From the NCBI GenBank assembly GCA_014801075.1, contig JAAVEW010000008.1, positions 79,850-143,849 of the forward strand: a stretch of 64,000 nt of DNA, given 5' to 3'. Under the pieces are notes generated by a model that worked only from the letters and a program-made list of their open reading frames with translations, did no database searches and had not been told where the DNA came from. Each line of letters opens with the position of its first letter. Position 1 is the first letter of the stretch. Positions 1 through 64,000 of this stretch are shown here, piece after piece. Source of the DNA: Barnesiella sp. (GTDB taxonomy: Bacteria; Bacteroidota; Bacteroidia; Bacteroidales; Muribaculaceae). The position numbers and the translations under genes were made by a program.

Positions 1-868
1 GCTGCACCATCATGCCCACCGAGATGAAGAACACCGCGCCGAAGAGGTCCTTGACCGGCATGGTGACACGCTCGATGCGCTCGGCGTAGCTCGTGCCGGC
101 AAGTATTGAACCCATGACGAAAGCACCGAGCGCGAGCGAGAATCCGCAGGCTACGGAGAATACGGCCATGCCGAGACAGAGGCCCATCGACACGATGAGA
201 AGCGTCTCGTTGTTGAGAAAACGGCGTATCTTGTTGAGCAGCGTGGGTAGCACGAACACTCCCACGAGGAACCATATGATGAGGAAAAACACCAGTTTGC
301 CGATGCTGAACAGCAGTTCGCTACCCTCCACGGAGTCGTTGACCGCGATTGACGACAGCAACACCATCATCAACACGGCGAACAAATCCTCCACCACGAG
401 GATGGCAAAGACTATCGAGGCAAACTTCTTCTGCTTCAGTCCCAGGTCGGTCAATGCCTTGATAATGATAGTGGTGGACGACATTGAGAGCATGCCGCCG
501 AGGAATATACTGTTGATATGGGAGAAGCCGAGCATTTTGCCCACGACGAAGCCTACGCACATCATGCCTATAACGTTGATTAGCGCTGTGACTACGGCCG
601 ACACTCCCGTGTTGACAAGTTTGCGGAAGTTAAATTCCAGACCTAATGAGAAGAGCAGCACCACGATACCTATCTGGGCCCAGAACTCAATGTTGGCCTC
701 GTTGGCTACCGACGGCAGCGGCTCGAAATTGGGACTCGCCAGAAATCCGGCTACGATATAACCCAGTACGACGGGTTGCTTTATCCATTTGAAAAGTACG
801 GTGACGATGCCTCCGAGTATCAGGATGAAGGCAAGGTCGCTGATAAGACTCTCTATATCAAGTTCCAT
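1..868 (-). CDS. Cation:proton antiporter, CPA2/KefB-like (C-terminus truncated by window edge)
   Basis: Minus-strand translation from ATG at 868: MELDIESLISDLAFILILGGIVTVLFKWIKQPVVLGYIVAGFLASP...; typical CPA2 N-terminus and multiple TM segments. The listed + ORF 93..761 is its shadow. Confidence 0.85.
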   Translation of the reverse strand, partial: MELDIESLISDLAFILILGGIVTVLFKWIKQPVVLGYIVAGFLASPNFEPLPSVANEANIEFWAQIGIVVLLFSLGLEFNFRKLVNTGVSAVVTALINVIGMMCVGFVVGKMLGFSHINSIFLGGMLSMSSTTIIIKALTDLGLKQKKFASIVFAILVVEDLFAVLMMVLLSSIAVNDSVEGSELLFSIGKLVFFLIIWFLVGVFVLPTLLNKIRRFLNNETLLIVSMGLCLGMAVFSVACGFSLALGAFVMGSILAGTSYAERIERVTMPVKDLFGAVFFISVGMMVQ

Positions 869-915
869 AGTTGATTTTCGTTATTCTTTTCCATGCGCTT
901 CGGGCAGTCAGGCCG

Positions 916-1632
916 TCAGATGCTTACCTGATTGGCGAGCGAGATGGAGTGGGTGGGGTTGAGGGTGCGCAGTTGCTCGAATATTCTGATGTAATCGGTT
1001 GATTCTTTGAAGAGTACCACGAAATTTAGGCGCGTGATATTCTCGTCGTAGTCATATTCGAGATACATGTTGGTGATAGCCACCTTGTTACGCTCAAGCA
1101 CGGAGCGGTATTCCTCGATGTCGGTGATGACGCAGTTGATAAGCATGCGTATGATGCGCGACTCGGCACCCATGGCCGTGCGGTGCTCCCAGCGCTCAAA
1201 CCAGTGTAACACCACGAGTATCAGCAGCGTAGCGGTAATCGACAGCGCGTACATGCCGAGGCCGACGGCCATGCCTATCGTGGCCACCATCCATATACCG
1301 GCCGCCGTGGTCAGTCCGCGCACCGAGCCTTTCATCTGTATGATAGCTCCCGCGCCGAGGAAACCTACGCCGGTCACAACCTGGGCCGCGATACGTCCCG
1401 GGTCGCCGTTCTTAAGTCCAAGATATTCCTGAGGCACGTAGATGGATATGAGCATGGCGAGCGTAGCCCCCATGCATATCAGCGCAAAGGTGCGTATTCC
1501 CGCCGACTGCCCTTTAAGTTTGCGCTCAAAGCCTACCGCACTTCCGAGCAGCAGGCTTATACACAGTTTGGCAATCGCCGAGGTGGTCGTCACTTCGGTC
1601 GACGTCAGCTCTTTGATTATTTCATCAATCAT
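916..1632 (-). CDS. MgtC/SapB family membrane protein
   Basis: LLLGSAVGFERKLKGQSAGIRTFALICMGATLAMLIS and GRIAAQVVTGVGFLGAGAI motifs. Confidence 0.9.
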   Translation of the reverse strand: MIDEIIKELTSTEVTTTSAIAKLCISLLLGSAVGFERKLKGQSAGIRTFALICMGATLAMLISIYVPQEYLGLKNGDPGRIAAQVVTGVGFLGAGAIIQMKGSVRGLTTAAGIWMVATIGMAVGLGMYALSITATLLILVVLHWFERWEHRTAMGAESRIIRMLINCVITDIEEYRSVLERNKVAITNMYLEYDYDENITRLNFVVLFKESTDYIRIFEQLRTLNPTHSISLANQVSI

Positions 1633-1722
1633 CTTTCCTCCTCAACCTGAATCATTATTTATCAGGGGCTTGGAGTCGTCTCCTCGCCCCGGAGATGGTA
1701 ATTGTTGTGCGTTCCGCAGGGC

Positions 1723-2718
1723 TTACTTGTTCATGGTGAACTGACGCGAAGCCAGGCGGAAGTTATCGCAGAAGAGTTCTACGGTGTAGGTGCCGGGATT
1801 GAGTGTTGAGGTCACGTCCCAGAATATCTCTATGCCGCCGATTTCCTCGTTGGCATATTCGATTGTCTTGCGGGCGGTAGCGGCAAGCGATGCACCCTCG
1901 AAGTTAAACGAGCCTCCACCTTTGAGCAGGTCGCCCTCGGGGGTGGTGATGCGCAGGTAGATGGTCTTTTCGCCGGCAGGTGTTGAATTGTTCTGCGGTA
2001 TGGTGAAGGTGACGCAGAGGCTTGTGGCCTTGGTGATGTTCTTCTCCTTCTTGCCCTTCTTGTTGAGAGCGGTGAGGTTGACACCCGTCACGTTGAGTTT
2101 CTCGGCCAGCGTCATGCGCTCGGTCAGGTGCTCGTTCTTGCGGGTCATGTCCTGCACGCGGCTATTGAGCTGTTCGTTCTGGCTCTTGATAGTGGTGTTT
2201 TCGTCCTTAAGCTGCTCGTTTTCAGCCATCAGCTCGTTAATGCGGGCTGTGTAGTCGCGGAGGATGCCCTTGAGGGTGTTGATTTCGTCGGTAAGTTTCT
2301 TGATTTGAGCCGCGCTCTTGGTCTTTTCGTTGTTGAGTTCGGCCATAAGTTTCTCAATCTGGGCACGTGCGGCCTGATATTTCTCCACGATGGAGTCGTT
2401 GGCGAGCAACACCTGCTGACCCTCCATCTGCTGGAATTCGTCGTCGATTTTGAGCAGTTCGAGTTCATTGATTTGCATCTGCTGCGCCATGAGTTGCTGC
2501 TGAGTTTCCTCCGCCTGCTTCTTCGACTCTTCAAGTTCCTGATTTTTCGACGACATCATCAGGAAAAAGGTGACGAGGATAGCGAGCAGAATGACGACTG
2601 CACCTATAATAAAGAGCATGCGCATCTTTTTCTGACGCTTCAACTGATTATTCTCGGCGTTAAGGAACTCTTCGCCGGGATTCATTCCGTTATTGACAGG
2701 GTTAGTGTTGTTGTCCAT
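1723..2718 (-). CDS. Coiled-coil membrane protein of unknown function (start likely MDNNTNPVNN)
   Basis: One TM (MLFIIGAVVILLAILVTFFLMM) followed by a long heptad-rich region; ORF extends to 2793 but internal Met is more plausible. Confidence 0.7.
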   Translation of the reverse strand: MDNNTNPVNNGMNPGEEFLNAENNQLKRQKKMRMLFIIGAVVILLAILVTFFLMMSSKNQELEESKKQAEETQQQLMAQQMQINELELLKIDDEFQQMEGQQVLLANDSIVEKYQAARAQIEKLMAELNNEKTKSAAQIKKLTDEINTLKGILRDYTARINELMAENEQLKDENTTIKSQNEQLNSRVQDMTRKNEHLTERMTLAEKLNVTGVNLTALNKKGKKEKNITKATSLCVTFTIPQNNSTPAGEKTIYLRITTPEGDLLKGGGSFNFEGASLAATARKTIEYANEEIGGIEIFWDVTSTLNPGTYTVELFCDNFRLASRQFTMNK

Positions 2719-2848
2719 ATTGAGTGAAATATTTAGTTGATTGTTCAGGAAATGGATGGTGACCGTCAGCGATAACTTGTTGGCGGTCACCATGTGGGGT
2801 GTTGTGGCCGGGTTGTGACCTTGTTACCCGATGTCGGGTAGCGGGGTC

Positions 2849-5800
2849 TTAAAACTGGTCGCGGCCGTGACAGTTCTTGTACTTCTTGCCTGAACCGCAG
2901 GGACAGAGGTCGTTACGGCCAATGCGCGGACCGGATTTCACCGGTTCGGGGCGTGACTGCTGGCCCTGGGGAGCGCTCGCTGCGGCGCGCTGTGCGGCCT
3001 GTTCGGGAAGCTCCTCCTTTGTTGCTTTCAGGTTGGCGTTGGGATTGCTGCGTTCGGGCATTGCCTGACGCACCTCGGGAGCGGGACGCTTTGCTTCCTG
3101 CTGCTCGCCGCCGTTGTTGTCGGTCTCGGCGGGAGTCTCGCGCTTGGGAATGTAAATCTGTCCGCGCAGGAGCGACGACATTGCCTTGTTGTTGAGGGCC
3201 GAAAGCATGCGTTCGAAGATGTGGAACGACTCTACTTTGTAGATTACGAGCGGGTCTTTCTGTTCGTACGATGCATTCTGTACCGACTGACGCAGCTGGT
3301 CGAGTTCGCGCAGGTGTTCCTTCCACAATTCGTCGATTGAAGTGAGGAGGATTGTTTTCTGCCATTCTTTCACAATCTGCTTGCAGTCAGTGTCGTAGGC
3401 CTTCTTGATGTCGATGACGATGGGGTAGATGCGCTTGCCGTCGGTGATGGGAACCTGGATAAGTCCCTGAGCATTACGGTTTTCCACCCAGTCTTTGATT
3501 ACGGGCGAAGCCATCTCGATGATGCGCTCGCTGCGACGGGTAAGAGCCTCTGACGCAGCGGCATAGAGGCGGTTTACGGCCTCCTCGCGGTCGAGGTTGC
3601 GGTATTCCTCCTCGGTGAAAGGCGGTTCGATGGTCAGCACGCGCATCAGTTCGAGGCGCATATCTTCAAAGAACTCAGCTTCCTGATAGTTGTTGATAAT
3701 GTTCTCGATGGTGTCGTAGAGCATATTGGCGATGTCGATGCCGATACGCTCGCCGAGCAGGGCGTGGTGACGGCGCGTATATATATATGTACGCTGCTTG
3801 TTCATCACGTCGTCATATTCGAGAAGGCGTTTACGGATACCGAAGTTGTTCTCTTCAACGCGTTTCTGAGCTTTCTCGATGGCGTTGGTAACCATCTTTG
3901 ACTCAATCATTTCGCCGTCGTGCAGACCGAGACGGTCAAGCATCTTCATGACGCGGTCGGTAGCGAAGAGGCGCATCAGCTGGTCCTCGAACGATACGAA
4001 GAACACTGACGAACCCGGGTCGCCCTGACGTCCGGCACGACCGCGGAGCTGACGGTCGACGCGGCGTGACTCGTGGCGCTCGGTACCGATGATTGCAAGA
4101 CCGCCGGCATCCTTGACTTCGGCGGGGAGCTTGATGTCGGTACCACGACCTGCCATGTTGGTGGCGATGGTGACGGTGCCTTTCTGACCGGCGAGGGCAA
4201 CAACCTGTGCCTCACGCTGATGGAGCTTGGCGTTGAGCACCTGGCTGTCAATCTTGCGCAGGTCGAGCATACGTTTGAGCAGCTCGGAAATCTCTACCGA
4301 GGTAGTACCCACGAGCACGGGACGACCCTGCTCGCGCAGCTTCACTATCTCCTCGATTACGGCTGCATATTTCTCTTTCTTGGTGCGGTACACGCGGTCG
4401 TTCATGTCGATACGCGCGATGGGGCGGTTGGTGGGGATGGTGACAACGTCGAGTTTGTAGATGTCCCACAACTCGCCGGCCTCGGTCTCTGCAGTACCGG
4501 TCATACCCGCCAGCTTGTGATACATGCGGAAGTAGTTCTGCAGTGTGATGGTGGCGAATGTCTGGGTGGCGGCTTCAACCTTCACGCCCTCTTTTGCCTC
4601 GATAGCCTGGTGGAGACCGTCGCTGTAACGGCGACCCTCCATGATACGGCCTGTCTGCTCGTCGACAATCTTGATTTTGCCTTCGTCGATGACGTATTCA
4701 ACATCCTTGTCGAAGAGTGTGTAGGCTTTAAGAAGCTGGTTGACAGTGTGAACGCGCTCTGACTTGACGGCGTATTCGGCCATAACCTCGTCTTTCTTCT
4801 CCTGACGGGTCTGAATATCCTCGATTTTTTCAAGATCGGAAAGCTGAGAGGCGATGTCGGGGAGCACGAAGAAGTGCGGGTCGTTGATTTTGCCGGTAAG
4901 TTCGTCGAGACCCTTGTCGGTCAAGTCGACCGAACGGCTCTTCTCGTCGATGACGAAGTAGAGGGGTTCGGTGGCTTTGGGCATCTCGCGGGCGTTGTCC
5001 TGCAGGTAGTAGGCCTCGGTGTCGAGCAATATTTTCTTCATGCCCTCCTGCGAGAGGAATTTGATGAGGGCGCCGTATTTGGGCAGACCCTTGTAGGCAC
5101 GGAACAGTGCGAGGGCACCCTCTTTCTGCACGTTCTTGTCGCCTGATGCGAGTTTGGTCTTGGCCTCGGTGAGGAGGTTGTTGACAAGGCGGCGCTGTGC
5201 CACGACAACTTTCTCCACGTTGCCTTTGAAGATGTCAAACATCTGGTCGTCGCCCTTGGGCACGGGACCTGAGATGATGAGCGGGGTACGGGCGTCGTCG
5301 ATAAGCACCGAGTCAACCTCGTCGACGATAGCGTAGTAGTGCTTGCGCTGCACGAGTTCGGCGGGCTTCATGGCCATGTTGTCGCGCAGGTAGTCGAAAC
5401 CGAATTCGTTGTTGGTACCGAATGTGATGTCGCAGTTGTAGGCGTTGCGGCGTGCCTGGGTGTTGGGCTGGTGTTTGTCGATACAGTCGACGGTAGAGCC
5501 GTGGAACATGTAGAGCGGGCCCATCCATTCCGAGTCTCGTTTCGACAGGTAGTCGTTGACGGTAACCACGTGGACACCGCGGCGCGAGAGCGAGCGGAGG
5601 AACACGGGGAGCGTAGCCACGAGGGTCTTACCCTCACCGGTGGCCATCTCGGCAATCTTACCCTGATGGAGCACGATACCGCCTATGAGCTGCACGTCGT
5701 AGTGGATCATGTCCCACTTCATGAGGTTGCCTCCGGCGAGCCATTCACTGCGCCACACGGCGTTGCCGTTCTCGTCGATGCTCACGAAGTCGCGGCCCTG

Positions 5801-6220
5801 AGCGGCGAGTTCGCGGTCGAGGTCGGTGGCTTTGACCACGAGAGTCTCGTTGTTGGCGAATCGTGCTGCGGTTTCGCGCAGTACGGCGAACACTTCGGGC
5901 AGGTGCTCGTTGAGCTTGTCCTCGAGAGTGTCGATGATGTTTTTCTCGTGCTTGTCGATTTCGTCCCAGAGGGGCTGACGCTCTTCAAAGGGGAGCTGTT
6001 CCACTTCTTCCTTGATGGAAGCGATAGCCTCCTCGTCGGCTTTGATAGCGGCGGCGAGGTCGGCGCGGACAATGTCGATGCGCTCGCGGAGCTGGTCAAC
6101 GGTGAGTGACTCCATCTCCGGCCTCATGGCGTTGATTTTGTCCACGATGGGCTGGATTTCCTTGAGGTCGCGCTGCGACTTGTAGCCAAAGAATTTACTT
6201 AAAATTGATGCTAATGACAT
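2849..6220 (-). CDS. secA: Preprotein translocase subunit SecA
   Basis: [46 protein letters not shown]-terminal zinc motif [14 protein letters not shown]. Confidence 0.98.
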
Positions 6221-6320
6221 ATTGTGTTTTTATTTTTTTTCGATAATTGAATGTTGCGCCGCTGCGGTGTCGGCATGTTGCAGCGAGGCTGTTGTCGCTC
6301 TCACGGGGCGCCGGTGGCTG

Positions 6321-7925
6321 TCAGAGCCTTACGGGCGCGAGGCGACCGCCGTTGGGCGAGCGTATGCGCAGCAGTCGTGCCACCGTCGGGGCCACTACGC
6401 GGGCATCGACGGGAGTGTCGATGATGCGTGCGTCGACGTCGGGGTGCATGATGAAAGCCGCTGAGGTTGAGGCGCGTGCCCGTTCCACCGTCTTGTTGTG
6501 GGCGGAGTTGGCATTCTGCACTATCTGCCATCCGGGAGCTACCGATATGAGAACGTCGCCGGCGGTGTCGATGTCGATGTTGCGTGCCGGCGGGAAGGGT
6601 GAGTCGGCGCTCTCGTTGGCCGCTATGGCCTGGTCGATGGTGACGGCGTAGGTTACGCCCGTCATGCGGCGCAGGAAGTCGGCGCTCTCGCGACGTATCT
6701 CGTTAAGGTCCTTGCCGCGCTGCTGTATCAGGTCGCGGTTAAGGTATATCTGGTTGTTGTAATATCCTGTCACCCAGTCACCGTTGCCGTAAATCGACAT
6801 GAGGTTGACCTTGAGCAGCGACACGGCTCGGTCGGCGGAAAACTCGCCGCCGGGTATGTTCCAACGCTCCTCGTCGCTGACTGCGGCGTTGGAGGCGGGG
6901 GTGCCTGCCACCCACACGAGGGTCTTGTCGAGGCCCGGGCCCTGTGACTCTATGGCGTCGAAAAGGCGTGCCAGGTCGCGGTCGAGGCGCAGGTAGCTGT
7001 CAAGCTGTTCCACGCGTGTGTCGGCCTGACCGGAGTAGGTGTAGGGGTGCACGGTGTAGTTCACTTCAAGCATGTCGACCGGCTCGCGCTTGCCCATGTT
7101 GAGCATTTTGAGGAAGTCGAGCGACACCGAGGTGACTTCATCGTTGACCGGTGCCGAGAGCTTGTAGCGGGTGTAACGGTCTGTGTCGCCGTTAAATGTA
7201 TGGTTGAAGGAGTATATCTTTTTGTGAGAGGGGAGTTCGCTGTAGGCGGCCTCGGGGAGCGTGGGGCTCCAGCGTATGGTGTCGAGGCGCGTCGAGAGCG
7301 GACGCATGTGGTTGAGCTGCTGTATGGATGTGGGCAGCTCGGTGTAGTAGGTCGACGAGGCCCATTTGCCCGTCTTGTCGGCTATCCAGCAGGCTGAGTT
7401 GCCGGCGTGACCAGCCATTATGATGGAGGTGGTGGCGTCGGGCGACACGGCGTGTACCATGCCCAGACCCGAAGTGTCGATGCGCAGTTCGTCGGCGAGA
7501 GTCGACACTCTCAGCGACTTGGGCGAATATGTCTCGTCGGTGAAGTTGCCTATGGTGGCGGCGTCGAGAAGCACGGGGCGCGGGCTACGCGACGTGAAGT
7601 CGTAGACCTCGCTGGCCGCTATTCCGTTGACGGCGGGTGACGCGCCGGTCATGATTACGGCCGTAGCTGCGGCGTCGTCGAGCGGACTGCCGTAGTTTAT
7701 ATTGGTGAATGTCACCCCTTTATCGAGCAGCTTGTTGAAGCCGCCTGAGGTGAAATGCTCGCGCAGCTGGTACACCTTGTCGATGTCGAGCCCGTTGATG
7801 ACGATACCCACCACGAGTTTCGGACGGCGCGGCAATGAGGTCTGAGCCGACAGCGGTAACACTGCCGACGCTGCCACTAACGCTCCGACGAGTTTGATAC
7901 TCAGGCTTTTGTAGGGTCGAGACAT
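6321..7925 (-). CDS. Alkaline phosphatase superfamily (PafA-like) protein, possibly catalytically degenerate
   Basis: KLVVGIVINGLDIDKVYQLREHFTSGGFNKLLDKGVTFTNINYG...MTGASPAVNGI; signal peptide. Confidence 0.75.
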   Translation of the reverse strand: MSRPYKSLSIKLVGALVAASAVLPLSAQTSLPRRPKLVVGIVINGLDIDKVYQLREHFTSGGFNKLLDKGVTFTNINYGSPLDDAAATAVIMTGASPAVNGIAASEVYDFTSRSPRPVLLDAATIGNFTDETYSPKSLRVSTLADELRIDTSGLGMVHAVSPDATTSIIMAGHAGNSACWIADKTGKWASSTYYTELPTSIQQLNHMRPLSTRLDTIRWSPTLPEAAYSELPSHKKIYSFNHTFNGDTDRYTRYKLSAPVNDEVTSVSLDFLKMLNMGKREPVDMLEVNYTVHPYTYSGQADTRVEQLDSYLRLDRDLARLFDAIESQGPGLDKTLVWVAGTPASNAAVSDEERWNIPGGEFSADRAVSLLKVNLMSIYGNGDWVTGYYNNQIYLNRDLIQQRGKDLNEIRRESADFLRRMTGVTYAVTIDQAIAANESADSPFPPARNIDIDTAGDVLISVAPGWQIVQNANSAHNKTVERARASTSAAFIMHPDVDARIIDTPVDARVVAPTVARLLRIRSPNGGRLAPVRL

Positions 7926-9097
7926 TTTTTATTCAAATATATATACGTGGCGCAACGAATCATTTCGCAGCACACCAACGGGATAAACAACAGATTTGTA
8001 GACTGATGGAAGAACGGCTGTCCGACCAACCAGACTAAAAGTAATGCAAAGTTAATGATTTGAAAGTAAAAAACAATGTATTTACACTTTTTAAACCAAA
8101 TAATCAGCGGAATGATGAGGCAAAGCGGGTCGGCCCACAGCAAATTGATGTTGGGCGACGTGGCCTCGTGCTCCGATATGAACACCAGGAAGGCGGCTAT
8201 GAGACCTATGAAACCGACTGAGCCGAAGAGGATTGCGTCAAACCACCGCGACTCGCGGCGGTGCTTGATGTTGTTGCGCGAGATGATGATGGTCCACACG
8301 GTGAGCAGTGCTATAATGATTGGTGGCCAGGGCATTGACGACTCGGAGGGGGTTCCGATTTCGGAGTAGAGCAGCGTTTCGATGCCTGCGGTGAAGGGTC
8401 GGGCCACACCGTCAGCAGCTATGATTTCGCTGTCGGAGGCCATCTCGCAGAGGTATATCGGGGCGAAAGCTCGTTCTCTCGGAGTGACCTTTTGATCGAT
8501 GCCCGAACCTAAAGCGAAGTCAATAAATAGCTGATAAGCAGGGAAATTGGTGTGATAGCGGCGCATTTCGTCACGTATGGTCACCGATTCCTCCGGCACG
8601 TTGACGGCGAGATGAGCGCCATCGACAGCAAGCGCTTTCTCAATGATGGCGAGCGGCCGCGTGGCGCAGTTGTCGCGCACGTAGTTGTAGCGGTAGATGC
8701 GGTTCTCGGGCTGCAGGTTGATGTTGACAAGGCGCACCACCTCTTCGGCTTCGGCAGGGGAGAGGTTGAGCGGCTGCTCCTTGACGTAACGGCCGGAGCG
8801 GGCGTATTCGGCAAGGAACCAGGTCATTGGCGTGGCGCCGATGCTGTAGTCGGTTTCTCCTTTTACGAAGCGGTAGGCGAAATTGGGGGTGTTGAAGTCG
8901 AAGATGCCCCAGTTGACCACCATATCGTCGTCGTCGGTCGTGATGCGCAGAGCCGAGTGTCCCTCAAGCTGATATGTCTTTTCGCCCGGACCGACTGTGA
9001 GCAGCGATATGCGCGGAGCTGACGCTGAAGCCACGTTGACGGCCAGGAGTAGAAGTGCGAATATATAGCCCTTGAACAGCAGGGAGGTTACTTTCAT
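7901..9097 (-). CDS. DUF4105 domain membrane protein
   Basis: YQLEGHSALRI...NWGIFDFNTPNFAYRFVKGETDYSIGATPM...YNYVRDNCATRPLAIIEKA, several C-terminal TMs. Confidence 0.8.
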   Translation of the reverse strand: MKVTSLLFKGYIFALLLLAVNVASASAPRISLLTVGPGEKTYQLEGHSALRITTDDDDMVVNWGIFDFNTPNFAYRFVKGETDYSIGATPMTWFLAEYARSGRYVKEQPLNLSPAEAEEVVRLVNINLQPENRIYRYNYVRDNCATRPLAIIEKALAVDGAHLAVNVPEESVTIRDEMRRYHTNFPAYQLFIDFALGSGIDQKVTPRERAFAPIYLCEMASDSEIIAADGVARPFTAGIETLLYSEIGTPSESSMPWPPIIIALLTVWTIIISRNNIKHRRESRWFDAILFGSVGFIGLIAAFLVFISEHEATSPNINLLWADPLCLIIPLIIWFKKCKYIVFYFQIINFALLLVWLVGQPFFHQSTNLLFIPLVCCEMIRCATYIYLNKKCLDPTKA

Positions 9098-9356
9098 TGA
9101 AATTTAATTTTTAACGGATACACATTAATATATAGCAATATATACCGTAATTAATCCCGCAAATTTACAAAAATTATTGCTAACTTGCAGTGTACTGCTC
9201 AATAAAAACGTCCCCGCAACTGTTTTTATTGCAGCAAAGCGGCTGAGGTGTCGGAAAATATCGGTAATTTAGCTGACGGGTAATTATAAAAACAGTATAT
9301 TGCAATTATATAAATCGTATATTGCTAACGAATAATAAAAATTAATATAACAAACT

Positions 9357-9785
9357 ATGGGACTGAAATATACACCTGAGAATATCACGCATCTCGATGA
9401 GGATGAAATCTTTGTGTTCGGCAGCAATCTTGCGGGCAACCACGGCGGCGGCGCAGCGCGCACAGCGTTGGAGCGCTTTGGCGCTATCCGCGGTCAGGGT
9501 GTCGGTCTGCAGGGGCAATCCTACGCGATTCCTACCATGCAGGGGGGCGTCGAGACTATCAAGCCGTATGTCGACGAATTTATCGCGCTGGCGCGCGAAT
9601 GGGATCAGACCACTTTCTATGTGACCCGAATAGGCTGTGGCATAGCCGGTTTCAAGGATGAGGAGATAGCTCCGCTCTTTGCCGAGGCCCTGCCGCTATA
9701 CAATGTCAGACTGCCAAAATCATTTGTGGATATTCTAACTAAATCCAAACACTCTCTTACTTCCGAGGAGGCTACCGGCGTTTGA
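9357..9785 (+). CDS. Small macro-domain-like/phage-type conserved protein
   Basis: EIFVFGSNLAGNHGGGAARTALERFGA...YVTRIGCGIAGFKDEEIAPLF. Confidence 0.6.
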   Translation: MGLKYTPENITHLDEDEIFVFGSNLAGNHGGGAARTALERFGAIRGQGVGLQGQSYAIPTMQGGVETIKPYVDEFIALAREWDQTTFYVTRIGCGIAGFKDEEIAPLFAEALPLYNVRLPKSFVDILTKSKHSLTSEEATGV

Positions 9786-10527
9786 GCCAGTAGAGACGCT
9801 CCGCCTCCGGGAAACGCTCTATGGCATAGCGCAGTGAGGTGCGGGGCAGGCGCGCGTAGTTGGCTTCGAGGTAATCGAGCAGAAGCTGCTTGTCGCGTTT
9901 GCCTACTTCGCGCAGCATCCAGCCTATGGCCTTGTGTATCAGGTCGTGGCGATGGTTGATGAGTCGCGATGCGAGGGTAAGCGCCGGTTGTAGCACGCCG
10001 TTCTGTATCAGGTAGAGGGTGCTGACTATCGCTATGCGCTGCTCCCACAGGTCGGGGCTTTCGGAGAGTCGCAGCAGCAGAGAGTAATCGCCTGTGGCGG
10101 AGTGATATATCTGTGCGCCTATGACCTTTGGCGCGGAGAGGTCCACGAGGTCCCAGTTGTTGGCGCGGCGGGCGTTGGCTGTGTAGAAATCGGCAATCGC
10201 TTTGCGGCGGGCGGCTTTCTCGTCGCTATCCTTGCCGCGGACGGGCAATGCGACTTTCATCTCCTCCACGAGGAGCAGGAATCCTGCGAGTCTCACTTCA
10301 TGCCATCGGCTCTGCAACAGTTTTTCAATCTCGGCGAACGGTACGCGGCGCTTCGCCTCCTTGACGACGGCATGCGTTGCCGGCACTTTGATGCCGAGAA
10401 ATTCGTCACCCTCGCCATATTCCCCCGGAGCGGTGCGGAAAAAGCGCATCAGTATCTCGCGCTTTTCATCGTCGCGCTGTTCGATAAGTGTTTCTTCGAT
10501 TTCCTGAGCGGAGATAGTTGCTGCCAT
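9772..10527 (-). CDS. DNA alkylation repair protein (AlkD-like HEAT repeats)
   Basis: RFFRTAPGEYGEGDEFLGIKVPATHAVVKEAKR...NNWDLVDLSAPKVIG...HDLIHKAIGWMLREVGKRD. Confidence 0.9.
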   Translation of the reverse strand: MAATISAQEIEETLIEQRDDEKREILMRFFRTAPGEYGEGDEFLGIKVPATHAVVKEAKRRVPFAEIEKLLQSRWHEVRLAGFLLLVEEMKVALPVRGKDSDEKAARRKAIADFYTANARRANNWDLVDLSAPKVIGAQIYHSATGDYSLLLRLSESPDLWEQRIAIVSTLYLIQNGVLQPALTLASRLINHRHDLIHKAIGWMLREVGKRDKQLLLDYLEANYARLPRTSLRYAIERFPEAERLYWLKRR

Positions 10528-10591
10528 AGTGATGGAGTGGATTGGTGAGTGAGGGTGGAATTTATGCGGGGAGACGGGGAGTGGAAACGGA

Positions 10592-12076
10592 TTAAAGTGT
10601 GCGGTTACGCCCTGTGAGGTAGGCTATTACGTCATGTTGGATGCGCGAGGGCAATATGAAGTTGGCGCCGGCGTAAAGAACGAGGGCTGCTATGCCTTGC
10701 GTGATGAGCAGCAGCCAGTCGCTCATGCCGGTGGTTGCGAGCAGACCAACTATAACGCTGATTATCAGCGTCACGGCGAAGTAGGGGAAGAGGTCGGAGA
10801 GGTAGCTGCCCACGCTTATTTTGGTGATTCGTGCGGTCACGACGAGAGTTGCCACCCAAGTGATGAACGATGCGGCAACCTGCCCCCAGAGCAGTATCGT
10901 CAGGCCATAGACAGCGTTGTCGTAGGTTGCCAGCGACACGTAGGGGAGCGCTATGATGATACCGACCACGGCGGCTGCGTCGCGCACCACTTCGAGCCAA
11001 AATATGGCACGGGAGTGGCCGAGCGATAGTATGTAGTTGTTATACAGCGTGTTGATAACGGTGAAGATACCGCGCACGAGCAGTAGCTGGAAGAGTATAA
11101 TCGAGGCGTCCCACTTGGTGCCGAACAGCACGTGGAACATCGGCGTGGCAATCACAATAAGAAATATCATGCAGGGGAAGAGCAGATAGGCGGTAAAGCG
11201 GTTCATCTTCTTGACCACGCGGCTGAAACGCTCCTCGTCGTCCTGCACCTCGGAGAGCGCGGGGAGAAAGGAGGAGGATAGCACCTGTGTCATGGATGAT
11301 ATGCCGAGCTTGCTCCACTTGTCGGCCTGACTGTAGTAGCCCAACTGAGTGAGGCCCACACGGTTACCTATGACAAAGGAGTAGATGTTCTGGAAAGTGA
11401 CGTAGAGAAAGGTGGTCATCATCATGTTACCGCCGATTTTGAAAAACGAGCGGAGCGCTTTCCACGACAGTATCATCTGCGGCCACCAGCGGCAGTAGGC
11501 CCAGAGCGCTATGCTCTTGACGCCCTGCAGCACGATGGTCTGCCACACGATGGCCCATGCGCCGTAGCCCGCCACGGCGAGCCATATACCCGCGATACCG
11601 CCGGCAAAGAGGCCGAGGGTGTTGGTGATGGCGATGGGACGGAAGTCCATCTTCTTCATCAGTCGGTTGGTCTGCACGATGGCCGTGGCGTTGACGATGA
11701 ATGAGAGGAACATGACGCGGCTTAGAGGTATCAGCCGCTCGTCACCCTGAAACATGTCGGCAATCCATGGCGCGCACACCCACAGCACGGCGTAGAGGAT
11801 AACGGCGATGAGGAGGTTGAACCAGAACACCGAACTGTAGTCGGTCTCGGTAGGTCGTTTGCGCTGTATCAGCGCGTAGGAGAATCCGCTGTCAACCATC
11901 ATGAGCGCGTAGGACTGGAATATGGTCAGCGCTCCGATTAAGCCGAACGCCTCGCGCGAGAGTTCACGCGCCAGTATTATCCCCGTCACGGCGTAGAGCA
12001 GCTGCGAGGACACGCGGTCGATAATATTCCACTTTATCGACTTGGCTGTGAGATGTTTGAGGGTCGGTTGCGACAT
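10592..12076 (-). CDS. Polysaccharide biosynthesis protein/MOP-family flippase (Wzx-like)
   Basis: SIKWNIIDRVSSQLLYAVTGIILARELSREAFGLIGALTIFQ..., 12+ TM profile. Confidence 0.9.
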   Translation of the reverse strand: MSQPTLKHLTAKSIKWNIIDRVSSQLLYAVTGIILARELSREAFGLIGALTIFQSYALMMVDSGFSYALIQRKRPTETDYSSVFWFNLLIAVILYAVLWVCAPWIADMFQGDERLIPLSRVMFLSFIVNATAIVQTNRLMKKMDFRPIAITNTLGLFAGGIAGIWLAVAGYGAWAIVWQTIVLQGVKSIALWAYCRWWPQMILSWKALRSFFKIGGNMMMTTFLYVTFQNIYSFVIGNRVGLTQLGYYSQADKWSKLGISSMTQVLSSSFLPALSEVQDDEERFSRVVKKMNRFTAYLLFPCMIFLIVIATPMFHVLFGTKWDASIILFQLLLVRGIFTVINTLYNNYILSLGHSRAIFWLEVVRDAAAVVGIIIALPYVSLATYDNAVYGLTILLWGQVAASFITWVATLVVTARITKISVGSYLSDLFPYFAVTLIISVIVGLLATTGMSDWLLLITQGIAALVLYAGANFILPSRIQHDVIAYLTGRNRTL

Positions 12077-12142
12077 GCGGCGGAGATAAGTAGAGCCTAA
12101 TTCTACCGATATTATAAAATGATTTTCAACTTCTGCTTATCT

Positions 12143-12844
12143 TTACTCCATTTCGGAATGCTTGATGCCTACGCCGCGGCTCTTGACGGTAGGTGGTGTC
12201 TTGCGATAGTACACTTTGCCCGAGCCGGCACCCATCACGGTGATTGCCTCCGAGGGGTTGCAGCCGATGCTGCCGGTGCCCACTACCGATGCTTTCACCT
12301 TGACGGCGTCGAGACGGTCGGCAAGGATTGTGCCGGTGCCTACGAGGTGGAGGTTGGCGTTGGTGCAGCGACCTTCGACGGTGAGCTGACCGTTGCCCGA
12401 ACGCAGGGCTGCGTCGACCGACGAGGCTTGCACGCCGGGGATGGAGAGGCGTCCGTTGCCTATGAGGGTAGCCTTGAACTTGTCCATCGAGGGGAGATTG
12501 TTGACCTTGACCAGCGAGTCGCCGCTGTTGGTAACTGCCTGGAGTGAAGTGGAGTAAACGCGCACGCGGGGTATCTTTTCGCCGGTGGGGTAATCGGCGT
12601 CGGTCTGGATTACGAGTTTGCCGCGGCCGTTGTTGTCGAAGAGTATCCATGAAGCCTGAGCGTCGGTGGCGTCAAACACGGCGTAGCCGGCCGAGTCGGG
12701 GTTGCAGTAGTAGTCGACGGGAACACTGTTGTCGACACGCAACTCCTTGAAGTCGTTGACTTTGAGTTCGTAGTGCTGCTTGGTCTGGGCAAATGACGCA
12801 ACGGAGGCGGTCAGGGCGATGAGCAGGGTGGAGAGTAATTTCAT
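12143..12844 (-). CDS. Head-GIN/DUF2807-type secreted protein
   Basis: Signal peptide; repetitive beta-rich GNGRLSIPGVQASSVDAALRSGNGQLTVEG. Confidence 0.7.
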   Translation of the reverse strand: MKLLSTLLIALTASVASFAQTKQHYELKVNDFKELRVDNSVPVDYYCNPDSAGYAVFDATDAQASWILFDNNGRGKLVIQTDADYPTGEKIPRVRVYSTSLQAVTNSGDSLVKVNNLPSMDKFKATLIGNGRLSIPGVQASSVDAALRSGNGQLTVEGRCTNANLHLVGTGTILADRLDAVKVKASVVGTGSIGCNPSEAITVMGAGSGKVYYRKTPPTVKSRGVGIKHSEME

Positions 12845-12913
12845 ATAATTCGGTTTGGCTGCTAAGGGTTAGACTGTTGTAGCTCTGAAATGTGTAGCTC
12901 TGAGGTAAGTAGC

Positions 12914-13915
12914 TTATTGATTTGTAGCTTGTTGGTTCTGTGCCAGGAGGTCGTAGACCTTGTCGAGTATCGACATCAGTTCGTCGGGGGTATCGGCTCG
13001 GAGCATTGCAATGCGTGTCTCGCGGAAGTTGGGAATCCCTTTGAAGAGGGGCGACGCGGCGAGATGGCGGCGTATGTGCAGGATGCCGCGGTAGGAGTCG
13101 ATGCGGTCGATGCTTTCTGTAATCTGGCGGCGGAGTATTTCAAACTTCTTCTCCAGCGGCAGCGGGGTGTAGCTGCCTGTGGTGAGGTATTCCTTGATGT
13201 CGTGGAATATCCATGGCGCGCCGATTGATGCGCGGCCCACCATGATACCGTCCACGCCGGAGTGTTCAAAGGCCCGGCGAGCGAGTTCGGGCGAGGTGAT
13301 GTCTCCGTTGCCTATCACGGGAATGTGCAGGCGCGGGTTGGCCTTCACGGCGGCTATCATATCCCAGTCGGCGTTGCCGCTGTAGAGCTGCGAGCGGGTG
13401 CGGCCATGCACGGTAAGTGCTTGTATGCCGCAGTCCTGCAACTGCTCGGCGAGGTTAACGATGATGCGTGAGTCATGGTCCCAGCCGAGACGCGTCTTGA
13501 CGGTGACGGGAATATCCATAGCGTCGACCACGGCACGCGTTATCTCAAGCATCTTGGGAATGTCGCGAAGCATTCCCGCTCCGGCACCTTTTCCGGCAAC
13601 CTTTTTCACGGGGCAACCGAAGTTGATGTCGATTATTTCGGGATTGGCCTGACGGGCTATGTGGGCCGCCTCGACCATCGGACCGGCCTCACGGCCATAA
13701 ATCTGGATGGCGGCGGGGCGTTCCTTGGGGTTAATCTCAAGTTTGCGGGTGGTTGCCTGGATATTGCGCACGAGAGCGTCGGCCGAAACAAACTCGGTGT
13801 ACACCATGTCGGCGCCGAGTTCGCGGCATATCGTGCGGAAGGAAGTGTCGGTCACATCCTCCATCGGCGCAAGCATCACCGGTCTCTCACCCAAATCTAT
13901 ATTACCTATTTTCAT
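12914..13915 (-). CDS. dusB: tRNA-dihydrouridine synthase (DusB type)
   Basis: MLAPMEDVTDTSFR, NFGCPVKKV, VHGRTRSQLYSG, VIGNGDI, GVDGIMVGRASIGAPWIF. Confidence 0.95.
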   Translation of the reverse strand: MKIGNIDLGERPVMLAPMEDVTDTSFRTICRELGADMVYTEFVSADALVRNIQATTRKLEINPKERPAAIQIYGREAGPMVEAAHIARQANPEIIDINFGCPVKKVAGKGAGAGMLRDIPKMLEITRAVVDAMDIPVTVKTRLGWDHDSRIIVNLAEQLQDCGIQALTVHGRTRSQLYSGNADWDMIAAVKANPRLHIPVIGNGDITSPELARRAFEHSGVDGIMVGRASIGAPWIFHDIKEYLTTGSYTPLPLEKKFEILRRQITESIDRIDSYRGILHIRRHLAASPLFKGIPNFRETRIAMLRADTPDELMSILDKVYDLLAQNQQATNQ

Positions 13916-14085
13916 ACCGAAACACTAATATTCACTCAATAAAGATACTCATTGCAAGCGTGACAGCCGGCAAAAGCTGAGGATACCTTCAAAGAGCTAT
14001 TCAACTGCAAAGTTACGATTTTTTCCCCACTCCAAAAAATCCCCTTTTATCCAATTCCCACCATAAATTCTCCATTTTTGCCTAT

Positions 14086-14122
14086 TTGGAGGACGAGTCG
14101 GACCAGTCGGACCAGTCGGACA
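14086..14122. repeat. 9-bp tandem array GGAC(G/C)AGTC, about 3.6 units, 3' flank of the four-helix bundle gene
   Basis: ttgga GGACGAGTC GGACCAGTC GGACCAGTC GGACAG. Confidence 0.95.
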
Positions 14123-14140
14123 GCTATTGGGCGGGGGCGG

Positions 14141-14722
14141 TTATTTGGGGCCTCGGTTGTTTTTGCCGCGGTAGGCGAGGCGGGCGTGCATCATTTGTTC
14201 GCGTATGCCGCCATGTTGCAGAAACATTTCCTGTTGCTTTTCAATCAGTCGGCGAAGCATGTAAGTAGCTTGATTTATGAGCGTTATTGCAAGGTTTCCC
14301 ATTTCCTCGTCATTCAACTTCTGCAACAAGGGTTGGTAGTCGGTCAACAACCGCTCGTCTCTGCAGAACGCCCTTAATTTTTGGTAGCGCTGATGGTCAA
14401 CGCCCCATTGCTGCAAACCTCTTACCCGGAGATAATCTTCAAAATCGACCAGAAGTTCTTCAAGGCTCGCTTTGGCAACATTTGTGAGTTTAATCTCCGT
14501 CTCGGTTGAAGTGGAGGATGCTTTACTCCCTTCCGCGATATTCTGTTTTCCCGAGCGGGCGGCCTGTATCATTTGGTCGACAGTTCGGTCGCCGCGGCAT
14601 AGAAATCTTGACGTAAAAGCGAACGTGACATCGTAGATTACTTCGGTAATCCGATAAACCTTAAGGTTTCTGTAGCCACCACGATGTGGAAGAAAACTCA
14701 TATCACCCGAAGCAGCAGCCAT
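14141..14722 (-). CDS. Four-helix bundle protein (23S rRNA IVP/S23/Avd-like family)
   Basis: YRNLKVYRITEVIYDVTFAFTSRFLCRGDRTVDQMIQAARSGKQNIAEGSKASSTSTETEIKLTNVAKASLEELLVDFEDYLR. Confidence 0.88.
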   Translation of the reverse strand: MAAASGDMSFLPHRGGYRNLKVYRITEVIYDVTFAFTSRFLCRGDRTVDQMIQAARSGKQNIAEGSKASSTSTETEIKLTNVAKASLEELLVDFEDYLRVRGLQQWGVDHQRYQKLRAFCRDERLLTDYQPLLQKLNDEEMGNLAITLINQATYMLRRLIEKQQEMFLQHGGIREQMMHARLAYRGKNNRGPK

Positions 14723-14846
14723 AATATCACTTTTTATTGGTGGAAATTAACACGTAAATCTCAAAGATTCACAAAGTTAACTAAATAAGGGGATAATAAA
14801 AATTTTCCGGAGGAAAATTTTTAAAAAAATATTGAGAGGGGAGGGA

Positions 14847-14900
14847 TTGGAGGACGAGTCGGACAGGTCGGACAGGTCGGACCAGTCGGACAGGTCGGAC
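14847..14900. repeat. 9-bp tandem array GGACNRGTC, about 5.4 units, 5' flank of the four-helix bundle gene
   Basis: ttgga GGACGAGTC GGACAGGTC GGACAGGTC GGACCAGTC GGACAGGTC GGAC; first 18 nt identical to 14086-14103. Confidence 0.95.
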
Positions 14901-15041
14901 GCCGGTAGATAGCTTAAGCTACTGAGTTGATTGAAGTTACTTGGAATTTTCAACCATGCATTTACTGTAATTATCGGCACTAACCGCTTGGCATAGTAAG
15001 ATATTACAGGTCAAGGACAGTTAAGGTCAGGTCAGGGACAA

Positions 15042-15095
15042 GACAGGTCAGGTTGGTCCGACCCGTCTGACTCGTCCGACTGGTCTGACCTGTCC
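15042..15095. repeat. Inverted-orientation 9-bp array closing a hairpin
   Basis: GACAGGTCAG (15042-15051) pairs perfectly with CTGACCTGTC (15085-15094); intervening GGTCCGACC CGTCTGACT CGTCCGACT GGTCTGACC. Confidence 0.85.
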
Positions 15096-15141
15096 TATAT
15101 CTTGACTATATCATGTGTAAGAGTCCTTTGATGGTTTGTTG

Positions 15142-15819
15142 TTACAGGTCATCAATGACTTTGGAACGGAGGTTATCTGAGTTGATTTTATCGCTGTATT
15201 TAAGGTTGAGGAAAGCTCCAAGACCATACTCAAAGTCCATAAATATGGTTATTTTACCTTTTGGTGTATCGTATACGGTCTTGAAATCACAATTATCTGA
15301 AGCGAGTGCGATAAGTTTATCCTGATTAGTCCTTGGAGTTAAACGACTGTGAAATTCTTCTGTATTTTCAGCAGGTTCTCCATATTTTTCTGTGAGCAAT
15401 TCGTTAAGCAGGCGGTATTTTCGCTCGATATCAGACCAGTCATCGCCGCATGGTATTATAACGGTGATGGCGTTTACAATATCTATGCCGTGCAACGTCG
15501 CAACGTATATGTTACATTTTTTGAAGCTGGCGAAGTCACCCTGTAAAATGGTAGCCCCGTTTTCTTCAGCGACGTAGGTGAATCCGGCTTTTTCCATCTC
15601 TGAAACAAAGTCGTCTAATGTCCCGTCAATAGGGACTCCTTTGAAGGTAAGATGGTTACTGTTGGATGTATTCGCTCTGTTTTCTTTGTCTTTGGTTACA
15701 TTTTCTGATACATTTTCTGTCGAGGAAGAGTCGTCCTCTACGTTATTCTCCTTTTTTTCAGTGCAGTTGCACAGACATAATGATGAGAATAAGATGAATG
15801 ATAATGCGAAATTCTTCAT
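15142..15819 (-). CDS. Putative lipoprotein, unknown function
   Basis: Signal/lipobox-like FILFSSLCLCNCTEKKENN. Confidence 0.6.
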   Translation of the reverse strand: MKNFALSFILFSSLCLCNCTEKKENNVEDDSSSTENVSENVTKDKENRANTSNSNHLTFKGVPIDGTLDDFVSEMEKAGFTYVAEENGATILQGDFASFKKCNIYVATLHGIDIVNAITVIIPCGDDWSDIERKYRLLNELLTEKYGEPAENTEEFHSRLTPRTNQDKLIALASDNCDFKTVYDTPKGKITIFMDFEYGLGAFLNLKYSDKINSDNLRSKVIDDL

Positions 15820-15867
15820 ATAGTAAATATTTAATTGTGAGCATGTGCGTGGCTCAAATGAGTGTGA

Positions 15868-16557
15868 TTAGTCGTAGCGGGGGGTGGTGTGGTGGATGTT
15901 TTTGATGTGGCGGTGGATTATTTTGCGGTTTTCGCCGTTGGCGGCGGATTGTTGGAGGAGGGCTATGAGGCCGCGTTTGTCGGCGTAGCGGGCGGGGGGA
16001 TTGTGGCGAGTGATGCGGCGGATTATCGACATGATTTCTTTTGAATAGCCTACGTAGGTGTCGTCGGGGAGATCGCGGATGTCGCGCAGGCGACAGTTGC
16101 CGTAAAAGAGTATTACCGAGTAGAATGGCACTTCGGCTATGCCGCGCAACCTGCGGCGGAGGGCCTCGATATGTCCGTCATTTTGCAGCACGGGGTTATA
16201 GAAGCGATGTTTCTCTTTGCCGTAGGCGAGCGACTGCACCCAGTAGTCATGGTAGCCGCGGCCATATATCCAGCCGCTGTAATCCTTTACCTCGATAACT
16301 ATGATGCCTACCTTGGTGAGCACCACGGCGTCAATCTGCGAATATTGGTCGGGTGCTTTCTCGACGTACAGGTCGTGGTATATGGTGACGGCGGGGATGC
16401 CTTTTTTCAACAGTCGCAGCACAAGCCGGCGTTCGGAGCGAGTGCCGCGGCGGGTGTCGGTGACGGTGCGCAGCAACTCCCTGTCCTTGGCCCAGAGGTA
16501 CACGCGGGCGATGATAAGAATGACCGCTGCCGTAATGAGTATTAAGAAGAGTATCAT
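15868..16557 (-). CDS. Nuclease-related domain (NERD) protein
   Basis: GTRSERRLVLRLLKKGIPAVTIYHDLYV...YSQIDAVVLTKVGIIVIEVKDYSGWIYG. Confidence 0.88.
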   Translation of the reverse strand: MILFLILITAAVILIIARVYLWAKDRELLRTVTDTRRGTRSERRLVLRLLKKGIPAVTIYHDLYVEKAPDQYSQIDAVVLTKVGIIVIEVKDYSGWIYGRGYHDYWVQSLAYGKEKHRFYNPVLQNDGHIEALRRRLRGIAEVPFYSVILFYGNCRLRDIRDLPDDTYVGYSKEIMSIIRRITRHNPPARYADKRGLIALLQQSAANGENRKIIHRHIKNIHHTTPRYD

Positions 16558-16582
16558 TCAGATTGTCAAAGAGAACCGGGTA

Positions 16583-17830
16583 TCAGGTGAGGGTTAGGGT
16601 GGAGAAGTTGGCGGGACGGAGGGTGGAGGCTGCTGCGTGGAGGTCGGCGGGGGTGAGGGATTCGATGGAGGCAGCGATGTCGGCGGGGGTGATTACCTTG
16701 TCGCGGAGCAGCAGGGAGCGGGCGGCCGAGAGGATAGTCTGCTCGGATGAGGCGGTCGATACCGTCAACTGACCTATGTACTGGCGTTTGGCACGCTGCA
16801 GGGCCGCGGGGGTGAGCATGTTGTCGGCCATGCGGCGTAACTCGCTGTCGACCAGACGGCGGCAGCGGGCCGTGTCCTCGGGGTTGCAACCGAAATAGAT
16901 GGCCATCAAACCGCAGTCGGTGTACATTGCCAGTGATGACTCCACGCTGTAGACGAGGCCGCGGCGTTCGCGCAGCGCGACGTTGAGGCGCGAGTTCATG
17001 CCGGGGCCGCCGAGCATGTTGTTGAGCAACGCAAATGCGTGGCGCTCAGGGGAGAAGAGCGAGGGGATGCGGGCGCCCATGACGGTGTGTCCCTGATGGT
17101 TGGAACCGTCGCCGCGGGTCTCGTCAAACCCTTCTATTACAGGGGGGACCGACTCAGTACGCTCCACCGCGCCATCACGCAGTCCTGCGAAATGGCGGTC
17201 GATAAGACGGGCCACGGTAGCCACACTCTCGCCGCCGAGATAGAACACCGTCATGTTGGGCACGCGGTAAAAACGGTCGAGAAATCCGCGGCACACCGCG
17301 CTGTTAAATGTCATGAGCGATTCCCTGTCGCCCAGAATGTTATGCCCTAACGGCGAACCGGCGAACACGAGGTCGTCAAAGTCGTCGAACACTGCTTCGG
17401 AGGGGGTGTCGAGGTAGGAATCAATCTCATCGGCCACCACCTCGCGCTCCTTGTCGAGCTCGGCATCGGGAAACTCCGAGTCCTTCACGAGGTCGGCGAT
17501 GAGCGAAGTGGCGCGCGACGCGTTGCCGCGCGGGAAGATGGAGTAGACGAATGTCTCCTCCTTGGTGGTGTAGGCATTTAGTTCGCCACCGACGGTCTCC
17601 ATGCAGTTTATTATGGATGAGGCGCGTCGCTTGTGGGTGCCCTTGAAGATAGTGTGCTCCACGAAGTGGGCAAGGCCGTAGTGGCCTGGCAGTTCGTCGC
17701 GCGAGCCTACGCGGGTGGCCACACCGAAGATTTCGGCCACCGTGTCGCGGTGCACGTGGACAAATCGCAACCCCGAGTCGAGGGTCACTACCGTGTAGTC
17801 CGAGCGGTTGTCGAGCAGAGGTGATACCAT
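16583..17830 (-). CDS. M16 family zinc metallopeptidase
   Basis: HYGLAHFVEHTIFKGTHKRRASSIINCMETVGGELNAYTTKEETFVY (HxxEH). Confidence 0.95.
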   Translation of the reverse strand: MVSPLLDNRSDYTVVTLDSGLRFVHVHRDTVAEIFGVATRVGSRDELPGHYGLAHFVEHTIFKGTHKRRASSIINCMETVGGELNAYTTKEETFVYSIFPRGNASRATSLIADLVKDSEFPDAELDKEREVVADEIDSYLDTPSEAVFDDFDDLVFAGSPLGHNILGDRESLMTFNSAVCRGFLDRFYRVPNMTVFYLGGESVATVARLIDRHFAGLRDGAVERTESVPPVIEGFDETRGDGSNHQGHTVMGARIPSLFSPERHAFALLNNMLGGPGMNSRLNVALRERRGLVYSVESSLAMYTDCGLMAIYFGCNPEDTARCRRLVDSELRRMADNMLTPAALQRAKRQYIGQLTVSTASSEQTILSAARSLLLRDKVITPADIAASIESLTPADLHAAASTLRPANFSTLTLT

Positions 17831-17835
17831 ACGCA

Positions 17836-19503
17836 TCAGTCGTTGATAGGTTCCACCCACTTGCCGTCGGCCTTGATGAGCGCTATTAGTCGCGGCAGAG
17901 CTTCATCGGCGGGAATGTTGCGCTCGATGCACTCCTTTTGGCGGTAAAGGCTTACGCGACCTGCGGCGGCGCCTACGTAGCCGTAGTCGGCATCGGCCAT
18001 CTCGCCGGGACCGTTGACTATGCAGCCCATGACACCGATTTTGAGGTGACGCAGGTGGGAGAGTTCGCGCTTTATGGTGTTGACGGTCGATTGCAGGTCG
18101 AACATGGTGCGGCCGCAGCCGGGGCACGAGATAAACTCGGTGCGCGAGAAACGGAGTCTGGCGGCCTGTAGAATGCCGAGCGACAGCGCTGATAGCGCGT
18201 CGGCATCGAGCACCGATGACTTGACCGAGATACCGTCGGCAAATCCGCAGAGCAGCAGTGCCCCCATATCGGCCGAAGCATACACCACGACAGCCTCGGC
18301 GGGAGTGTTGCCGTAGTCGATTTCGGGAATGAGCGGATTGTCGATGCCCGCGTCGGTGAGCGCGTGCATGGCGGCTTTGAGTGCAGCGGCAGGATTAATG
18401 TGGGAGGTGGTGAGTACCAGTATCTTACCCTTGGCACGACGAGCTTCGGCTATGAGCGTGTCGGCATCAGTGTCGACACTGATGCGCACCATGTCGCCGA
18501 CAGGAATATCGTCGACAGCGAGAGCCACGGCAGTGTTGCCGCCGCCTACATTGCCAACGGCCACCGACTTGCGGCGCGCAGGTTCTACGGCATTGTAGCC
18601 CTCGTAAGGCTTGCCCTCAATAGCACCGACAGCGGCCCAGGCGTCAAGACGGCCAGTGAGCATCGCGGCCACTGGAATCTCGCACTCAGGCTCCTCGCTG
18701 AGCGATACCCTGATAGTGTCGCCGATGCCCTCGGCAAGGAGAGCGCCGATACCTACGGCGGAGCGGATGCGGCCATCCTCGCCGTTGCCCGCCTCGGTCA
18801 CACCGAGATGGAGCGGGTAGTGCATATCCTCCTTATCCATAGCCTCTACGAGCAAGCGCACGGAGTTGACCATGACCACAGTGTTGGAGGCTTTGATGGA
18901 GATGACAACGTCGTTGAAATCGAGTTTGCGGAGTATGCGCAGAAATTCCATCGCGCTCTCCACCACGCCGGCGGGAGTGTCGCCGTATCGGCTCATAATG
19001 CGGTCGGAGAGCGAACCGTGGTTCACGCCGATACGTAGCGCTGTGGAGTGCTCGCGGCAGATGTCGACGAGCGGACGCAGGCGCTGCTCTATGCGGCGTA
19101 TCTCCTCGGCATACTCCTCGTCGGTGTACTCCAGATGGCGGAACGTGCGGGCCGGGTCGACGAAGTTGCCGGGGTTGATTCTCACCTTCTCCACGATGGC
19201 AGCCGCAGCATCGGCCGCGGCGGGGTTGAAGTGGATATCGGCCACGAGTGGAGCGTCGTAGCCCTTGGCACGAAGTTGCGCATGAATGTCGGCAAGATTG
19301 TTGGCCTCGCGCACACCCTGAGCGGTGAGGCGCACTATCTCCCCGCCGGCATCGATGATGCGGGCGGCCTGCGCCACGGAACCCTCGGTGTCCATAGTGG
19401 AGGTGGAGGTCATTGACTGCAGGCGCACGGGGAAGTCACTGCCTATGTTGACGCGGCCCACGCGAGCGGTCGACGTGGGGCGGCGTGTATATCCGAAACT
19501 CAT
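17836..19503 (-). CDS. ispG: 4-hydroxy-3-methylbut-2-enyl diphosphate synthase
   Basis: VRLQSMTSTSTMDT, RINPGNF, FISCPGCGRTMFDL, GVMGCIVNGPGEMADADYGYVG; large three-domain form. Confidence 0.96.
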   Translation of the reverse strand: MSFGYTRRPTSTARVGRVNIGSDFPVRLQSMTSTSTMDTEGSVAQAARIIDAGGEIVRLTAQGVREANNLADIHAQLRAKGYDAPLVADIHFNPAAADAAAAIVEKVRINPGNFVDPARTFRHLEYTDEEYAEEIRRIEQRLRPLVDICREHSTALRIGVNHGSLSDRIMSRYGDTPAGVVESAMEFLRILRKLDFNDVVISIKASNTVVMVNSVRLLVEAMDKEDMHYPLHLGVTEAGNGEDGRIRSAVGIGALLAEGIGDTIRVSLSEEPECEIPVAAMLTGRLDAWAAVGAIEGKPYEGYNAVEPARRKSVAVGNVGGGNTAVALAVDDIPVGDMVRISVDTDADTLIAEARRAKGKILVLTTSHINPAAALKAAMHALTDAGIDNPLIPEIDYGNTPAEAVVVYASADMGALLLCGFADGISVKSSVLDADALSALSLGILQAARLRFSRTEFISCPGCGRTMFDLQSTVNTIKRELSHLRHLKIGVMGCIVNGPGEMADADYGYVGAAAGRVSLYRQKECIERNIPADEALPRLIALIKADGKWVEPIND

Positions 19504-19521
19504 ATCTGACGGAGTTACTGA

Positions 19522-20028
19522 TTAATTGGTTTTGAACTTGTATTCGATTTTGGCCAGTTCGGCGTTGGCTTTGACGATTTTCTCCTTGAGGCCGGCGCGG
19601 TAGGCGGCGAAGCGGGCGGCAACGTCGGCGTCGGTCAGTGCAATCATCTGGGTGGCAAGCACTGCGGCGTTCATCGAAGCGTTGATGCCGACGGTGGCAA
19701 CGGCGATGCCGGGAGGCATCTGTATGATGGAGAGCATGGCATCCTTACCGCCGAGAGTGGCGTCGAGGGGCACACCGATGACGGGCAGCGTGGTAGACGC
19801 AGCGATTACACCGGGCAGGGCGGCGGCCATGCCGGCTGCGGCGATGATGACTTTGAGGCCGCGCTCGGAGGCGGTGCGGGCAAACTCCTCCACTTCGGCG
19901 GGAGTGCGGTGGGCCGAGAGGGCGTTCATCTCAAAGGGTATCTCCATGCTGTCGAGAAAGTCGGCAGCTTTCTTCATCACGGGAAGGTCGGAGGTGCTTC
20001 CCATTATAATGCTTACGAGCGGTTTCAT
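19522..20028 (-). CDS. purE: 5-(carboxyamino)imidazole ribonucleotide mutase
   Basis: VSIIMGSTSDLPVMKKAADFLDSMEIPFEMNALSAHRTP. Confidence 0.97.
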   Translation of the reverse strand: MKPLVSIIMGSTSDLPVMKKAADFLDSMEIPFEMNALSAHRTPAEVEEFARTASERGLKVIIAAAGMAAALPGVIAASTTLPVIGVPLDATLGGKDAMLSIIQMPPGIAVATVGINASMNAAVLATQMIALTDADVAARFAAYRAGLKEKIVKANAELAKIEYKFKTN

Positions 20029-20078
20029 AACGTCAGTATATTATTGTTATATATTAGTTCTGCAAGTTGTTGACGGCA

Positions 20079-20747
20079 TCAGGCGGCAAGCAGCTGAAAG
20101 ACCGATACCCAGAGCACGCCGTTGAAAAATCCGGCCACTACCTGCGCCAGAGTGTGGCGGTCGAGGATAAGGCGGGAGGTCATTACGGCACCCGAGGCTA
20201 TGATGGATATGATGAAAAGAGAGTCGTTGTCGCTGAGTATCATGCTGCGGTAGGAGAGGAAGAAAGTCAGCGCTGTGAGGCCGCCGATGCAGGTGGCGTG
20301 GCCGCTGATTTTCCATTTGAAATTGACTACCATGGTGACAATGGCGGTGGCACCGGCCGAGAGCATGAACATCGACAGCCACGCGGGGGAATTAATCTTG
20401 GCAAGATACAGAGCGATAGCCATGTAGGACATCGCGGCGGCCGCGTAGATGTAGGGGCGGTCGGTGCGCTCGTTGAGCGACGGGTGTTTTATGACCTTCA
20501 CCTTAGTGAGCACGAACAGCACCATTACGGGTATCATCGTGGTGATAGCAAATGTCAGCATCAGTATCTGCCAGCGCGCTCCGGCGGGGGCAAAGACGAG
20601 GTAGGTACACCACAGCGATATTGCCATCGCGTAGGTGGGCATGAGCAGCGGTGATGATACTATTGATATGATGCCGGCAATGGTTTTCACTACCGTGTCA
20701 ACCGCTTTGCTCACGTTTATTTTCGATAATTGTTTTATATCAGCCAT
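20079..20747 (-). CDS. PAP2-like phosphatase membrane protein
   Basis: RTDRPYIY...WKISGHATCIGGLTAL...RLILDRHTLAQVVAGFFNG. Confidence 0.7.
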   Translation of the reverse strand: MADIKQLSKINVSKAVDTVVKTIAGIISIVSSPLLMPTYAMAISLWCTYLVFAPAGARWQILMLTFAITTMIPVMVLFVLTKVKVIKHPSLNERTDRPYIYAAAAMSYMAIALYLAKINSPAWLSMFMLSAGATAIVTMVVNFKWKISGHATCIGGLTALTFFLSYRSMILSDNDSLFIISIIASGAVMTSRLILDRHTLAQVVAGFFNGVLWVSVFQLLAA

Positions 20748-20772
20748 TTTTAAAGGGTGGTGTTATGTTCTG

Positions 20773-22218
20773 TTATTGAGTTGACTGTATGGTTTTGCGC
20801 AGCCGTGCCACGGGGATGCCGAGGCGCTCGCGGTACTTGGCCACGGTGCGGCGCGCGATATTGAAACCCTGCTCCGAGAGCATCGAGGCGATGGTGTCGT
20901 CGGAGAGCGGGGAGCGTTTGTTCTCGTTGGCAATGACGCCTTTGAGGGCGTTCATTATCTGGTGGGAAGTGATGTCGTCGTTGGCAATGGGGCGCTCGTT
21001 GAAGAAGAATTTCAGCGGGTATATGCCCGATGGGGCCATGACATATTTTGAAGCGGTGGCGCGGGATATGACCGAGAGGTCGTAGCCGGTGAGTGCCGCC
21101 ACATCCTTGAGTATCATTGGTTTGAGTTGCGTCTCGTCGCCCGTGAGGAAGAAGTCGCGTTGCAGCGAGGCGATTGCGGTCATGACATTGAGCAGTGTCG
21201 ACTGGCGCATCTGCAGGGTCTTGATGAAAGCCTGCGCCTCGTCGCGGCGGGTGCGTATGAAGGTCGCCGTCTCGGCCCGTTCGCGCGGAGTTAGCGAGTC
21301 GGCAAGTGATGAGTCGAGACTGAACGATTGTGAGACGGCCAGTTCGGGAATGTTGTTGAGCAGACTGACAGTCAGCGTATTGTCATTGTCAATGTCGACC
21401 TGCAGTTCGGGGATTATCTGTCGGCCTGTGTACTCTATAGCGCTGTCGTTGAGCTGATTGCCCGGCTTGGGGTTGAGGTGGGAAATCAGTTCGATGGCAT
21501 CGTTAAGGCGCTCGTTGTCAATGCCGAGCATGTCGGCCAGACGGTCGAAATGCTTCTTGGAGAAGAGGTCGAAATAGTGGGTGAGGATTTCGCGGGCAGT
21601 GATTACCTCGACCGATGGCTTGCGGCGGTTGAGCTGCAGCAGCAGGCAGTCGCGCAGGTCGGCCGCTCCCACGCCGGCGGGGTCGAGGGTGCGGATAATG
21701 TCGAGCACCTGACGCACCTCCGCGGGGTCGGTCTCCACCGATTCGCTGAAAGTGATGTCGTCGGCAATCGCTTCGGGCGAGCGTTTCAGGTAGCCGTTGG
21801 AGTCGAGGTTGCCTATTATATAGTTGGCTATGGAGAGTTGGCGCGGGGTGAGCGACATTTCGTTGAGCTGTCGCAGCAGTTCCTCGCCGAGAGTCAGGTC
21901 GTCGTTGACAGCCACGGGGGTGTAGTACGTGTCGTTGACGCTGCGGTTGCGCGCTTCGAGCATGTAGGACGGAATCTCATCGTCGTGGCCGTAGTCGGCG
22001 AGCTGCACCTGCTCCGAGGTTTCGTTGAAGGTGTCGGCATCGTCGGCCGAGCGGGGTGTCTCCACCACCTCGAGCGCCGGCATGTCCTCAAGCGCGCGGC
22101 TCACTTCCCCCTCTATCTCGGGACCTGTCATCTCAAGCATCTTGACAAACTGCACCTGCATCGGTTTGAGCCGCTGCTGCTGTCGGAGGTCCTGCTGTTG
22201 ATGAAGTGATGTGCTCAT
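20773..22218 (-). CDS. rpoN: RNA polymerase sigma-54 factor
   Basis: QQQDLRQQQRLKPMQ N-terminus; C-terminal RpoN box ARRTVAKYRERLGIPVARLRK. Confidence 0.96.
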   Translation of the reverse strand: MSTSLHQQQDLRQQQRLKPMQVQFVKMLEMTGPEIEGEVSRALEDMPALEVVETPRSADDADTFNETSEQVQLADYGHDDEIPSYMLEARNRSVNDTYYTPVAVNDDLTLGEELLRQLNEMSLTPRQLSIANYIIGNLDSNGYLKRSPEAIADDITFSESVETDPAEVRQVLDIIRTLDPAGVGAADLRDCLLLQLNRRKPSVEVITAREILTHYFDLFSKKHFDRLADMLGIDNERLNDAIELISHLNPKPGNQLNDSAIEYTGRQIIPELQVDIDNDNTLTVSLLNNIPELAVSQSFSLDSSLADSLTPRERAETATFIRTRRDEAQAFIKTLQMRQSTLLNVMTAIASLQRDFFLTGDETQLKPMILKDVAALTGYDLSVISRATASKYVMAPSGIYPLKFFFNERPIANDDITSHQIMNALKGVIANENKRSPLSDDTIASMLSEQGFNIARRTVAKYRERLGIPVARLRKTIQSTQ

Positions 22219-22348
22219 GCGCTTGGTTTAACTGTCAGGTGATAGGTAACTGTTTGAAATAATTTTGAACAGTTACTTAATTTTAACAATGCGGTATAAG
22301 TTACAGGCAAAGGTAACTCAATCGTTCGGGATAGCCAAAATTGTGATG

Positions 22349-23242
22349 TTAATGAACAATAAAACTGTCGAGTGATTTTCGCTCGAAAGCGTCAATCATG
22401 GAGCCCGGAGTGGCGTTGTAGATGGTGACGCCGCGGCTTCGGGCATACTCCTCGATTATGTGATAGGCCTTGAAAGCCAGGTAGAAACTGTAGAGGATGG
22501 AGTGGAGCGGATAGCGCAGATACTCCTTGCGTATGCGGCGCTCCTCCTTCTCGTCCTCCTTGTAGAAGTGGGGCTGGCGGGAAAGCACATGGTTCTCCTC
22601 GTCGACGGTGAGGGTGGCGGTCCAAGTGTGGTCGGCGCCGGTGATGTAAATCTCGCGGTAGCCCATGCCTATGCCGGTCATGATGGCGGGAATCAGCACG
22701 TTGCGCGGGCGCGGCATGCCTCGGCGGCTGTCGAAGGCCATGCGTTCAAGCGGTCCGAAGCCCTCGATGCCCACCGCGTTGTAGTATTCCACCGTCAGAT
22801 TGCCTGATGATGTCAGCGGGCAGTTCTTCCGTGCCGCGAAGGGGAGGAAGAGGGTCATCGGCCAGTCGACGTTGCGGATATTGTCGAGGAGCCGGGCCAC
22901 GTTGGCGTCGTCGGGGTTGGCGAAGAAATGCGGGTCGGCGAGGATGTAGTATTTGGGTCGCAGTCGGGTGAACTCAGGTGCGTTGGCGGCGAAGTTGACC
23001 GCCATGGAGTCGATGCCTCCGGCAATCAGTTGCTCATGCGCGGCTATGGTGGCGGCGAGTGAGGGACCGTTGCCCATGATGAGCAGTGGGCGCGAGCCGT
23101 CGACACGCTGATAGCGGGCGCGCCTGGTCGACAGCATCAGTTTGGCTATGCTTTTCACCGACTTGGCCAGGCGCATGCCGAAGCCTTCGCGGGTGGAGTC
23201 AGAGACTGTTTTCGTCATAGTTATGGGTTTTGAGATAGTCAA
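22349..23242 (-). CDS. DUF115/MptE-like protein
   Basis: PLLIMGNGPSLAATIAAHEQLIAGGIDSMAVNFAANAPEFTRLRPKYYILADPHFF. Confidence 0.55.
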   Translation of the reverse strand: MTISKPITMTKTVSDSTREGFGMRLAKSVKSIAKLMLSTRRARYQRVDGSRPLLIMGNGPSLAATIAAHEQLIAGGIDSMAVNFAANAPEFTRLRPKYYILADPHFFANPDDANVARLLDNIRNVDWPMTLFLPFAARKNCPLTSSGNLTVEYYNAVGIEGFGPLERMAFDSRRGMPRPRNVLIPAIMTGIGMGYREIYITGADHTWTATLTVDEENHVLSRQPHFYKEDEKEERRIRKEYLRYPLHSILYSFYLAFKAYHIIEEYARSRGVTIYNATPGSMIDAFERKSLDSFIVH

Positions 23243-24110
23243 CCACGGGAGAGGGGTGGAACTCGATGGTGCGGCACAGGCGTGAATTGTCGAACGTCAG
23301 CGTGCGGTAGCGCTCGGCCAGCGACTTGCTGTTGAAACCGAACACGGGGATAAAGTCGCATACACGGGCTATGATGCGGGCTCGCTTGGCACGCAGGGTG
23401 TAGACGCGCTTGTTGTTGATGCGCAAGGCGAGAGCCTCCACGAGGTCGTGGCGCGAGGGGTCGGCGCCGTCGGTGATGTTGAAGAGGCCGTTGACCCCGC
23501 GTAGCATGACTGCGGCGCGGGCCACGTCGGTGGCATGGACAACGCTCAGGCGCGCTGTCTCGTCGTCGATATGGTGATAGTTGCCTCGGTATATACTGTT
23601 GACGAGCTGTCGCAGGCGTCCCTTCATGCCGGTGCCCACGATGTCGGGGGCGCGGAGTATGGCGAGGCTGACGTTGCGGGCGTCACACCATTGGCGAAGC
23701 ATCTGCTCCGCTTCGAGTTTGGTGCGGCCAACTTCGGTGACAGGGTCGGGCTCGCGGTTCTCGTTGATGCCGTTACCCTCGTCGGCGCCATATACCTCGG
23801 TCGATGAGATGTAGACAATCGAAGCGGGGGGATTCTTCTCGAGCGATGCGAGCAAGCGGCGGGTAGCCTCGACGTTGAGCAGCCGGGCATTGCCGCCGTG
23901 GCATGTGCCAAGCAGGTGAAACACAGTGTCGTAACGGCGCGAGGGGGTGAACTCCTCGGTAGCGAGGTTGACTACATAGTCGTTGAAGGGCGACGTGCCT
24001 GCGGTGTGCAACGCGGGAGCCGGTTCGGCCGGGAGAGTGCGGCGCAGTTCGTCGATTAAATATTTGCCAAGGAAACCGCCTGCTGCGGTAATCAATATAT
24101 CGTTGGTCAT
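23199..24110 (-). CDS. NAD-dependent epimerase/dehydratase (SDR)
   Basis: ILITAAGGFLGKYLIDELRR, YISSTEVYG; listed ORF starts at 24134. Confidence 0.85.
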   Translation of the reverse strand: MTNDILITAAGGFLGKYLIDELRRTLPAEPAPALHTAGTSPFNDYVVNLATEEFTPSRRYDTVFHLLGTCHGGNARLLNVEATRRLLASLEKNPPASIVYISSTEVYGADEGNGINENREPDPVTEVGRTKLEAEQMLRQWCDARNVSLAILRAPDIVGTGMKGRLRQLVNSIYRGNYHHIDDETARLSVVHATDVARAAVMLRGVNGLFNITDGADPSRHDLVEALALRINNKRVYTLRAKRARIIARVCDFIPVFGFNSKSLAERYRTLTFDNSRLCRTIEFHPSPVVDYLKTHNYDENSL

Positions 24111-24262
24111 TGAAAACGGTGTTATATCCCACAAATTTACGGGAAATTATAGCACAACGCAAATTTTATTATTAATTTTGTGGCAGAAGTAAACGTTGAA
24201 AATTATTTTAAACACAATCTAATGATATAGCAAGGTAATTTTCAGCTTCTGCTTAAGAAGAT

Positions 24263-25114
24263 ATGGAAGCAACTGTCGATACAACAAAGCCGCTTGAAAT
24301 CAATGTGGGAGAGGTGATTAAGCAACGACTCCCCCGTTATTGGCGCTTCATACCGCGCTGCCTGGTGAGAAAGGTGGAGCGCACCATATGTCAGGAGGAA
24401 CTTAACAAACTGCTGCGTGACAATTTCCCGCGTCGCGGGGCCGACTTCTGCCGCGGCGTGCTGAGTGACCTTGACGTGGAGGTCAGATTTCACAACACGG
24501 AGCTGATACCGCGCGACAACAGCCGGGTGCTCTTCGTCAGCAACCATCCGCTCGGCGGCCTTGACGGCATGGCGCTCATCGACTTCGTGGAGCGCTTCTA
24601 CGGCATGGCGCCGCGATTCATAGTCAACGACCTGTTGAACGCCGTCGAACCGCTGTCCGACACGTTCCTGCCCGTCAACAAGCACGGAGCGCAGTCGCGT
24701 CAGGCCATCGAGGCACTGGAGCGCGCGTTTGCCTCCGACGCGCCGCTGATCATGTTTCCCGCCGGACTGGTTTCCCGCCGCGGCAAGAAAGGAGTGGTGG
24801 CCGACCTGCAGTGGCAGAAAATGTTCGTTGCCAAGGCCCGGCAGTATGGCCGCGACATCATCCCGCTGCATTTCTATGCTGAAAATTCATCTTTTTTTTA
24901 TAAATTTGCAAAATTCAGGCAGAGAATAGGTCTGAAATTCAATATCGAGATGATATATCTGCCCCGCGAGGTGTTCCGTTCGCGAGGAAAAACCTTTGAT
25001 GTGGTGGTTGGAAAGCCGATTTCCTGCGCCACGCTCGGCGACATGCCGCCGCTTGAGAAGGCGCAGCAGATACGTCAGATTGTCTATGACCTCGATATGG
25101 AGCGGTGCCGGTAA
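24263..25114 (+). CDS. glsA: PlsC-like O-acyltransferase, probable glycine-lipid GlsA homologue
   Basis: VLFVSNHPLGGLDGMALIDF (NHxxxxD variant), MFPAGLVSRR; directly followed by OlsB-like GNAT gene. Confidence 0.75.
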   Translation: MEATVDTTKPLEINVGEVIKQRLPRYWRFIPRCLVRKVERTICQEELNKLLRDNFPRRGADFCRGVLSDLDVEVRFHNTELIPRDNSRVLFVSNHPLGGLDGMALIDFVERFYGMAPRFIVNDLLNAVEPLSDTFLPVNKHGAQSRQAIEALERAFASDAPLIMFPAGLVSRRGKKGVVADLQWQKMFVAKARQYGRDIIPLHFYAENSSFFYKFAKFRQRIGLKFNIEMIYLPREVFRSRGKTFDVVVGKPISCATLGDMPPLEKAQQIRQIVYDLDMERCR

Positions 25115-25159
25115 ACTATCGGCCACCGGTAAACTTAAAACGAAAAGAATTACTCTCAG

Positions 25160-26089
25160 ATGCAACAACCTGTAATAGAGCCGGTAGATACCACGCTCAT
25201 AGAGAACGAGCTGACAGAGGATAAATATCTGCGTGCAACCAACAAGGGTGGCAACGACATATATATCGTCGACGCTTTCAACGCCCCCAACACGATGCGT
25301 GAGATAGGACGTCTGCGCGAGATAGCATTCCGTGCGGCCGGCGGCGGCACGGGCAAGGACTGCGACATTGACAGTTACGACACCATGACGCCTCCCTGCA
25401 GGCAACTTATCGTGTGGAACCCCGAGCACAGGCTCATACTTGGCGGCTACCGCTTCATCCTCGGCGAGGATGTGAAGATAGAGAGCGACGGCTCGCCCCG
25501 AATCGCTACGGCCCACATGTTTGACTTCTCCGACAACTTCGTGCGCAACTATCTGCCGTCGACCGTGGAGTTGGGCCGTTCGTTCGTGCGTCTGGAGTAT
25601 CAGTCGACACGTGCCGGCGCTAAAGCCATCTATGCCCTCGACAACCTTTGGGACGGCCTCGGCGCGCTGACCGTGAAATATCCGCAAATCAAATATCTCT
25701 TCGGCAAGGTGACGATGTATCCCAGCTACTCGGAGCATTGCCGCAACCTTATACTCCACTTCCTCCACAAGCATTTCCCCGACAACGACAACCTCGTGAC
25801 GCCGCGCAATCCGCTCGTCACCGGGGCCGACGACGAGGCTATTGCCAAGATATTCAGCGGCGAAAACTTCAAGGAGGATTACCGCATACTCAACTCCGAG
25901 GTGCGTCAGTGGGGCTACAACATACCGCCGCTGGTCAATGCCTACATGGGCCTGTCGCCCACGATGCGTATCTTCGGCACCGCCATCAACGATGAGTTCG
26001 GCGACGTGGAGGAGACCGGCATTTTCCTCGTTATCGACGAGATATTCGAGGAGAAGAAGCAACGCCACATTTCCACCTACAAGGCCTGA
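25160..26089 (+). CDS. glsB: OlsB-like N-acyltransferase (GNAT), probable glycine-lipid GlsB homologue
   Basis: REIGRLREIAFRAAGGGTGKDCDIDSYDTM...LILGGYRFILGED...ELGRSFVRLEYQ. Confidence 0.75.
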   Translation: MQQPVIEPVDTTLIENELTEDKYLRATNKGGNDIYIVDAFNAPNTMREIGRLREIAFRAAGGGTGKDCDIDSYDTMTPPCRQLIVWNPEHRLILGGYRFILGEDVKIESDGSPRIATAHMFDFSDNFVRNYLPSTVELGRSFVRLEYQSTRAGAKAIYALDNLWDGLGALTVKYPQIKYLFGKVTMYPSYSEHCRNLILHFLHKHFPDNDNLVTPRNPLVTGADDEAIAKIFSGENFKEDYRILNSEVRQWGYNIPPLVNAYMGLSPTMRIFGTAINDEFGDVEETGIFLVIDEIFEEKKQRHISTYKA

Positions 26090-27636
26090 TGCGCATGAAA
26101 ACGACACTCAACCTGCTGCGCCGCGCGTTGCCGCTCTCAGCTCTGCTGCTTGCGGCACAGTCATCACCGGCTCAGGAGACAATCGACTGGGAGGCCGAAG
26201 CGATATTCAATGCCGGCTCAGGCAGCTTCGCCCCCTACTACGTGGCCTCCAACCGCCACGGCATACTGACTCAGAAAGCCGACGCGCTGCTCGACCTCAC
26301 GGCATCGCGCAGCCTTGACCTCGGCAGTCGTTTCAGCTACGGCTACGGCGCCGAAGTGCTCGGCGGCTACTCGGCGCGCACCGATTATATGCGCTACAAT
26401 CCCGCTACCGAAGCGTTCTTCACCCACGGCGAAGGTCCTGCGGCCATCAGTCTGCAGCAGCTCTACGGCGAGGTGAAATACCGCGGTGTGTTTCTCACCG
26501 TCGGCATGAAGGAACGGGAGTCGGCGCTGCTTAATTTCAGTCTGTCGTCGGGCGACATCGTGGAGAGCGGGAATGCCCGTCCCGTGCCCGAAGTGAGAGT
26601 GGGTTTCGTTGATTTTCAGGACATACCGTTTACCAACGGCTGGGTGCAGATACAGGGCGAAATCGGTTACGGCAAGTTTGCCGACAACGATTGGCTCAAA
26701 TCCCATTACAATTATTACGACTGGCACATGAACCTCGGCGCGCTCTACACCTATAAGCGCTGCTATTTCCGCACCAACCCCGTGCAACCGCTGTCGGTGA
26801 CGGTGGGTATGCAGGCTGCGGGCGAGTTCGGGGGCACGACCTATGTCTATGCCGGCGGTAAGGAGATAAAGCAGTACAAGGGGCGCACGTCGCTCAAGGA
26901 TTTCTTCAACATGCTGTTGCCGCGCCAGCAGTCGGGCAACAGTTACTACGATGGTAACTCGCTCGGCTCGTGGGATATAATGGCCCGCTACCGCTTCAAT
27001 GACGGCACTCAGCTCAAAGCCTACCTGCAGAAACCGTGGGAGGATGGTTCGGGCATAGGCTGGATGAACGGTTTTGACGGCCTATGGGGCGTGGAGTACA
27101 CCGCGCCGGCCGCCGATGCCATTGTCAACGGTGCCGTGGCCGAGTATATCGACTTCACCAATCAGTCAGGACCGATACACTGGTCGCCCGGCGATTCACC
27201 CGGCACCACTATCACCTCCAATGCCACCGGAGCCGATGCCTACTACAACAACTTCCAGTATAACTCATATATGAACTACGGCATGTCGCTCGGCACGCCG
27301 TTCCTCCCCGCACCCATCTACAATAAGGATGGTTACCCGGCTTATATCGACAGCTGCGTGCGCGGTTTCCACCTCGGGCTGACGGGCCGCGTGGCCGGTG
27401 TCGACTACCGTGTGCTCGGCGGTTACCGCAAGGGGTGGGGCGACGGCAAAGCACCGACAGCAGTGTCGCGTCACGACACGTCGATGATGGTGGAAGGCGC
27501 GTATGCCGTGCCGCAGGTCAGCGGTTTGCGGCTGAAAGCACAGCTCGCTTTTGACTCCGGCGATATGTTCGGCAACAATTTCGGCGCATGCGTGACGATA
27601 GCCTACCGCGGCGCATTTAACTTTGGCAAACGATGA
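26089..27636 (+). CDS. Capsule assembly Wzi family outer-membrane protein
   Basis: GSGSFAPYYVASNRHGILTQKADALLDLTASRSLDLGSRFSYGYG...beta-barrel-like. Confidence 0.8.
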   Translation: MRMKTTLNLLRRALPLSALLLAAQSSPAQETIDWEAEAIFNAGSGSFAPYYVASNRHGILTQKADALLDLTASRSLDLGSRFSYGYGAEVLGGYSARTDYMRYNPATEAFFTHGEGPAAISLQQLYGEVKYRGVFLTVGMKERESALLNFSLSSGDIVESGNARPVPEVRVGFVDFQDIPFTNGWVQIQGEIGYGKFADNDWLKSHYNYYDWHMNLGALYTYKRCYFRTNPVQPLSVTVGMQAAGEFGGTTYVYAGGKEIKQYKGRTSLKDFFNMLLPRQQSGNSYYDGNSLGSWDIMARYRFNDGTQLKAYLQKPWEDGSGIGWMNGFDGLWGVEYTAPAADAIVNGAVAEYIDFTNQSGPIHWSPGDSPGTTITSNATGADAYYNNFQYNSYMNYGMSLGTPFLPAPIYNKDGYPAYIDSCVRGFHLGLTGRVAGVDYRVLGGYRKGWGDGKAPTAVSRHDTSMMVEGAYAVPQVSGLRLKAQLAFDSGDMFGNNFGACVTIAYRGAFNFGKR

Positions 27637-27650
27637 AATAACTTTGGCTC

Positions 27651-28118
27651 ATGATGAAGGCAACAAGATATTTCCGGTTTCTTATACTGCTCGTGGCGGT
27701 GATGACGGCAACGGTGTCGTGTACGCAGAACAACGGCGATATAGGCGACTGGTTCGGCGAGTGGAAACTCGCTTCAATCGAGATAGACGGCGAAGAGGAT
27801 GAGGCCTACACAGGCAACGTGCTCTGGCGCTTTCAGAACAATATCGTGGAGATGGTGGTGGTCAACCCCGTAGGCCACTCCCACGATGAGCATTACGGCA
27901 CCTGGAGCAGCGACGACAAGGAGCTGACACTCAACTTCACGCACTCCGACAATCTCAATGCCGCGGGAACGGGCAAGTATGCCCCGCCGGCGCAGACCTA
28001 TCTCCCCTCGGATATAGTCTCCCTCAAGGTGTTGAAGCTTTCCTCGCGCGAAATACTGCTCGAATATCGCCCCGACCCGGGGAAGTCAATAATATATACT
28101 CTCCGCAAACGGGGGTAA
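27651..28118 (+). CDS. Lipocalin-like putative lipoprotein
   Basis: Lipobox ATVSCTQNN, GDWFGEWKLASIEIDGE. Confidence 0.6.
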   Translation: MMKATRYFRFLILLVAVMTATVSCTQNNGDIGDWFGEWKLASIEIDGEEDEAYTGNVLWRFQNNIVEMVVVNPVGHSHDEHYGTWSSDDKELTLNFTHSDNLNAAGTGKYAPPAQTYLPSDIVSLKVLKLSSREILLEYRPDPGKSIIYTLRKRG

Positions 28119-28137
28119 CATATAAAACTCATGCATC

Positions 28138-29130
28138 ATGTCAGATATAACGGATAAAAAAGTTCTCGTCACCGGCGCCGACGGTTTCATCGGCTCGCAT
28201 CTCACGCAGGCGCTCCTTGCCAGGGGTTGCAAAGTGCGTGCGCTCTGCCAGTACAATTCATTTAACTCGTGGGGCTGGCTCGACAATGTGCGCCACGAAA
28301 ATCTTGAAATCGTGACCGGCGACGTGCGCGACGCTGCGTTCTGCCGACTCATCACCCGCGACATTGACACCGTGTTTCATCTCGCGGCCCTTATCGCCAT
28401 ACCTTACAGCTACGTGGCGCCGCAGAGCTACGTCGACACCAACGTGTCGGGCACGCTCAATATATGCCAGGGCGCGATGGACAACGGTTGCCGCCGCGTA
28501 ATCGTGACCTCAACCTCCGAGGTGTACGGCACGGCTCAGTATGTACCCATTGACGAGAAACATCCCCGACAGCCGCAGTCGCCCTACTCGGCAACGAAAA
28601 TCGGTGCCGACGCGCTGGCATTGAGCTACTATAACGCATTCAATCTGCCGGTTGTGCTCGCGCGCCCGTTCAACACCTACGGTCCGCGTCAGAGCGCCCG
28701 TGCCATCATTCCTACCATCATATCGCAGATAGCCGACGGCAAGCGTGAGATAAAGGTGGGCGACCTGCGCCCCACGCGCGACTTCAATTTCGTCGAGGAC
28801 ACCTGCCGCGGCTTCATTGCCCTGGCCGAGACCGACGGTATAGAAGGGCAGGATTTCAACATCGCTACCGGCACGGAGATTTCGATGGGCGATACCTTCA
28901 AACTGATTGCAAGCCTGATGAATGCCGACGTGCATTTCGCTGTAGATGAGTCGCGTCTGCGTCCCGCCAACTCCGAGGTGTTCCGCCTCTGCGGCGACAA
29001 CAGCAAGATTACCGCCGCTACTGACTGGCGTCCGCAGGTGACTATCGAGGAGGGCCTCCGACGCACCATCGAGTGGTTCACCGACCCGGCCAATCTTGCC
29101 CGCTATAAAACTGACATTTACAACCGATAA
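28138..29130 (+). CDS. NAD-dependent 4,6-dehydratase, LegB-like SDR
   Basis: KKVLVTGADGFIGSHLTQALLARGCKVRALCQYNSFNSWGWLD...TSTSEVYGTAQYVPIDEKHPRQPQSPYSATK. Confidence 0.88.
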   Translation: MSDITDKKVLVTGADGFIGSHLTQALLARGCKVRALCQYNSFNSWGWLDNVRHENLEIVTGDVRDAAFCRLITRDIDTVFHLAALIAIPYSYVAPQSYVDTNVSGTLNICQGAMDNGCRRVIVTSTSEVYGTAQYVPIDEKHPRQPQSPYSATKIGADALALSYYNAFNLPVVLARPFNTYGPRQSARAIIPTIISQIADGKREIKVGDLRPTRDFNFVEDTCRGFIALAETDGIEGQDFNIATGTEISMGDTFKLIASLMNADVHFAVDESRLRPANSEVFRLCGDNSKITAATDWRPQVTIEEGLRRTIEWFTDPANLARYKTDIYNR

Positions 29131-29135
29131 CAGCT

Positions 29136-30107
29136 ATGGCCCGACCTCTCAACATATTGATGCTCGGCGGTGCCAAGCGCGTCAGCATGGCCCGTCACTT
29201 CATATCGACCGCTGCCGCTATGGGTTTCGACGCGCGTATCTACAGCTTTGAACTCAATGCCGATGTCCCTGTTGCCGCTGTAGGCGAGGTGATTATAGGC
29301 GGACGCTGGAGCGACCCCGACATTCTCGCGCAGCTCGATGCGGCGTGCGTGGATAAGGGTATTGATATTGTGCTGCCATTTGTCGACGGCGCAGTGGAGA
29401 TTGCAGCCCGTTACGGCATGGAGCCGGGGCACGCGTGGTCGCCGGTATCGGCGCCAGAGGTGTGCAGCACTATGTTTGACAAGGTGGTGGCCGATAGGGT
29501 GTTGCGCGCTGCCGGTGTGCCGTTGCCCCGCATTGTTGAGGAGGGTGAACCGAAGTTTTTCCCCGTCATTGCCAAACCCCGCACAGGGTCGGCCTCGAAG
29601 GGTATTGTCGTGGTCGGTGATATTGACGAATGGCGTTCGCTCGGCCTTGACGCAGAGCGATATATCGTGCAGGAATATATAAAGAATCGCCACGAGTACA
29701 CGCTCGACTGCTACATTGACCGCCGGGGCAACGTCGTTGCCATTTCGCCCCGCGAGCGCATCGAGGTGGTGGGCGGCGAAGTGAGCCGCACGATCACTGT
29801 CAGCCTGCCCGAGGGGGTGGAGATAGCCCGCAAGGCTATAGAGGGCGCAGGGTTGCGCGGTGCTGTCACCGTGCAGCTTATCGAGGATGTCGATACCGGA
29901 CGCCTCATGCTCATGGAAATCAATCCCCGACTTGGCGGAGGCGCCGTGTGTTCACTCTACGCCGGGGTCAATCTCCCCGCTATGATTATCAACGACTGGC
30001 TCGGTAAGGATGTGGAGCCGGTTGAGGCGGCGGCTGGCGTCAACATGACGCGCTACATGCAGGAGGTGGTGTTTGCCCCCGACAACAGTGTGATGACTTT
30101 AAAGTGA
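29136..30107 (+). CDS. ATP-grasp domain protein (carbamoyl-phosphate-synthase-like)
   Basis: MLGGAKRVSMARHF...PVIAKPRTGSASKGIVVV...EYTLDCYIDRRGNVVAISPRERIEV...LMEINPRLGGG. Confidence 0.85.
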   Translation: MARPLNILMLGGAKRVSMARHFISTAAAMGFDARIYSFELNADVPVAAVGEVIIGGRWSDPDILAQLDAACVDKGIDIVLPFVDGAVEIAARYGMEPGHAWSPVSAPEVCSTMFDKVVADRVLRAAGVPLPRIVEEGEPKFFPVIAKPRTGSASKGIVVVGDIDEWRSLGLDAERYIVQEYIKNRHEYTLDCYIDRRGNVVAISPRERIEVVGGEVSRTITVSLPEGVEIARKAIEGAGLRGAVTVQLIEDVDTGRLMLMEINPRLGGGAVCSLYAGVNLPAMIINDWLGKDVEPVEAAAGVNMTRYMQEVVFAPDNSVMTLK

Positions 30108-30138
30108 ATATTATCAGAATTTTATACAATAGATACAG

Positions 30139-31149
30139 ATGGATTTGACTCGTACGCTCATAATAGCCGAGGCGGGAGTGAACCACAACGGTTCGTTTGA
30201 CCTCGCCGTGGAAATGATTGATGTGGCCGCACGTGCCGGCGCTGACTATGTGAAGTTTCAGACTGCCATTCCCGAGGAGGTGATTTCATGCTATGCGCCC
30301 AAGGCGGAGTATCAGAAAGAGACGACCGGAACGGCTGAAAGTCAGCTCGAAATGTGCCGCCGTATCCATCTGCCGTTGAGCGATTACGAGCGCCTCGAAC
30401 GCATATGCCGCGAAAAGGGTATCGGCTTTATGAGTACGCCGTTCGACCTGCCGTCGATTGACTGTCTGGCGGCTCTCGATATGGATTACTGGAAGATACC
30501 TTCGGGCGAAATCACTAATCTGCCGTACTTGCGCAAGGTGGCTGCTTCGGGTCGTCGTATAATATTGTCGACCGGCATGTCGCAGCTCGATGAGGTGGCC
30601 GTGGCGGTGGATATCCTTTGCCGCGGAGGTGTGAAGCGTGACGACATAGCGCTGCTTCACTGCACCACGCAGTATCCTACGCCCTACGATGCTGTGAACC
30701 TGCGTGCTATGGACGCTTTGCGCGGTCTCAATGTCGGTGCGGTGGGCTACAGCGACCATACGCTCGGCATCGAGGTGCCGGTGGCTGCCGTGGCTATGGG
30801 TGCGCAAATTATCGAGAAGCATTTCACGCTTGACCGTGAGATGGAGGGCCCCGATCACCGTGCTTCGCTCGACCCCGAAGGGTTGGCGGCAATGGTTTCG
30901 TCGATACGTCACATCGAGCAATCGCTGGGCAACGGTGTGAAGGAAGTGGCTGAGGCCGAACGCTCCAACATATTGATAGCCCGCAAAAGCATCGTGGCCC
31001 GTCGCGCGATAGCAGCCGGCGAAATCTTCACCGAGGACAACCTGACAGTAAAACGCCCTGCCGACGGCATCTCCCCCATGCTCTGGGACACCGTAATAGG
31101 CCGTCCCGCCCCCAAATCCTTCCTCCCCGACCAACCCATCGAATTGTAA
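30139..31149 (+). CDS. N-acetylneuraminate synthase family (NeuB-like) with SAF domain
   Basis: IIAEAGVNHNGSFDLAVEMIDVAARAGADYVKFQT...YSDHTLGIEVPVAAVAMGAQIIEKHFTLD. Confidence 0.93.
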   Translation: MDLTRTLIIAEAGVNHNGSFDLAVEMIDVAARAGADYVKFQTAIPEEVISCYAPKAEYQKETTGTAESQLEMCRRIHLPLSDYERLERICREKGIGFMSTPFDLPSIDCLAALDMDYWKIPSGEITNLPYLRKVAASGRRIILSTGMSQLDEVAVAVDILCRGGVKRDDIALLHCTTQYPTPYDAVNLRAMDALRGLNVGAVGYSDHTLGIEVPVAAVAMGAQIIEKHFTLDREMEGPDHRASLDPEGLAAMVSSIRHIEQSLGNGVKEVAEAERSNILIARKSIVARRAIAAGEIFTEDNLTVKRPADGISPMLWDTVIGRPAPKSFLPDQPIEL

Positions 31150-31170
31150 ATCATAGTAAAAGTTTGTGTT

Positions 31171-31755
31171 ATGTTGGGTGATTTTATTCTTTGCTCACTT
31201 GCTGGGTTGGGGGTCATCTTTATTCTTGTAGGTATATATGCTTTTATAGAGGCTTCAAAAGTTTCTAAAAAGAAATCAAATGATGTGGTAACTATTGATG
31301 TTAGTTACGACGATAAGACTCGAGATGCTTTAGCTTCTTTGAACTCGACTACCCCGACTGTGGTAGAGGATGATAGTTTTGAGAATGATGAACTGGTCAT
31401 GACGTTGCTTAAATTTGATGATGACCGGTTGATAGAGATTATTGAAAACTCGCTACTATATCGCGATGAATGTCGGGATAAGGCAAGAAAGATTTTGGCA
31501 CGCCGAACATCGTGGGAGAAGATAAAGGAATATACCGATACGGATTTGATGCGGATTATTACGACTGACAAAGATCTGTATGACGACAGTATGAAAGGGG
31601 CTGCGTCAATGGAACTATACAACCGTCACAGTCCGCTCCTCTTTAAGGAAATCCGCTCAATGTCCTACTCCACAATAACGGATATTGCAGACGGCAAACT
31701 AAAGACTCCCGAAGGCATCCGCCTCGCAGCAAAACGCTACCTATCACAAAACTAA
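31171..31755 (+). CDS. Hypothetical protein with N-terminal TM
   Basis: Intact 194-aa ORF, TM ILCSLAGLGVIFILVGIYAFI. Confidence 0.6.
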   Translation: MLGDFILCSLAGLGVIFILVGIYAFIEASKVSKKKSNDVVTIDVSYDDKTRDALASLNSTTPTVVEDDSFENDELVMTLLKFDDDRLIEIIENSLLYRDECRDKARKILARRTSWEKIKEYTDTDLMRIITTDKDLYDDSMKGAASMELYNRHSPLLFKEIRSMSYSTITDIADGKLKTPEGIRLAAKRYLSQN

Positions 31756-31838
31756 TCAGTCCTTCTTTGAAAATTATCGCTGCCTATCACAAGAGTATCT
31801 TACTGCAAAAGTAAAGTTACTGCGGATTGGTGGCAGTA

Positions 31839-31929
31839 CGTGGTGGGGCCGTCCTCGGCCGCACTTAAGTTGCATTATCGTAGGATGTTACGTAGCTTCT
31901 TAAGCGCGGCCGGGGACGGCCCCGCCACG
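31839..31929. repeat. Long imperfect palindrome (31-nt arms, 29-nt loop)
   Basis: Left CGTGGTGGGGCCGTCCTCGGCCGCACTTAAG; right CTTAAGCGCGGCCGGGGACGGCCCCGCCACG, 3 mismatches. Confidence 0.92.
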
Positions 31930-31967
31930 TAGCGGACAATACCCTGTCCGACGTCTCTCCGCGCGTT

Positions 31968-32059
31968 TTCGGTAATTTGGCACGGTATTATTCGGTGATT
32001 TGGCATGAATCTATTCGGTAATTTGGCCGTGATTCGTTCGGTGATTTGGCACGGTTTGT
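31968..32059. repeat. 23-bp-period tandem repeat, 4 copies, core TTCGGTRATTTGGC
   Basis: Copies start at 31968, 31991, 32014, 32037; 14-nt core with alternating A/G at position 7 and a variable 9-nt tail. Confidence 0.93.
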
Positions 32060-32150
32060 GTGGCGGGGGTCTCCTGACCCGCGCTTTGAGTGGGGGGTAC
32101 GAGAGAGGGTGTGGAGGCTTATGGAGCGCGGGTCAGGAGACCCCCGCCAC
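32060..32150. repeat. Perfect 26-bp inverted repeat (39-nt loop)
   Basis: GTGGCGGGGGTCTCCTGACCCGCGCT at 32060-32085 and its exact reverse complement at 32125-32150. Confidence 0.93.
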
Positions 32151-32245
32151 GAGGTAGAACCCCCGCCACGAGGTGAGACTGCTGTCACGAGGGGGCTACC
32201 TATGCCGTGAGGGTATTTTCCCTCCTCCCCCCCGTTACGAGGGGG

Positions 32246-34459
32246 TTAGGATTGTTCGAGGGTGATTTTGATTTCGGGGTAGGAGATGTTGGAGGGGACA
32301 ACTTCGCGGATGTCTTTGAGGGTGTAGGCGGTGGTGAAGCCGGCGGCGGCTTTGCGGATTATTATCTGATGGTCTTTGGGAACGAGTTCGTCGATGTCGA
32401 TGAGGCCCTGACCTACAAGGCGACCGAGGTGGCCGTAGATGGTCCAGGGTTTCAGGTTGCGCTGCTCGGCAATCTGTTCGGGCGACATGCCGCTCTTGTA
32501 GAGGCGCAGTGTCTCTTTGACGGTGTCGACTTTGGGCTTCTTCTCTTCGGCCTTTTTCTCGGTTTTGGTGGTGGATTTTATGCGTATTTCCTTTTTCTTT
32601 TTGCCTGTGGGGCGGATGTCAATGTCGTCGAGGAGCGCTTTGGCCTTGATTGACAGGTAGGCCGAGGTGGAAAATGGCGTGGATGACAGTCCGCGGAAGA
32701 GGGCATATTTCAACGTTACGCTTTGGCGCAGTGCCGAGAGAGCGTTGTTGTAGAGTTCGGCCACGCGCTTGTTCTCGATGTTGATTACGGAGTCGATGGT
32801 GAGGAGTGATTCGAAAATATCATGTACGGTCTTGTCGAAGTAGCGGCAGGAGTCGGTGATACGTTTTTCGAGGGGCGAGTCGGCGATGTCGTAGCCGGCC
32901 TGCTGCATGGCGGCGTAGTATTGCGGACGGAATCGGGCGGCAATGTCGGTAAGTTTTTCCTGCAACGGACGGCGCACGGCCTTGACGCGAATCAGGAACT
33001 TGGGGTAGCGCGAGGAGAGATGCTCGTCAACCACGCGCAGGAACCATTGATAGTCACGGTCAACGTCGGCAAAAGAGTAGAGTTCGTCGAGGAGCGAGAG
33101 GGTGTAGCTTTGTCGCAACGAGGGAAGGAGAGCTATGTTGCTCTCCATGCGGCCCTTCTCCGAGTCGATGTAAGAGTTGACGGCAGGGTCGGTGATGAGA
33201 GCCTGCGGGGCTATGGGGGCGGTCAGTATGATGCCTTCGAGCGAGCGGCAGCGGCTCAGGGCCACGTAGGTCTGGCCGTGGGCAAAGGAGGAGTTGATGT
33301 CGAGGGTAACTTTGTCGAAGGTGAGGCCCTGGCTCTTGTGGACGGTGATGGCCCAGGCGGTGCGCAGCGGGTATTGGGTGAACGAGCCGGCGATTTCCTC
33401 CTTGATTTCCTTGCTGTCGGGGTCGAGCGTGTAGCGGTTGTTTTCCCAGGTGACGGGGGTGACGGTTACGGGTTCGTCGGAGTCGGAACATGACACTTCG
33501 ATCGATTCGCCCGAGATGCGGGTGATAACGCCGATTTTGCCGTTGTAATAGGCATGGGCGGCAGTGGGGTCATTTTTCACGAACATGACCTGCGCCCCGG
33601 CTTTGAGCACGAGTTGCGCTTCGGCGGGATAGTTCTGCTCGGGGAAGTCGCCCGTGACGCGGCAGTTGAAGGTGAAAGGTTGCGAGGGTAGGCGGTCGAG
33701 GCATGACTGATTGTAGGCGTTGGCCGAATTGTTGTGGGTGGTGAGTCGGATGCGGTCGCGCTCGGCGGCATTGGTTTCGGGGAGGTAGCGCGCGTTGAGG
33801 CGGTCGACATCGTTGCGGGTGAGCGCTCCGGCACGCACCTTGGCGAGGATGTCGATGAAAGCGTCGTCCTGCTGGCGGTAGATTTTCGACAGTTCCACGG
33901 TGACGTAGGGGAGTTGTCGCAGGGCGTGGCTTGAGAAGAAATAGGGGGTGTCGTAGTGCTGCGCGAGCATGGCCCACTCGTCATTTTTGGTGACGGGGGA
34001 GAGCTGCATCAGGTCGCCGATGAGTAGCAGCTGCACGCCGCCGAAGGGGCGGAGCGGGTCGCGGTGACGGCGCAGCGTGTCGTCGATGCGGTCGAGCAGG
34101 TCGGCGCGCACCATTGATATTTCGTCGATGACAAGCAGGTCGAGGGTACGGATAAGATTCTTCTTCTGCCGGGCCATGCGGAAGCGGTTGTTGCCTTCGC
34201 TGACCGTAGCTCCGGGGACGAACGGGCCGGGTGAGAACTGGAAGAAAGAGTGGATAGTCTGGCCTCCGGCATTGATGGCTGCCACGCCGGTGGGGGCGAG
34301 GACGACCATGCGTTTGGGCAGAGCCGTGCGCAGGTGACGCAGGAAGGTAGTCTTGCCGGTGCCCGCTTTCCCGGTAAGGAACAGCGAAGTGCCGGTGTTG
34401 GCCACGAACTGCCACGCAATATTCATCTCGCGGTTGGTTTCCTCAATCTGTGGTGTCAT
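32246..34459 (-). CDS. PIF1-like AAA/SF1B helicase with C-terminal HTH domain
   Basis: LFLTGKAGTGKTTFLRHLRTALPKRMVVLAPTGVAAINAGGQTIHSFFQ; WAITVHKSQGLTFDKV; C-terminal HTH_40-like segment. Confidence 0.92.
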   Translation of the reverse strand: MTPQIEETNREMNIAWQFVANTGTSLFLTGKAGTGKTTFLRHLRTALPKRMVVLAPTGVAAINAGGQTIHSFFQFSPGPFVPGATVSEGNNRFRMARQKKNLIRTLDLLVIDEISMVRADLLDRIDDTLRRHRDPLRPFGGVQLLLIGDLMQLSPVTKNDEWAMLAQHYDTPYFFSSHALRQLPYVTVELSKIYRQQDDAFIDILAKVRAGALTRNDVDRLNARYLPETNAAERDRIRLTTHNNSANAYNQSCLDRLPSQPFTFNCRVTGDFPEQNYPAEAQLVLKAGAQVMFVKNDPTAAHAYYNGKIGVITRISGESIEVSCSDSDEPVTVTPVTWENNRYTLDPDSKEIKEEIAGSFTQYPLRTAWAITVHKSQGLTFDKVTLDINSSFAHGQTYVALSRCRSLEGIILTAPIAPQALITDPAVNSYIDSEKGRMESNIALLPSLRQSYTLSLLDELYSFADVDRDYQWFLRVVDEHLSSRYPKFLIRVKAVRRPLQEKLTDIAARFRPQYYAAMQQAGYDIADSPLEKRITDSCRYFDKTVHDIFESLLTIDSVINIENKRVAELYNNALSALRQSVTLKYALFRGLSSTPFSTSAYLSIKAKALLDDIDIRPTGKKKKEIRIKSTTKTEKKAEEKKPKVDTVKETLRLYKSGMSPEQIAEQRNLKPWTIYGHLGRLVGQGLIDIDELVPKDHQIIIRKAAAGFTTAYTLKDIREVVPSNISYPEIKITLEQS

Positions 34460-34480
34460 ATACAGGTAGTATTCAGAATA

Positions 34481-35419
34481 TTATTGTTTGTTTAACCGGT
34501 TGAAATCAATCATGCGCAGGCGGAATGCCACCCGGTCGCGGCGCTTTATGGAATCGAGGATAAGTCCTGTAGCAAACAGCAGCATGGCGAAGATAAACAT
34601 AAAGCATGAAAAGATAAGTGTCGGGAAACGTGGCACAAGGCCGGTCTCGAAATACTCGACGAATACCGGTATTGCCATTATCACTGAAATCAGAGAGATT
34701 ACGGCAGAGAGAATAGAGAAAAATTGCAATGGACGGAAGTCGCGGAAAAGCATGAAGATAGTGCGTAACACCTTAAAGCCATCGCTAAAAGTGCTGAGTT
34801 TTGATACGCTGCCCTGAGGGCGGTCGCGATAGCCAACAGGATGCTCCGATATGTTGAATCCTTTGTCGAGGGCATGGATAGTCATTTCGGTCTCTATCTC
34901 AAATCCGGGACTCATTGCAGGGAAATTTTTGGCGAAGCGATAGCTCAGTGCGCGGCTTCCAGTCATAATGTCATTGACCGAAGAGTTGAAAATACGATTG
35001 ATGAGCCAGCGCACGAGACGGTTGCCGGAATTATGGAACGGGCGGCGGTTTTCGGTGAAATAGCTGCTGCTGAGGCGGTCGCCTATAGCCATGTCAATAT
35101 CATGGTGGAGAACATCGTCGACGAGTACCGCGGTGTCGGCGGCAGGATAGGTATCATCGCCGTCGGTGATGAGGTAGCAGTCGGCTTCGATGTCGGTGAG
35201 CATCGCTGCCACGACGTTGCCTTTGCCCTGACGGCTCGCGAAACGCACCTCGGCCCCGGCTGCACGCGCGACAGCGGCAGTGTTGTCGGTCGAATTGTTG
35301 TCGTAGACATATATGATGGCCGTAGGATATTGGCGTCGGTAGTCCTCAATCACGCCGGTAATCGTGAGGCTTTCATTGTAGCAGGGTATCAGGATTGCAA
35401 TTTTTTCTCTTGCTGCCAT
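34481..35419 (-). CDS. Family 2 glycosyltransferase, dolichyl-phosphate-mannose-synthase-like
   Basis: IAILIPCYNESLTITGVIEDYRRQYPTAIIYVYDNNSTDNT; two C-terminal TMs. Confidence 0.93.
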   Translation of the reverse strand: MAAREKIAILIPCYNESLTITGVIEDYRRQYPTAIIYVYDNNSTDNTAAVARAAGAEVRFASRQGKGNVVAAMLTDIEADCYLITDGDDTYPAADTAVLVDDVLHHDIDMAIGDRLSSSYFTENRRPFHNSGNRLVRWLINRIFNSSVNDIMTGSRALSYRFAKNFPAMSPGFEIETEMTIHALDKGFNISEHPVGYRDRPQGSVSKLSTFSDGFKVLRTIFMLFRDFRPLQFFSILSAVISLISVIMAIPVFVEYFETGLVPRFPTLIFSCFMFIFAMLLFATGLILDSIKRRDRVAFRLRMIDFNRLNKQ

Positions 35420-36587
35420 GATTGACGAGATAATATGTTGTTATGCAATAATATGTGATAAGCAAAGTGCGCCATGTGAAGAAGAAGTGGACTATGGAGT
35501 GATTCTTTAATACGATAAACCATAGTATGGGGAGCGCGGCTATGAAGAGTAGCGCATCGAGCCTGTATTTCTTTCTGCGTCCGATGAACGTGGTAATCAG
35601 AAGCAAGATGGCTGTGACGGCGAGCAAGAGAAGGAGCAGGCGAGAGTCGGAGGGGATGTCGCCGGTGCGTTCATCGATACCCTCCATAGCTTTAATAAAC
35701 AGATTCTTCCCCGTGATGATAGAACCGACAATCCATTTTGAAGCCCAAAGCAGCCCGTAGCCGAGTCCCCAGGAGAGCGTGGCGACAGTTGCATCGCGGC
35801 GGTTGCTGCTATGGCGCATAAGAAGCAGCGCTGCGAGTGGAAAGCATAGGGTGAAGAGGGGGAATGTCAGAAAGTCGAAGTAGGTGGTAAGGGCACCTAT
35901 GGTGAAGAATGTTATCGGGAAATTGCGCAGTGACATCGTGAGCTTCGGAACGCAGAGAATGCAGAGCATCGCGATAAACGTGATGAAATAGATGTCGGTG
36001 AGTTGCAATGACCACATGGTCAGAGGGAAGCCCGAGAGCAGGATAAATGCTGCAAAGGTAAGCGCATAGCGTGCGGCGGTACGACGCCACAGACATGCGG
36101 TTACGGCAATAAAAAGTATTACGCCGATCACGGTATTGAATATCATGAGCGGCTTAAGCGTTGTGAATGTCATGGCGATGCGGGCCGGGAGTTGATGTCC
36201 CTGCCAGTAGCGGGAGTAATCAATCATTGGTCCTTCGCCAAATATCTTTAGCGTATTGTCATACTGAAAGTCGTTGGCCGGAATGTAGTTCATCATTGCG
36301 GCGTCGATGGGATACGACGTGTCGGCCGCGCGCACCATGTCGAGAATGATGCGGTCGGTGAAAGTGTCGTGATAAAGCAGCGACGGGATTACGGGTGTGT
36401 CGGGTGACTGTGGTATTTCATAGAGTTGACCTGTCGAAGTAGCGGTGTTGCTCATTACGGCCGATGACGGAATGAGATGCACGGCTATGATTGCTCCGGT
36501 AAATATGCAGAGCAACAGGAGCCACGTGATGCCCAGCGGGAGCATCAGACGCCGTATGATGGATAGGTAAGACGCTGTATGTTGCAT
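35373..36587 (-). CDS. Polytopic membrane protein of unknown function
   Basis: Multiple hydrophobic segments; overlaps start of GT2 gene. Confidence 0.65.
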   Translation of the reverse strand: MQHTASYLSIIRRLMLPLGITWLLLLCIFTGAIIAVHLIPSSAVMSNTATSTGQLYEIPQSPDTPVIPSLLYHDTFTDRIILDMVRAADTSYPIDAAMMNYIPANDFQYDNTLKIFGEGPMIDYSRYWQGHQLPARIAMTFTTLKPLMIFNTVIGVILFIAVTACLWRRTAARYALTFAAFILLSGFPLTMWSLQLTDIYFITFIAMLCILCVPKLTMSLRNFPITFFTIGALTTYFDFLTFPLFTLCFPLAALLLMRHSSNRRDATVATLSWGLGYGLLWASKWIVGSIITGKNLFIKAMEGIDERTGDIPSDSRLLLLLLAVTAILLLITTFIGRRKKYRLDALLFIAALPILWFIVLKNHSIVHFFFTWRTLLITYYCITTYYLVNHGSKRKNCNPDTLLQ

Positions 36588-36731
36588 CGCTTCTATGATG
36601 CGGGAGCATCTGCTGCCGCAGTTGGTTGATATATCGGAATTTTAAGTAAAGCGGACGGTGGAAGTTTGTTTCACCGCCCGCTTCAGCTGTTTAAGTTATG
36701 TCGGATAGTGACTGTGTGTCACATTCTCACA

Positions 36732-37892
36732 TTATGCAAGGAATCCGAGGAGCACACCGGCTGCTACTGCCGAACCTATGACGCCGGCCACGTTGGGACC
36801 CATAGCGTGCATGAGCAGGTAGTTGCTGGGATCGTACTGCAATCCGAGGTTGTTGGAGATACGCGCCGACATGGGCACGGCCGATACGCCGGCGTTGCCG
36901 ATGAGGGGGTTGATTTTCTTCGACTTCGGAAGCACGAGGTTGAAGAGTTTGACGAAGCAAACACCTGATGCGGAGGCGATGATAAACGCCATGAAACCGA
37001 GGCAGAAGATAAAGATTGTCTCCTTGGTGAGGAACGAGGTGGCCTGGGTTGAGGCACCTACGGTCATGCCGAGAAGGATTGTGACGATGTCGGTAAGGGC
37101 ATTGGAGGCAGTCTTGGCCAGACGGGTGGTCACGCCGCACTCGCGCAGCAGGTTACCGAAGAAGAGCATACCCAGCAGGGGCAGACCCGAGGGCACCACG
37201 AAGCAGGTGAGGAGCATGCCGACGATGGGGAAGATGATTTTCTCGTTCTGAGAGACGGCGCGGGCCGGTTTCATCTTTATCAGGCGCTCCTTGCGGGTGG
37301 TGAGCAGCTTCATGATGGGGGGCTGAATCACGGGTACGAGGGCCATGTAGGAGTAGGCCGATACCGCGATGGCACCCATCAGGTTGGGGGCGAGTTTCGA
37401 CGACAGGAAGATTGCCGTGGGACCGTCGGCACCGCCGATGATGGCGATGGCACCTGCCTGGTCGGGCATGAAGCCCAGGGCGCAGGCTACCATGTAGGCG
37501 CCGAAGATACCGAACTGAGCGGCGGCTCCGATGAGCATCAGTTTCGGGTTGGCGATGAGCGACGAGAAGTCGGTCATGGCGCCGATGCCGAGGAAGATGA
37601 GCGGGGGATACCATCCGGCGCTCACGCCGTTGTAGAGGATATTGAGCACTGAGCCTTCCTCGTAGATACCAATTTCGAGGCCGGCGGTGGTGTTGAACGG
37701 CACGTTACCGATGAGGATACCGAAGCCGATGGGGACGAGTAGCATGGGCTCGAAGTTCTTCTTTATCGCGAGATAAATGAAGAACAAGCCGACGGCGAGC
37801 ATGACGAAGTGTTGCCATGTCGCGTTGTAAAAACCGGTCAGATGCCAGAACTCAGTCAGGTTGCCGGTAAGAAAATCACTGAATGTTTCCAT
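36732..37892 (-). CDS. Na+-translocating decarboxylase beta subunit (OadB/MmdB)
   Basis: GIGAMTDFSSLIANPKLMLIGAAAQFGIFGAYMVACALGFMPDQAGAIAIIGGADGPTAIFLSSKLAP. Confidence 0.96.
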   Translation of the reverse strand: METFSDFLTGNLTEFWHLTGFYNATWQHFVMLAVGLFFIYLAIKKNFEPMLLVPIGFGILIGNVPFNTTAGLEIGIYEEGSVLNILYNGVSAGWYPPLIFLGIGAMTDFSSLIANPKLMLIGAAAQFGIFGAYMVACALGFMPDQAGAIAIIGGADGPTAIFLSSKLAPNLMGAIAVSAYSYMALVPVIQPPIMKLLTTRKERLIKMKPARAVSQNEKIIFPIVGMLLTCFVVPSGLPLLGMLFFGNLLRECGVTTRLAKTASNALTDIVTILLGMTVGASTQATSFLTKETIFIFCLGFMAFIIASASGVCFVKLFNLVLPKSKKINPLIGNAGVSAVPMSARISNNLGLQYDPSNYLLMHAMGPNVAGVIGSAVAAGVLLGFLA

Positions 37893-37918
37893 TATGTGTG
37901 GTCGTTATTCAATGTGAC

Positions 37919-38353
37919 TTATTCGAGGGTAATGATAGGAGTGCCTTCGAGCACTGAGTCGCCGGCATTGACATTGATGGCTGCCACGTTGCCGTCGCGG
38001 CCGGCGTGGATGGCGTTTTCCATCTTCATGGCTTCGAGGATGGCAACAGTATCAGATGCCTTGACTGTGTCGCCTACCTTGACAGCAATCGAAACTACCA
38101 CGCCGGGCAGGGGAGCCTTGACGGCTTCTTTGCCGGCCGATACCGAGGGCTTGGCGATGATTTTCTCGCCGGAGTCGGTGCGGGGTGCTGCCGAGGGGCG
38201 TGAGGTTTTGACTACGGTGACGGGAGTGCCGGTCTTTTCGAGTTCCACTTTGTAGGGGATACCGTTGACTTCAACCTGTGCGATGCCGTTGTCGATGTCA
38301 CCGATGCCTACTTTGTAGGTGTTTCCGTTGATTTTATAATTGTAATGTTTCAT
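37919..38353 (-). CDS. Biotin carboxyl carrier subunit
   Basis: APLPGVVVSIAVKVGDTVKASDTVAILEAMKMENAIHA. Confidence 0.95.
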   Translation of the reverse strand: MKHYNYKINGNTYKVGIGDIDNGIAQVEVNGIPYKVELEKTGTPVTVVKTSRPSAAPRTDSGEKIIAKPSVSAGKEAVKAPLPGVVVSIAVKVGDTVKASDTVAILEAMKMENAIHAGRDGNVAAINVNAGDSVLEGTPIITLE

Positions 38354-38374
38354 TGTTGTAGAAATGTGAGGTGG

Positions 38375-39319
38375 TTAGCGTTTGGGAAGTTCACGCATTG
38401 AATAGATTTTCGAGTTCCAGGGTGAGTAAGACTTCTTCACTTTGTTGATAGTGAGGATAGTCTGCTCGGTGTCGTGGGCGTCGAGATGCTCGTGGAGGGC
38501 CATGACGATGGCGGCGATTTCTTCGCCTGAGTCATGGTCGGGACGAGCGTCGCGGGCCACTTCCTTGGGCGCGAGACCCTGTGACTTCATCTTGTTGGCA
38601 CGGGTGATTTTCTCACCGATTTTGCTGATGAGCATGAAGCAGAGGCAGAGCACGAGCAGGGCGGTGAACACGATGCACATGGCCATGATGGTCAGCGCGA
38701 AGCCGCGTTTGTCGCGTTCGTGGAACGTATCTACTTTCTTGTTGGTGTCCTTGATGATGTTGTTGCTCGAAGGGGTGATGTACTTGCCTTCGGAGCCGTC
38801 GCGCACTTCCCAGGCCTCGGGGTCGTTGGTGCCTCCTTCGCCGTCAATCTTGCGGGCGTAAGAGGAGCCGGCAGCGAGGTCGGCGGGGACTACGATTTCA
38901 TCGATGAGGGTGCGGCCGTCGGCATCGTAGATGGCGATGTAGTTGTCGCGGCCGGGGGTGAGCACGAAGTTGGTGTGGAAAGTACCGCGGGTAGGCAGTG
39001 AGTCAGCCCAGAAGATGACGTGCTGGCGCTTGGGTATCTTGGTGTTGACGTCGCCAAGGGGCACGGCATACATCAGTGCCTTGTCGATGCTGTCGGGGTT
39101 GTCAAACTTCACGGTTGTGATATACACGCTCGATATTTCGAGGGGAGCGAAGGTGGAGTTGAAGAGTTCCACCCAGGCGCCCTTTTCGCCGTAGTCGTCA
39201 ACGATGGAGCCGGTATTGTCGACCATCACCTCGTTGATGCGCAGTCCGCCGCGGCTCTGAGCAGCGACCGACAGGCAACCCATCACACCGAGAAGAAGCA
39301 ATAAAAATGATTTTTTCAT
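38375..39319 (-). CDS. OadG-family decarboxylase gamma/delta subunit with N-terminal lamin-tail-like domain
   Basis: LRINEVMVDNTGSIVDDYGEKGAWVELFNSTFAPLEISSVYIT plus C-terminal OadG-type TM and cytoplasmic tail. Confidence 0.8.
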   Translation of the reverse strand: MKKSFLLLLLGVMGCLSVAAQSRGGLRINEVMVDNTGSIVDDYGEKGAWVELFNSTFAPLEISSVYITTVKFDNPDSIDKALMYAVPLGDVNTKIPKRQHVIFWADSLPTRGTFHTNFVLTPGRDNYIAIYDADGRTLIDEIVVPADLAAGSSYARKIDGEGGTNDPEAWEVRDGSEGKYITPSSNNIIKDTNKKVDTFHERDKRGFALTIMAMCIVFTALLVLCLCFMLISKIGEKITRANKMKSQGLAPKEVARDARPDHDSGEEIAAIVMALHEHLDAHDTEQTILTINKVKKSYSPWNSKIYSMRELPKR

Positions 39320-39356
39320 AAAATAAGACGCTTTTTACGGTCAGTGATGTGAAATA

Positions 39357-40910
39357 TTAAAGAGGTATGTTGCCATGTTTCTTGGCGGGGTTGACCACTT
39401 TCTTGGTGGCGAGCTGCTGCAGGGCGCGGATGACGCGGAAACGGGTGTTGCGCGGCTCGATGACATCGTCGATGTAGCCGTACTTGGCTGCGTTGTAGGG
39501 GTTGCAGAAGAGTTTGTTGTACTCGGCCTCTTTCTCGGCGAGAACGGCTTTGGGGTTCTCGGCAGCCTTGGCTTCCTTGGCGTAGAGCACTTCAACGGCA
39601 CCTGCACCGCCCATAACGGCGATTTCGGCAGTAGGCCATGCGTAGTTCATGTCGCCGCGGAGCTGCTTACAGCTCATCACGATATGGCTGCCGCCGTAGC
39701 TCTTACGCAGTGTGACTGTAACCTTGGGCACGGTTGCTTCGCCGTAGGCGTAGAGCAGTTTCGCGCCGTGGAGGATGACGCCGTTGTATTCCTGACCGGT
39801 GCCGGGGAGGAAGCCGGGGACGTCGACGAGTGTCACCAAGGGGATATTGAAGGCGTCGCAGAAGCGTACGAAGCGTGCGCCCTTACGCGATGCGTTGGAG
39901 TCGAGCACGCCGGCGAGGTATTTGGGCTGGTTGGCCACGATACCTACGGCCTGACCGTTGAAGCGGGCGAAACCTACGATGAGGTTCTTGGCATAGTCGC
40001 GCTGCACTTCGAGGAACTCGCCGTTGTCGATGATGGCGCCGATTACCTCATACATGTTGTAGGGACGGTTGGCGGCGTCGGGGATGATTTCGTTGAGTGA
40101 GTCCTCCAGACGGTCGATGGGGTCGGTACATTCCACGAGGGGTGCCTCCTCGAGGTTGTTCTGGGGCATGAAGCTGAGGAGCTTGCGGGCGATTTTGAGG
40201 GCTTCCTCGCCATCTTCGGTAGCGAAGTGAGCCACACCGCTCTTGGCAGAGTGAACTTCGGCGCCGCCGAGAGCTTCCTGAGTAACGTCTTCGCCGGTCA
40301 CGGTCTTTACCACCTTCGGGCCGGTGAGGAACATGTATGAGATACCCTTGGCCATGATGGTGAAGTCAGTGAGGGCGGGAGAGTAAACCGCGCCGCCGGC
40401 ACAGGGACCGAGGATACATGAAATCTGGGGAATTACGCCCGAAGCGAGGATGTTGCGCTGGAATATTTCGGCGTAGCCGGCCAATGCGTTGATACCTTCC
40501 TGGATACGTGCGCCACCCGAGTCGTTAAGACCGATGACGGGGGCACCCATCTTCATGGCCATATCCATGATTTTGCATATCTTGAGAGCCATGGTCTCGG
40601 AGAGCGAGCCGCCGAACACGGTGAAGTCCTGGGCGAACACGTAGACGAGGCGGCCGTCGATTGTACCGTAACCGGTCACGACGCCGTCGCCGAGATATGA
40701 TTTCTTCTCCTGACCGAAGTTGGTGCAACGGTGACGCACAAACATGTCGAGTTCCTCAAATGAACCCTCGTCGAGAAGCTGTGCGATGCGCTCGCGGGCA
40801 GTGTATTTGCCGCGCTCGTGCTGTTTCTGGATTGCTTTTTCGCCGCCGCCGATACGTGCTTCGGCGCGCATGTCGATAAGCTCTTTTACTTTTTCGAGTT
40901 GGTTACTCAT
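39357..40910 (-). CDS. Acyl-CoA (methylmalonyl/propionyl-CoA) carboxylase/decarboxylase alpha subunit
   Basis: Carboxyltransferase motifs [40 protein letters not shown]. Confidence 0.95.
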
Positions 40911-40955
40911 AATTTCTTTTAATATAATCTTTGTGATAAAGTCAGTTGATTAACA

Positions 40956-41375
40956 TTATTTGTTGGGGTCCTCGCAAAGCTCGATGAGCGCGCCGCAGGT
41001 CGATTTGGGGTGGAGGAAGGCGATGTTGAGGCCTTCGGCACCTTTGCGGGGAGCCTTGTCGATGAGACGGCAACCTTTTTCTTCAGCTTCGGCAAGGGCG
41101 TTGGCTACGCCATCTTCCATAGCGAAGGCGATGTGCTGTATGCCGCCGCGGCCACCGTTGTTGGCGATGAATTTTGATATGGCGCTGTCCTCCGAGGTGC
41201 CTTCGAGAAGCTCAATCTTGGTCTGGCCAACCTTGAAGAAAGCAGTGCGTACCTTCTGGTCAGCTACTTCTTCGATAGCGAAGCATTTGAGACCGAGGAT
41301 GTTTTCGTAGAAAGGGATTGCCTCGTCGAGCGAGGGAACGGCGATGCCGACATGTTCGATGTGAGAAATGTTCAT
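40956..41375 (-). CDS. mce: Methylmalonyl-CoA epimerase
   Basis: HIEHVGIAVPSLDEAIPFYENILGLKC...GIQHIAFAMED. Confidence 0.95.
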   Translation of the reverse strand: MNISHIEHVGIAVPSLDEAIPFYENILGLKCFAIEEVADQKVRTAFFKVGQTKIELLEGTSEDSAISKFIANNGGRGGIQHIAFAMEDGVANALAEAEEKGCRLIDKAPRKGAEGLNIAFLHPKSTCGALIELCEDPNK

Positions 41376-41787
41376 GACAATATTGATTTATAAGATTGAT
41401 TTTTAATAAGTTGATTTATAATATTTTTTATATCTTCGGTATAAAAATACAGTGTTTAAATCATGATAAATTAAAGTCGAGTCGGCCATGCTCGCGATAC
41501 GGCACGGCTAACAAAGTGCAAAGTTAAAAAATTAATCGAGACAACAGTTATAAAAACCAAAAAAATCCAAGCCAAACCTCCCCCTCATGACATCACACTG
41601 TTACCGCGATGCCGGCAATGGAGGCAACGGGTAGGGGAGAATGTCGGCGGGGGCGGAACCATTTCGGCGGGTTTTATGTTTTTAATAGTATCAAAGAGTC
41701 TTCTTTATTTGTATCAAAGGCTATAATATAGAGGAGTAATCTTATCTAAGAGTAATCTAATAGTATAGGAATAAAAAACGCATTATT

Positions 41788-42150
41788 ATGACACGAAAAG
41801 AACTTATTGACGTTATTGCCCGCAACGTGGCGGAAGTCATCAACAATCCCGAAGCATGGGGCCAAGACCCTCAGTTGAGTATCATACCTACGACTCTTTT
41901 TGTAAGAATCGAACGACGCGACGACGCCGACACTGTCATCGCTTACAACGACGAGGCTATCGAGGCCGACGCTGCTGTGGACGGCGACTACTCGGAAGAT
42001 GCCGCCGATTACCAGTCGGCTTCCGACCCCGACCTTTACCCCGTAGGCATCCTTATTGACTATGCAACCAAGAAGCCCGATATGGGCAAAATAGCCCGAC
42101 TCGTAGATAAATATATCCCCGAGCAGTCGGAAAATCTTTATGCCGAGTGA
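41788..42150 (+). CDS. Hypothetical acidic protein
   Basis: Intact 120-aa ORF upstream of dnaK. Confidence 0.6.
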   Translation: MTRKELIDVIARNVAEVINNPEAWGQDPQLSIIPTTLFVRIERRDDADTVIAYNDEAIEADAAVDGDYSEDAADYQSASDPDLYPVGILIDYATKKPDMGKIARLVDKYIPEQSENLYAE

Positions 42151-42250
42151 CATTGGAAATGTGACATATCGGCACCGCAAAGCGACATTTTGGCAGTAGG
42201 GCAGTGACGAATATGAAAAATCCTGCCATGCGCGGCACCGTAAAAACTTT

Positions 42251-42268
42251 TTGGCACAACATTTGTTT
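42251..42268 (+). promoter_or_regulatory. Sigma-54-like -24/-12 element upstream of dnaK
   Basis: TTGGCAC-AACAT-TTGTTT: GG-N10-GT versus consensus GG-N10-GC. Confidence 0.3.
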
Positions 42269-42357
42269 GATAAGTAAACGCAGCCGCAAAGGCTCCGCCC
42301 AGAGGCTGCACGACAAAACAGAATATAATAAAATAACAACATAAAATATATATCATT

Positions 42358-44283
42358 ATGGGAAAGATAATTGGTATCGACTTAGGAACAACCAACTCTT
42401 GTGTATCAGTATTGGAAGGTAACGACCCCGTCGTTATTCCTAACAGTGAAGGACGCAACACTACTCCTTCCGTAGTAGCATTCGTTGATGGTGGCGAACG
42501 TAAAGTGGGCGACCCCGCAAAACGTCAGGCAATCACCAACCCGAAGCGTACCGTTTATTCAATCAAACGTTTCATGGGCGAATCATACGACCAGGTAGAG
42601 AACGAAATCGAACGTGTCCCCTACAAAGTGGTACGTTCTGACAACAACACTCCCCGTGTCGACATCGACGGCCGTCAGTACACCCCTCAGGAAATCTCGG
42701 CAATGATTCTTCAGAAAATGAAGAAAACCGCTGAGGACTACCTCGGACAGGCTGTAACCGACGCCGTAATCACCGTCCCCGCCTACTTCAACGACGCCCA
42801 GCGTAAGGCAACCAAGGAAGCCGGTGAAATCGCAGGTCTCAACGTGCAGCGTATCGTCAACGAACCTACTGCCGCAGCCCTCGCTTACGGTCTCGACAAG
42901 AGCGACAAGGACCAGAAAATCGCAGTATTCGACCTCGGTGGCGGTACATTCGATATCTCAATCCTCGAACTCGGCGACGGTGTGTTTGAAGTGAAATCAA
43001 CCAACGGTGATACCCACCTCGGCGGTGATGACTTCGACCACGTGATTATCGACTGGTTGGCCGACGAATTCCTCAAGGAACACAACGTTGACCTCCGTCA
43101 GGACCCGATGGCCCTCCAGCGTCTTAAAGAAGCAGCCGAGAAAGCAAAAATCGAACTCTCGTCGACCACTTCAACCGAAATCAACCTCCCCTATATCATG
43201 CCCGTCAACGGCATTCCTCAGCACTTGGTAAAGACTCTTACCCGTGCCAAATTCGAGCAGCTCGCCGACAAACTTATCGAGCGTACACTCGTGCCTTGCG
43301 AGCAGGCTCTTAAGGACGCCGGCATGACAGCCAAGGATATCGACGAGGTAATCCTCGTGGGCGGTTCAACTCGTATCCCCGCTATCCAGGCCGTTGTAGA
43401 GAAATTCTTCGGCAAAGCTCCCTCAAAGGGTGTTAACCCCGACGAAGTGGTAGCCGTAGGTGCTGCAATCCAGGGTGCCGTAATCTCAGGCGATGTCAAG
43501 GACGTGCTCCTTCTTGACGTTGTGCCTCTGTCAGTAGGTATCGAAACCCTCGGTGGCGTGATGACCAAACTTATCGAAGCCAACACCACAATTCCTACCC
43601 GTAAGAGCGAAACATTCTCTACCGCAGCTGACAACCAGCCCTCAGTAGAAATCCACGTGCTCCAGGGCGAACGCCCCATGGCAAAGGACGACAAGACACT
43701 TGGCAAATTCCACCTCGACGGCATCATGCCCGCACCCCGTGGTGTGCCCCAGATTGAAGTTACCTTCGAAATCGATAAGAACGGTATCCTCAACGTGTCG
43801 GCCAAAGATAAAGCCACAGGCAAAGAGCAGAGCATCCGTATCGAAGCATCGTCAGGCCTTACCGACGCCGAAATCAAGCGTATGAAGGACGAAGCAGCAG
43901 CTAATGCAGCTAACGACGCCAAGGAAAAAGAGCGCATCGACAAGCTCAACCAGGCCGATGCCATAATCTTCCAGACCGAGAAACAGCTCTCCGACCTCGG
44001 CGACAAGATTCCCGCCGACAAGAAAGCAGCCATCGAAACCGCAGTGGCACAGCTCAAGGAAGCCCACAAGGCACAGGACATCGACGGTATCGACGCAGCC
44101 ATCAAGAACATCGAAGCACAGTTCCAGGCTGCCCAGCAGGATATCCTCAACGCTCAGGCTCAGGCAGGCACTAACCCCGGAGCCGGTTTCGACCCCAACG
44201 CCGGAGCCAACCCCGGTGCAGGCAACAGCAACAACGGCGGCGACGACCACGTAACCGACGTAGACTTCGAAGAAGTGAAATAA
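42358..44283 (+). CDS. dnaK: Molecular chaperone DnaK (Hsp70)
   Basis: [21 protein letters not shown]...[15 protein letters not shown]...[15 protein letters not shown]. Confidence 0.98.
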
Positions 44284-44318
44284 TCACCCAACTTAGAAAT
44301 ATATCTAAACCTCAACAT

Positions 44319-44357
44319 AAAAAGGAGTGTAACTTTTTGAGTTACACTCCTTTTTTA
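44319..44357 (+). terminator. Intrinsic terminator after dnaK
   Basis: 16-bp stem AAAAAGGAGTGTAACT/AGTTACACTCCTTTTT, 5-nt loop, T-run. Confidence 0.9.
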
Positions 44358-44445
44358 TTGCTCTGTTGATTTTATTGCGTTGAATAGATGACCTGTAGGC
44401 CGAATCTGTTGGAGAGTGTGCTTTGTTGGGAATTGTGGTTTGTTA

Positions 44446-47400
44446 TTATTGGTTTGAAGTGAGGGTTAGGTCGGCGAGGATTACGGCGGTTTCGGCCTCG
44501 CTTTTTTCGGCGTCTTTGGGTTTCCAGGCCACGATGAAGCGCACGGAGGCGTTTTTTACTTTGTAGCCTTTGTTTTCCCAATCGGTAAGTGTTTCCTGCA
44601 TCTTGACCGACATTCGTGCTACGGGACGATTGGTGCGGGCGTCATGCAGGTAGTAGTCGTTGTAGGTCAGGGCATCACCGCTTCGGAGATTTAAGATGGC
44701 TTGTTTCTTGTCTTTGAAAAATCCGAGGTTCACGTCTTTGTGTGATAGCTGTAACACAATCTCATCGGGCTGAGGGTAGAGGTTCCTGTCGGTATAGTGC
44801 TGATTGGCGGGGAGGCGGTTGAAACAGTCACCGTTGGTGTGAATAAACAATCGTTTTTTTGCACGTGTAATTCCTACATAGTAACGTCGCAGGAGATTGT
44901 CGTCCTTAGTGAAGTTGTCGGAGATCATCATGTACACGTCGTCAAATTCACGGCCTTTGGCTTTGTGGATTGTGGACACTACGACATCAGCATTGGTGGT
45001 GTCGCAGAAATCCTCGACTGACGATTCAAATACATACTCTTTGAAGTCAGATGAATATTTGACTTTATTGGTGCTCTCAAACAGTTCGATGCATCGTTGC
45101 ACGTAGGGCAGACTCGTACTCCGGTCATATACGCGTAGTATGGATTGTTTGGCGTCATCCCACACTTCATCAGGAATCTGCGGTGTAGATGTGTATCGGT
45201 CGATATATTTCAGGAAGAATCTCATTTCGGCCATATTCCATAACCGGAATCCGTCCATTGACTGTATAAGTTTGCCGTTAATACCGTGGCGCCGCATGAG
45301 CGCCACTAAAATTACTGCCTCTTCATTGGTCTGGGTCAGGACGCATGTTGTTCCGTCATTTCTGTTCTGAAGCAGATTATTTATGACGGGCTGATACATA
45401 TATTTTGATTGGTGGCGGGTTAACTCCACCAGGCCGTTCTCCTCGCTCATGGAGATAATCGGTTGGGTCTTGATTCGTCGGGAGATGCTTTTGGAGAATT
45501 CATTTGCGAAATTCACAGGATTGCGGGTACTCCTGTAATTTTCAGTCATTTCAATAAGAATGCTGTCAGTTTCCTGAGCCAACCGGTACATGTATCGGGA
45601 ATCTGAGCCGCGAAATTCGTATATATTCTGGTCATCGTCGCCAACGGCGATGATGCGTATATCCTCATTGTTTGACTTCAATGCTTTGATGAGGGCAAAT
45701 TCGTCGCACCCCATGTCCTGGGCTTCGTCGATTACCAATACCGTCTTGCCTATGCGGTTTGGCTCCACTTCACCCTGACTTATCATTTCGGCTGCTTTTG
45801 CCACTACATTTTTTGCATCTTCAAGATTACCTATACGGCCGAGGAGGTCAAAACAATAGGAGTGAAATGTCTTTATTTCCACAAAATGGGCGGCGTTCCC
45901 AATCAGTTGCATCAATCTTTGTTTGAACTCCGTTGCCGCCGAGCGTGAGAATGTCAGCATAAGCAGCTGCTCGTGTTTCACGTCCTCAAGCAGCAGGAGC
46001 GATGCAAGTTTGTGTACAAGTACACGGGTCTTTCCGCTTCCGGGCCCGGCCGCCACGACTATGCAACGGGAATTCTTATTGGAGATAATCTCCATCTGGC
46101 ATTTCGACAATTGTCCGAAGAGTTGCCTGTATTTCTGCGGGGTGAGATTGCGTTGTATCTCGCTTATTCTCTCTCCTTTAAAGTATTTAGAGATAAATTT
46201 CCTGTAATCGAGTTTGAAATAATCCTGCACATATTGCAGAGCGGCGTCATAATCCTTAACCATAAGATTGGCATATTCGCCGACTATGTGGACCTGCTGT
46301 ATCTTTAACTTGTAGAACTCGTTGAGAGTGCGGTAATCGTCCTGTTTATATCGTGATTTCGTATCCTTGATACGACGGATATTCATGGCGTTGTAAAGAA
46401 CCAGAAATCCACCGTCAAGTTTGAGCGCGCCTATTTTGGAGAGGTAGAGCAGGGCCTCCTCCACATCTTCCAGTCTGATGTCAGTGAGGCTGCCGAACAG
46501 TGATTGCGAACTCGACCTGATTACATTAAGTAACTCAACTACAGAAAACTGAATTGCTTTACCGGGCTCGGTGACTGTGGCCGACTTGTACAGCCATTCG
46601 ACGGCAAACCTGCATATCTCCAGTCGCTTTTCAAAGCGGCGTATTGTCTTTTCAAGATTGGCCATACGGCTGATTTCCATATTCCTGGACGCATCCTCCT
46701 TTTTGTGGGTGTAGCCCATTACGGTCATGAAATAGAGCAGGGTACGTATGTCCTTCTCTTTCGAGGTGACTATACCGTCGTTGACAGCATTGTCGTTGAG
46801 CTGTTTGCAGGAGATGCGCAACGAGTCGTCAGGGATGTGGTTGAGGATATATTGCTCGAGTCTGACAAAACGCTCGAGAAGCATCTGTGATTTACGCTCC
46901 GAGTCGCCGGCGTCGAGAAGATAGGCTGAGATATCTTTGCTGTCGGCCAAAATACCCTCCTGTCTCATGCGTTGCACAACGGATATTACGTCGCGTTTGT
47001 TAAGCCCCAGAATATCGGCAAGATAATCAATACGTGATTCAGCCTCGGCATCGGGCGATTTGGATATATATTTCTGTGAGATAAGTGATTTGATAACTCT
47101 GACGGCGTTCTCTACTTCGTCGGTTCCAAATAGTTGGGAGGCCGACAATCGTTCGCGTGCCTCATCGATATTGTTTACCTTAATTCCTGTAGCATAAACG
47201 TGGGGCACGTTATTGCCTCGTTGCAGGTAACCGCTTTGTTCAAGAGTGCCCAAAGCAGTGCGTACTCGTGTCTCGATGTCGGATACCGAGTCGTCCCATC
47301 CCGCCTGGCGGGCAATCTCCAATGCCGAGCAATTGACAGTGGGGCGTTTCTTGGTCAAATCCTTTACCGCCTTCCACACCTGTTGTATCTCGCTGATACT

Positions 47401-49311
47401 TAGTTTGGTCTGGTTGAGTAGTATGAAATGCTTATCCAGGTCGTTGTCACTGTAGAGTACGAAGCAGCGAGCATTGAGGCTGGGGTCGCGTCCCGCACGT
47501 CCCGCTTCCTGCACGTAATTTTCGAGTGAGTCGGATATGTCGTAATGCACCACAAGTCCCACATCTTTCTTGTCAACGCCCATGCCAAACGCCGACGTCG
47601 CAACAATGATGCTTACCCTGTTCTGCATGAATGCTTCCTGATTGGATATTTTTTCCTCAGAGTCCATCTTGCCGTTAAACGGTAACGCGTTGTAACCGTC
47701 GCGGGTCAGTTTGATTGCCAGTTCTTTTGTGCGCCTCGTGCGGGATACATAGACTATTGTGGGGCAATCGGCCTCGGCAATGAGTTCCCTGAGTTTCAGA
47801 TATTTGTCGCTGTCATTGTCGACGTGGATGACCGAGTAGCGCAGATTGGTGCGCGAAGCTGACGATGCAAATAATTGTAAATCAAGGTTAAGCGTTTGCT
47901 TGAAGTAGTCGCAGATATCCTGGATGACTTTCTGTTTGGCTGTCGCGGTAAAGCATGACACTGGTATAGGTTGGCTACACCTTTTATTCTGCTGATACTT
48001 CTGAATGAACTTGCCTATGTATAGATAATCCACCCTGAAATCCTGTCCCCAGGCCGAGAAACAGTGAGCCTCGTCAATGACAAACCTGACCACATTTCGA
48101 GCCATCAATATCTTCTCAATGGTCTTTGATCGGAGCATCTCGGGAGAGATGTACAGCAGTGCTGCCTCACCATCTCTGACACGCTGTATTGATAACGCGC
48201 GTGTTATAGGGTCCTGCATGCCGTTTATCGTGACAGCATCGGTGATTCCTCTTTCGGCCAGATTGTCTACCTGGTCCTTCATCAGTGACTGCAACGGGGA
48301 GATGACTACGGTAAGACCGTGCAGCGCTCTGTTGGCCATTAAAGCCGGAAGTTGGAATGTAAGGGATTTGCCTCCGCCCGTTGGGAATATGGCCAATAAT
48401 GATTTTCCGTCGACCGCCGCGCTTGCTGCGAGTTCCTGCAACGGTTCACCCTCATAAGTGCGGAATCGGTCATAACCAAAGAATGCCTTAAGATTATGCG
48501 ATACATCAAGTTGCGCGTTGCAGTAGGGGCAACCCTTCTTACAGCGGGTGTTTCTAAGGAGTTTGAGTATAGACTCTACTTCGGGGAAGTGGTAAAGCAC
48601 CCAGCCCGGAGTAATGGAATAGTAGCCTGTGTCGATAAGCGATAAAGCGTAAGCCAGTGCGCACGGATATTTCGCGATGATTGTTTCTATGTCGGTATTG
48701 TCGCATATCTTTCCTGCGTAAAGAGTCTTTACCAAACCGGCAATATCTGTATCCGCATATTCAGCACCGGCCATTTGTAGAAAACCTTCAAACTCCCGTC
48801 CGTTCTTGAGTAAGGAGGCAAACAATAAACGCCTCTCACGTGGTAGAGCTTCCCATGCCGAGATCTCGTCAAAGAGTAGTTCGCGGGCATTTTTGCAGTC
48901 ATTTACGGGATTGTTTATCTGCTCGCTTACTATTTTATCATCTTTTACAAGATGGTGGTACGGTCGTTCGGGAAATAATAGCGGAGAGAGGTATAGAGTG
49001 TCGACGAGGGTAAACGGGCAGTTCGTTCCTTTAAACAGGAACTCTGCGTCGTGGTGGATAATATTATGCCCGCACAAATAATTTATGCCGTTGAGGAACT
49101 CAAGTAAAGCATCCTTATCTGATTTGTGGAACACAGCTCCATCATCCCTTATTGCACCGATGTCGTGTATCTTACGGTCAGTCGTTCCCACTTCGATATC
49201 GACAATGGCGTAGCGGGTGGAATCAGAAGTCGATTTTGAGTCATTATTGTCGACAACGTTTCCACTCTCAGCATTCTTACTTATTCCCAAAAACTTACGC
49301 CATATTGACAT
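44446..49311 (-). CDS. Giant fusion: DnaQ-like 3'-5' exonuclease + RecQ helicase + UvrD/Rep-like SF1 helicase
   Basis: YAIVDIEVGT...HNIIHHD...NNPVNDCKNA; FPTGGGKSLTFQLPALM, IDEAHCFSAWGQDFR; VAAGPGSGKTRVLVHKLASLL, VIDEAQDM, ENYRSTRNPVNFAN, STIHKAKGREFDDVYMM. Confidence 0.92.
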   Translation of the reverse strand: MSIWRKFLGISKNAESGNVVDNNDSKSTSDSTRYAIVDIEVGTTDRKIHDIGAIRDDGAVFHKSDKDALLEFLNGINYLCGHNIIHHDAEFLFKGTNCPFTLVDTLYLSPLLFPERPYHHLVKDDKIVSEQINNPVNDCKNARELLFDEISAWEALPRERRLLFASLLKNGREFEGFLQMAGAEYADTDIAGLVKTLYAGKICDNTDIETIIAKYPCALAYALSLIDTGYYSITPGWVLYHFPEVESILKLLRNTRCKKGCPYCNAQLDVSHNLKAFFGYDRFRTYEGEPLQELAASAAVDGKSLLAIFPTGGGKSLTFQLPALMANRALHGLTVVISPLQSLMKDQVDNLAERGITDAVTINGMQDPITRALSIQRVRDGEAALLYISPEMLRSKTIEKILMARNVVRFVIDEAHCFSAWGQDFRVDYLYIGKFIQKYQQNKRCSQPIPVSCFTATAKQKVIQDICDYFKQTLNLDLQLFASSASRTNLRYSVIHVDNDSDKYLKLRELIAEADCPTIVYVSRTRRTKELAIKLTRDGYNALPFNGKMDSEEKISNQEAFMQNRVSIIVATSAFGMGVDKKDVGLVVHYDISDSLENYVQEAGRAGRDPSLNARCFVLYSDNDLDKHFILLNQTKLSISEIQQVWKAVKDLTKKRPTVNCSALEIARQAGWDDSVSDIETRVRTALGTLEQSGYLQRGNNVPHVYATGIKVNNIDEARERLSASQLFGTDEVENAVRVIKSLISQKYISKSPDAEAESRIDYLADILGLNKRDVISVVQRMRQEGILADSKDISAYLLDAGDSERKSQMLLERFVRLEQYILNHIPDDSLRISCKQLNDNAVNDGIVTSKEKDIRTLLYFMTVMGYTHKKEDASRNMEISRMANLEKTIRRFEKRLEICRFAVEWLYKSATVTEPGKAIQFSVVELLNVIRSSSQSLFGSLTDIRLEDVEEALLYLSKIGALKLDGGFLVLYNAMNIRRIKDTKSRYKQDDYRTLNEFYKLKIQQVHIVGEYANLMVKDYDAALQYVQDYFKLDYRKFISKYFKGERISEIQRNLTPQKYRQLFGQLSKCQMEIISNKNSRCIVVAAGPGSGKTRVLVHKLASLLLLEDVKHEQLLMLTFSRSAATEFKQRLMQLIGNAAHFVEIKTFHSYCFDLLGRIGNLEDAKNVVAKAAEMISQGEVEPNRIGKTVLVIDEAQDMGCDEFALIKALKSNNEDIRIIAVGDDDQNIYEFRGSDSRYMYRLAQETDSILIEMTENYRSTRNPVNFANEFSKSISRRIKTQPIISMSEENGLVELTRHQSKYMYQPVINNLLQNRNDGTTCVLTQTNEEAVILVALMRRHGINGKLIQSMDGFRLWNMAEMRFFLKYIDRYTSTPQIPDEVWDDAKQSILRVYDRSTSLPYVQRCIELFESTNKVKYSSDFKEYVFESSVEDFCDTTNADVVVSTIHKAKGREFDDVYMMISDNFTKDDNLLRRYYVGITRAKKRLFIHTNGDCFNRLPANQHYTDRNLYPQPDEIVLQLSHKDVNLGFFKDKKQAILNLRSGDALTYNDYYLHDARTNRPVARMSVKMQETLTDWENKGYKVKNASVRFIVAWKPKDAEKSEAETAVILADLTLTSNQ

Positions 49312-49468
49312 GCTGTAAGACGAAATGATAAAAATTCAAACTATTGTTTAAGGTTTACGCAATAATTGACGTCTGCCATAATTAATCGTATTGGCAAATA
49401 TAGTAATTAATCATGAGAAATGGGGGTGGGATTGGGGTGAATTGCGGAAAAATTGCTAACTTCACGGT

Positions 49469-50047
49469 ATGAAAAGGTTTAGAATAGCTATATTTGCCTC
49501 GGGCTCGGGGTCAAATGCCGAGAATATTATACGTTATTGCCGGGATACGGCTGATTGCGCGCTTGAAGTTGCGCTTGTGGTGTGCAACAGGCCGACGGCT
49601 GCAGTGATTGAACGTGCGCAGCGACTCGATACTCCCGTTAAAGTGTTGACACGCGACGAGATAAACAATCCCGACGTGATGCTCCCGCTGCTCGCCGGCT
49701 ATGATGTCGACGGGATTGCATTGGCCGGATTCCTGCTTATGATTCCCGACTTCCTGATTGAGCGTTACCCGCAGCGCATCATCAACATTCACCCATCGCT
49801 GCTCCCGAAATACGGCGGCAAAGGGATGTACGGACGTCATATCCACGAAGCCGTGGTAGTAGCCGGCGAAAAGGAAACCGGCATTACAATCCACCACGTT
49901 AGCGGCGAATGTGACGGCGGTGCTGTCATTTTCCAGACGGCAATTCCCGTTCCCGCCGGAGCCTCGGCTGCAGATGTGGAGCAATCAATCCACGACCTCG
50001 AACGCCTACACTATCCCCGCGTCCTCGCCTCGGTGTTAACGACATAG
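49469..50047 (+). CDS. purN: Phosphoribosylglycinamide formyltransferase
   Basis: IAIFASGSGSNAENIIRY...IINIHPSLLPKYGGKGMYG...ETGITIHHVSGECDGGAVIFQ. Confidence 0.96.
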   Translation: MKRFRIAIFASGSGSNAENIIRYCRDTADCALEVALVVCNRPTAAVIERAQRLDTPVKVLTRDEINNPDVMLPLLAGYDVDGIALAGFLLMIPDFLIERYPQRIINIHPSLLPKYGGKGMYGRHIHEAVVVAGEKETGITIHHVSGECDGGAVIFQTAIPVPAGASAADVEQSIHDLERLHYPRVLASVLTT

Positions 50048-50098
50048 CGCGTGGTGAACCACAGACTACAATAATTATCACTTAAATCTAACAAACTC

Positions 50099-52087
50099 AT
50101 GAAACGGTTAATGACTGTTTGTGCGGCTGCTGTAGCCATAACAGCTTATGCGCAACAAACGATGTATGAAAGCAATCTCCTGTCTCGTGCCCGGTTTGCC
50201 ACGGGAAATGTCGACTCTGCCGAGGCTCTTATCGATGGCAATGATATGACTGCCGCTCGTTTGCATGGCGACAGGTCAGTGGAGTATCGTTTTGATAATC
50301 CCGTGGTAGTGATCGGTGTAAACATGTTGGCTGCTGATAATCTCAACCTTGCTCCGGCCACAGTCAGCATGTATGCCCGAAATAGTGACGCTGAGAACTG
50401 GACACCCGTAATTGTCAACGCCGCTACCGACTATCAACTGCCTTATACCAATGCAGTGGTTGCCGCCGACAATGAAGCGCCGTACAAGTTCTTCAAGATT
50501 GTTGTCGATAAAGTGGCCGACGGCGGTGATGCGGCCTCCGTGGCCGAGTTGCAGCTCCTTGGCCGGAATCCTGCCGCAGCCATCTATCCTACCGAGACTG
50601 AGACTGTGGCCGCAACGATGGAGCCGGTCGACCTCGGTGTAATCGGCGACCACACGCGCGTGGCAATACTTAACTATAACCTTGACTCTCCGCTTGTTGT
50701 AAACGGCTATACGCTCGGCGCATGCGCGCTGACCAACGGCACTTCGCAGCCGGTAGCATGGGAGTTTCAAGCATCCAACGATGGAGAGAACTGGCTGACT
50801 CTCGACATGCAGTCCAATATGCCCGTTGTACCGCCCGGAAACAGTGCAATCGAATATCGCTTCGACCGCACAGGCCGCAACATCGATTTTACCGATGCTC
50901 TCGATAGAATCCACGACATGGTAGACAAGAAATTTTATAGTGACTACACCGAGGGCAAATACCTTATACATGCGTGGAACAGCGATTCAGCCCGTATCAA
51001 CCGCGGTTACAATTACTGGTGGATGGCCCATGCCGTAGATGCGTATGTCGATGCTTACCGCAGAACAGGTAATCCCGTCTATGAGAACCATGCCCGCGAG
51101 ATACGCAAGGGTATGTACATAGCTTATGATGCTTCGCGCCGTGACCTGTGGAACTCATTTTTCGACGACATGGACTGGATGTGTCTCGCCTGCCTGCGTG
51201 CCTCCGAAACTTTGAGCGAAGCGCCCGACGAATGGATGGGAGAGGCGCGTCAACTTTTCGACTGGATATGGGATGAAGGCTGGGCCCCCTCGACAGGCGG
51301 CATATTATGGACCCACAACAGCGCCAAAGGCACCGTCGACTCTAAGAACTCATGCTCCAACGCGCCGTCAATGCTATGCGCGGCGCTTCTGTATCAGCGC
51401 ACCGGCGACAGGCAGTATCTCGAAAAGGCCGAAAAGATATATGACTTTATGGTGGCTCACAACCTGTTTGCCGACGGATTTGTGAAAGATAGTCCCGCGC
51501 AGGACAACCGTGGCTGGGCGTTCACCTACAATCAGGGCACATGGGCAGGCGGTTTGCTCGAGTTATACAAGGCTACGGGCCGTCAGGAATATTACGACAG
51601 AGCCGTTGACCTCATCGACAAGAGCATCGACAGCCGGTGGTACTCTCCGGCAGGCATCATGCGCGAAAGCGGTAAAGATGACGGTGGATTGTTCAAGGGT
51701 ATCTATATCAGATATATAACCGACTGGGTGCTTTCCGGCCTTCTGGACAGTGAACGTCAGATGCGCTATGCTGCCTATCTGGTAAACAACGTGCGGTCAC
51801 TCTATCTCGGTGCGCTCGTAAAACCCTCCATGACTATAATGGCCAATTGGCAGGACCGTAGCGAAGCCCACCTCGCCGACTATCATGCTTCGGTAGTTCT
51901 GAGCGGTCTCTTCCTCCTCGAAAGCATTGAGCGACTTCGCGAGGCAGGATTGCTCGCAGCCGACTACTCCTTAGTCAATCCCAACAGGGGAAAGCCCTAT
52001 TCGCACTATCGACTTAAAGTGACTGCCACATCGCCGGCCGATGCCCCGTCAGTCAATCTATCGGCCTTCAATCTCCTTATTGATTGA
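50099..52087 (+). CDS. Discoidin-like domain + GH76 alpha-1,6-mannanase-like enzyme
   Basis: Signal peptide; FFDDMDWMCLACLRA, GGILWTHNSAKGTVDSKNSCSNAPSMLCAALLYQRTGD. Confidence 0.88.
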   Translation: MKRLMTVCAAAVAITAYAQQTMYESNLLSRARFATGNVDSAEALIDGNDMTAARLHGDRSVEYRFDNPVVVIGVNMLAADNLNLAPATVSMYARNSDAENWTPVIVNAATDYQLPYTNAVVAADNEAPYKFFKIVVDKVADGGDAASVAELQLLGRNPAAAIYPTETETVAATMEPVDLGVIGDHTRVAILNYNLDSPLVVNGYTLGACALTNGTSQPVAWEFQASNDGENWLTLDMQSNMPVVPPGNSAIEYRFDRTGRNIDFTDALDRIHDMVDKKFYSDYTEGKYLIHAWNSDSARINRGYNYWWMAHAVDAYVDAYRRTGNPVYENHAREIRKGMYIAYDASRRDLWNSFFDDMDWMCLACLRASETLSEAPDEWMGEARQLFDWIWDEGWAPSTGGILWTHNSAKGTVDSKNSCSNAPSMLCAALLYQRTGDRQYLEKAEKIYDFMVAHNLFADGFVKDSPAQDNRGWAFTYNQGTWAGGLLELYKATGRQEYYDRAVDLIDKSIDSRWYSPAGIMRESGKDDGGLFKGIYIRYITDWVLSGLLDSERQMRYAAYLVNNVRSLYLGALVKPSMTIMANWQDRSEAHLADYHASVVLSGLFLLESIERLREAGLLAADYSLVNPNRGKPYSHYRLKVTATSPADAPSVNLSAFNLLID

Positions 52088-52103
52088 TAAGCAGAAACAA
52101 GCA

Positions 52104-52592
52104 TCAACTGACGCTATAACTTAACTCACAGTAATCAGTGCGATATAATAAGAAATCACCCCGAAAGTTTTGTTGACTTTCGGGGTGATTTCTTAGGTAA
52201 TAAGCTTGAGCACATGTCCGAGAAACTGTTCCAATTGCTGATAATAGAAAAAATCCACATATTATCGCAGGCCATTTGTTCTTCTTACGTTTTTTAGGTG
52301 CATTATCTAATTTTTCGGATACAAATTGGACTGCCCGATCATGTTTTAGGGAAATACTTGATTGTAACGTCGTATCTTGTGAATTAGAACTAAATGAATA
52401 ATCATATTTCTTCTTTAGTTCCTTATCAGATAATACCAAGAAAGCCTCATTGACTTCAATGAGTTGATTCTTTACATCTTTACTCAGAACTTGTGAGCGA
52501 AGACGTGCTGTTATTTCTTTGTATTTAGCTAAAATTACATCTTGGGAATCTTCGTATGAAGATAACCCCAAGATGTTGTAGTAGTTTTTCAT
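52104..52592 (-). CDS. Membrane-anchored J-domain-like protein lacking the HPD motif
   Basis: NYYNILGLSSYEDSQDVILAKYKEITARL...IEVNEAFLVLSDKELKKKYDYSF, then TM WPAIICGFFLLSAIGTV. Confidence 0.75.
   Translation of the reverse strand: MKNYYNILGLSSYEDSQDVILAKYKEITARLRSQVLSKDVKNQLIEVNEAFLVLSDKELKKKYDYSFSSNSQDTTLQSSISLKHDRAVQFVSEKLDNAPKKRKKNKWPAIICGFFLLSAIGTVSRTCAQAYYLRNHPESQQNFRGDFLLYRTDYCELSYSVS
52151..52193. terminator. Strong hairpin between convergent GH76 and island genes, inside the last codons of the J-like ORF
   Basis: 18-bp perfect stem AGAAATCACCCCGAAAGT/ACTTTCGGGGTGATTTCT, 7-nt loop. Confidence 0.6.
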
Positions 52593-52603
52593 CGTTATGA
52601 TGA

Positions 52604-52807
52604 TTACCGGTTATCTTCTGTGATGTCAAGGGACGGAGGCGTTACATTCTCTTCCTCTGGATTAAGTTTTTTAAGACATAGTGCAAAAATAAGACCTATC
52701 AGAGGGAACAGAATAGCAAGAAGGTAGTATCCGGCACCACGATTTTTCTTTGAAAGAAGAATACAAGCCGGCACGGTAAAGATTAGCCAAACAATAAGTA
52801 GCTACAT
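52604..52807 (-). pseudogene. Small hydrophobic protein with ATG immediately followed by in-frame TAG
   Basis: ATG TAG then LLIVWLIFTVPACILLSKKNRGAGYYLLAILFPLIGLIFALCLKKLNPEEENVTPPSLDITEDNR*; otherwise open. Confidence 0.45.
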
Positions 52808-52835
52808 AGAAATATGATTTTTGCGTTAATATTTA

Positions 52836-53600
52836 TTATTTACATTGTATAAAAGGTTTAATGGCGTCAGTGCTCCACGCGTAATTAAGATTCGCTTGTG
52901 AGCCGTCTGCGAAGGAACCGGATGTAATCCCGACTACTTCTCCATATTCATTGATTAAAGCTCCTCCACTACTGCCATAATCTATAAGGGCCGAGATTTG
53001 CATAAGATTCTTGTCACGCCATTGGGACACTTCTCCAGACGAAAATGTATTTTCGAGACCACGGGGACTTCCTATTGCATAGACCTTCTCGCCAACTTGC
53101 GGCTTGTATTTAGCAATCGGTATGTAGTTAGTATTGGACACACCAACTCTAAATAGAATGAAATCCTCATCCGCATCACTATGGATTACTTCTGCGACCT
53201 TATAAATTTCATCGCTATCAGCAAGTTTGATTTGCTCTGCTCCAATATTTGTTCCTTGAAACACATGATAGTTGCTTACTGCTAATCCATCGGAGTTGAT
53301 GAAGAACCCGGAACCTTGATAGCCATTATAACCATCGGATGTAAACACCATAAATACAGCAGTATTATACTTAGCGAAGATTTTAGAACCGTCAAGTTTG
53401 TTCTTATCACCCCGATTATTTGAAACAGTAACATTCAAATTGCGTTGACCGCCACGAGTCACGTTTGACTGTTGTGTATTGCTCATTTCAGAATTACTGG
53501 AATGAGAGTTTGCCTGTTGCCTATTGTGTCCTGACTTATGGGCGCATGACACAATGCTCAAACTTGTAAGTATCGCAATTATTAGGCTATTTGTTTTCAT
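52836..53600 (-). CDS. Trypsin-like serine protease lipoprotein
   Basis: Start MKTNSLIIAILTSLSIVSC (lipobox); GSGFFINSDGLAVSNYHVF (His), DADEDFILFRV (Asp), DYGSSGGALINEYGEVVGI (Ser). Confidence 0.88.
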   Translation of the reverse strand: MKTNSLIIAILTSLSIVSCAHKSGHNRQQANSHSSNSEMSNTQQSNVTRGGQRNLNVTVSNNRGDKNKLDGSKIFAKYNTAVFMVFTSDGYNGYQGSGFFINSDGLAVSNYHVFQGTNIGAEQIKLADSDEIYKVAEVIHSDADEDFILFRVGVSNTNYIPIAKYKPQVGEKVYAIGSPRGLENTFSSGEVSQWRDKNLMQISALIDYGSSGGALINEYGEVVGITSGSFADGSQANLNYAWSTDAIKPFIQCK

Positions 53601-54249
53601 TTGTTGATTCAAAGATATTCTTGGGTAAGATGTGTATAAGAAAACGTTGATTTTCTGTTTCAACAGTCTCACGCATAGAGTGTGTATCAAGTTTGCCATC
53701 GCCGCTACCTGAAATCAGAATTTCACAGTTATTGCCGAATTTGATGCCTCTACCATCAACCCAAAATCGCATAAGAGCAAGAGCACGCTGATAGCTCAAT
53801 TCATAGTTATACGTATAGTTATCTTTGGATGCCTGACCTTCTACAATAAGCACATATTGATTCTCTTTATGCTTATCGAGAAAATCTTGGATTTCTTTTC
53901 CGGCATTGGCTAACTTATCTAATTGAGTATCCTTGTCCGGGGCTATAATTGTATTTAAGTCCGATTTACCTGCGGGATAACGGACTTGGATATTAAGAAC
54001 ATATTTCTTATACTCCGGTCTATATTCAAAATAATCTTTACTAAGGTCCTTTGTAGACTCTTCGACTTTTTTTATCTCTTGAAGTTGAGCTTCGGTAGCC
54101 TCCATTTTCTGGAGTTGAGCTTCCGATGCTTCCATTTGTTTGTGAAGGAAGACAATGACAAGAATAAATAGAACTAACATAACGAAAAAAAGGCTCGTCA
54201 TGAGATCTGAATAACTCGTCCAAAAGAAAGATTCTTTTTTCTGTGACAT
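53587..54249 (-). CDS. MotB/ZorB-like protein with OmpA-like C-terminal domain
   Basis: FFWTSYSDLMTSLFFVMLVLFILVIVFLHK; NQYVLIVEGQASKDNYTYNYELSYQRALALMRFW. Confidence 0.85.
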   Translation of the reverse strand: MSQKKESFFWTSYSDLMTSLFFVMLVLFILVIVFLHKQMEASEAQLQKMEATEAQLQEIKKVEESTKDLSKDYFEYRPEYKKYVLNIQVRYPAGKSDLNTIIAPDKDTQLDKLANAGKEIQDFLDKHKENQYVLIVEGQASKDNYTYNYELSYQRALALMRFWVDGRGIKFGNNCEILISGSGDGKLDTHSMRETVETENQRFLIHILPKNIFESTNENK

Positions 54250-54263
54250 TGCTTTTATTGCTG

Positions 54264-55880
54264 TTAGATAGTGTCCGTATTTATCTCATTGTTAACCGGC
54301 ATAACAAAAGTATCCGTAACAACTTGCGTAGATTCGGGTACAGTTTTAACGGCCTCGGTATTTGTTGGGTTAGGTTGCGTCGAAGTTCCCTTGGGGAAGA
54401 AGTAGATAACGATGTTAAATATACATGCTGCTGCAATTATCAGGAGAGCAGATATTGCGGTCCATTTCATCCACGTTGGCATTGAGGACCCTTCAATAAC
54501 AGTATCTCGCTCACTACCGAGTTGAGCCGTTACTTTTGCCGTCTGCATTGATTGTTTAATGGCAAAAGATATATCCGAAGCCAACTTTGCATTAGACTTT
54601 TCCACCTTGTCGATTAACTTATCTAATCGAACCGGGATAGATGAAATCTCTTCAAGTTGTTTTGCCATTTGAGGCATTTGAGACATTTGAGCACTGAACT
54701 GAGCATTCAACTGTGTCATAAATTGCTCAAAAGATTCTTTCTCATCATCGAGTATCTGCTTGAAATGTTCGCTTTGTTCTACGAAACGCTTCTGCATTTC
54801 ATTGACATTTTCAGAAGTGGATTCTTTGATATTAACCAAGGATTCCTGAAGAGTTTTATCCGCATCGGCAGTGGCTTTTGCAATTTCACTCTTATGACGA
54901 CGGAAGAAATCTCTAATTTCTTCAAGAACATGAAGTCTATCTGCCTGTTCACCAAACTGGGATTCAAATTTATGAATCGCATCAGTATATCCTTCAATAT
55001 CGTTAAGATACTCATTGAATACTTCCAGTTTGTCAGTGCACTCTTTAAGTTCTTGCAGCACACGCACATTTGCCTTAGCCATTTTCATTACATCCATGTC
55101 GTGAACAGCCTTAATTATATCGGCTTGTATTGCATACGATTGATTAACGGCATTAAGAGCATTGCCAAGATTGGAAGTGTTCTCCTTGAATGTATTGTTA
55201 AACTTATTCAGATTCTGTACAAGATTATTCAATGCTTGAGATGTATCAGAAGGCAATTCAGGCAGAAGTTCTGATTGCATCCATGCAAGAAATGAATTTT
55301 TGCCATTCTCTTCTTTCAGTTTACAACGCTTAAACAAGAGGGAATTTGCTGTTGTAAGCAAAATGCCTATGATAGAGGCAAGCATAGCCCATGCTACACC
55401 GCTAAGCAGAGCATTTATACCGGCAGCGGCGTTCTGAGAGGCTGAATTGATGACCCCGCCCGAACTGCCCATAAGCGTCAGGATTGCATTTGAATGAAGC
55501 AAATCCCATAGTCCGAAAATGACACCGATCATCGTTCCTGCTAATCCCCAATATAATGGTATTGGAGTTTGGGTTGCTATATCATTTTCTACTGAATCAC
55601 AGTGACGGTCAACTGCATCCTTTAGCAACCCGAAATCAATAACAGAACCGGAGTTGTTTCCAAGATATTTATTGATAGAATTTTTGATAGACTCGAAAAT
55701 CCCATTTCCGTCACCATAAACTCCGTCAACGAAACTTGTTTGAATATTTCGTCTGAGCCTCCACGATGATTCTTCAGAAAATATTTTACTGAATTGACCC
55801 ATTCGTAACAGATTCTTTACAAAAAAGAAAATCTGAATACAGATGATAGCGATAATAATAACTGGTACTAATGTATGCAT
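54264..55880 (-). CDS. MotA/ZorA-like membrane protein with long coiled-coil and extra C-terminal TM
   Basis: IPLYWGLAGTMIGVIFGLWDLL...AAAGINALLSGVAWAMLASIIGILLTTANSLLF; coiled-coil about 200-450; TM WTAISALLIIAAACIFNIVIYFF. Confidence 0.82.
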   Translation of the reverse strand: MHTLVPVIIIAIICIQIFFFVKNLLRMGQFSKIFSEESSWRLRRNIQTSFVDGVYGDGNGIFESIKNSINKYLGNNSGSVIDFGLLKDAVDRHCDSVENDIATQTPIPLYWGLAGTMIGVIFGLWDLLHSNAILTLMGSSGGVINSASQNAAAGINALLSGVAWAMLASIIGILLTTANSLLFKRCKLKEENGKNSFLAWMQSELLPELPSDTSQALNNLVQNLNKFNNTFKENTSNLGNALNAVNQSYAIQADIIKAVHDMDVMKMAKANVRVLQELKECTDKLEVFNEYLNDIEGYTDAIHKFESQFGEQADRLHVLEEIRDFFRRHKSEIAKATADADKTLQESLVNIKESTSENVNEMQKRFVEQSEHFKQILDDEKESFEQFMTQLNAQFSAQMSQMPQMAKQLEEISSIPVRLDKLIDKVEKSNAKLASDISFAIKQSMQTAKVTAQLGSERDTVIEGSSMPTWMKWTAISALLIIAAACIFNIVIYFFPKGTSTQPNPTNTEAVKTVPESTQVVTDTFVMPVNNEINTDTI

Positions 55881-55886
55881 GGTTTA

Positions 55887-56831
55887 TCAGGAAAGTACAA
55901 TTGTTGCTTTTTTAGTAATAATCCATCGATCCCCATCTTTTTGGGCCTCTCCGGATAGAATAACTCTCATTTGTGTCGCTTCGGAAAGAGCGCAGCCCTT
56001 AATGTCAAGAGCCATTTTTATTGCATCGTTCGACTTAAGATCATTCAGGTACTGTGTACCTTCCAATGGTCTGAATTCAGCTTTATTATTTCTAATAGAG
56101 ACAGTAAATCTGGAGTCGGACTCTCGAATGTCAGAAAATCTCTTAAAATAGGCTTCGGTTAATGACATCTGAGTGGGGAGACCGAAATACCCGTTCTGCG
56201 GCTCATTGGCGTACTGACGAACATTTGAAACCGGTATTGACTGAACGATATTTTGTTGTACCGGAGTTTGGCTTTGCATCATTTTATTAAGTTGTCGTTC
56301 AACATTGTTTAAACGAGACGCCAACGAAGAATATTCGCTACCTGTAATACCTGAATTTGTAGATTTTGTTCGTGCAGAGGATGGTGTCTGTAGCTCAAGA
56401 CTGCTAATTTTTCGTTCAAATCCACCTAATCTATTACTATGTTCCTTCGCTTTAAGTTTAATAGAATTAAGTTTGATGATTGAAATCACTGCTATCAACA
56501 GTGCAATTGCCGCAATTATCCATGAAATATAGTCAAATATATGAGACGACTCTTTTAGGTCCTTGATTTCTTTTGAGAGCTCGCTGAGTTTTTTAGTCGT
56601 CGTCTCTTGTTTTTTTGATAATGTTTCAAATTTTGACACTAAAACATTGATAGAATCTAAAACTTGTTTTTTTTCGGTAGAATCCATGGGTCTGTCTCCA
56701 ACCTGAGATTCAAGTTGATCATTACCTGCAGACTGCGGATTGCCGGTTGCATTACTGTCCTCACATCCGGTCAACGCCATTCCTCCAATAATGAAGGTGG
56801 CCATAATCATGAATATTCTCAAAGTCTTCAT
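55887..56831 (-). CDS. Coiled-coil lipoprotein with internal TM
   Basis: Lipobox MALTGCEDSN; heptad repeats; TM YISWIIAAIALLIAVISII. Confidence 0.7.
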   Translation of the reverse strand: MKTLRIFMIMATFIIGGMALTGCEDSNATGNPQSAGNDQLESQVGDRPMDSTEKKQVLDSINVLVSKFETLSKKQETTTKKLSELSKEIKDLKESSHIFDYISWIIAAIALLIAVISIIKLNSIKLKAKEHSNRLGGFERKISSLELQTPSSARTKSTNSGITGSEYSSLASRLNNVERQLNKMMQSQTPVQQNIVQSIPVSNVRQYANEPQNGYFGLPTQMSLTEAYFKRFSDIRESDSRFTVSIRNNKAEFRPLEGTQYLNDLKSNDAIKMALDIKGCALSEATQMRVILSGEAQKDGDRWIITKKATIVLS

Positions 56832-59800
56832 ACTTGTAAATTTCTTAAAGCGTTAAAGATTTCTGTGGACATTGATTGTAGCACACCTTTAATAGGATAA
56901 TAAAAGAATGTTTCTTCTATCATGTCATCAGCCTCTGTCTCCTCCCTGCGTTGCGTAATCCCTTTATCAAGGAATGTAGCGAGATCCTTTTTCGCGGCTT
57001 CCTGTGCCACTTTAAATGAAGACAAGTTTATCCCGAAATTTTTGTCGAAGTTAAATGCATTATTCATTTCAACGAAAACAAATCTGAAAAAGTCCTCGAC
57101 TGCCTTCACTGTCTTTTTCTTATAACTATCAGTGATGCTTGCATAGGTATCATTATTTGTTACGATACCTGAGCAATCGCTCTTGAATACAATTGTTTTG
57201 TCTCTACTGTCCTCGTCTTCCACTCCAATAAGTCCACCTTTACATGTTGAGTCTTTGGGGCTTGAATCTCTTTCGAGACCAAGCAATTCGAGTTCTTTAC
57301 CATATGGTTTGCCAAGAATCTTCTCAAATATCAATTTCGTATATTTAGCAAGTATCTTTGAGTCAGTTGTGATGACACGGATAACTTTACTTCCGTTACC
57401 ACTGAACGATATATGACGAGGGACATCGAGTTCAAGAGCCTTCGTTATCTGCGCTATATGGTAGATGATTGAGGTATAGAATACAATAAATACAATCTTG
57501 AAATCCTCATCTTCTTGAAGTAAAAAATTAAAGTCAATCGCTCTATCGTTAATGCCGACAGCTCGAGGCAGAGAGTTATCTTTTAGTCCGAACAAGAACG
57601 ATGCCATATTAGACGGCTGTTCGTTATTAGTACTGTTAAATACTCGAATCAGATCTGACAGATTCTTTTCTTCAAGCAATTTGAGAATATTGTCCTTATG
57701 GTAGTCCACGATGCCGTTATGACTGTCAAGATTCGAAAATGAGTTCTCAAATAAAGCATTGGAGGCAAATCTGAAAGAAGTTACATGACTTATAACTCTG
57801 TCTTTGGCAAATGCAATATCTGTCGTTCCTCCTCCGATATCAACATTAACAAGACTGGTCGCCGTTGAATATCTCTTAAAGAAATACTGTATAGGAGCAG
57901 CGGATTCGGTCATATAGTTAGTAACTCCATTTCCGAAGTATTCCCTGTATGCATCATCCCATGTTTCTTTTATACGGCGTAGGCGGTTAGGAGCCATACT
58001 GATAGGGTAGAACCATGTTATCTTAGTCTTGGATAAATCTCCATTATTCAGCAATACCTTATTACGAATAATCAACATAATGGTACGGACATATGATTCC
58101 ATAACCCGCAAATCTTCTCCTTTGCCCCATTTAATGTTGTATTTGAGGTTGTTATACGACAAATCAGAACGTTTGTCATAAGTGAACGGCAAGTTTACGA
58201 GTGTGAATGGGTCAATAGTCCTACTCCAATCTACGGTTTTAGCACATGAAAGGACAGTTCTTGTTGGGAACTTAAAATCACCGCTGCCAATTTCTGCCGG
58301 TATAAAGTCTTTTTCTATAAGTTCCGTCTCAGCTTGCAGATCCTCAATATAGCCATATTCGTTCTTCTGAGGTATGAACATTTCACAGAGTTCCCTATCT
58401 TTTTGATTGAAAGCGAATACTTTTGGCGCTTCCCCGCTCTTGCGGTATTCTATATGGGTATTGGATGTACCGAGGTCAACTGCAAATTCGAATGTATCCA
58501 CGTTGCGTTGTTGCTTAAATAAGGGTACGATGACTCCATGATATGAATTGCAACGGACTTGGATATAATCAAAGTTTTGACCTTTGATAAGATAGTTCTC
58601 GGCCTTTATAAGTATCTCTTGATCCTCATTTCTGCAAGATTTAAAGGGCACACTGATTTTTTCATCATCAGTATAGAATGTTAACTCAATCTTAGCGCCG
58701 GATGCCTGAATACACGAAACATTATAGATTGCATCTGCCGCATTGTTGAAGCGAACCTGCGGCATAATAAAGCTGGTAAACTTCAATTCTGCAATGTTTC
58801 CTGCATTATTTGTTATATCAGCAGAACTGTTGTTATAATAGAGACGAGAGTATTCTATATAAGATATATTGCCGGCCCCTTTTATCGGGATACGTAGAGT
58901 TACACTGACAGAATCGCCTGCAAGCAGTTTCATTTCAACCATAGGTTTGCCATCAGGCACATTGCCACGAAGTTCTTCAATAGTAAAATATTTGAAAAAC
59001 AACGGTTTTAATGGAATGAGGAACGCCAGCTCCGGTTTATCTATTTTTATGTGAGCATCGAAGTAATTTGCGGTATTAAGCGTATGCGGCACCTTAATAA
59101 TGGTATCCTCAAGGAAATCGCTGATAGTAAGATAGGGATGTATCGAGCCCTCAAATGGCAACTGACGTTTTTCCAAATCTGATTCTGTCTCCTCGTAGCT
59201 GGCACGATTTGTATTACCCCATTTTCCGGTAGTATACTGTAAATTGCTATATCGGTTGCCTGCCTCAACAGGAAGAACCAACGGTAGGTTTTCAGTCTGC
59301 TTTGATGTCTTGATCACAAAGTCGCTTGAAGTTGACACAGGACGATGGGACTTCTTGTAAAGTGTGTATCCCAATACCTCTACAAGGTCATTCTGCTGAA
59401 CATCCTTTATCTCTATCGCATCAAAATCACTAAGAGTGTTAGTGGAGACTCCATTCAGTTCGTTCTTTTTGTTTTGATCATCGATTGCCTTATAGGTTAC
59501 ATTTAGATATGCCTCTACTTCCGGGAACAGACCGGCAAAATTCGGTATGCTCTTTCGCAAAGCAAACAAATATTTTACAAACTCAAAGTCTCGTTTATAA
59601 AGAGGCTGGTAATCACTGTCAAACGGTCTGTCTTCACCAAAGAATATATCATTGACATAACTGAGGTCGTTTGCATTACTAAAGAATAGTGTTGCCGGAG
59701 ATGTAGCTCCTATAATGTTCAGCTCGTCCGGCCCCTCAATATAATTTAAAAGATAGATATTCTTGAGTTTGTCAAAATTATAGGTTTTAGCATCCGAGCT

Positions 59801-60223
59801 CATGTACTTTTGCAAGGCATCAGCTAAATAACGATGTCCTGCAACAATGGACTGTTCTAATTCAGTCAGCATTATGGATGGATCCCATTTAATTACCTCA
59901 ATCTTACCAATATATTTGTCGAGATTGAAGAATATTTCTGCAACGTCAAGAGTGTCGGAGACCATTTTATGGAAAATGGTCTTACCATCCAAGTCTATCC
60001 TTCTTGTTCTCTTGTCAGGCTTACAAACTTCCTTAAATGCTGTCTTTATAAGGTCAATGCGGGCAAATGGCGATGGTATTGAGGTAATCTCATGACAAGC
60101 TGATGCTCCGTCAGGGTCTTCAATTGTATCGCGACTTGCCGAGTTATAGGGGAATGCCGGACTGCTATTCCAGTCTTCATAAGTTGAAGTACCTTCCTTA
60201 TATAATCTAAATATCTTTGACAT
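56828..60223 (-). CDS. Actin/Hsp70-like ATPase with large N-terminal extension
   Basis: Phosphate-1 FEFAVDLGTSNTHIEYR; phosphate-2 LVNVDIGGGTTDIAF; adenosine-type HISFSGNGSKVIRV. Confidence 0.85.
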   Translation of the reverse strand: MSKIFRLYKEGTSTYEDWNSSPAFPYNSASRDTIEDPDGASACHEITSIPSPFARIDLIKTAFKEVCKPDKRTRRIDLDGKTIFHKMVSDTLDVAEIFFNLDKYIGKIEVIKWDPSIMLTELEQSIVAGHRYLADALQKYMSSDAKTYNFDKLKNIYLLNYIEGPDELNIIGATSPATLFFSNANDLSYVNDIFFGEDRPFDSDYQPLYKRDFEFVKYLFALRKSIPNFAGLFPEVEAYLNVTYKAIDDQNKKNELNGVSTNTLSDFDAIEIKDVQQNDLVEVLGYTLYKKSHRPVSTSSDFVIKTSKQTENLPLVLPVEAGNRYSNLQYTTGKWGNTNRASYEETESDLEKRQLPFEGSIHPYLTISDFLEDTIIKVPHTLNTANYFDAHIKIDKPELAFLIPLKPLFFKYFTIEELRGNVPDGKPMVEMKLLAGDSVSVTLRIPIKGAGNISYIEYSRLYYNNSSADITNNAGNIAELKFTSFIMPQVRFNNAADAIYNVSCIQASGAKIELTFYTDDEKISVPFKSCRNEDQEILIKAENYLIKGQNFDYIQVRCNSYHGVIVPLFKQQRNVDTFEFAVDLGTSNTHIEYRKSGEAPKVFAFNQKDRELCEMFIPQKNEYGYIEDLQAETELIEKDFIPAEIGSGDFKFPTRTVLSCAKTVDWSRTIDPFTLVNLPFTYDKRSDLSYNNLKYNIKWGKGEDLRVMESYVRTIMLIIRNKVLLNNGDLSKTKITWFYPISMAPNRLRRIKETWDDAYREYFGNGVTNYMTESAAPIQYFFKRYSTATSLVNVDIGGGTTDIAFAKDRVISHVTSFRFASNALFENSFSNLDSHNGIVDYHKDNILKLLEEKNLSDLIRVFNSTNNEQPSNMASFLFGLKDNSLPRAVGINDRAIDFNFLLQEDEDFKIVFIVFYTSIIYHIAQITKALELDVPRHISFSGNGSKVIRVITTDSKILAKYTKLIFEKILGKPYGKELELLGLERDSSPKDSTCKGGLIGVEDEDSRDKTIVFKSDCSGIVTNNDTYASITDSYKKKTVKAVEDFFRFVFVEMNNAFNFDKNFGINLSSFKVAQEAAKKDLATFLDKGITQRREETEADDMIEETFFYYPIKGVLQSMSTEIFNALRNLQV

Positions 60224-60228
60224 AATGA

Positions 60229-61623
60229 TTAGTTGCTTAACTTTTCTTTTACAAGTCGCTTAGTACCGAGATAGAACATCTCAAGGAATCTATTCTCATT
60301 GCCGCTACCCTTGCAATTACCGATAGCTGAATTTAGTCGGTCAGTAATAAGATTATAGTCCGACAATTTGCTCAAAATTCTTTTGGGCTTAACTCCTTCA
60401 ACGAGATTAAACGGTTTATCTCCGCATGAAAGGTCAAACAGATATAGTGAACGCTTGTTCTCTCGCATTTCGATCAACCACTCGTGATATTTGTGGAAGA
60501 AATCAGTAAGGTCATTAAAGAACATGCTATTATATAAGTCTTCAAAATTGCCCTTGTTCGCTTTAAAAGAATTAGACCTATAAGTGTCAACTTTATGGGT
60601 GAGAGCATTGGCCATCATTGTGAACTGAACCATAGGATTATAGAGCATATCACGCATCTTGCGATAGAACGAATTGAATGATACGGTATCTGCTTCATCT
60701 TTAATGCCCAATTCCATATTAGCCGTCCCGGTAAATGTGCCATTGGAGAAATCAACGATAGCAGTAGCGCCCAGAAATTCAATTAAGTGAGCATCATTTT
60801 GTTGGGCCGACCCTCCTTCATGATTCTCGTATGTCTGGGCTATATCATCAGCGAGATAATAAAGTGCATTTATAGAACCGTTTTTACTGATATTGCTCTC
60901 ATAATACGCAAGTGCCGATTTTGTTTTGGATATGAACGTAGAGGAATCAATTTCGCTTTCTTCGTCTTGCTTTAGCTTAAAATATGGTAGTATGGTGATT
61001 GCTCCAATGGGGGCACGGTTAATAAGGTCGTGATTTGAGAAATTGCTACCTGTGCGTAGAGTTTTCAGCAATAGCGGGAATCCACTTGCACCGGTCCCAC
61101 CAAATATTGAACTGATTATAAATATCTTATCGCCGTCACTGAATTCATTAGCGAAAGTGTCAAAATCCGTGGAGTGTGCTATTTGATTTAAAACTACACT
61201 CCCAATATTAGGATTGCCCTTGAATCCAACCTCCATTGATGATTGAAGGTTCTTATCAGAGAAAAGCATCTTGGTCAATGACTGATTCGCCTTTGACATG
61301 GATGCGAAGTCAATGAACTGCTGAAACGATTTATCGTCAGTGTCATTGATTAGAAGAGTATAATTCGGCAATATTTGTTTTATTTCAGTGCGGAAAAACC
61401 GACTCTCATTCGCGTCGCTAAATTGTAGATTGCTGCGTATTGCGGAATATTTGTTTAGCAAACTTACCGTCCGCGTTAAATCTGCATTTGAGGTGTCAGG
61501 ATCAATTATAATTGGCACAACTTCGTCAACTCCGACCTTGACTCCCGAAGCTAACATCATTGTTAAGGACCTCAATACTCTGGATCCTGTGCCGCCAATA
61601 CCGAAAATGAATAATTTTGACAT
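60229..61623 (-). CDS. Tubulin/FtsZ-like GTPase-fold protein
   Basis: N-terminal KLFIFGIGGTGSRVLRSL; tubulin-signature-like FIISSIFGGTGASGFPLLLKTLR. Confidence 0.78.
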   Translation of the reverse strand: MSKLFIFGIGGTGSRVLRSLTMMLASGVKVGVDEVVPIIIDPDTSNADLTRTVSLLNKYSAIRSNLQFSDANESRFFRTEIKQILPNYTLLINDTDDKSFQQFIDFASMSKANQSLTKMLFSDKNLQSSMEVGFKGNPNIGSVVLNQIAHSTDFDTFANEFSDGDKIFIISSIFGGTGASGFPLLLKTLRTGSNFSNHDLINRAPIGAITILPYFKLKQDEESEIDSSTFISKTKSALAYYESNISKNGSINALYYLADDIAQTYENHEGGSAQQNDAHLIEFLGATAIVDFSNGTFTGTANMELGIKDEADTVSFNSFYRKMRDMLYNPMVQFTMMANALTHKVDTYRSNSFKANKGNFEDLYNSMFFNDLTDFFHKYHEWLIEMRENKRSLYLFDLSCGDKPFNLVEGVKPKRILSKLSDYNLITDRLNSAIGNCKGSGNENRFLEMFYLGTKRLVKEKLSN

Positions 61624-61626
61624 AGT

Positions 61627-62082
61627 TTAAAACGGTGCTGAGGTGTTTTTACTCCACCATTTGAATATGAAAGAGAAAATTATGAATGCGATGATAGATA
61701 AAATCATATTGGAAACTCCGAAACAAAGTATTTCAGACTCTCCGATATTCAGTGGAACTTGTAAATTTGTTGAAGGATCAATTGTAACCATCTTATTATC
61801 ATAGTAGTCTTTTAAAACCCATTGCCAGCCAACTATGAAATTAATTACGGCATTTATTCCTAAAAATATCATCCAACCCCACCAGAAGTTTAATCGAGGA
61901 TGGTCTACTACATAATAATAGATCAGCACCATTGCAAGACTTATGCCAAGCATGGTAAGTCCTATACCAATGAAAGAATTGTTTGGCGATATGGGGGAGG
62001 ATGATCCCCACATATATTCTGCAAGTTCAAGGCCAAAAAAATCTTCAAACCAGCAGTAGATACTACCTAAAAAATCACCCAT
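61627..62082 (-). CDS. Small polytopic membrane protein
   Basis: Three to four hydrophobic segments; 3-4 bp from neighbours. Confidence 0.7.
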   Translation of the reverse strand: MGDFLGSIYCWFEDFFGLELAEYMWGSSSPISPNNSFIGIGLTMLGISLAMVLIYYYVVDHPRLNFWWGWMIFLGINAVINFIVGWQWVLKDYYDNKMVTIDPSTNLQVPLNIGESEILCFGVSNMILSIIAFIIFSFIFKWWSKNTSAPF

Positions 62083-62083
62083 A

Positions 62084-63280
62084 TTATTTTCGTTTAACGT
62101 TAAAATTAAAAGTGGTACTTATTTTTTCATTCTTATAGGCATCTGCAACACCCTGAATCAGATATTTTATGCCAGTTGTTTTATCCATATTTTCTTGAAT
62201 GTCAGCCCCGGTATCATCATTTGATTCCGAAACCCATGAGGGCATACCGGGAGTATTAAATGTTAAGCAATCCTGAGCTATCGTAGTGCCTTTGGGGATT
62301 GTAAATTTAATATAGTGAGAATACTTGCTTTTGGAATCCGAGACTGGATATATACCATCTACTACTATAGTAGGATTGTTGAAAGTGTAATTTGCCTTAT
62401 CTTGCACATCATCATCTGTTTGTAAAGTAGTGCGAAAATCTGCTTGAATAATTATAGAATAATCGCCATGCACCGGTATAATAGTTTTACCGGTAAGAGC
62501 ATTATTAAAAATATCAAATGGCACATTGGACTGATTGGTAAACGCTACCACTCCGCTTAAATCATACTTATCCAATTGTGAAAACGGTACAGTTGTATTG
62601 AGTTTGGCAAGATAGTTTTTATTACCAAATATCCATATATAGTATGGGCGTTTTACGTCTTTAAGTATTTCCACTGTGCCATTGGGATGGAAAAATTTCC
62701 CATTAAAGTCAGATGATAATTTTAATATCTCCACACCTAAGTCAGGTATTCTTTTTTGAGTGTTAATAACTTCATCTTTGATACGAATTTCACAGTTAGT
62801 CAAAAACTTCTGTGCATCTTTTGCCGGTAAATCCAATATGCAATCAGATACAAATATACATACTGTGGTGTCGTTAGCTTCATTAAGAACTTTAGCGATC
62901 AGATCGCCTAAATCAGTATTTGACATATTACCACCTGCTTTTTTGAATGCAGCTGGATTTAAGTCTTTTATGTAGCTTGTAAGACTACCGTTATAAGGTA
63001 TCAATATGCTATTGATATAATAAAGCTCAGTCTTTGAGGAAACTCTGTTGATATCGCTAATATAATCATATACGACATCTTTCAACTGAGAGCCGTCACA
63101 CATATATCCGTCCATACTTCCTGAGTTTTCAATGAAAACTTTGATGCATGGATCATTTGACGGTATAGTATCTGCTACAGGTGCAGAGCTAACCTCTATT
63201 TTGTCATGACCACAACTTACAACCATTAATAGTATGATTGCAGCCATGCTAACGAGTAGTATGTATGAACGATGTTTCAT
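62084..63280 (-). CDS. vWA-like lipoprotein
   Basis: Lipobox IILLMVVSCGHD; CIKVFIENSGSMDGYM (MIDAS-like), NTDLGDLI, TTVCIFVSDCILDL. Confidence 0.72.
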   Translation of the reverse strand: MKHRSYILLVSMAAIILLMVVSCGHDKIEVSSAPVADTIPSNDPCIKVFIENSGSMDGYMCDGSQLKDVVYDYISDINRVSSKTELYYINSILIPYNGSLTSYIKDLNPAAFKKAGGNMSNTDLGDLIAKVLNEANDTTVCIFVSDCILDLPAKDAQKFLTNCEIRIKDEVINTQKRIPDLGVEILKLSSDFNGKFFHPNGTVEILKDVKRPYYIWIFGNKNYLAKLNTTVPFSQLDKYDLSGVVAFTNQSNVPFDIFNNALTGKTIIPVHGDYSIIIQADFRTTLQTDDDVQDKANYTFNNPTIVVDGIYPVSDSKSKYSHYIKFTIPKGTTIAQDCLTFNTPGMPSWVSESNDDTGADIQENMDKTTGIKYLIQGVADAYKNEKISTTFNFNVKRK

Positions 63281-63309
63281 TACTTTGAGCTTAAAATTTA
63301 GTTAGGTAA

Positions 63310-63517
63310 CTCTAATTAAGAGATTTGGATGACATACAAACACCTTATTCATAGTAATTAATAAATGTTTATTGGTCCGATTTGCTCAACAATAGGTCTT
63401 AATGGAGCTTTAGATATTACGAAATTGAAAATAATTAAGAGTTCTTAGCGCTCATTTGTAAAAAATAAACTATATTTGCAATTGGAATAATTATCTCTTA
63501 ATTAGAGTCTTGGATGA
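63310..63517. repeat. Paired imperfect direct/inverted repeats beside integrase
   Basis: CTCTAATTAAGAG (63310-63322) and its exact reverse complement CTCTTAATTAGAG (63495-63507), both followed by ...TTGGATGA. Confidence 0.7.
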
Positions 63518-63612
63518 TTACTTAGCAAGAATGACACCAGTTCATTAATAAACAGTCTCTTAATAAATGCGAATAGTGCTTACGCTAAAGACTCTTTTTG
63601 TTCGGCAAATTA

Positions 63613-64000
63613 CTAAAGCGATGAAAGGATTAAAGAGTTGGCTTTATCTACAACTGAGGTGTCGAGGCTTGCGAGATAGATTTGGGTTGTAGTCTCGCTG
63701 TCGTGTCCCATTCCCTCGCTGATTACACTTAATGGTATTCCTTTCGCTTTGGCTGCTGATGCCCAACTATGGCGGGCTACATATAGAGTCAGAGGTATGG
63801 AGATACCAATCTTCCTGGCTATCGTTTTTAAGTTATGGTTGATGTTATATCCCACATTCCGATAGGTATATCGCTCATTGGTGCCTTTGTTTTTGATGAT
63901 AGGGAGGAGATAATCGGTACTGTTTTCAGGATACTTGTCAAGTATCATCTGCATCTCTTCGGTCCACTCTATGATTAGCATTTGTCCTGTTTTTTTTCGA
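63613..64000 (-). CDS. Tyrosine recombinase/integrase C-terminal part (N-terminus beyond window)
   Basis: LYVARHSWASAAKAKG (RHxxA), GMGHDSETTTQIYLASLD; frame stays open through the right edge. Confidence 0.9.
   Translation of the reverse strand, partial: RKKTGQMLIIEWTEEMQMILDKYPENSTDYLLPIIKNKGTNERYTYRNVGYNINHNLKTIARKIGISIPLTLYVARHSWASAAKAKGIPLSVISEGMGHDSETTTQIYLASLDTSVVDKANSLILSSL

Follow-up and report, generated by a model that had tools for sequence, protein, structure and literature searches.

Genes for four-helix-bundle proteins of the S23/IVP type that carry a C-terminal TIGR04258 suffix domain are accompanied by tandem arrays of short units recurring with a period of 9 bp, and the sequence of the unit changes with the protein that it adjoins. 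The period is specific to the protein subfamily, and arrays of the cognate type are also dispersed over the genome, at sites that are polymorphic between relatives. S23/IVP proteins were found in the intervening sequences (IVS) of 23S rRNA in 1993, and their function has been an open question since. The literature searched, which missed most subscription journals, holds no account of an array-protein pairing, and the observations below suggest that protein and repeats form a selfish pair of a kind not described before.

The element upstream of dusB

The window analysed is a 64-kb stretch of a Barnesiella sp. genome (G000), in which the element (Table 1) sits among protein-coding genes, upstream of dusB and outside any 23S rRNA gene. 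An earlier note on this DNA had described a gene of the IVP/four-helix family with arrays on both sides, and the coordinates, the distances to the stop and start codons and the 18-mer shared by the two arrays are all exact as it gave them; array 3 was not described there as inverted. The family assignment likewise holds, with the product scoring above the cut-offs of both TIGR04258 (76.3 bits, cut-off 40) and TIGR02436 (29.5 bits, cut-off 24) and below the Pfam gathering score of PF05635 (S23/IVP; 26.5 bits, gathering score 33.8). The predicted structure of the 193-aa protein (pLDDT 91.6) finds its best PDB matches in the S23-family structures 2gsc and 2rld, at a TM score normalised to the target of 0.68-0.80, and a PDB sequence-profile search returns 2gsc as the only match, a weak one. 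Neither a known transposase signature nor a catalytic motif was found in the protein. Comparison of the orthologs in G000 and G082 indicates purifying selection on the gene (dN 0.09, dS 0.94, dN/dS about 0.1).

Table 1. Features of the element and other repeats, in window coordinates
Feature	Position	Strand	Remark
Four-helix-bundle protein gene, S23/IVP-type, 193 aa	14141..14722	-	carries the TIGR04258 suffix at its C-terminus; only protein in the element
TIGR02436 four-helix-bundle part, aa 24-92	14447..14653	-	profile match
TIGR04258 four-helix-bundle suffix domain, aa 138-185	14168..14311	-	profile match
Array 1, units GGAC-GA/CA/CA-GTC, 3.4 units	14091..14121	+	20 bp past the stop codon
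Array 2, units GA-AG-AG-CA-AG, about 5 units	14852..14900	+	same orientation as array 1; 130 bp upstream of the start codon
Array 3, in inverted orientation to array 2	15056..15095	-	arms pair with array 2; spacer about 155 bp
18-mer direct repeat TTGGAGGACGAGTCGGAC, copy 1	14086..14103	+	5 bp of flank and first array units
18-mer direct repeat TTGGAGGACGAGTCGGAC, copy 2	14847..14864	+	
Degenerate region rich in GGTCAGG/GGACA, between arrays 2 and 3	15005..15055		does not keep strictly to the 9-bp register; may be a decayed array
Tandem repeat of 23-bp period, 3.8 copies	31968..32055		

The motif GGACNRGTC matches the window 10 times where 2.7 matches are expected, and all of these matches fall inside the same 1 kb. 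Array 2 and the inverted array 3 face each other and pair into an extended hairpin (z = -6.8 for the RNA fold), and Rfam returned no match. The local arrays consist of head-to-tail 9-bp units and differ from CRISPR arrays in their unit size, in having no spacers and in the absence of cas genes from this locus; elsewhere, IVP-family (23S_rRNA_IVP) genes have been reported beside CRISPR repeat loci (PMC3936711, PMC10910872).

Arrays across the protein family

Period-9 arrays lie within 600 bp of the gene at 91 of the 111 TIGR04258 loci (82%) and on both sides of it at 38, as against 28 and 2, respectively, of 406 other genes on the same contigs that served as controls; the excess is about 12-fold, and a detectable array is missing at 20 of the 111 loci. 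Such arrays reach a density of 0.93 per kb up to 700 bp from the genes, compared with 0.025 per kb beyond 2 kb, and the only periods enriched near suffix-type genes are 9 and its multiples 18 and 27. The left and right arrays of a suffix-type locus are mostly in direct orientation (43 direct, 14 inverted). Within the bacterial family the gene and its arrays are patchy, being present in 31 of 59 genomes. The pattern is also seen at L107 and L110, from metagenome-assembled genomes (MAGs) that bear the labels Acidobacteria and Planctomycetes, respectively, a spread across phyla that should be read cautiously because MAGs may be contaminated.

The surroundings of these genes are otherwise varied, with no conserved partner gene among 80 neighbourhoods; only HsdS-like genes, encoding type I restriction specificity proteins, recur near suffix-type genes (nine loci, namely L084, L113, L120 and six further ones). 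An origin from phages or plasmids is unsupported, as there is no phage record and the candidates amount to one 568-kb Prevotella replicon and one IMG/VR contig. A relative with 42% identity on an IMG/VR contig (L239) lies between 45-nt direct repeats that are 84% identical and share an identical array segment. At several Prevotella-type loci the gene-adjacent array continues the reading frame of the gene, so that its translation would yield a low-complexity protein tail, and at L058, L062, L065, L071 and L086 a long S/N/P/Q-rich tail is predicted at the N- or C-terminus. The most plausible reading of such in-frame arrays is that a 9-bp repeat, equal to three codons, is tolerated there, not that it has a function in the protein, because the arrays are non-coding elsewhere.

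The period is a property of the subfamily. At 48 classic TIGR02436 loci without the suffix, used for comparison, arrays occur at 26, with a period of 7 (33 arrays) or 8 (8 arrays) and in no case of 9, and their two flanking arrays are inverted relative to each other in 14 of the 15 cases that allow comparison. Classic genes with inverted 7- or 8-bp arrays of the AATTCAT, AGTTTAT and TTAGGAG types are seen at L132-L146, L159-L161 and L209-L238, and the 7- and 8-bp arrays of classic loci resemble heptamer repeats that are common in Bacteroidota spacers. A period of 10 (AATCNNGATT) is seen in the few members that have a zinc-ribbon-like tail at the C-terminus; a 250-aa subfamily with a CPxCG tail of this kind (L166, L179, L050, L051) includes some members with 10-bp palindromic arrays of that unit. 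In the 23S rRNA IVS of Coxiella, two or three tandem GACAGAT heptamers, strain-variable in number, precede the S23p gene (PMC4990558), which fits the period of 7 seen here for classic members, a link that the authors of that work did not draw.

The unit sequence, in turn, follows the protein. Unit types among the loci include GTCNGACNN, TCNGARTAN, CTCNGAGNN, GTGGGACNN, ATTAGTCYN, TTAAGGGCN and CTAGCNACC as well as others, and array similarity is 0.88 when the arrays on either side of a gene are compared, as against 0.47 between loci. With near-identical proteins removed, protein identity correlates with array similarity (r = 0.45; 0 of 2000 Mantel permutations), and a unit is shared by 84-96% of protein pairs with at least 70% identity as against 3% of pairs below 50%. 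Five of the six family members examined in the genome G002 have detected arrays, with five different units, while protein subtypes of G002 that recur in G003, G055 and G006 carry the same kind of unit there; hence, the unit is not a property of the genome. At 71 of 79 loci the unit consensus shows more palindromic symmetry than its column-shuffled controls. The earlier note had looked to GGACNRGTC arrays as the companions of IVP-family genes, and it is the 9-bp period that proves general; the GGACNRGTC unit is ruled out as a general signature, the unit changing with the protein.

Dispersed arrays and the dusB site

Pattern searches of the genomes show that arrays are not confined to the vicinity of the gene. 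In G000 a two-unit pattern gives 47 matches at about 20 or more sites, whereas the reversed-pattern control gives none. Among 22 genomes searched, three units of TCNGARTAN give 38-133 matches in each of 8/8 cognate genomes and are present in 2/14 others, and three units of GTCNGACNN give 3-72 matches in 6/6 cognate genomes and are present in 5/16 others; the non-cognate genomes with matches may hold further paralogs. Further, of 24 arrays that lie away from a family gene but no more than 10 kb from it, 19 match the unit of that gene (mean similarity 0.80 versus 0.47). The earlier note had named arrays scattered over the genome without a link to this gene family as the outcome that would count against it. 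The arrays are indeed scattered, and taken alone this genome resembles that case, but in the other family members each array type goes with its cognate gene, and therefore the association stands.

The dispersed cognate arrays are young. At ten dispersed sites of G000 the array is absent from every informative relative in comparisons of orthologous spacers with the congeners G002, G031, G051 and G082 (L002 being excluded and L006 compared without G051). The clearest case is an eleventh site, the tig/bioF spacer, which holds in G000 a 192-bp element whose arms match at 38 of 39 bp, and which is absent from G051 and G082. Dispersed arrays occur singly or as inverted pairs, and hand inspection finds most of them behind terminators, inside coding regions, where they keep the reading frame, or in spacers whose flanking genes are co-directional or convergent, with one in a divergent, promoter-type spacer. 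They have a defined outer end, because GGACGAGTC is the outermost unit in 15 of 26 arrays and GA seldom occurs in inner units (p = 2e-6). Insertion polymorphism and defined ends, as used to recognise transposable elements, are accordingly both present in the dispersed arrays, while for the gene itself the polymorphism is that of gene versus solo array at one site.

Two further observations deserve mention. The sufC-sufD spacer (L007:4024-4088, compared with L250 and L253) holds different array types in different species, a GTCNGAC array in G000 and a CTCNGAGNN-like 9-bp array in G082 and G002. Two G000 contigs, C22 and C26 (L011, L016), share a hisS/transporter region and the array at its end, inside which C26 terminates, reflecting either an assembly break or a duplication.

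The site at which the gene itself varies is the region upstream of dusB, which holds array, gene and array in G000, G082 and G002, about 23 bp of solo array in G031 and G051, and neither in G081. The simplest history is loss of the gene by recombination between direct arrays, because the dusB tree places G031 and G051 beside G002, with weak support; insertion of the gene into a pre-existing array is a possible alternative. The copy at this site looks orthologous in G000, G082 and G002, mainly vertical in descent, and lost in G031 and G051, and mobility of the gene itself is therefore weakly supported.

A protein and its cognate repeats

We consider it probable that the gene and its arrays form a REP/RAYT-like selfish pair, one that uses the S23/IVP fold and in which the repeats are putative recognition sites of the protein. 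The protein, which is presumed pentameric by homology (S23 proteins form pentamers in the Xcc0516 structure, as cited in PMC3936711), would recognise its 9-bp units, whether as DNA or as RNA, with one unit per protomer or dimer, and recognition would drive the spread or maintenance of arrays. It could do so by promoting their copying or insertion, probably via a hairpin form as for REP/RAYT, and insertion may rely on host replication or repair. The gene would then be the master copy between two arrays, recombination between direct arrays would delete it and leave a solo array, and the three-codon period would allow arrays to sit in frame within genes. The sequences show the association, the cognate pairing, the subfamily-specific period, the dispersal and the polymorphism, whereas direct binding, protein-driven mobility and hairpin intermediates are what we infer. 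The suggestion of the earlier note that the repeats are binding or mobility determinants finds support in the family as a whole (82% of loci flanked, unit following protein, dispersal and polymorphism). Its further suggestion of a small autonomous element fares worse as to autonomy, in view of a protein without known transposase signature and a dusB copy that looks mainly vertical.

Some features weigh against a selfish pair: the arms of most inverted pairs differ at variable positions and are not exact copies, and units within one array vary at two or three positions, unlike those of a freshly copied element. Slippage and drift under a binding constraint can give divergent arrays without transposition. 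One alternative is a sequence-specific nucleic-acid-binding regulator or chromosome organiser, for which arrays beside the gene would be autoregulatory and dispersed arrays immobile sites useful to the host, such as a regulon, insulators or terminators. The covariation of unit and protein, the purifying selection on the gene and the palindromic units, which are expected for double-stranded DNA sites of a symmetric oligomer, would all suit such a protein; however, the dispersed sites are lineage-specific and mostly outside divergent, promoter-type spacers, and the gene with its arrays is patchy, so that we regard this alternative as unlikely, if worth keeping in mind.

Somewhat more doubtful still is an RNA-level, IVS-like element, in which transcribed inverted arrays would form double-stranded RNA stems for the protein to bind and RNase III to cleave, making insertions tolerable in transcripts. 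The inverted flanking arrays of the classic loci have the IVS geometry, the RNA folds are very stable (z of -11.3 and -6.8), and the Coxiella burnetii IVS, besides its heptamers, has 28-bp terminal inverted repeats and is excised by RNase III (PMC4990558). The suffix-type arrays, though, are mostly direct, and many dispersed arrays are single and intergenic, where transcript processing is not needed. This mode of action is not exclusive of a selfish pair. The idea that slippage gathered simple tandem repeats in spacers and left them beside this gene family by coincidence has a negligible chance of being right, for although tandem repeats also occur away from the gene in these genomes, the excess over control genes, the single subfamily-specific period (coincidence being ruled out by control genes and control periods alike), the matching of unit to protein and the occurrence beyond Bacteroidota-labelled genomes (L107, L110) all speak against it.

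The proposed selfish protein-repeat pair has a close parallel in REP elements and their REP-associated tyrosine transposases (REP/RAYT), where a single small gene is likewise flanked by repeats, non-autonomous cognate repeats are dispersed in spacers, often as inverted pairs, and repeat type covaries with protein type. The covariation and the dispersed palindromic cognate repeats, often paired in inverted orientation, are both found here. The element is nevertheless not a REP/RAYT system in the defining sense, because there is no Y1 HUH transposase (TnpA_REP) and the sole gene between the arrays encodes an S23-type four-helix bundle instead of an HUH enzyme; it also differs in that its arrays have a fixed period of 7, 8, 9 or 10 bp. 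Rickettsia palindromic elements and other MITE-like inserts are palindromic repeats tolerated in frame in genes and inserted in a lineage-specific manner, but the present arrays differ from them in their short period and identifiable cognate protein. The 23S rRNA IVS with S23p of Coxiella burnetii (PMC4990558) shares the protein superfamily and terminal inverted repeats, whereas the element described here lies outside 23S rRNA and has a 9-bp period, a suffix domain and cognate arrays genome-wide. Additionally, PF05635 resembles Avd, the accessory protein of diversity-generating retroelements (DGRs) (PMC10053308), with which the protein shares a four-helix nucleic-acid-binding fold; clustering of the neighbours at 80 loci reveals no recurrent reverse transcriptase or template/variable (TR/VR) repeat of the DGR kind.

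On a broader scale, we lean slightly towards the whole S23/IVP superfamily, including the 23S rRNA IVS, being one selfish protein-repeat class in which each protein has its own repeat and the subfamily fixes the period (7 or 8 in classic members, 9 with TIGR04258, 10 with the zinc ribbon), and whose dispersed arrays would account for many short-period repeats of Bacteroidota. As the cognate repeat can be read beside the gene, hundreds of natural protein-repeat pairs offer a directly testable recognition code and a point of comparison for Avd and REP/RAYT, together with a possible source of the many short-period repeats in gut Bacteroidales that have had no explanation. If the proteins move the arrays, they would constitute a mobile system without a known transposase; if they only bind them, they would represent a new modular fold for nucleic-acid recognition.

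What the first reader, a model, noticed from the sequence alone, without database searches (positions are those of the whole stretch)
56828..61623. Adjacent actin/Hsp70-fold and tubulin-fold genes in one operon
The 1131-aa protein carries both phosphate loops and an adenosine-type motif of the actin/Hsp70 superfamily in its C-terminal half, after about 600 aa of unassigned sequence. The upstream gene carries an FtsZ/tubulin-like GGTGASG loop and an N-terminal Rossmann-like glycine loop. Both cytomotive folds side by side outside the division cluster is unusual. A distant relation to SrfB-like proteins is possible but I cannot verify it.
Basis: partly seen in the sequence, partly recalled or inferred. 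Interest (0 to 1): 0.78.

Follow-up and report, generated by a model that had tools for sequence, protein, structure and literature searches.

The report
Tubulin–actin–motor envelope gene cassette
A gut bacterium carries a mobile-looking set of eight genes that places a tubulin-like protein beside an actin/Hsp70-like protein, with an ion-driven membrane motor of the anti-phage Zorya kind and two secreted lipoproteins; the set is conserved but unstudied and may be a new envelope-spanning defence machine.

Summary
The 464-aa gene has an FtsZ/tubulin-type GTPase half. The 1131-aa gene has a C-terminal actin/Hsp70-fold ATPase. Both are supported by motifs conserved in 27 homologues, by profiles and by AlphaFold/Foldseek. 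A tight eight-gene operon (52836–63280, − strand) encodes a vWA lipoprotein, a multi-TM protein, the tubulin, the actin-like protein, a coiled-coil membrane connector, ZorA- and ZorB-like motor subunits and a trypsin-like lipoprotein. It lies in a 38% GC island (flanks ~50–55%) next to a tyrosine recombinase. The tubulin–actin pair is adjacent in all ~30 loci examined, in patchy Bacteroidota and in cyanobacterial plasmids. ZorAB is present in 18 of 24 Bacteroidota-type loci and in none of the cyanobacterial ones. The tubulin is a short relative of the FtsZl1/Tubulin_2 family, already linked to vWA and OmpA genes in 2010. It lacks recognisable tubulin/FtsZ C-terminal domains and a T7 loop, so filament formation cannot be assumed. 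The 1131-aa protein is not SrfB; a true SrfB lies elsewhere in this genome. Most likely it is a trans-envelope, nucleotide-switched, ion-powered conflict (anti-phage) machine. That function is inferred, not shown. New variant of a known kind.

The parts
62084..63280 (-). 398-aa lipoprotein (lipobox ending at C23) with a degenerate vWA MIDAS (E51-x-S53-x-S55-M, S145-D146); predicted periplasmic
   Evidence: E51, S53, S55, M56, S145, D146 kept in at least 21 of 23 homologues; lipobox and single N-terminal TM; family found first in the cassette at nearly all loci
61627..62082 (-). 151-aa multi-TM protein of unknown function
   Evidence: hydropathy predicts 3-4 TM segments; homologues at the same position
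60229..61623 (-). 464-aa tubulin/FtsZ-type GTPase-domain protein (TUB), short relative of FtsZl1/Tubulin_2
   Evidence: Pfam Tubulin 2e-5 and Tubulin_2 3.5e-5, both under the curated cut-offs, matched in 15/15 and 13/15 relatives; AF2 pLDDT 82.6, pTM 0.88; Foldseek best hits FtsZ and phage tubulin, prob 1.00, E about 4e-3
56828..60223 (-). 1131-aa actin/Hsp70-fold ATPase (ACT): N-terminal alpha/beta region (about 52-266) and beta-rich region (about 374-567), then the actin/Hsp70 fold (about 576-1131)
   Evidence: motifs; AF2 pLDDT 73.5; Foldseek PDB top 50 all MreB/Hsp70/Arp8/GppA, E about 1e-7, prob 1.00; hhalign to FtsA E 2e-9
55887..56831 (-). 314-aa lipobox + coiled coil + TM (101-119) + C-terminal domain; predicted inner-membrane connector, fast evolving
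   Evidence: TM and lipobox; related connector ('C6') family at the same position in other loci by HMM
54264..55880 (-). 538-aa ZorA/MotA/TolQ-like motor subunit with long coiled-coil tail and an extra C-terminal TM
   Evidence: PADLOC ZorA2 3e-7; TPLYxGLxGTxxG motor-core motif kept in the 19-row alignment; TMs at 3-21, 157-175, 476-494
53587..54249 (-). 220-aa ZorB/MotB-like subunit: one TM with invariant D15 and an OmpA-type peptidoglycan-binding domain
   Evidence: PADLOC ZorB1 4.5e-14; Pfam OmpA 3.6e-6; D15 in 18/18 and LSYxRA motif
52836..53600 (-). trypsin-like (HtrA-type) lipoprotein protease; likely start at 53600 (IVSC lipobox), H-D-S triad present by eye
   Evidence: Pfam Trypsin_2 7e-25; alternative start; present in 7 of the loci
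52104..52592 (-). 162-aa J-domain-like + TM protein, no HPD motif; 243 bp after the operon, probably accessory
   Evidence: Pfam DnaJ 9e-5, under cut-off; gap; found again only in L004
63613..63999 (-). C-terminal part of a tyrosine recombinase, cut by the end of the contig
   Evidence: Pfam Phage_integrase 9e-10; same-family integrase directly upstream of the cassette in L003, L004, L007, L009

Best explanation
A horizontally moving, envelope-spanning machine. In the cytoplasm a tubulin-type GTPase and an actin/Hsp70-type ATPase work as obligate partners, most likely as a nucleotide-switched platform. They connect through the coiled-coil/TM connector and the multi-TM protein to a ZorA/ZorB-like ion-driven motor anchored to peptidoglycan, and to periplasmic vWA and (here) protease lipoproteins. 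By analogy with Zorya, disturbance of the envelope, e.g. by phage injection, would let ZorB grip peptidoglycan, open ion flow and turn the ZorA tail; the TUB/ACT platform would act as adaptor or switch. The likely role is defence against phages or other invaders. Shown: the operon, its conservation, the folds, and the motor and nucleotide-site residues. Inferred: complex formation, topology in detail, trigger, output and the defence role itself.
For: Tight operon with gaps of -14 to +14 bp. Cassette order conserved from Bacteroidales to Cytophagales at 25-90% identity, with correlated divergence (TUB-ACT 0.85, ACT-ZorA 0.88). Motor ion residue D15 and peptidoglycan motif conserved, matching the elements shown to matter in Zorya (PMC11890865). 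Patchy spread: 14 of 398 Bacteroidota genomes and 20 of 295 of the same order, 17 genera. Recombinase neighbour, low-GC island, core on cyanobacterial plasmids, two of the three examined typed as mobilizable. Related tubulin/HSP70 systems were proposed to be conflict systems (PMC7159879).
Against: No ZorC/D/E/F or other nucleic-acid-cutting effector in the operon. ZorAB is missing from several Bacteroidota loci and all three cyanobacterial loci examined. Neighbouring genes show only a few known defence families, many of them promiscuous models. No phage-challenge data exist. Downstream genes lean to periplasmic and wall enzymes (trypsin, YkuD, aspartyl protease), which also suits an envelope-maintenance role.
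Confidence: 0.45

Rival explanations
1. Membrane remodelling or vesicle-forming system, as proposed in 2010 for the FtsZl1/vWA/OmpA gene clusters; TUB and ACT would scaffold or bend the inner membrane.
For: TUB is related to FtsZl1, and vWA and OmpA-domain neighbours match that paper's context (PMC2875224). The core without ZorAB still has vWA, TM and connector proteins.
Against: No direct evidence for membrane bending. The T6-H7-T7 and C-terminal polymerisation parts are not recognisable. An ion-driven motor is not needed for this. The paper's own reviewer questioned the localisation.
Confidence: 0.25
2. Envelope protein quality control or surveillance: an Hsp70-like ATPase, J-domain protein, HtrA-like protease and vWA module that handle damaged envelope proteins.
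For: Hsp70-like fold, periplasmic trypsin, J-domain-like gene next door, other envelope peptidases in related loci.
Against: J-domain gene lacks HPD, is separated by 243 bp and is rare in relatives. No Hsp70 substrate-binding domain is recognised in ACT. Patchy, mobile distribution is unusual for housekeeping.
Confidence: 0.17
3. Replicon partitioning by an actin/tubulin pair (ParM/TubZ-like) that stabilises a mobile element.
For: Cassette lies on cyanobacterial plasmids and beside integrases.
Against: Periplasmic and membrane partners and a motor; no DNA-binding adaptor was recognised in the cassette; the Gloeothece plasmid already has ParA/ParB.
Confidence: 0.05

Closest known systems
FtsZl1 / Tubulin_2 (PF13809) gene clusters (Makarova & Koonin 2010, PMC2875224)
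   Same: FtsZ-like GTPase half without a recognisable T6-H7-T7 or C-terminal FtsZ/tubulin domain; vWA and OmpA-domain neighbours; membrane-associated partners
   Different: Short (464 aa) with no long coiled-coil region; the paper's text mentions neither an adjacent actin/Hsp70-fold gene nor a MotA/ZorA partner; two long Tubulin_2 proteins inspected (L080, L081) lack these neighbours
Zorya anti-phage systems, ZorA/ZorB (PMC11890865)
   Same: Ion-motor core motifs, conserved ZorB aspartate, peptidoglycan-binding domain, long cytoplasmic ZorA tail
   Different: No ZorC/D/E/F; ZorA here ends in an additional TM helix; tubulin and actin-like NTPases and vWA lipoprotein added; scores far below the NCBIfam ZorB1 cut-off
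GTPase-centric conflict systems with tubulin and/or HSP70 (Kaur et al. 2020, PMC7159879)
   Same: Tubulin, HSP70-like, vWA and membrane components combined in one class of loci
   Different: No DO-GTPase or GAP1 recognised; there tubulin and HSP70 belong to non-overlapping themes, here the two folds are always adjacent; ion motor present
SrfB (PF07520)
   Same: Large protein with an actin/Hsp70-type phosphate-2 loop
   Different: No full-length similarity; different domain order; different operon

Membership tests
FtsZl1 / Tubulin_2 | N-terminal FtsZ-like GTPase domain with T1 and T4 glycine loops | tested here: met
   Loops conserved in 27 homologues; Pfam Tubulin and Tubulin_2 hits at 1e-5 to 1e-6
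FtsZl1 / Tubulin_2 | Score above the Pfam cut-off for Tubulin_2 | tested here: not met
   23.6 bits against 27
FtsZl1 / Tubulin_2 | Extended coiled coil plus alpha-helical C-terminal domain | tested here: not met
   Family is 440-580 aa against 1132-1208 aa for two Tubulin_2 proteins; C-terminus is helical but no long coiled coil in the model
FtsZ/tubulin cytomotive filaments | T7 loop catalytic residue and FtsZ_C/Tubulin_C domain | tested here: not met
   No hit to either C-terminal domain in 15 members at E up to 1; T7 not assignable in alignment or model
FtsZ/tubulin cytomotive filaments | GTP-dependent polymerisation | not testable with these tools
   Needs protein biochemistry
Actin/Hsp70 ATPase superfamily | Phosphate-1, phosphate-2, adenosine motifs and the fold | tested here: met
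SrfB (PF07520) | Match to the SrfB profile over its length | tested here: not met
   No window hit at E up to 1; only 1 of 14 relatives at 0.065; hhalign aligns 36 columns only
Zorya | ZorA/ZorB ion motor with conserved Asp and peptidoglycan domain | tested here: met
   Homology 4.5e-14 (ZorB) and 3e-7 (ZorA); D15 18/18. Homologous, but below the NCBIfam equivalog cut-off (28 of 400 bits)
Zorya | ZorC/D or ZorE/F effector genes | tested here: not met
   No PADLOC hit to these among the ten window proteins
DO-GTPase/GAP1 conflict systems | TRAFAC DO-GTPase and GAP1 genes | tested here: not met
   None among Pfam hits of the ten window proteins at E up to 1

The most novel reading that the evidence does not exclude
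The first machine in which a tubulin-fold GTPase and an actin-fold ATPase are obligate partners, forming mixed or paired assemblies that couple to, and are driven or gated by, a peptidoglycan-anchored ion-powered motor: a cytoskeleton-motor hybrid used for immunity.
Probability: 0.2. Interest if true: 0.9.

Novelty: new variant of a known kind. Interest (0 to 1): 0.62.

Why it matters
FtsZl1-type tubulins have had a predicted but, as far as the held library shows, untested membrane-remodelling role since 2010. This cassette ties a relative of them to an actin/Hsp70-fold partner in every locus seen and, in most Bacteroidota copies, to a Zorya-type motor whose key residues are known. That makes the function directly testable by phage challenge and point mutants. 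If the two folds act together on one motor, it would be a pairing of the two great cytoskeletal superfamilies for which I found no precedent.

Tried and rejected
SrfB membership of the 1131-aa protein was rejected. Division-cluster paralogues were rejected: FtsZ is on another contig and the cassette is a low-GC island. Partitioning was held unlikely. A phage origin for the 1131-aa gene was not supported: no match in 50,697 phage records; three IMG/VR contigs carry the cassette but were not checked for viral hallmark genes. Defence-island enrichment was looked for with PADLOC on 92 neighbouring proteins; only scattered, partly promiscuous hits, without a control set, so inconclusive. An empty integration site was sought in congeners; none is usable because only 2 of 8 genomes (one being the window's own) match the flank, the other weakly. 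hhalign of TUB against Bacteroidota FtsZ gave only a weak match round T4 (E 0.019), reported as such. Literature searches of the held library found no paper describing tubulin, actin/Hsp70 and ZorAB-like genes together; subscription journals and bioRxiv preprints are largely not covered, so priority cannot be excluded.
Full report
Observation. Both ORFs lie exactly at the stated coordinates on the − strand, 5 bp apart. The 464-aa protein (TUB) has loop T1, GIGGTG, and loop T4, FGGTGASG. The 1131-aa protein (ACT) has phosphate-1 VDLGTSNT, TESAAP, phosphate-2 DIGGGTTD and adenosine-type FSGNGS, all in its C-terminal half. In an alignment of 27 homologues that includes cyanobacterial ones, the key residues of these motifs are kept in at least 95%, so they are not chance matches.

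Folds. The AlphaFold model of TUB is good (pLDDT 82.6, pTM 0.88). Its best solved-structure hit is FtsZ (probability 1.00, E 3.6e-3), and tubulins dominate the rest of the list; its best viral hit is a phage tubulin (probability 1.00). Global TM-scores are only 0.25-0.31. Pfam Tubulin matches all 15 members and Tubulin_2 matches 13, but none of the 15 hits FtsZ_C or Tubulin_C. So only the GTPase half is shown to be tubulin-like, and no T7 loop can be assigned. The ACT model is of moderate quality (pLDDT 73.5, pTM 0.61), but Foldseek's 50 best PDB hits are all of one superfamily: MreB, Hsp70 nucleotide-binding domains, Arp8, GppA (E about 1e-7, probability 1.00). Its profile also finds FtsA-sized genes in dozens of Bacteroidota genomes and aligns to FtsA at E 2e-9.

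The real unit. Eight genes with gaps of −14 to +14 bp run from 63280 down to 52836: vWA lipoprotein, multi-TM protein, TUB, ACT, lipobox/coiled-coil/TM connector, ZorA-like, ZorB-like, trypsin-like lipoprotein. The vWA gene has an E-x-S-x-S variant of the MIDAS motif; E51 and S53 are kept in 22 of 23 and S55 in 21 of 23 homologues. ZorB has the motor aspartate in 18 of 18 (D15) and an OmpA-type peptidoglycan-binding motif; ZorA has the TPLYxGLxGT motor core, a long tail and an unusual C-terminal TM. The elements shown to matter in Zorya (ZorB aspartate, peptidoglycan-binding domain, ZorA tail; PMC11890865) therefore have counterparts here.

Conservation and spread. Related loci came from 15 GTDB contigs, three IMG/VR contigs, several whole genomes and plasmid-collection records. 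TUB and ACT are adjacent in every locus, about 30 in all. ZorA and ZorB follow in 18 of the 24 loci compared (with for L010), are absent or unrecognisable in L055, L058, L059 and L087, and are absent from the three cyanobacterial loci examined, which keep TUB, ACT and a connector-like protein, with a recognisable vWA gene in two of three. Components diverge in step. Only 14 of 398 Bacteroidota genomes and 20 of 295 genomes of the same order carry TUB. The window copy is in a 38% GC island beside a tyrosine recombinase cut by the contig end; the same recombinase family is directly upstream in L003, L004, L007 and L009.

What it is not. It is not SrfB: similarity is limited to about 40 residues at phosphate-2, and the genome has a genuine srfB next to a Virul_Fac (SrfC-like) gene elsewhere. 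It is not a complete Zorya: no ZorC/D/E/F. It is not a division-cluster paralogue: FtsZ is on another contig.

Known relatives. Makarova and Koonin (PMC2875224) described FtsZl1 tubulins with vWA and OmpA-family neighbours, with a Bacteroides caccae sequence in their alignment, and proposed membrane remodelling. Their supplementary gene lists were not available here, so some of the present cassettes may be in them. Kaur et al. (PMC7159879) described conflict systems with tubulin or HSP70 components. In the text I could read, neither mentions a MotA partner or a constantly adjacent actin-fold gene. I therefore call this a new variant of a known kind.

Function. The best-supported guess is a nucleotide-switched, ion-powered, envelope-spanning conflict machine (about 45%). 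Membrane remodelling (about 25%), envelope quality control (about 17%) and partitioning (about 5%) remain. The operon, folds and conserved residues are shown. Complex formation, trigger, output and the defence role are inferred; PADLOC hits among neighbours were few and partly promiscuous.

Noticed in passing
G000 contig C11, locus L093:6837-15136: The same genome has a true srfB (PF07520, E 4e-171), a Virul_Fac (SrfC-like) gene and a subtilase; SrfB was found in only 2 of 199 Bacteroidota genomes.
   Followed up: partly
52104-52592: J-domain-like protein with a TM helix but no HPD motif, just after the operon; a longer homologue in L004.
   Followed up: partly
L084, L085, L086 (Picosynechococcus and Gloeothece plasmids): The tubulin-actin core, annotated almost entirely as hypothetical proteins, lies on cyanobacterial plasmids without ZorAB.
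   Followed up: partly
L008:9223-12507: A decayed cassette: vWA frame cut to 103 aa, ACT frame to 368 aa, no motor genes after it, and an integrase on the opposite strand beside it.
   Followed up: no
L007:3384-3417 and 16903-16936: A 34-bp imperfect direct repeat (79%) brackets integrase and cassette; possible attachment sites.
   Followed up: no
L004 (JAAVHD010000002.1): An 80%-identical cassette on a contig binned as Oscillibacter (Bacillota); misbinning or transfer between phyla.
   Followed up: no
L055, L059, L053/L054 downstream of the core: Where the trypsin gene is missing, other enzymes follow: aspartyl protease, YkuD transpeptidase, S9 peptidase.
   Followed up: partly
44446-49311: 1621-aa protein with a DEAD/DEAH helicase half and a UvrD-like half, outside the low-GC island.
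   Followed up: no
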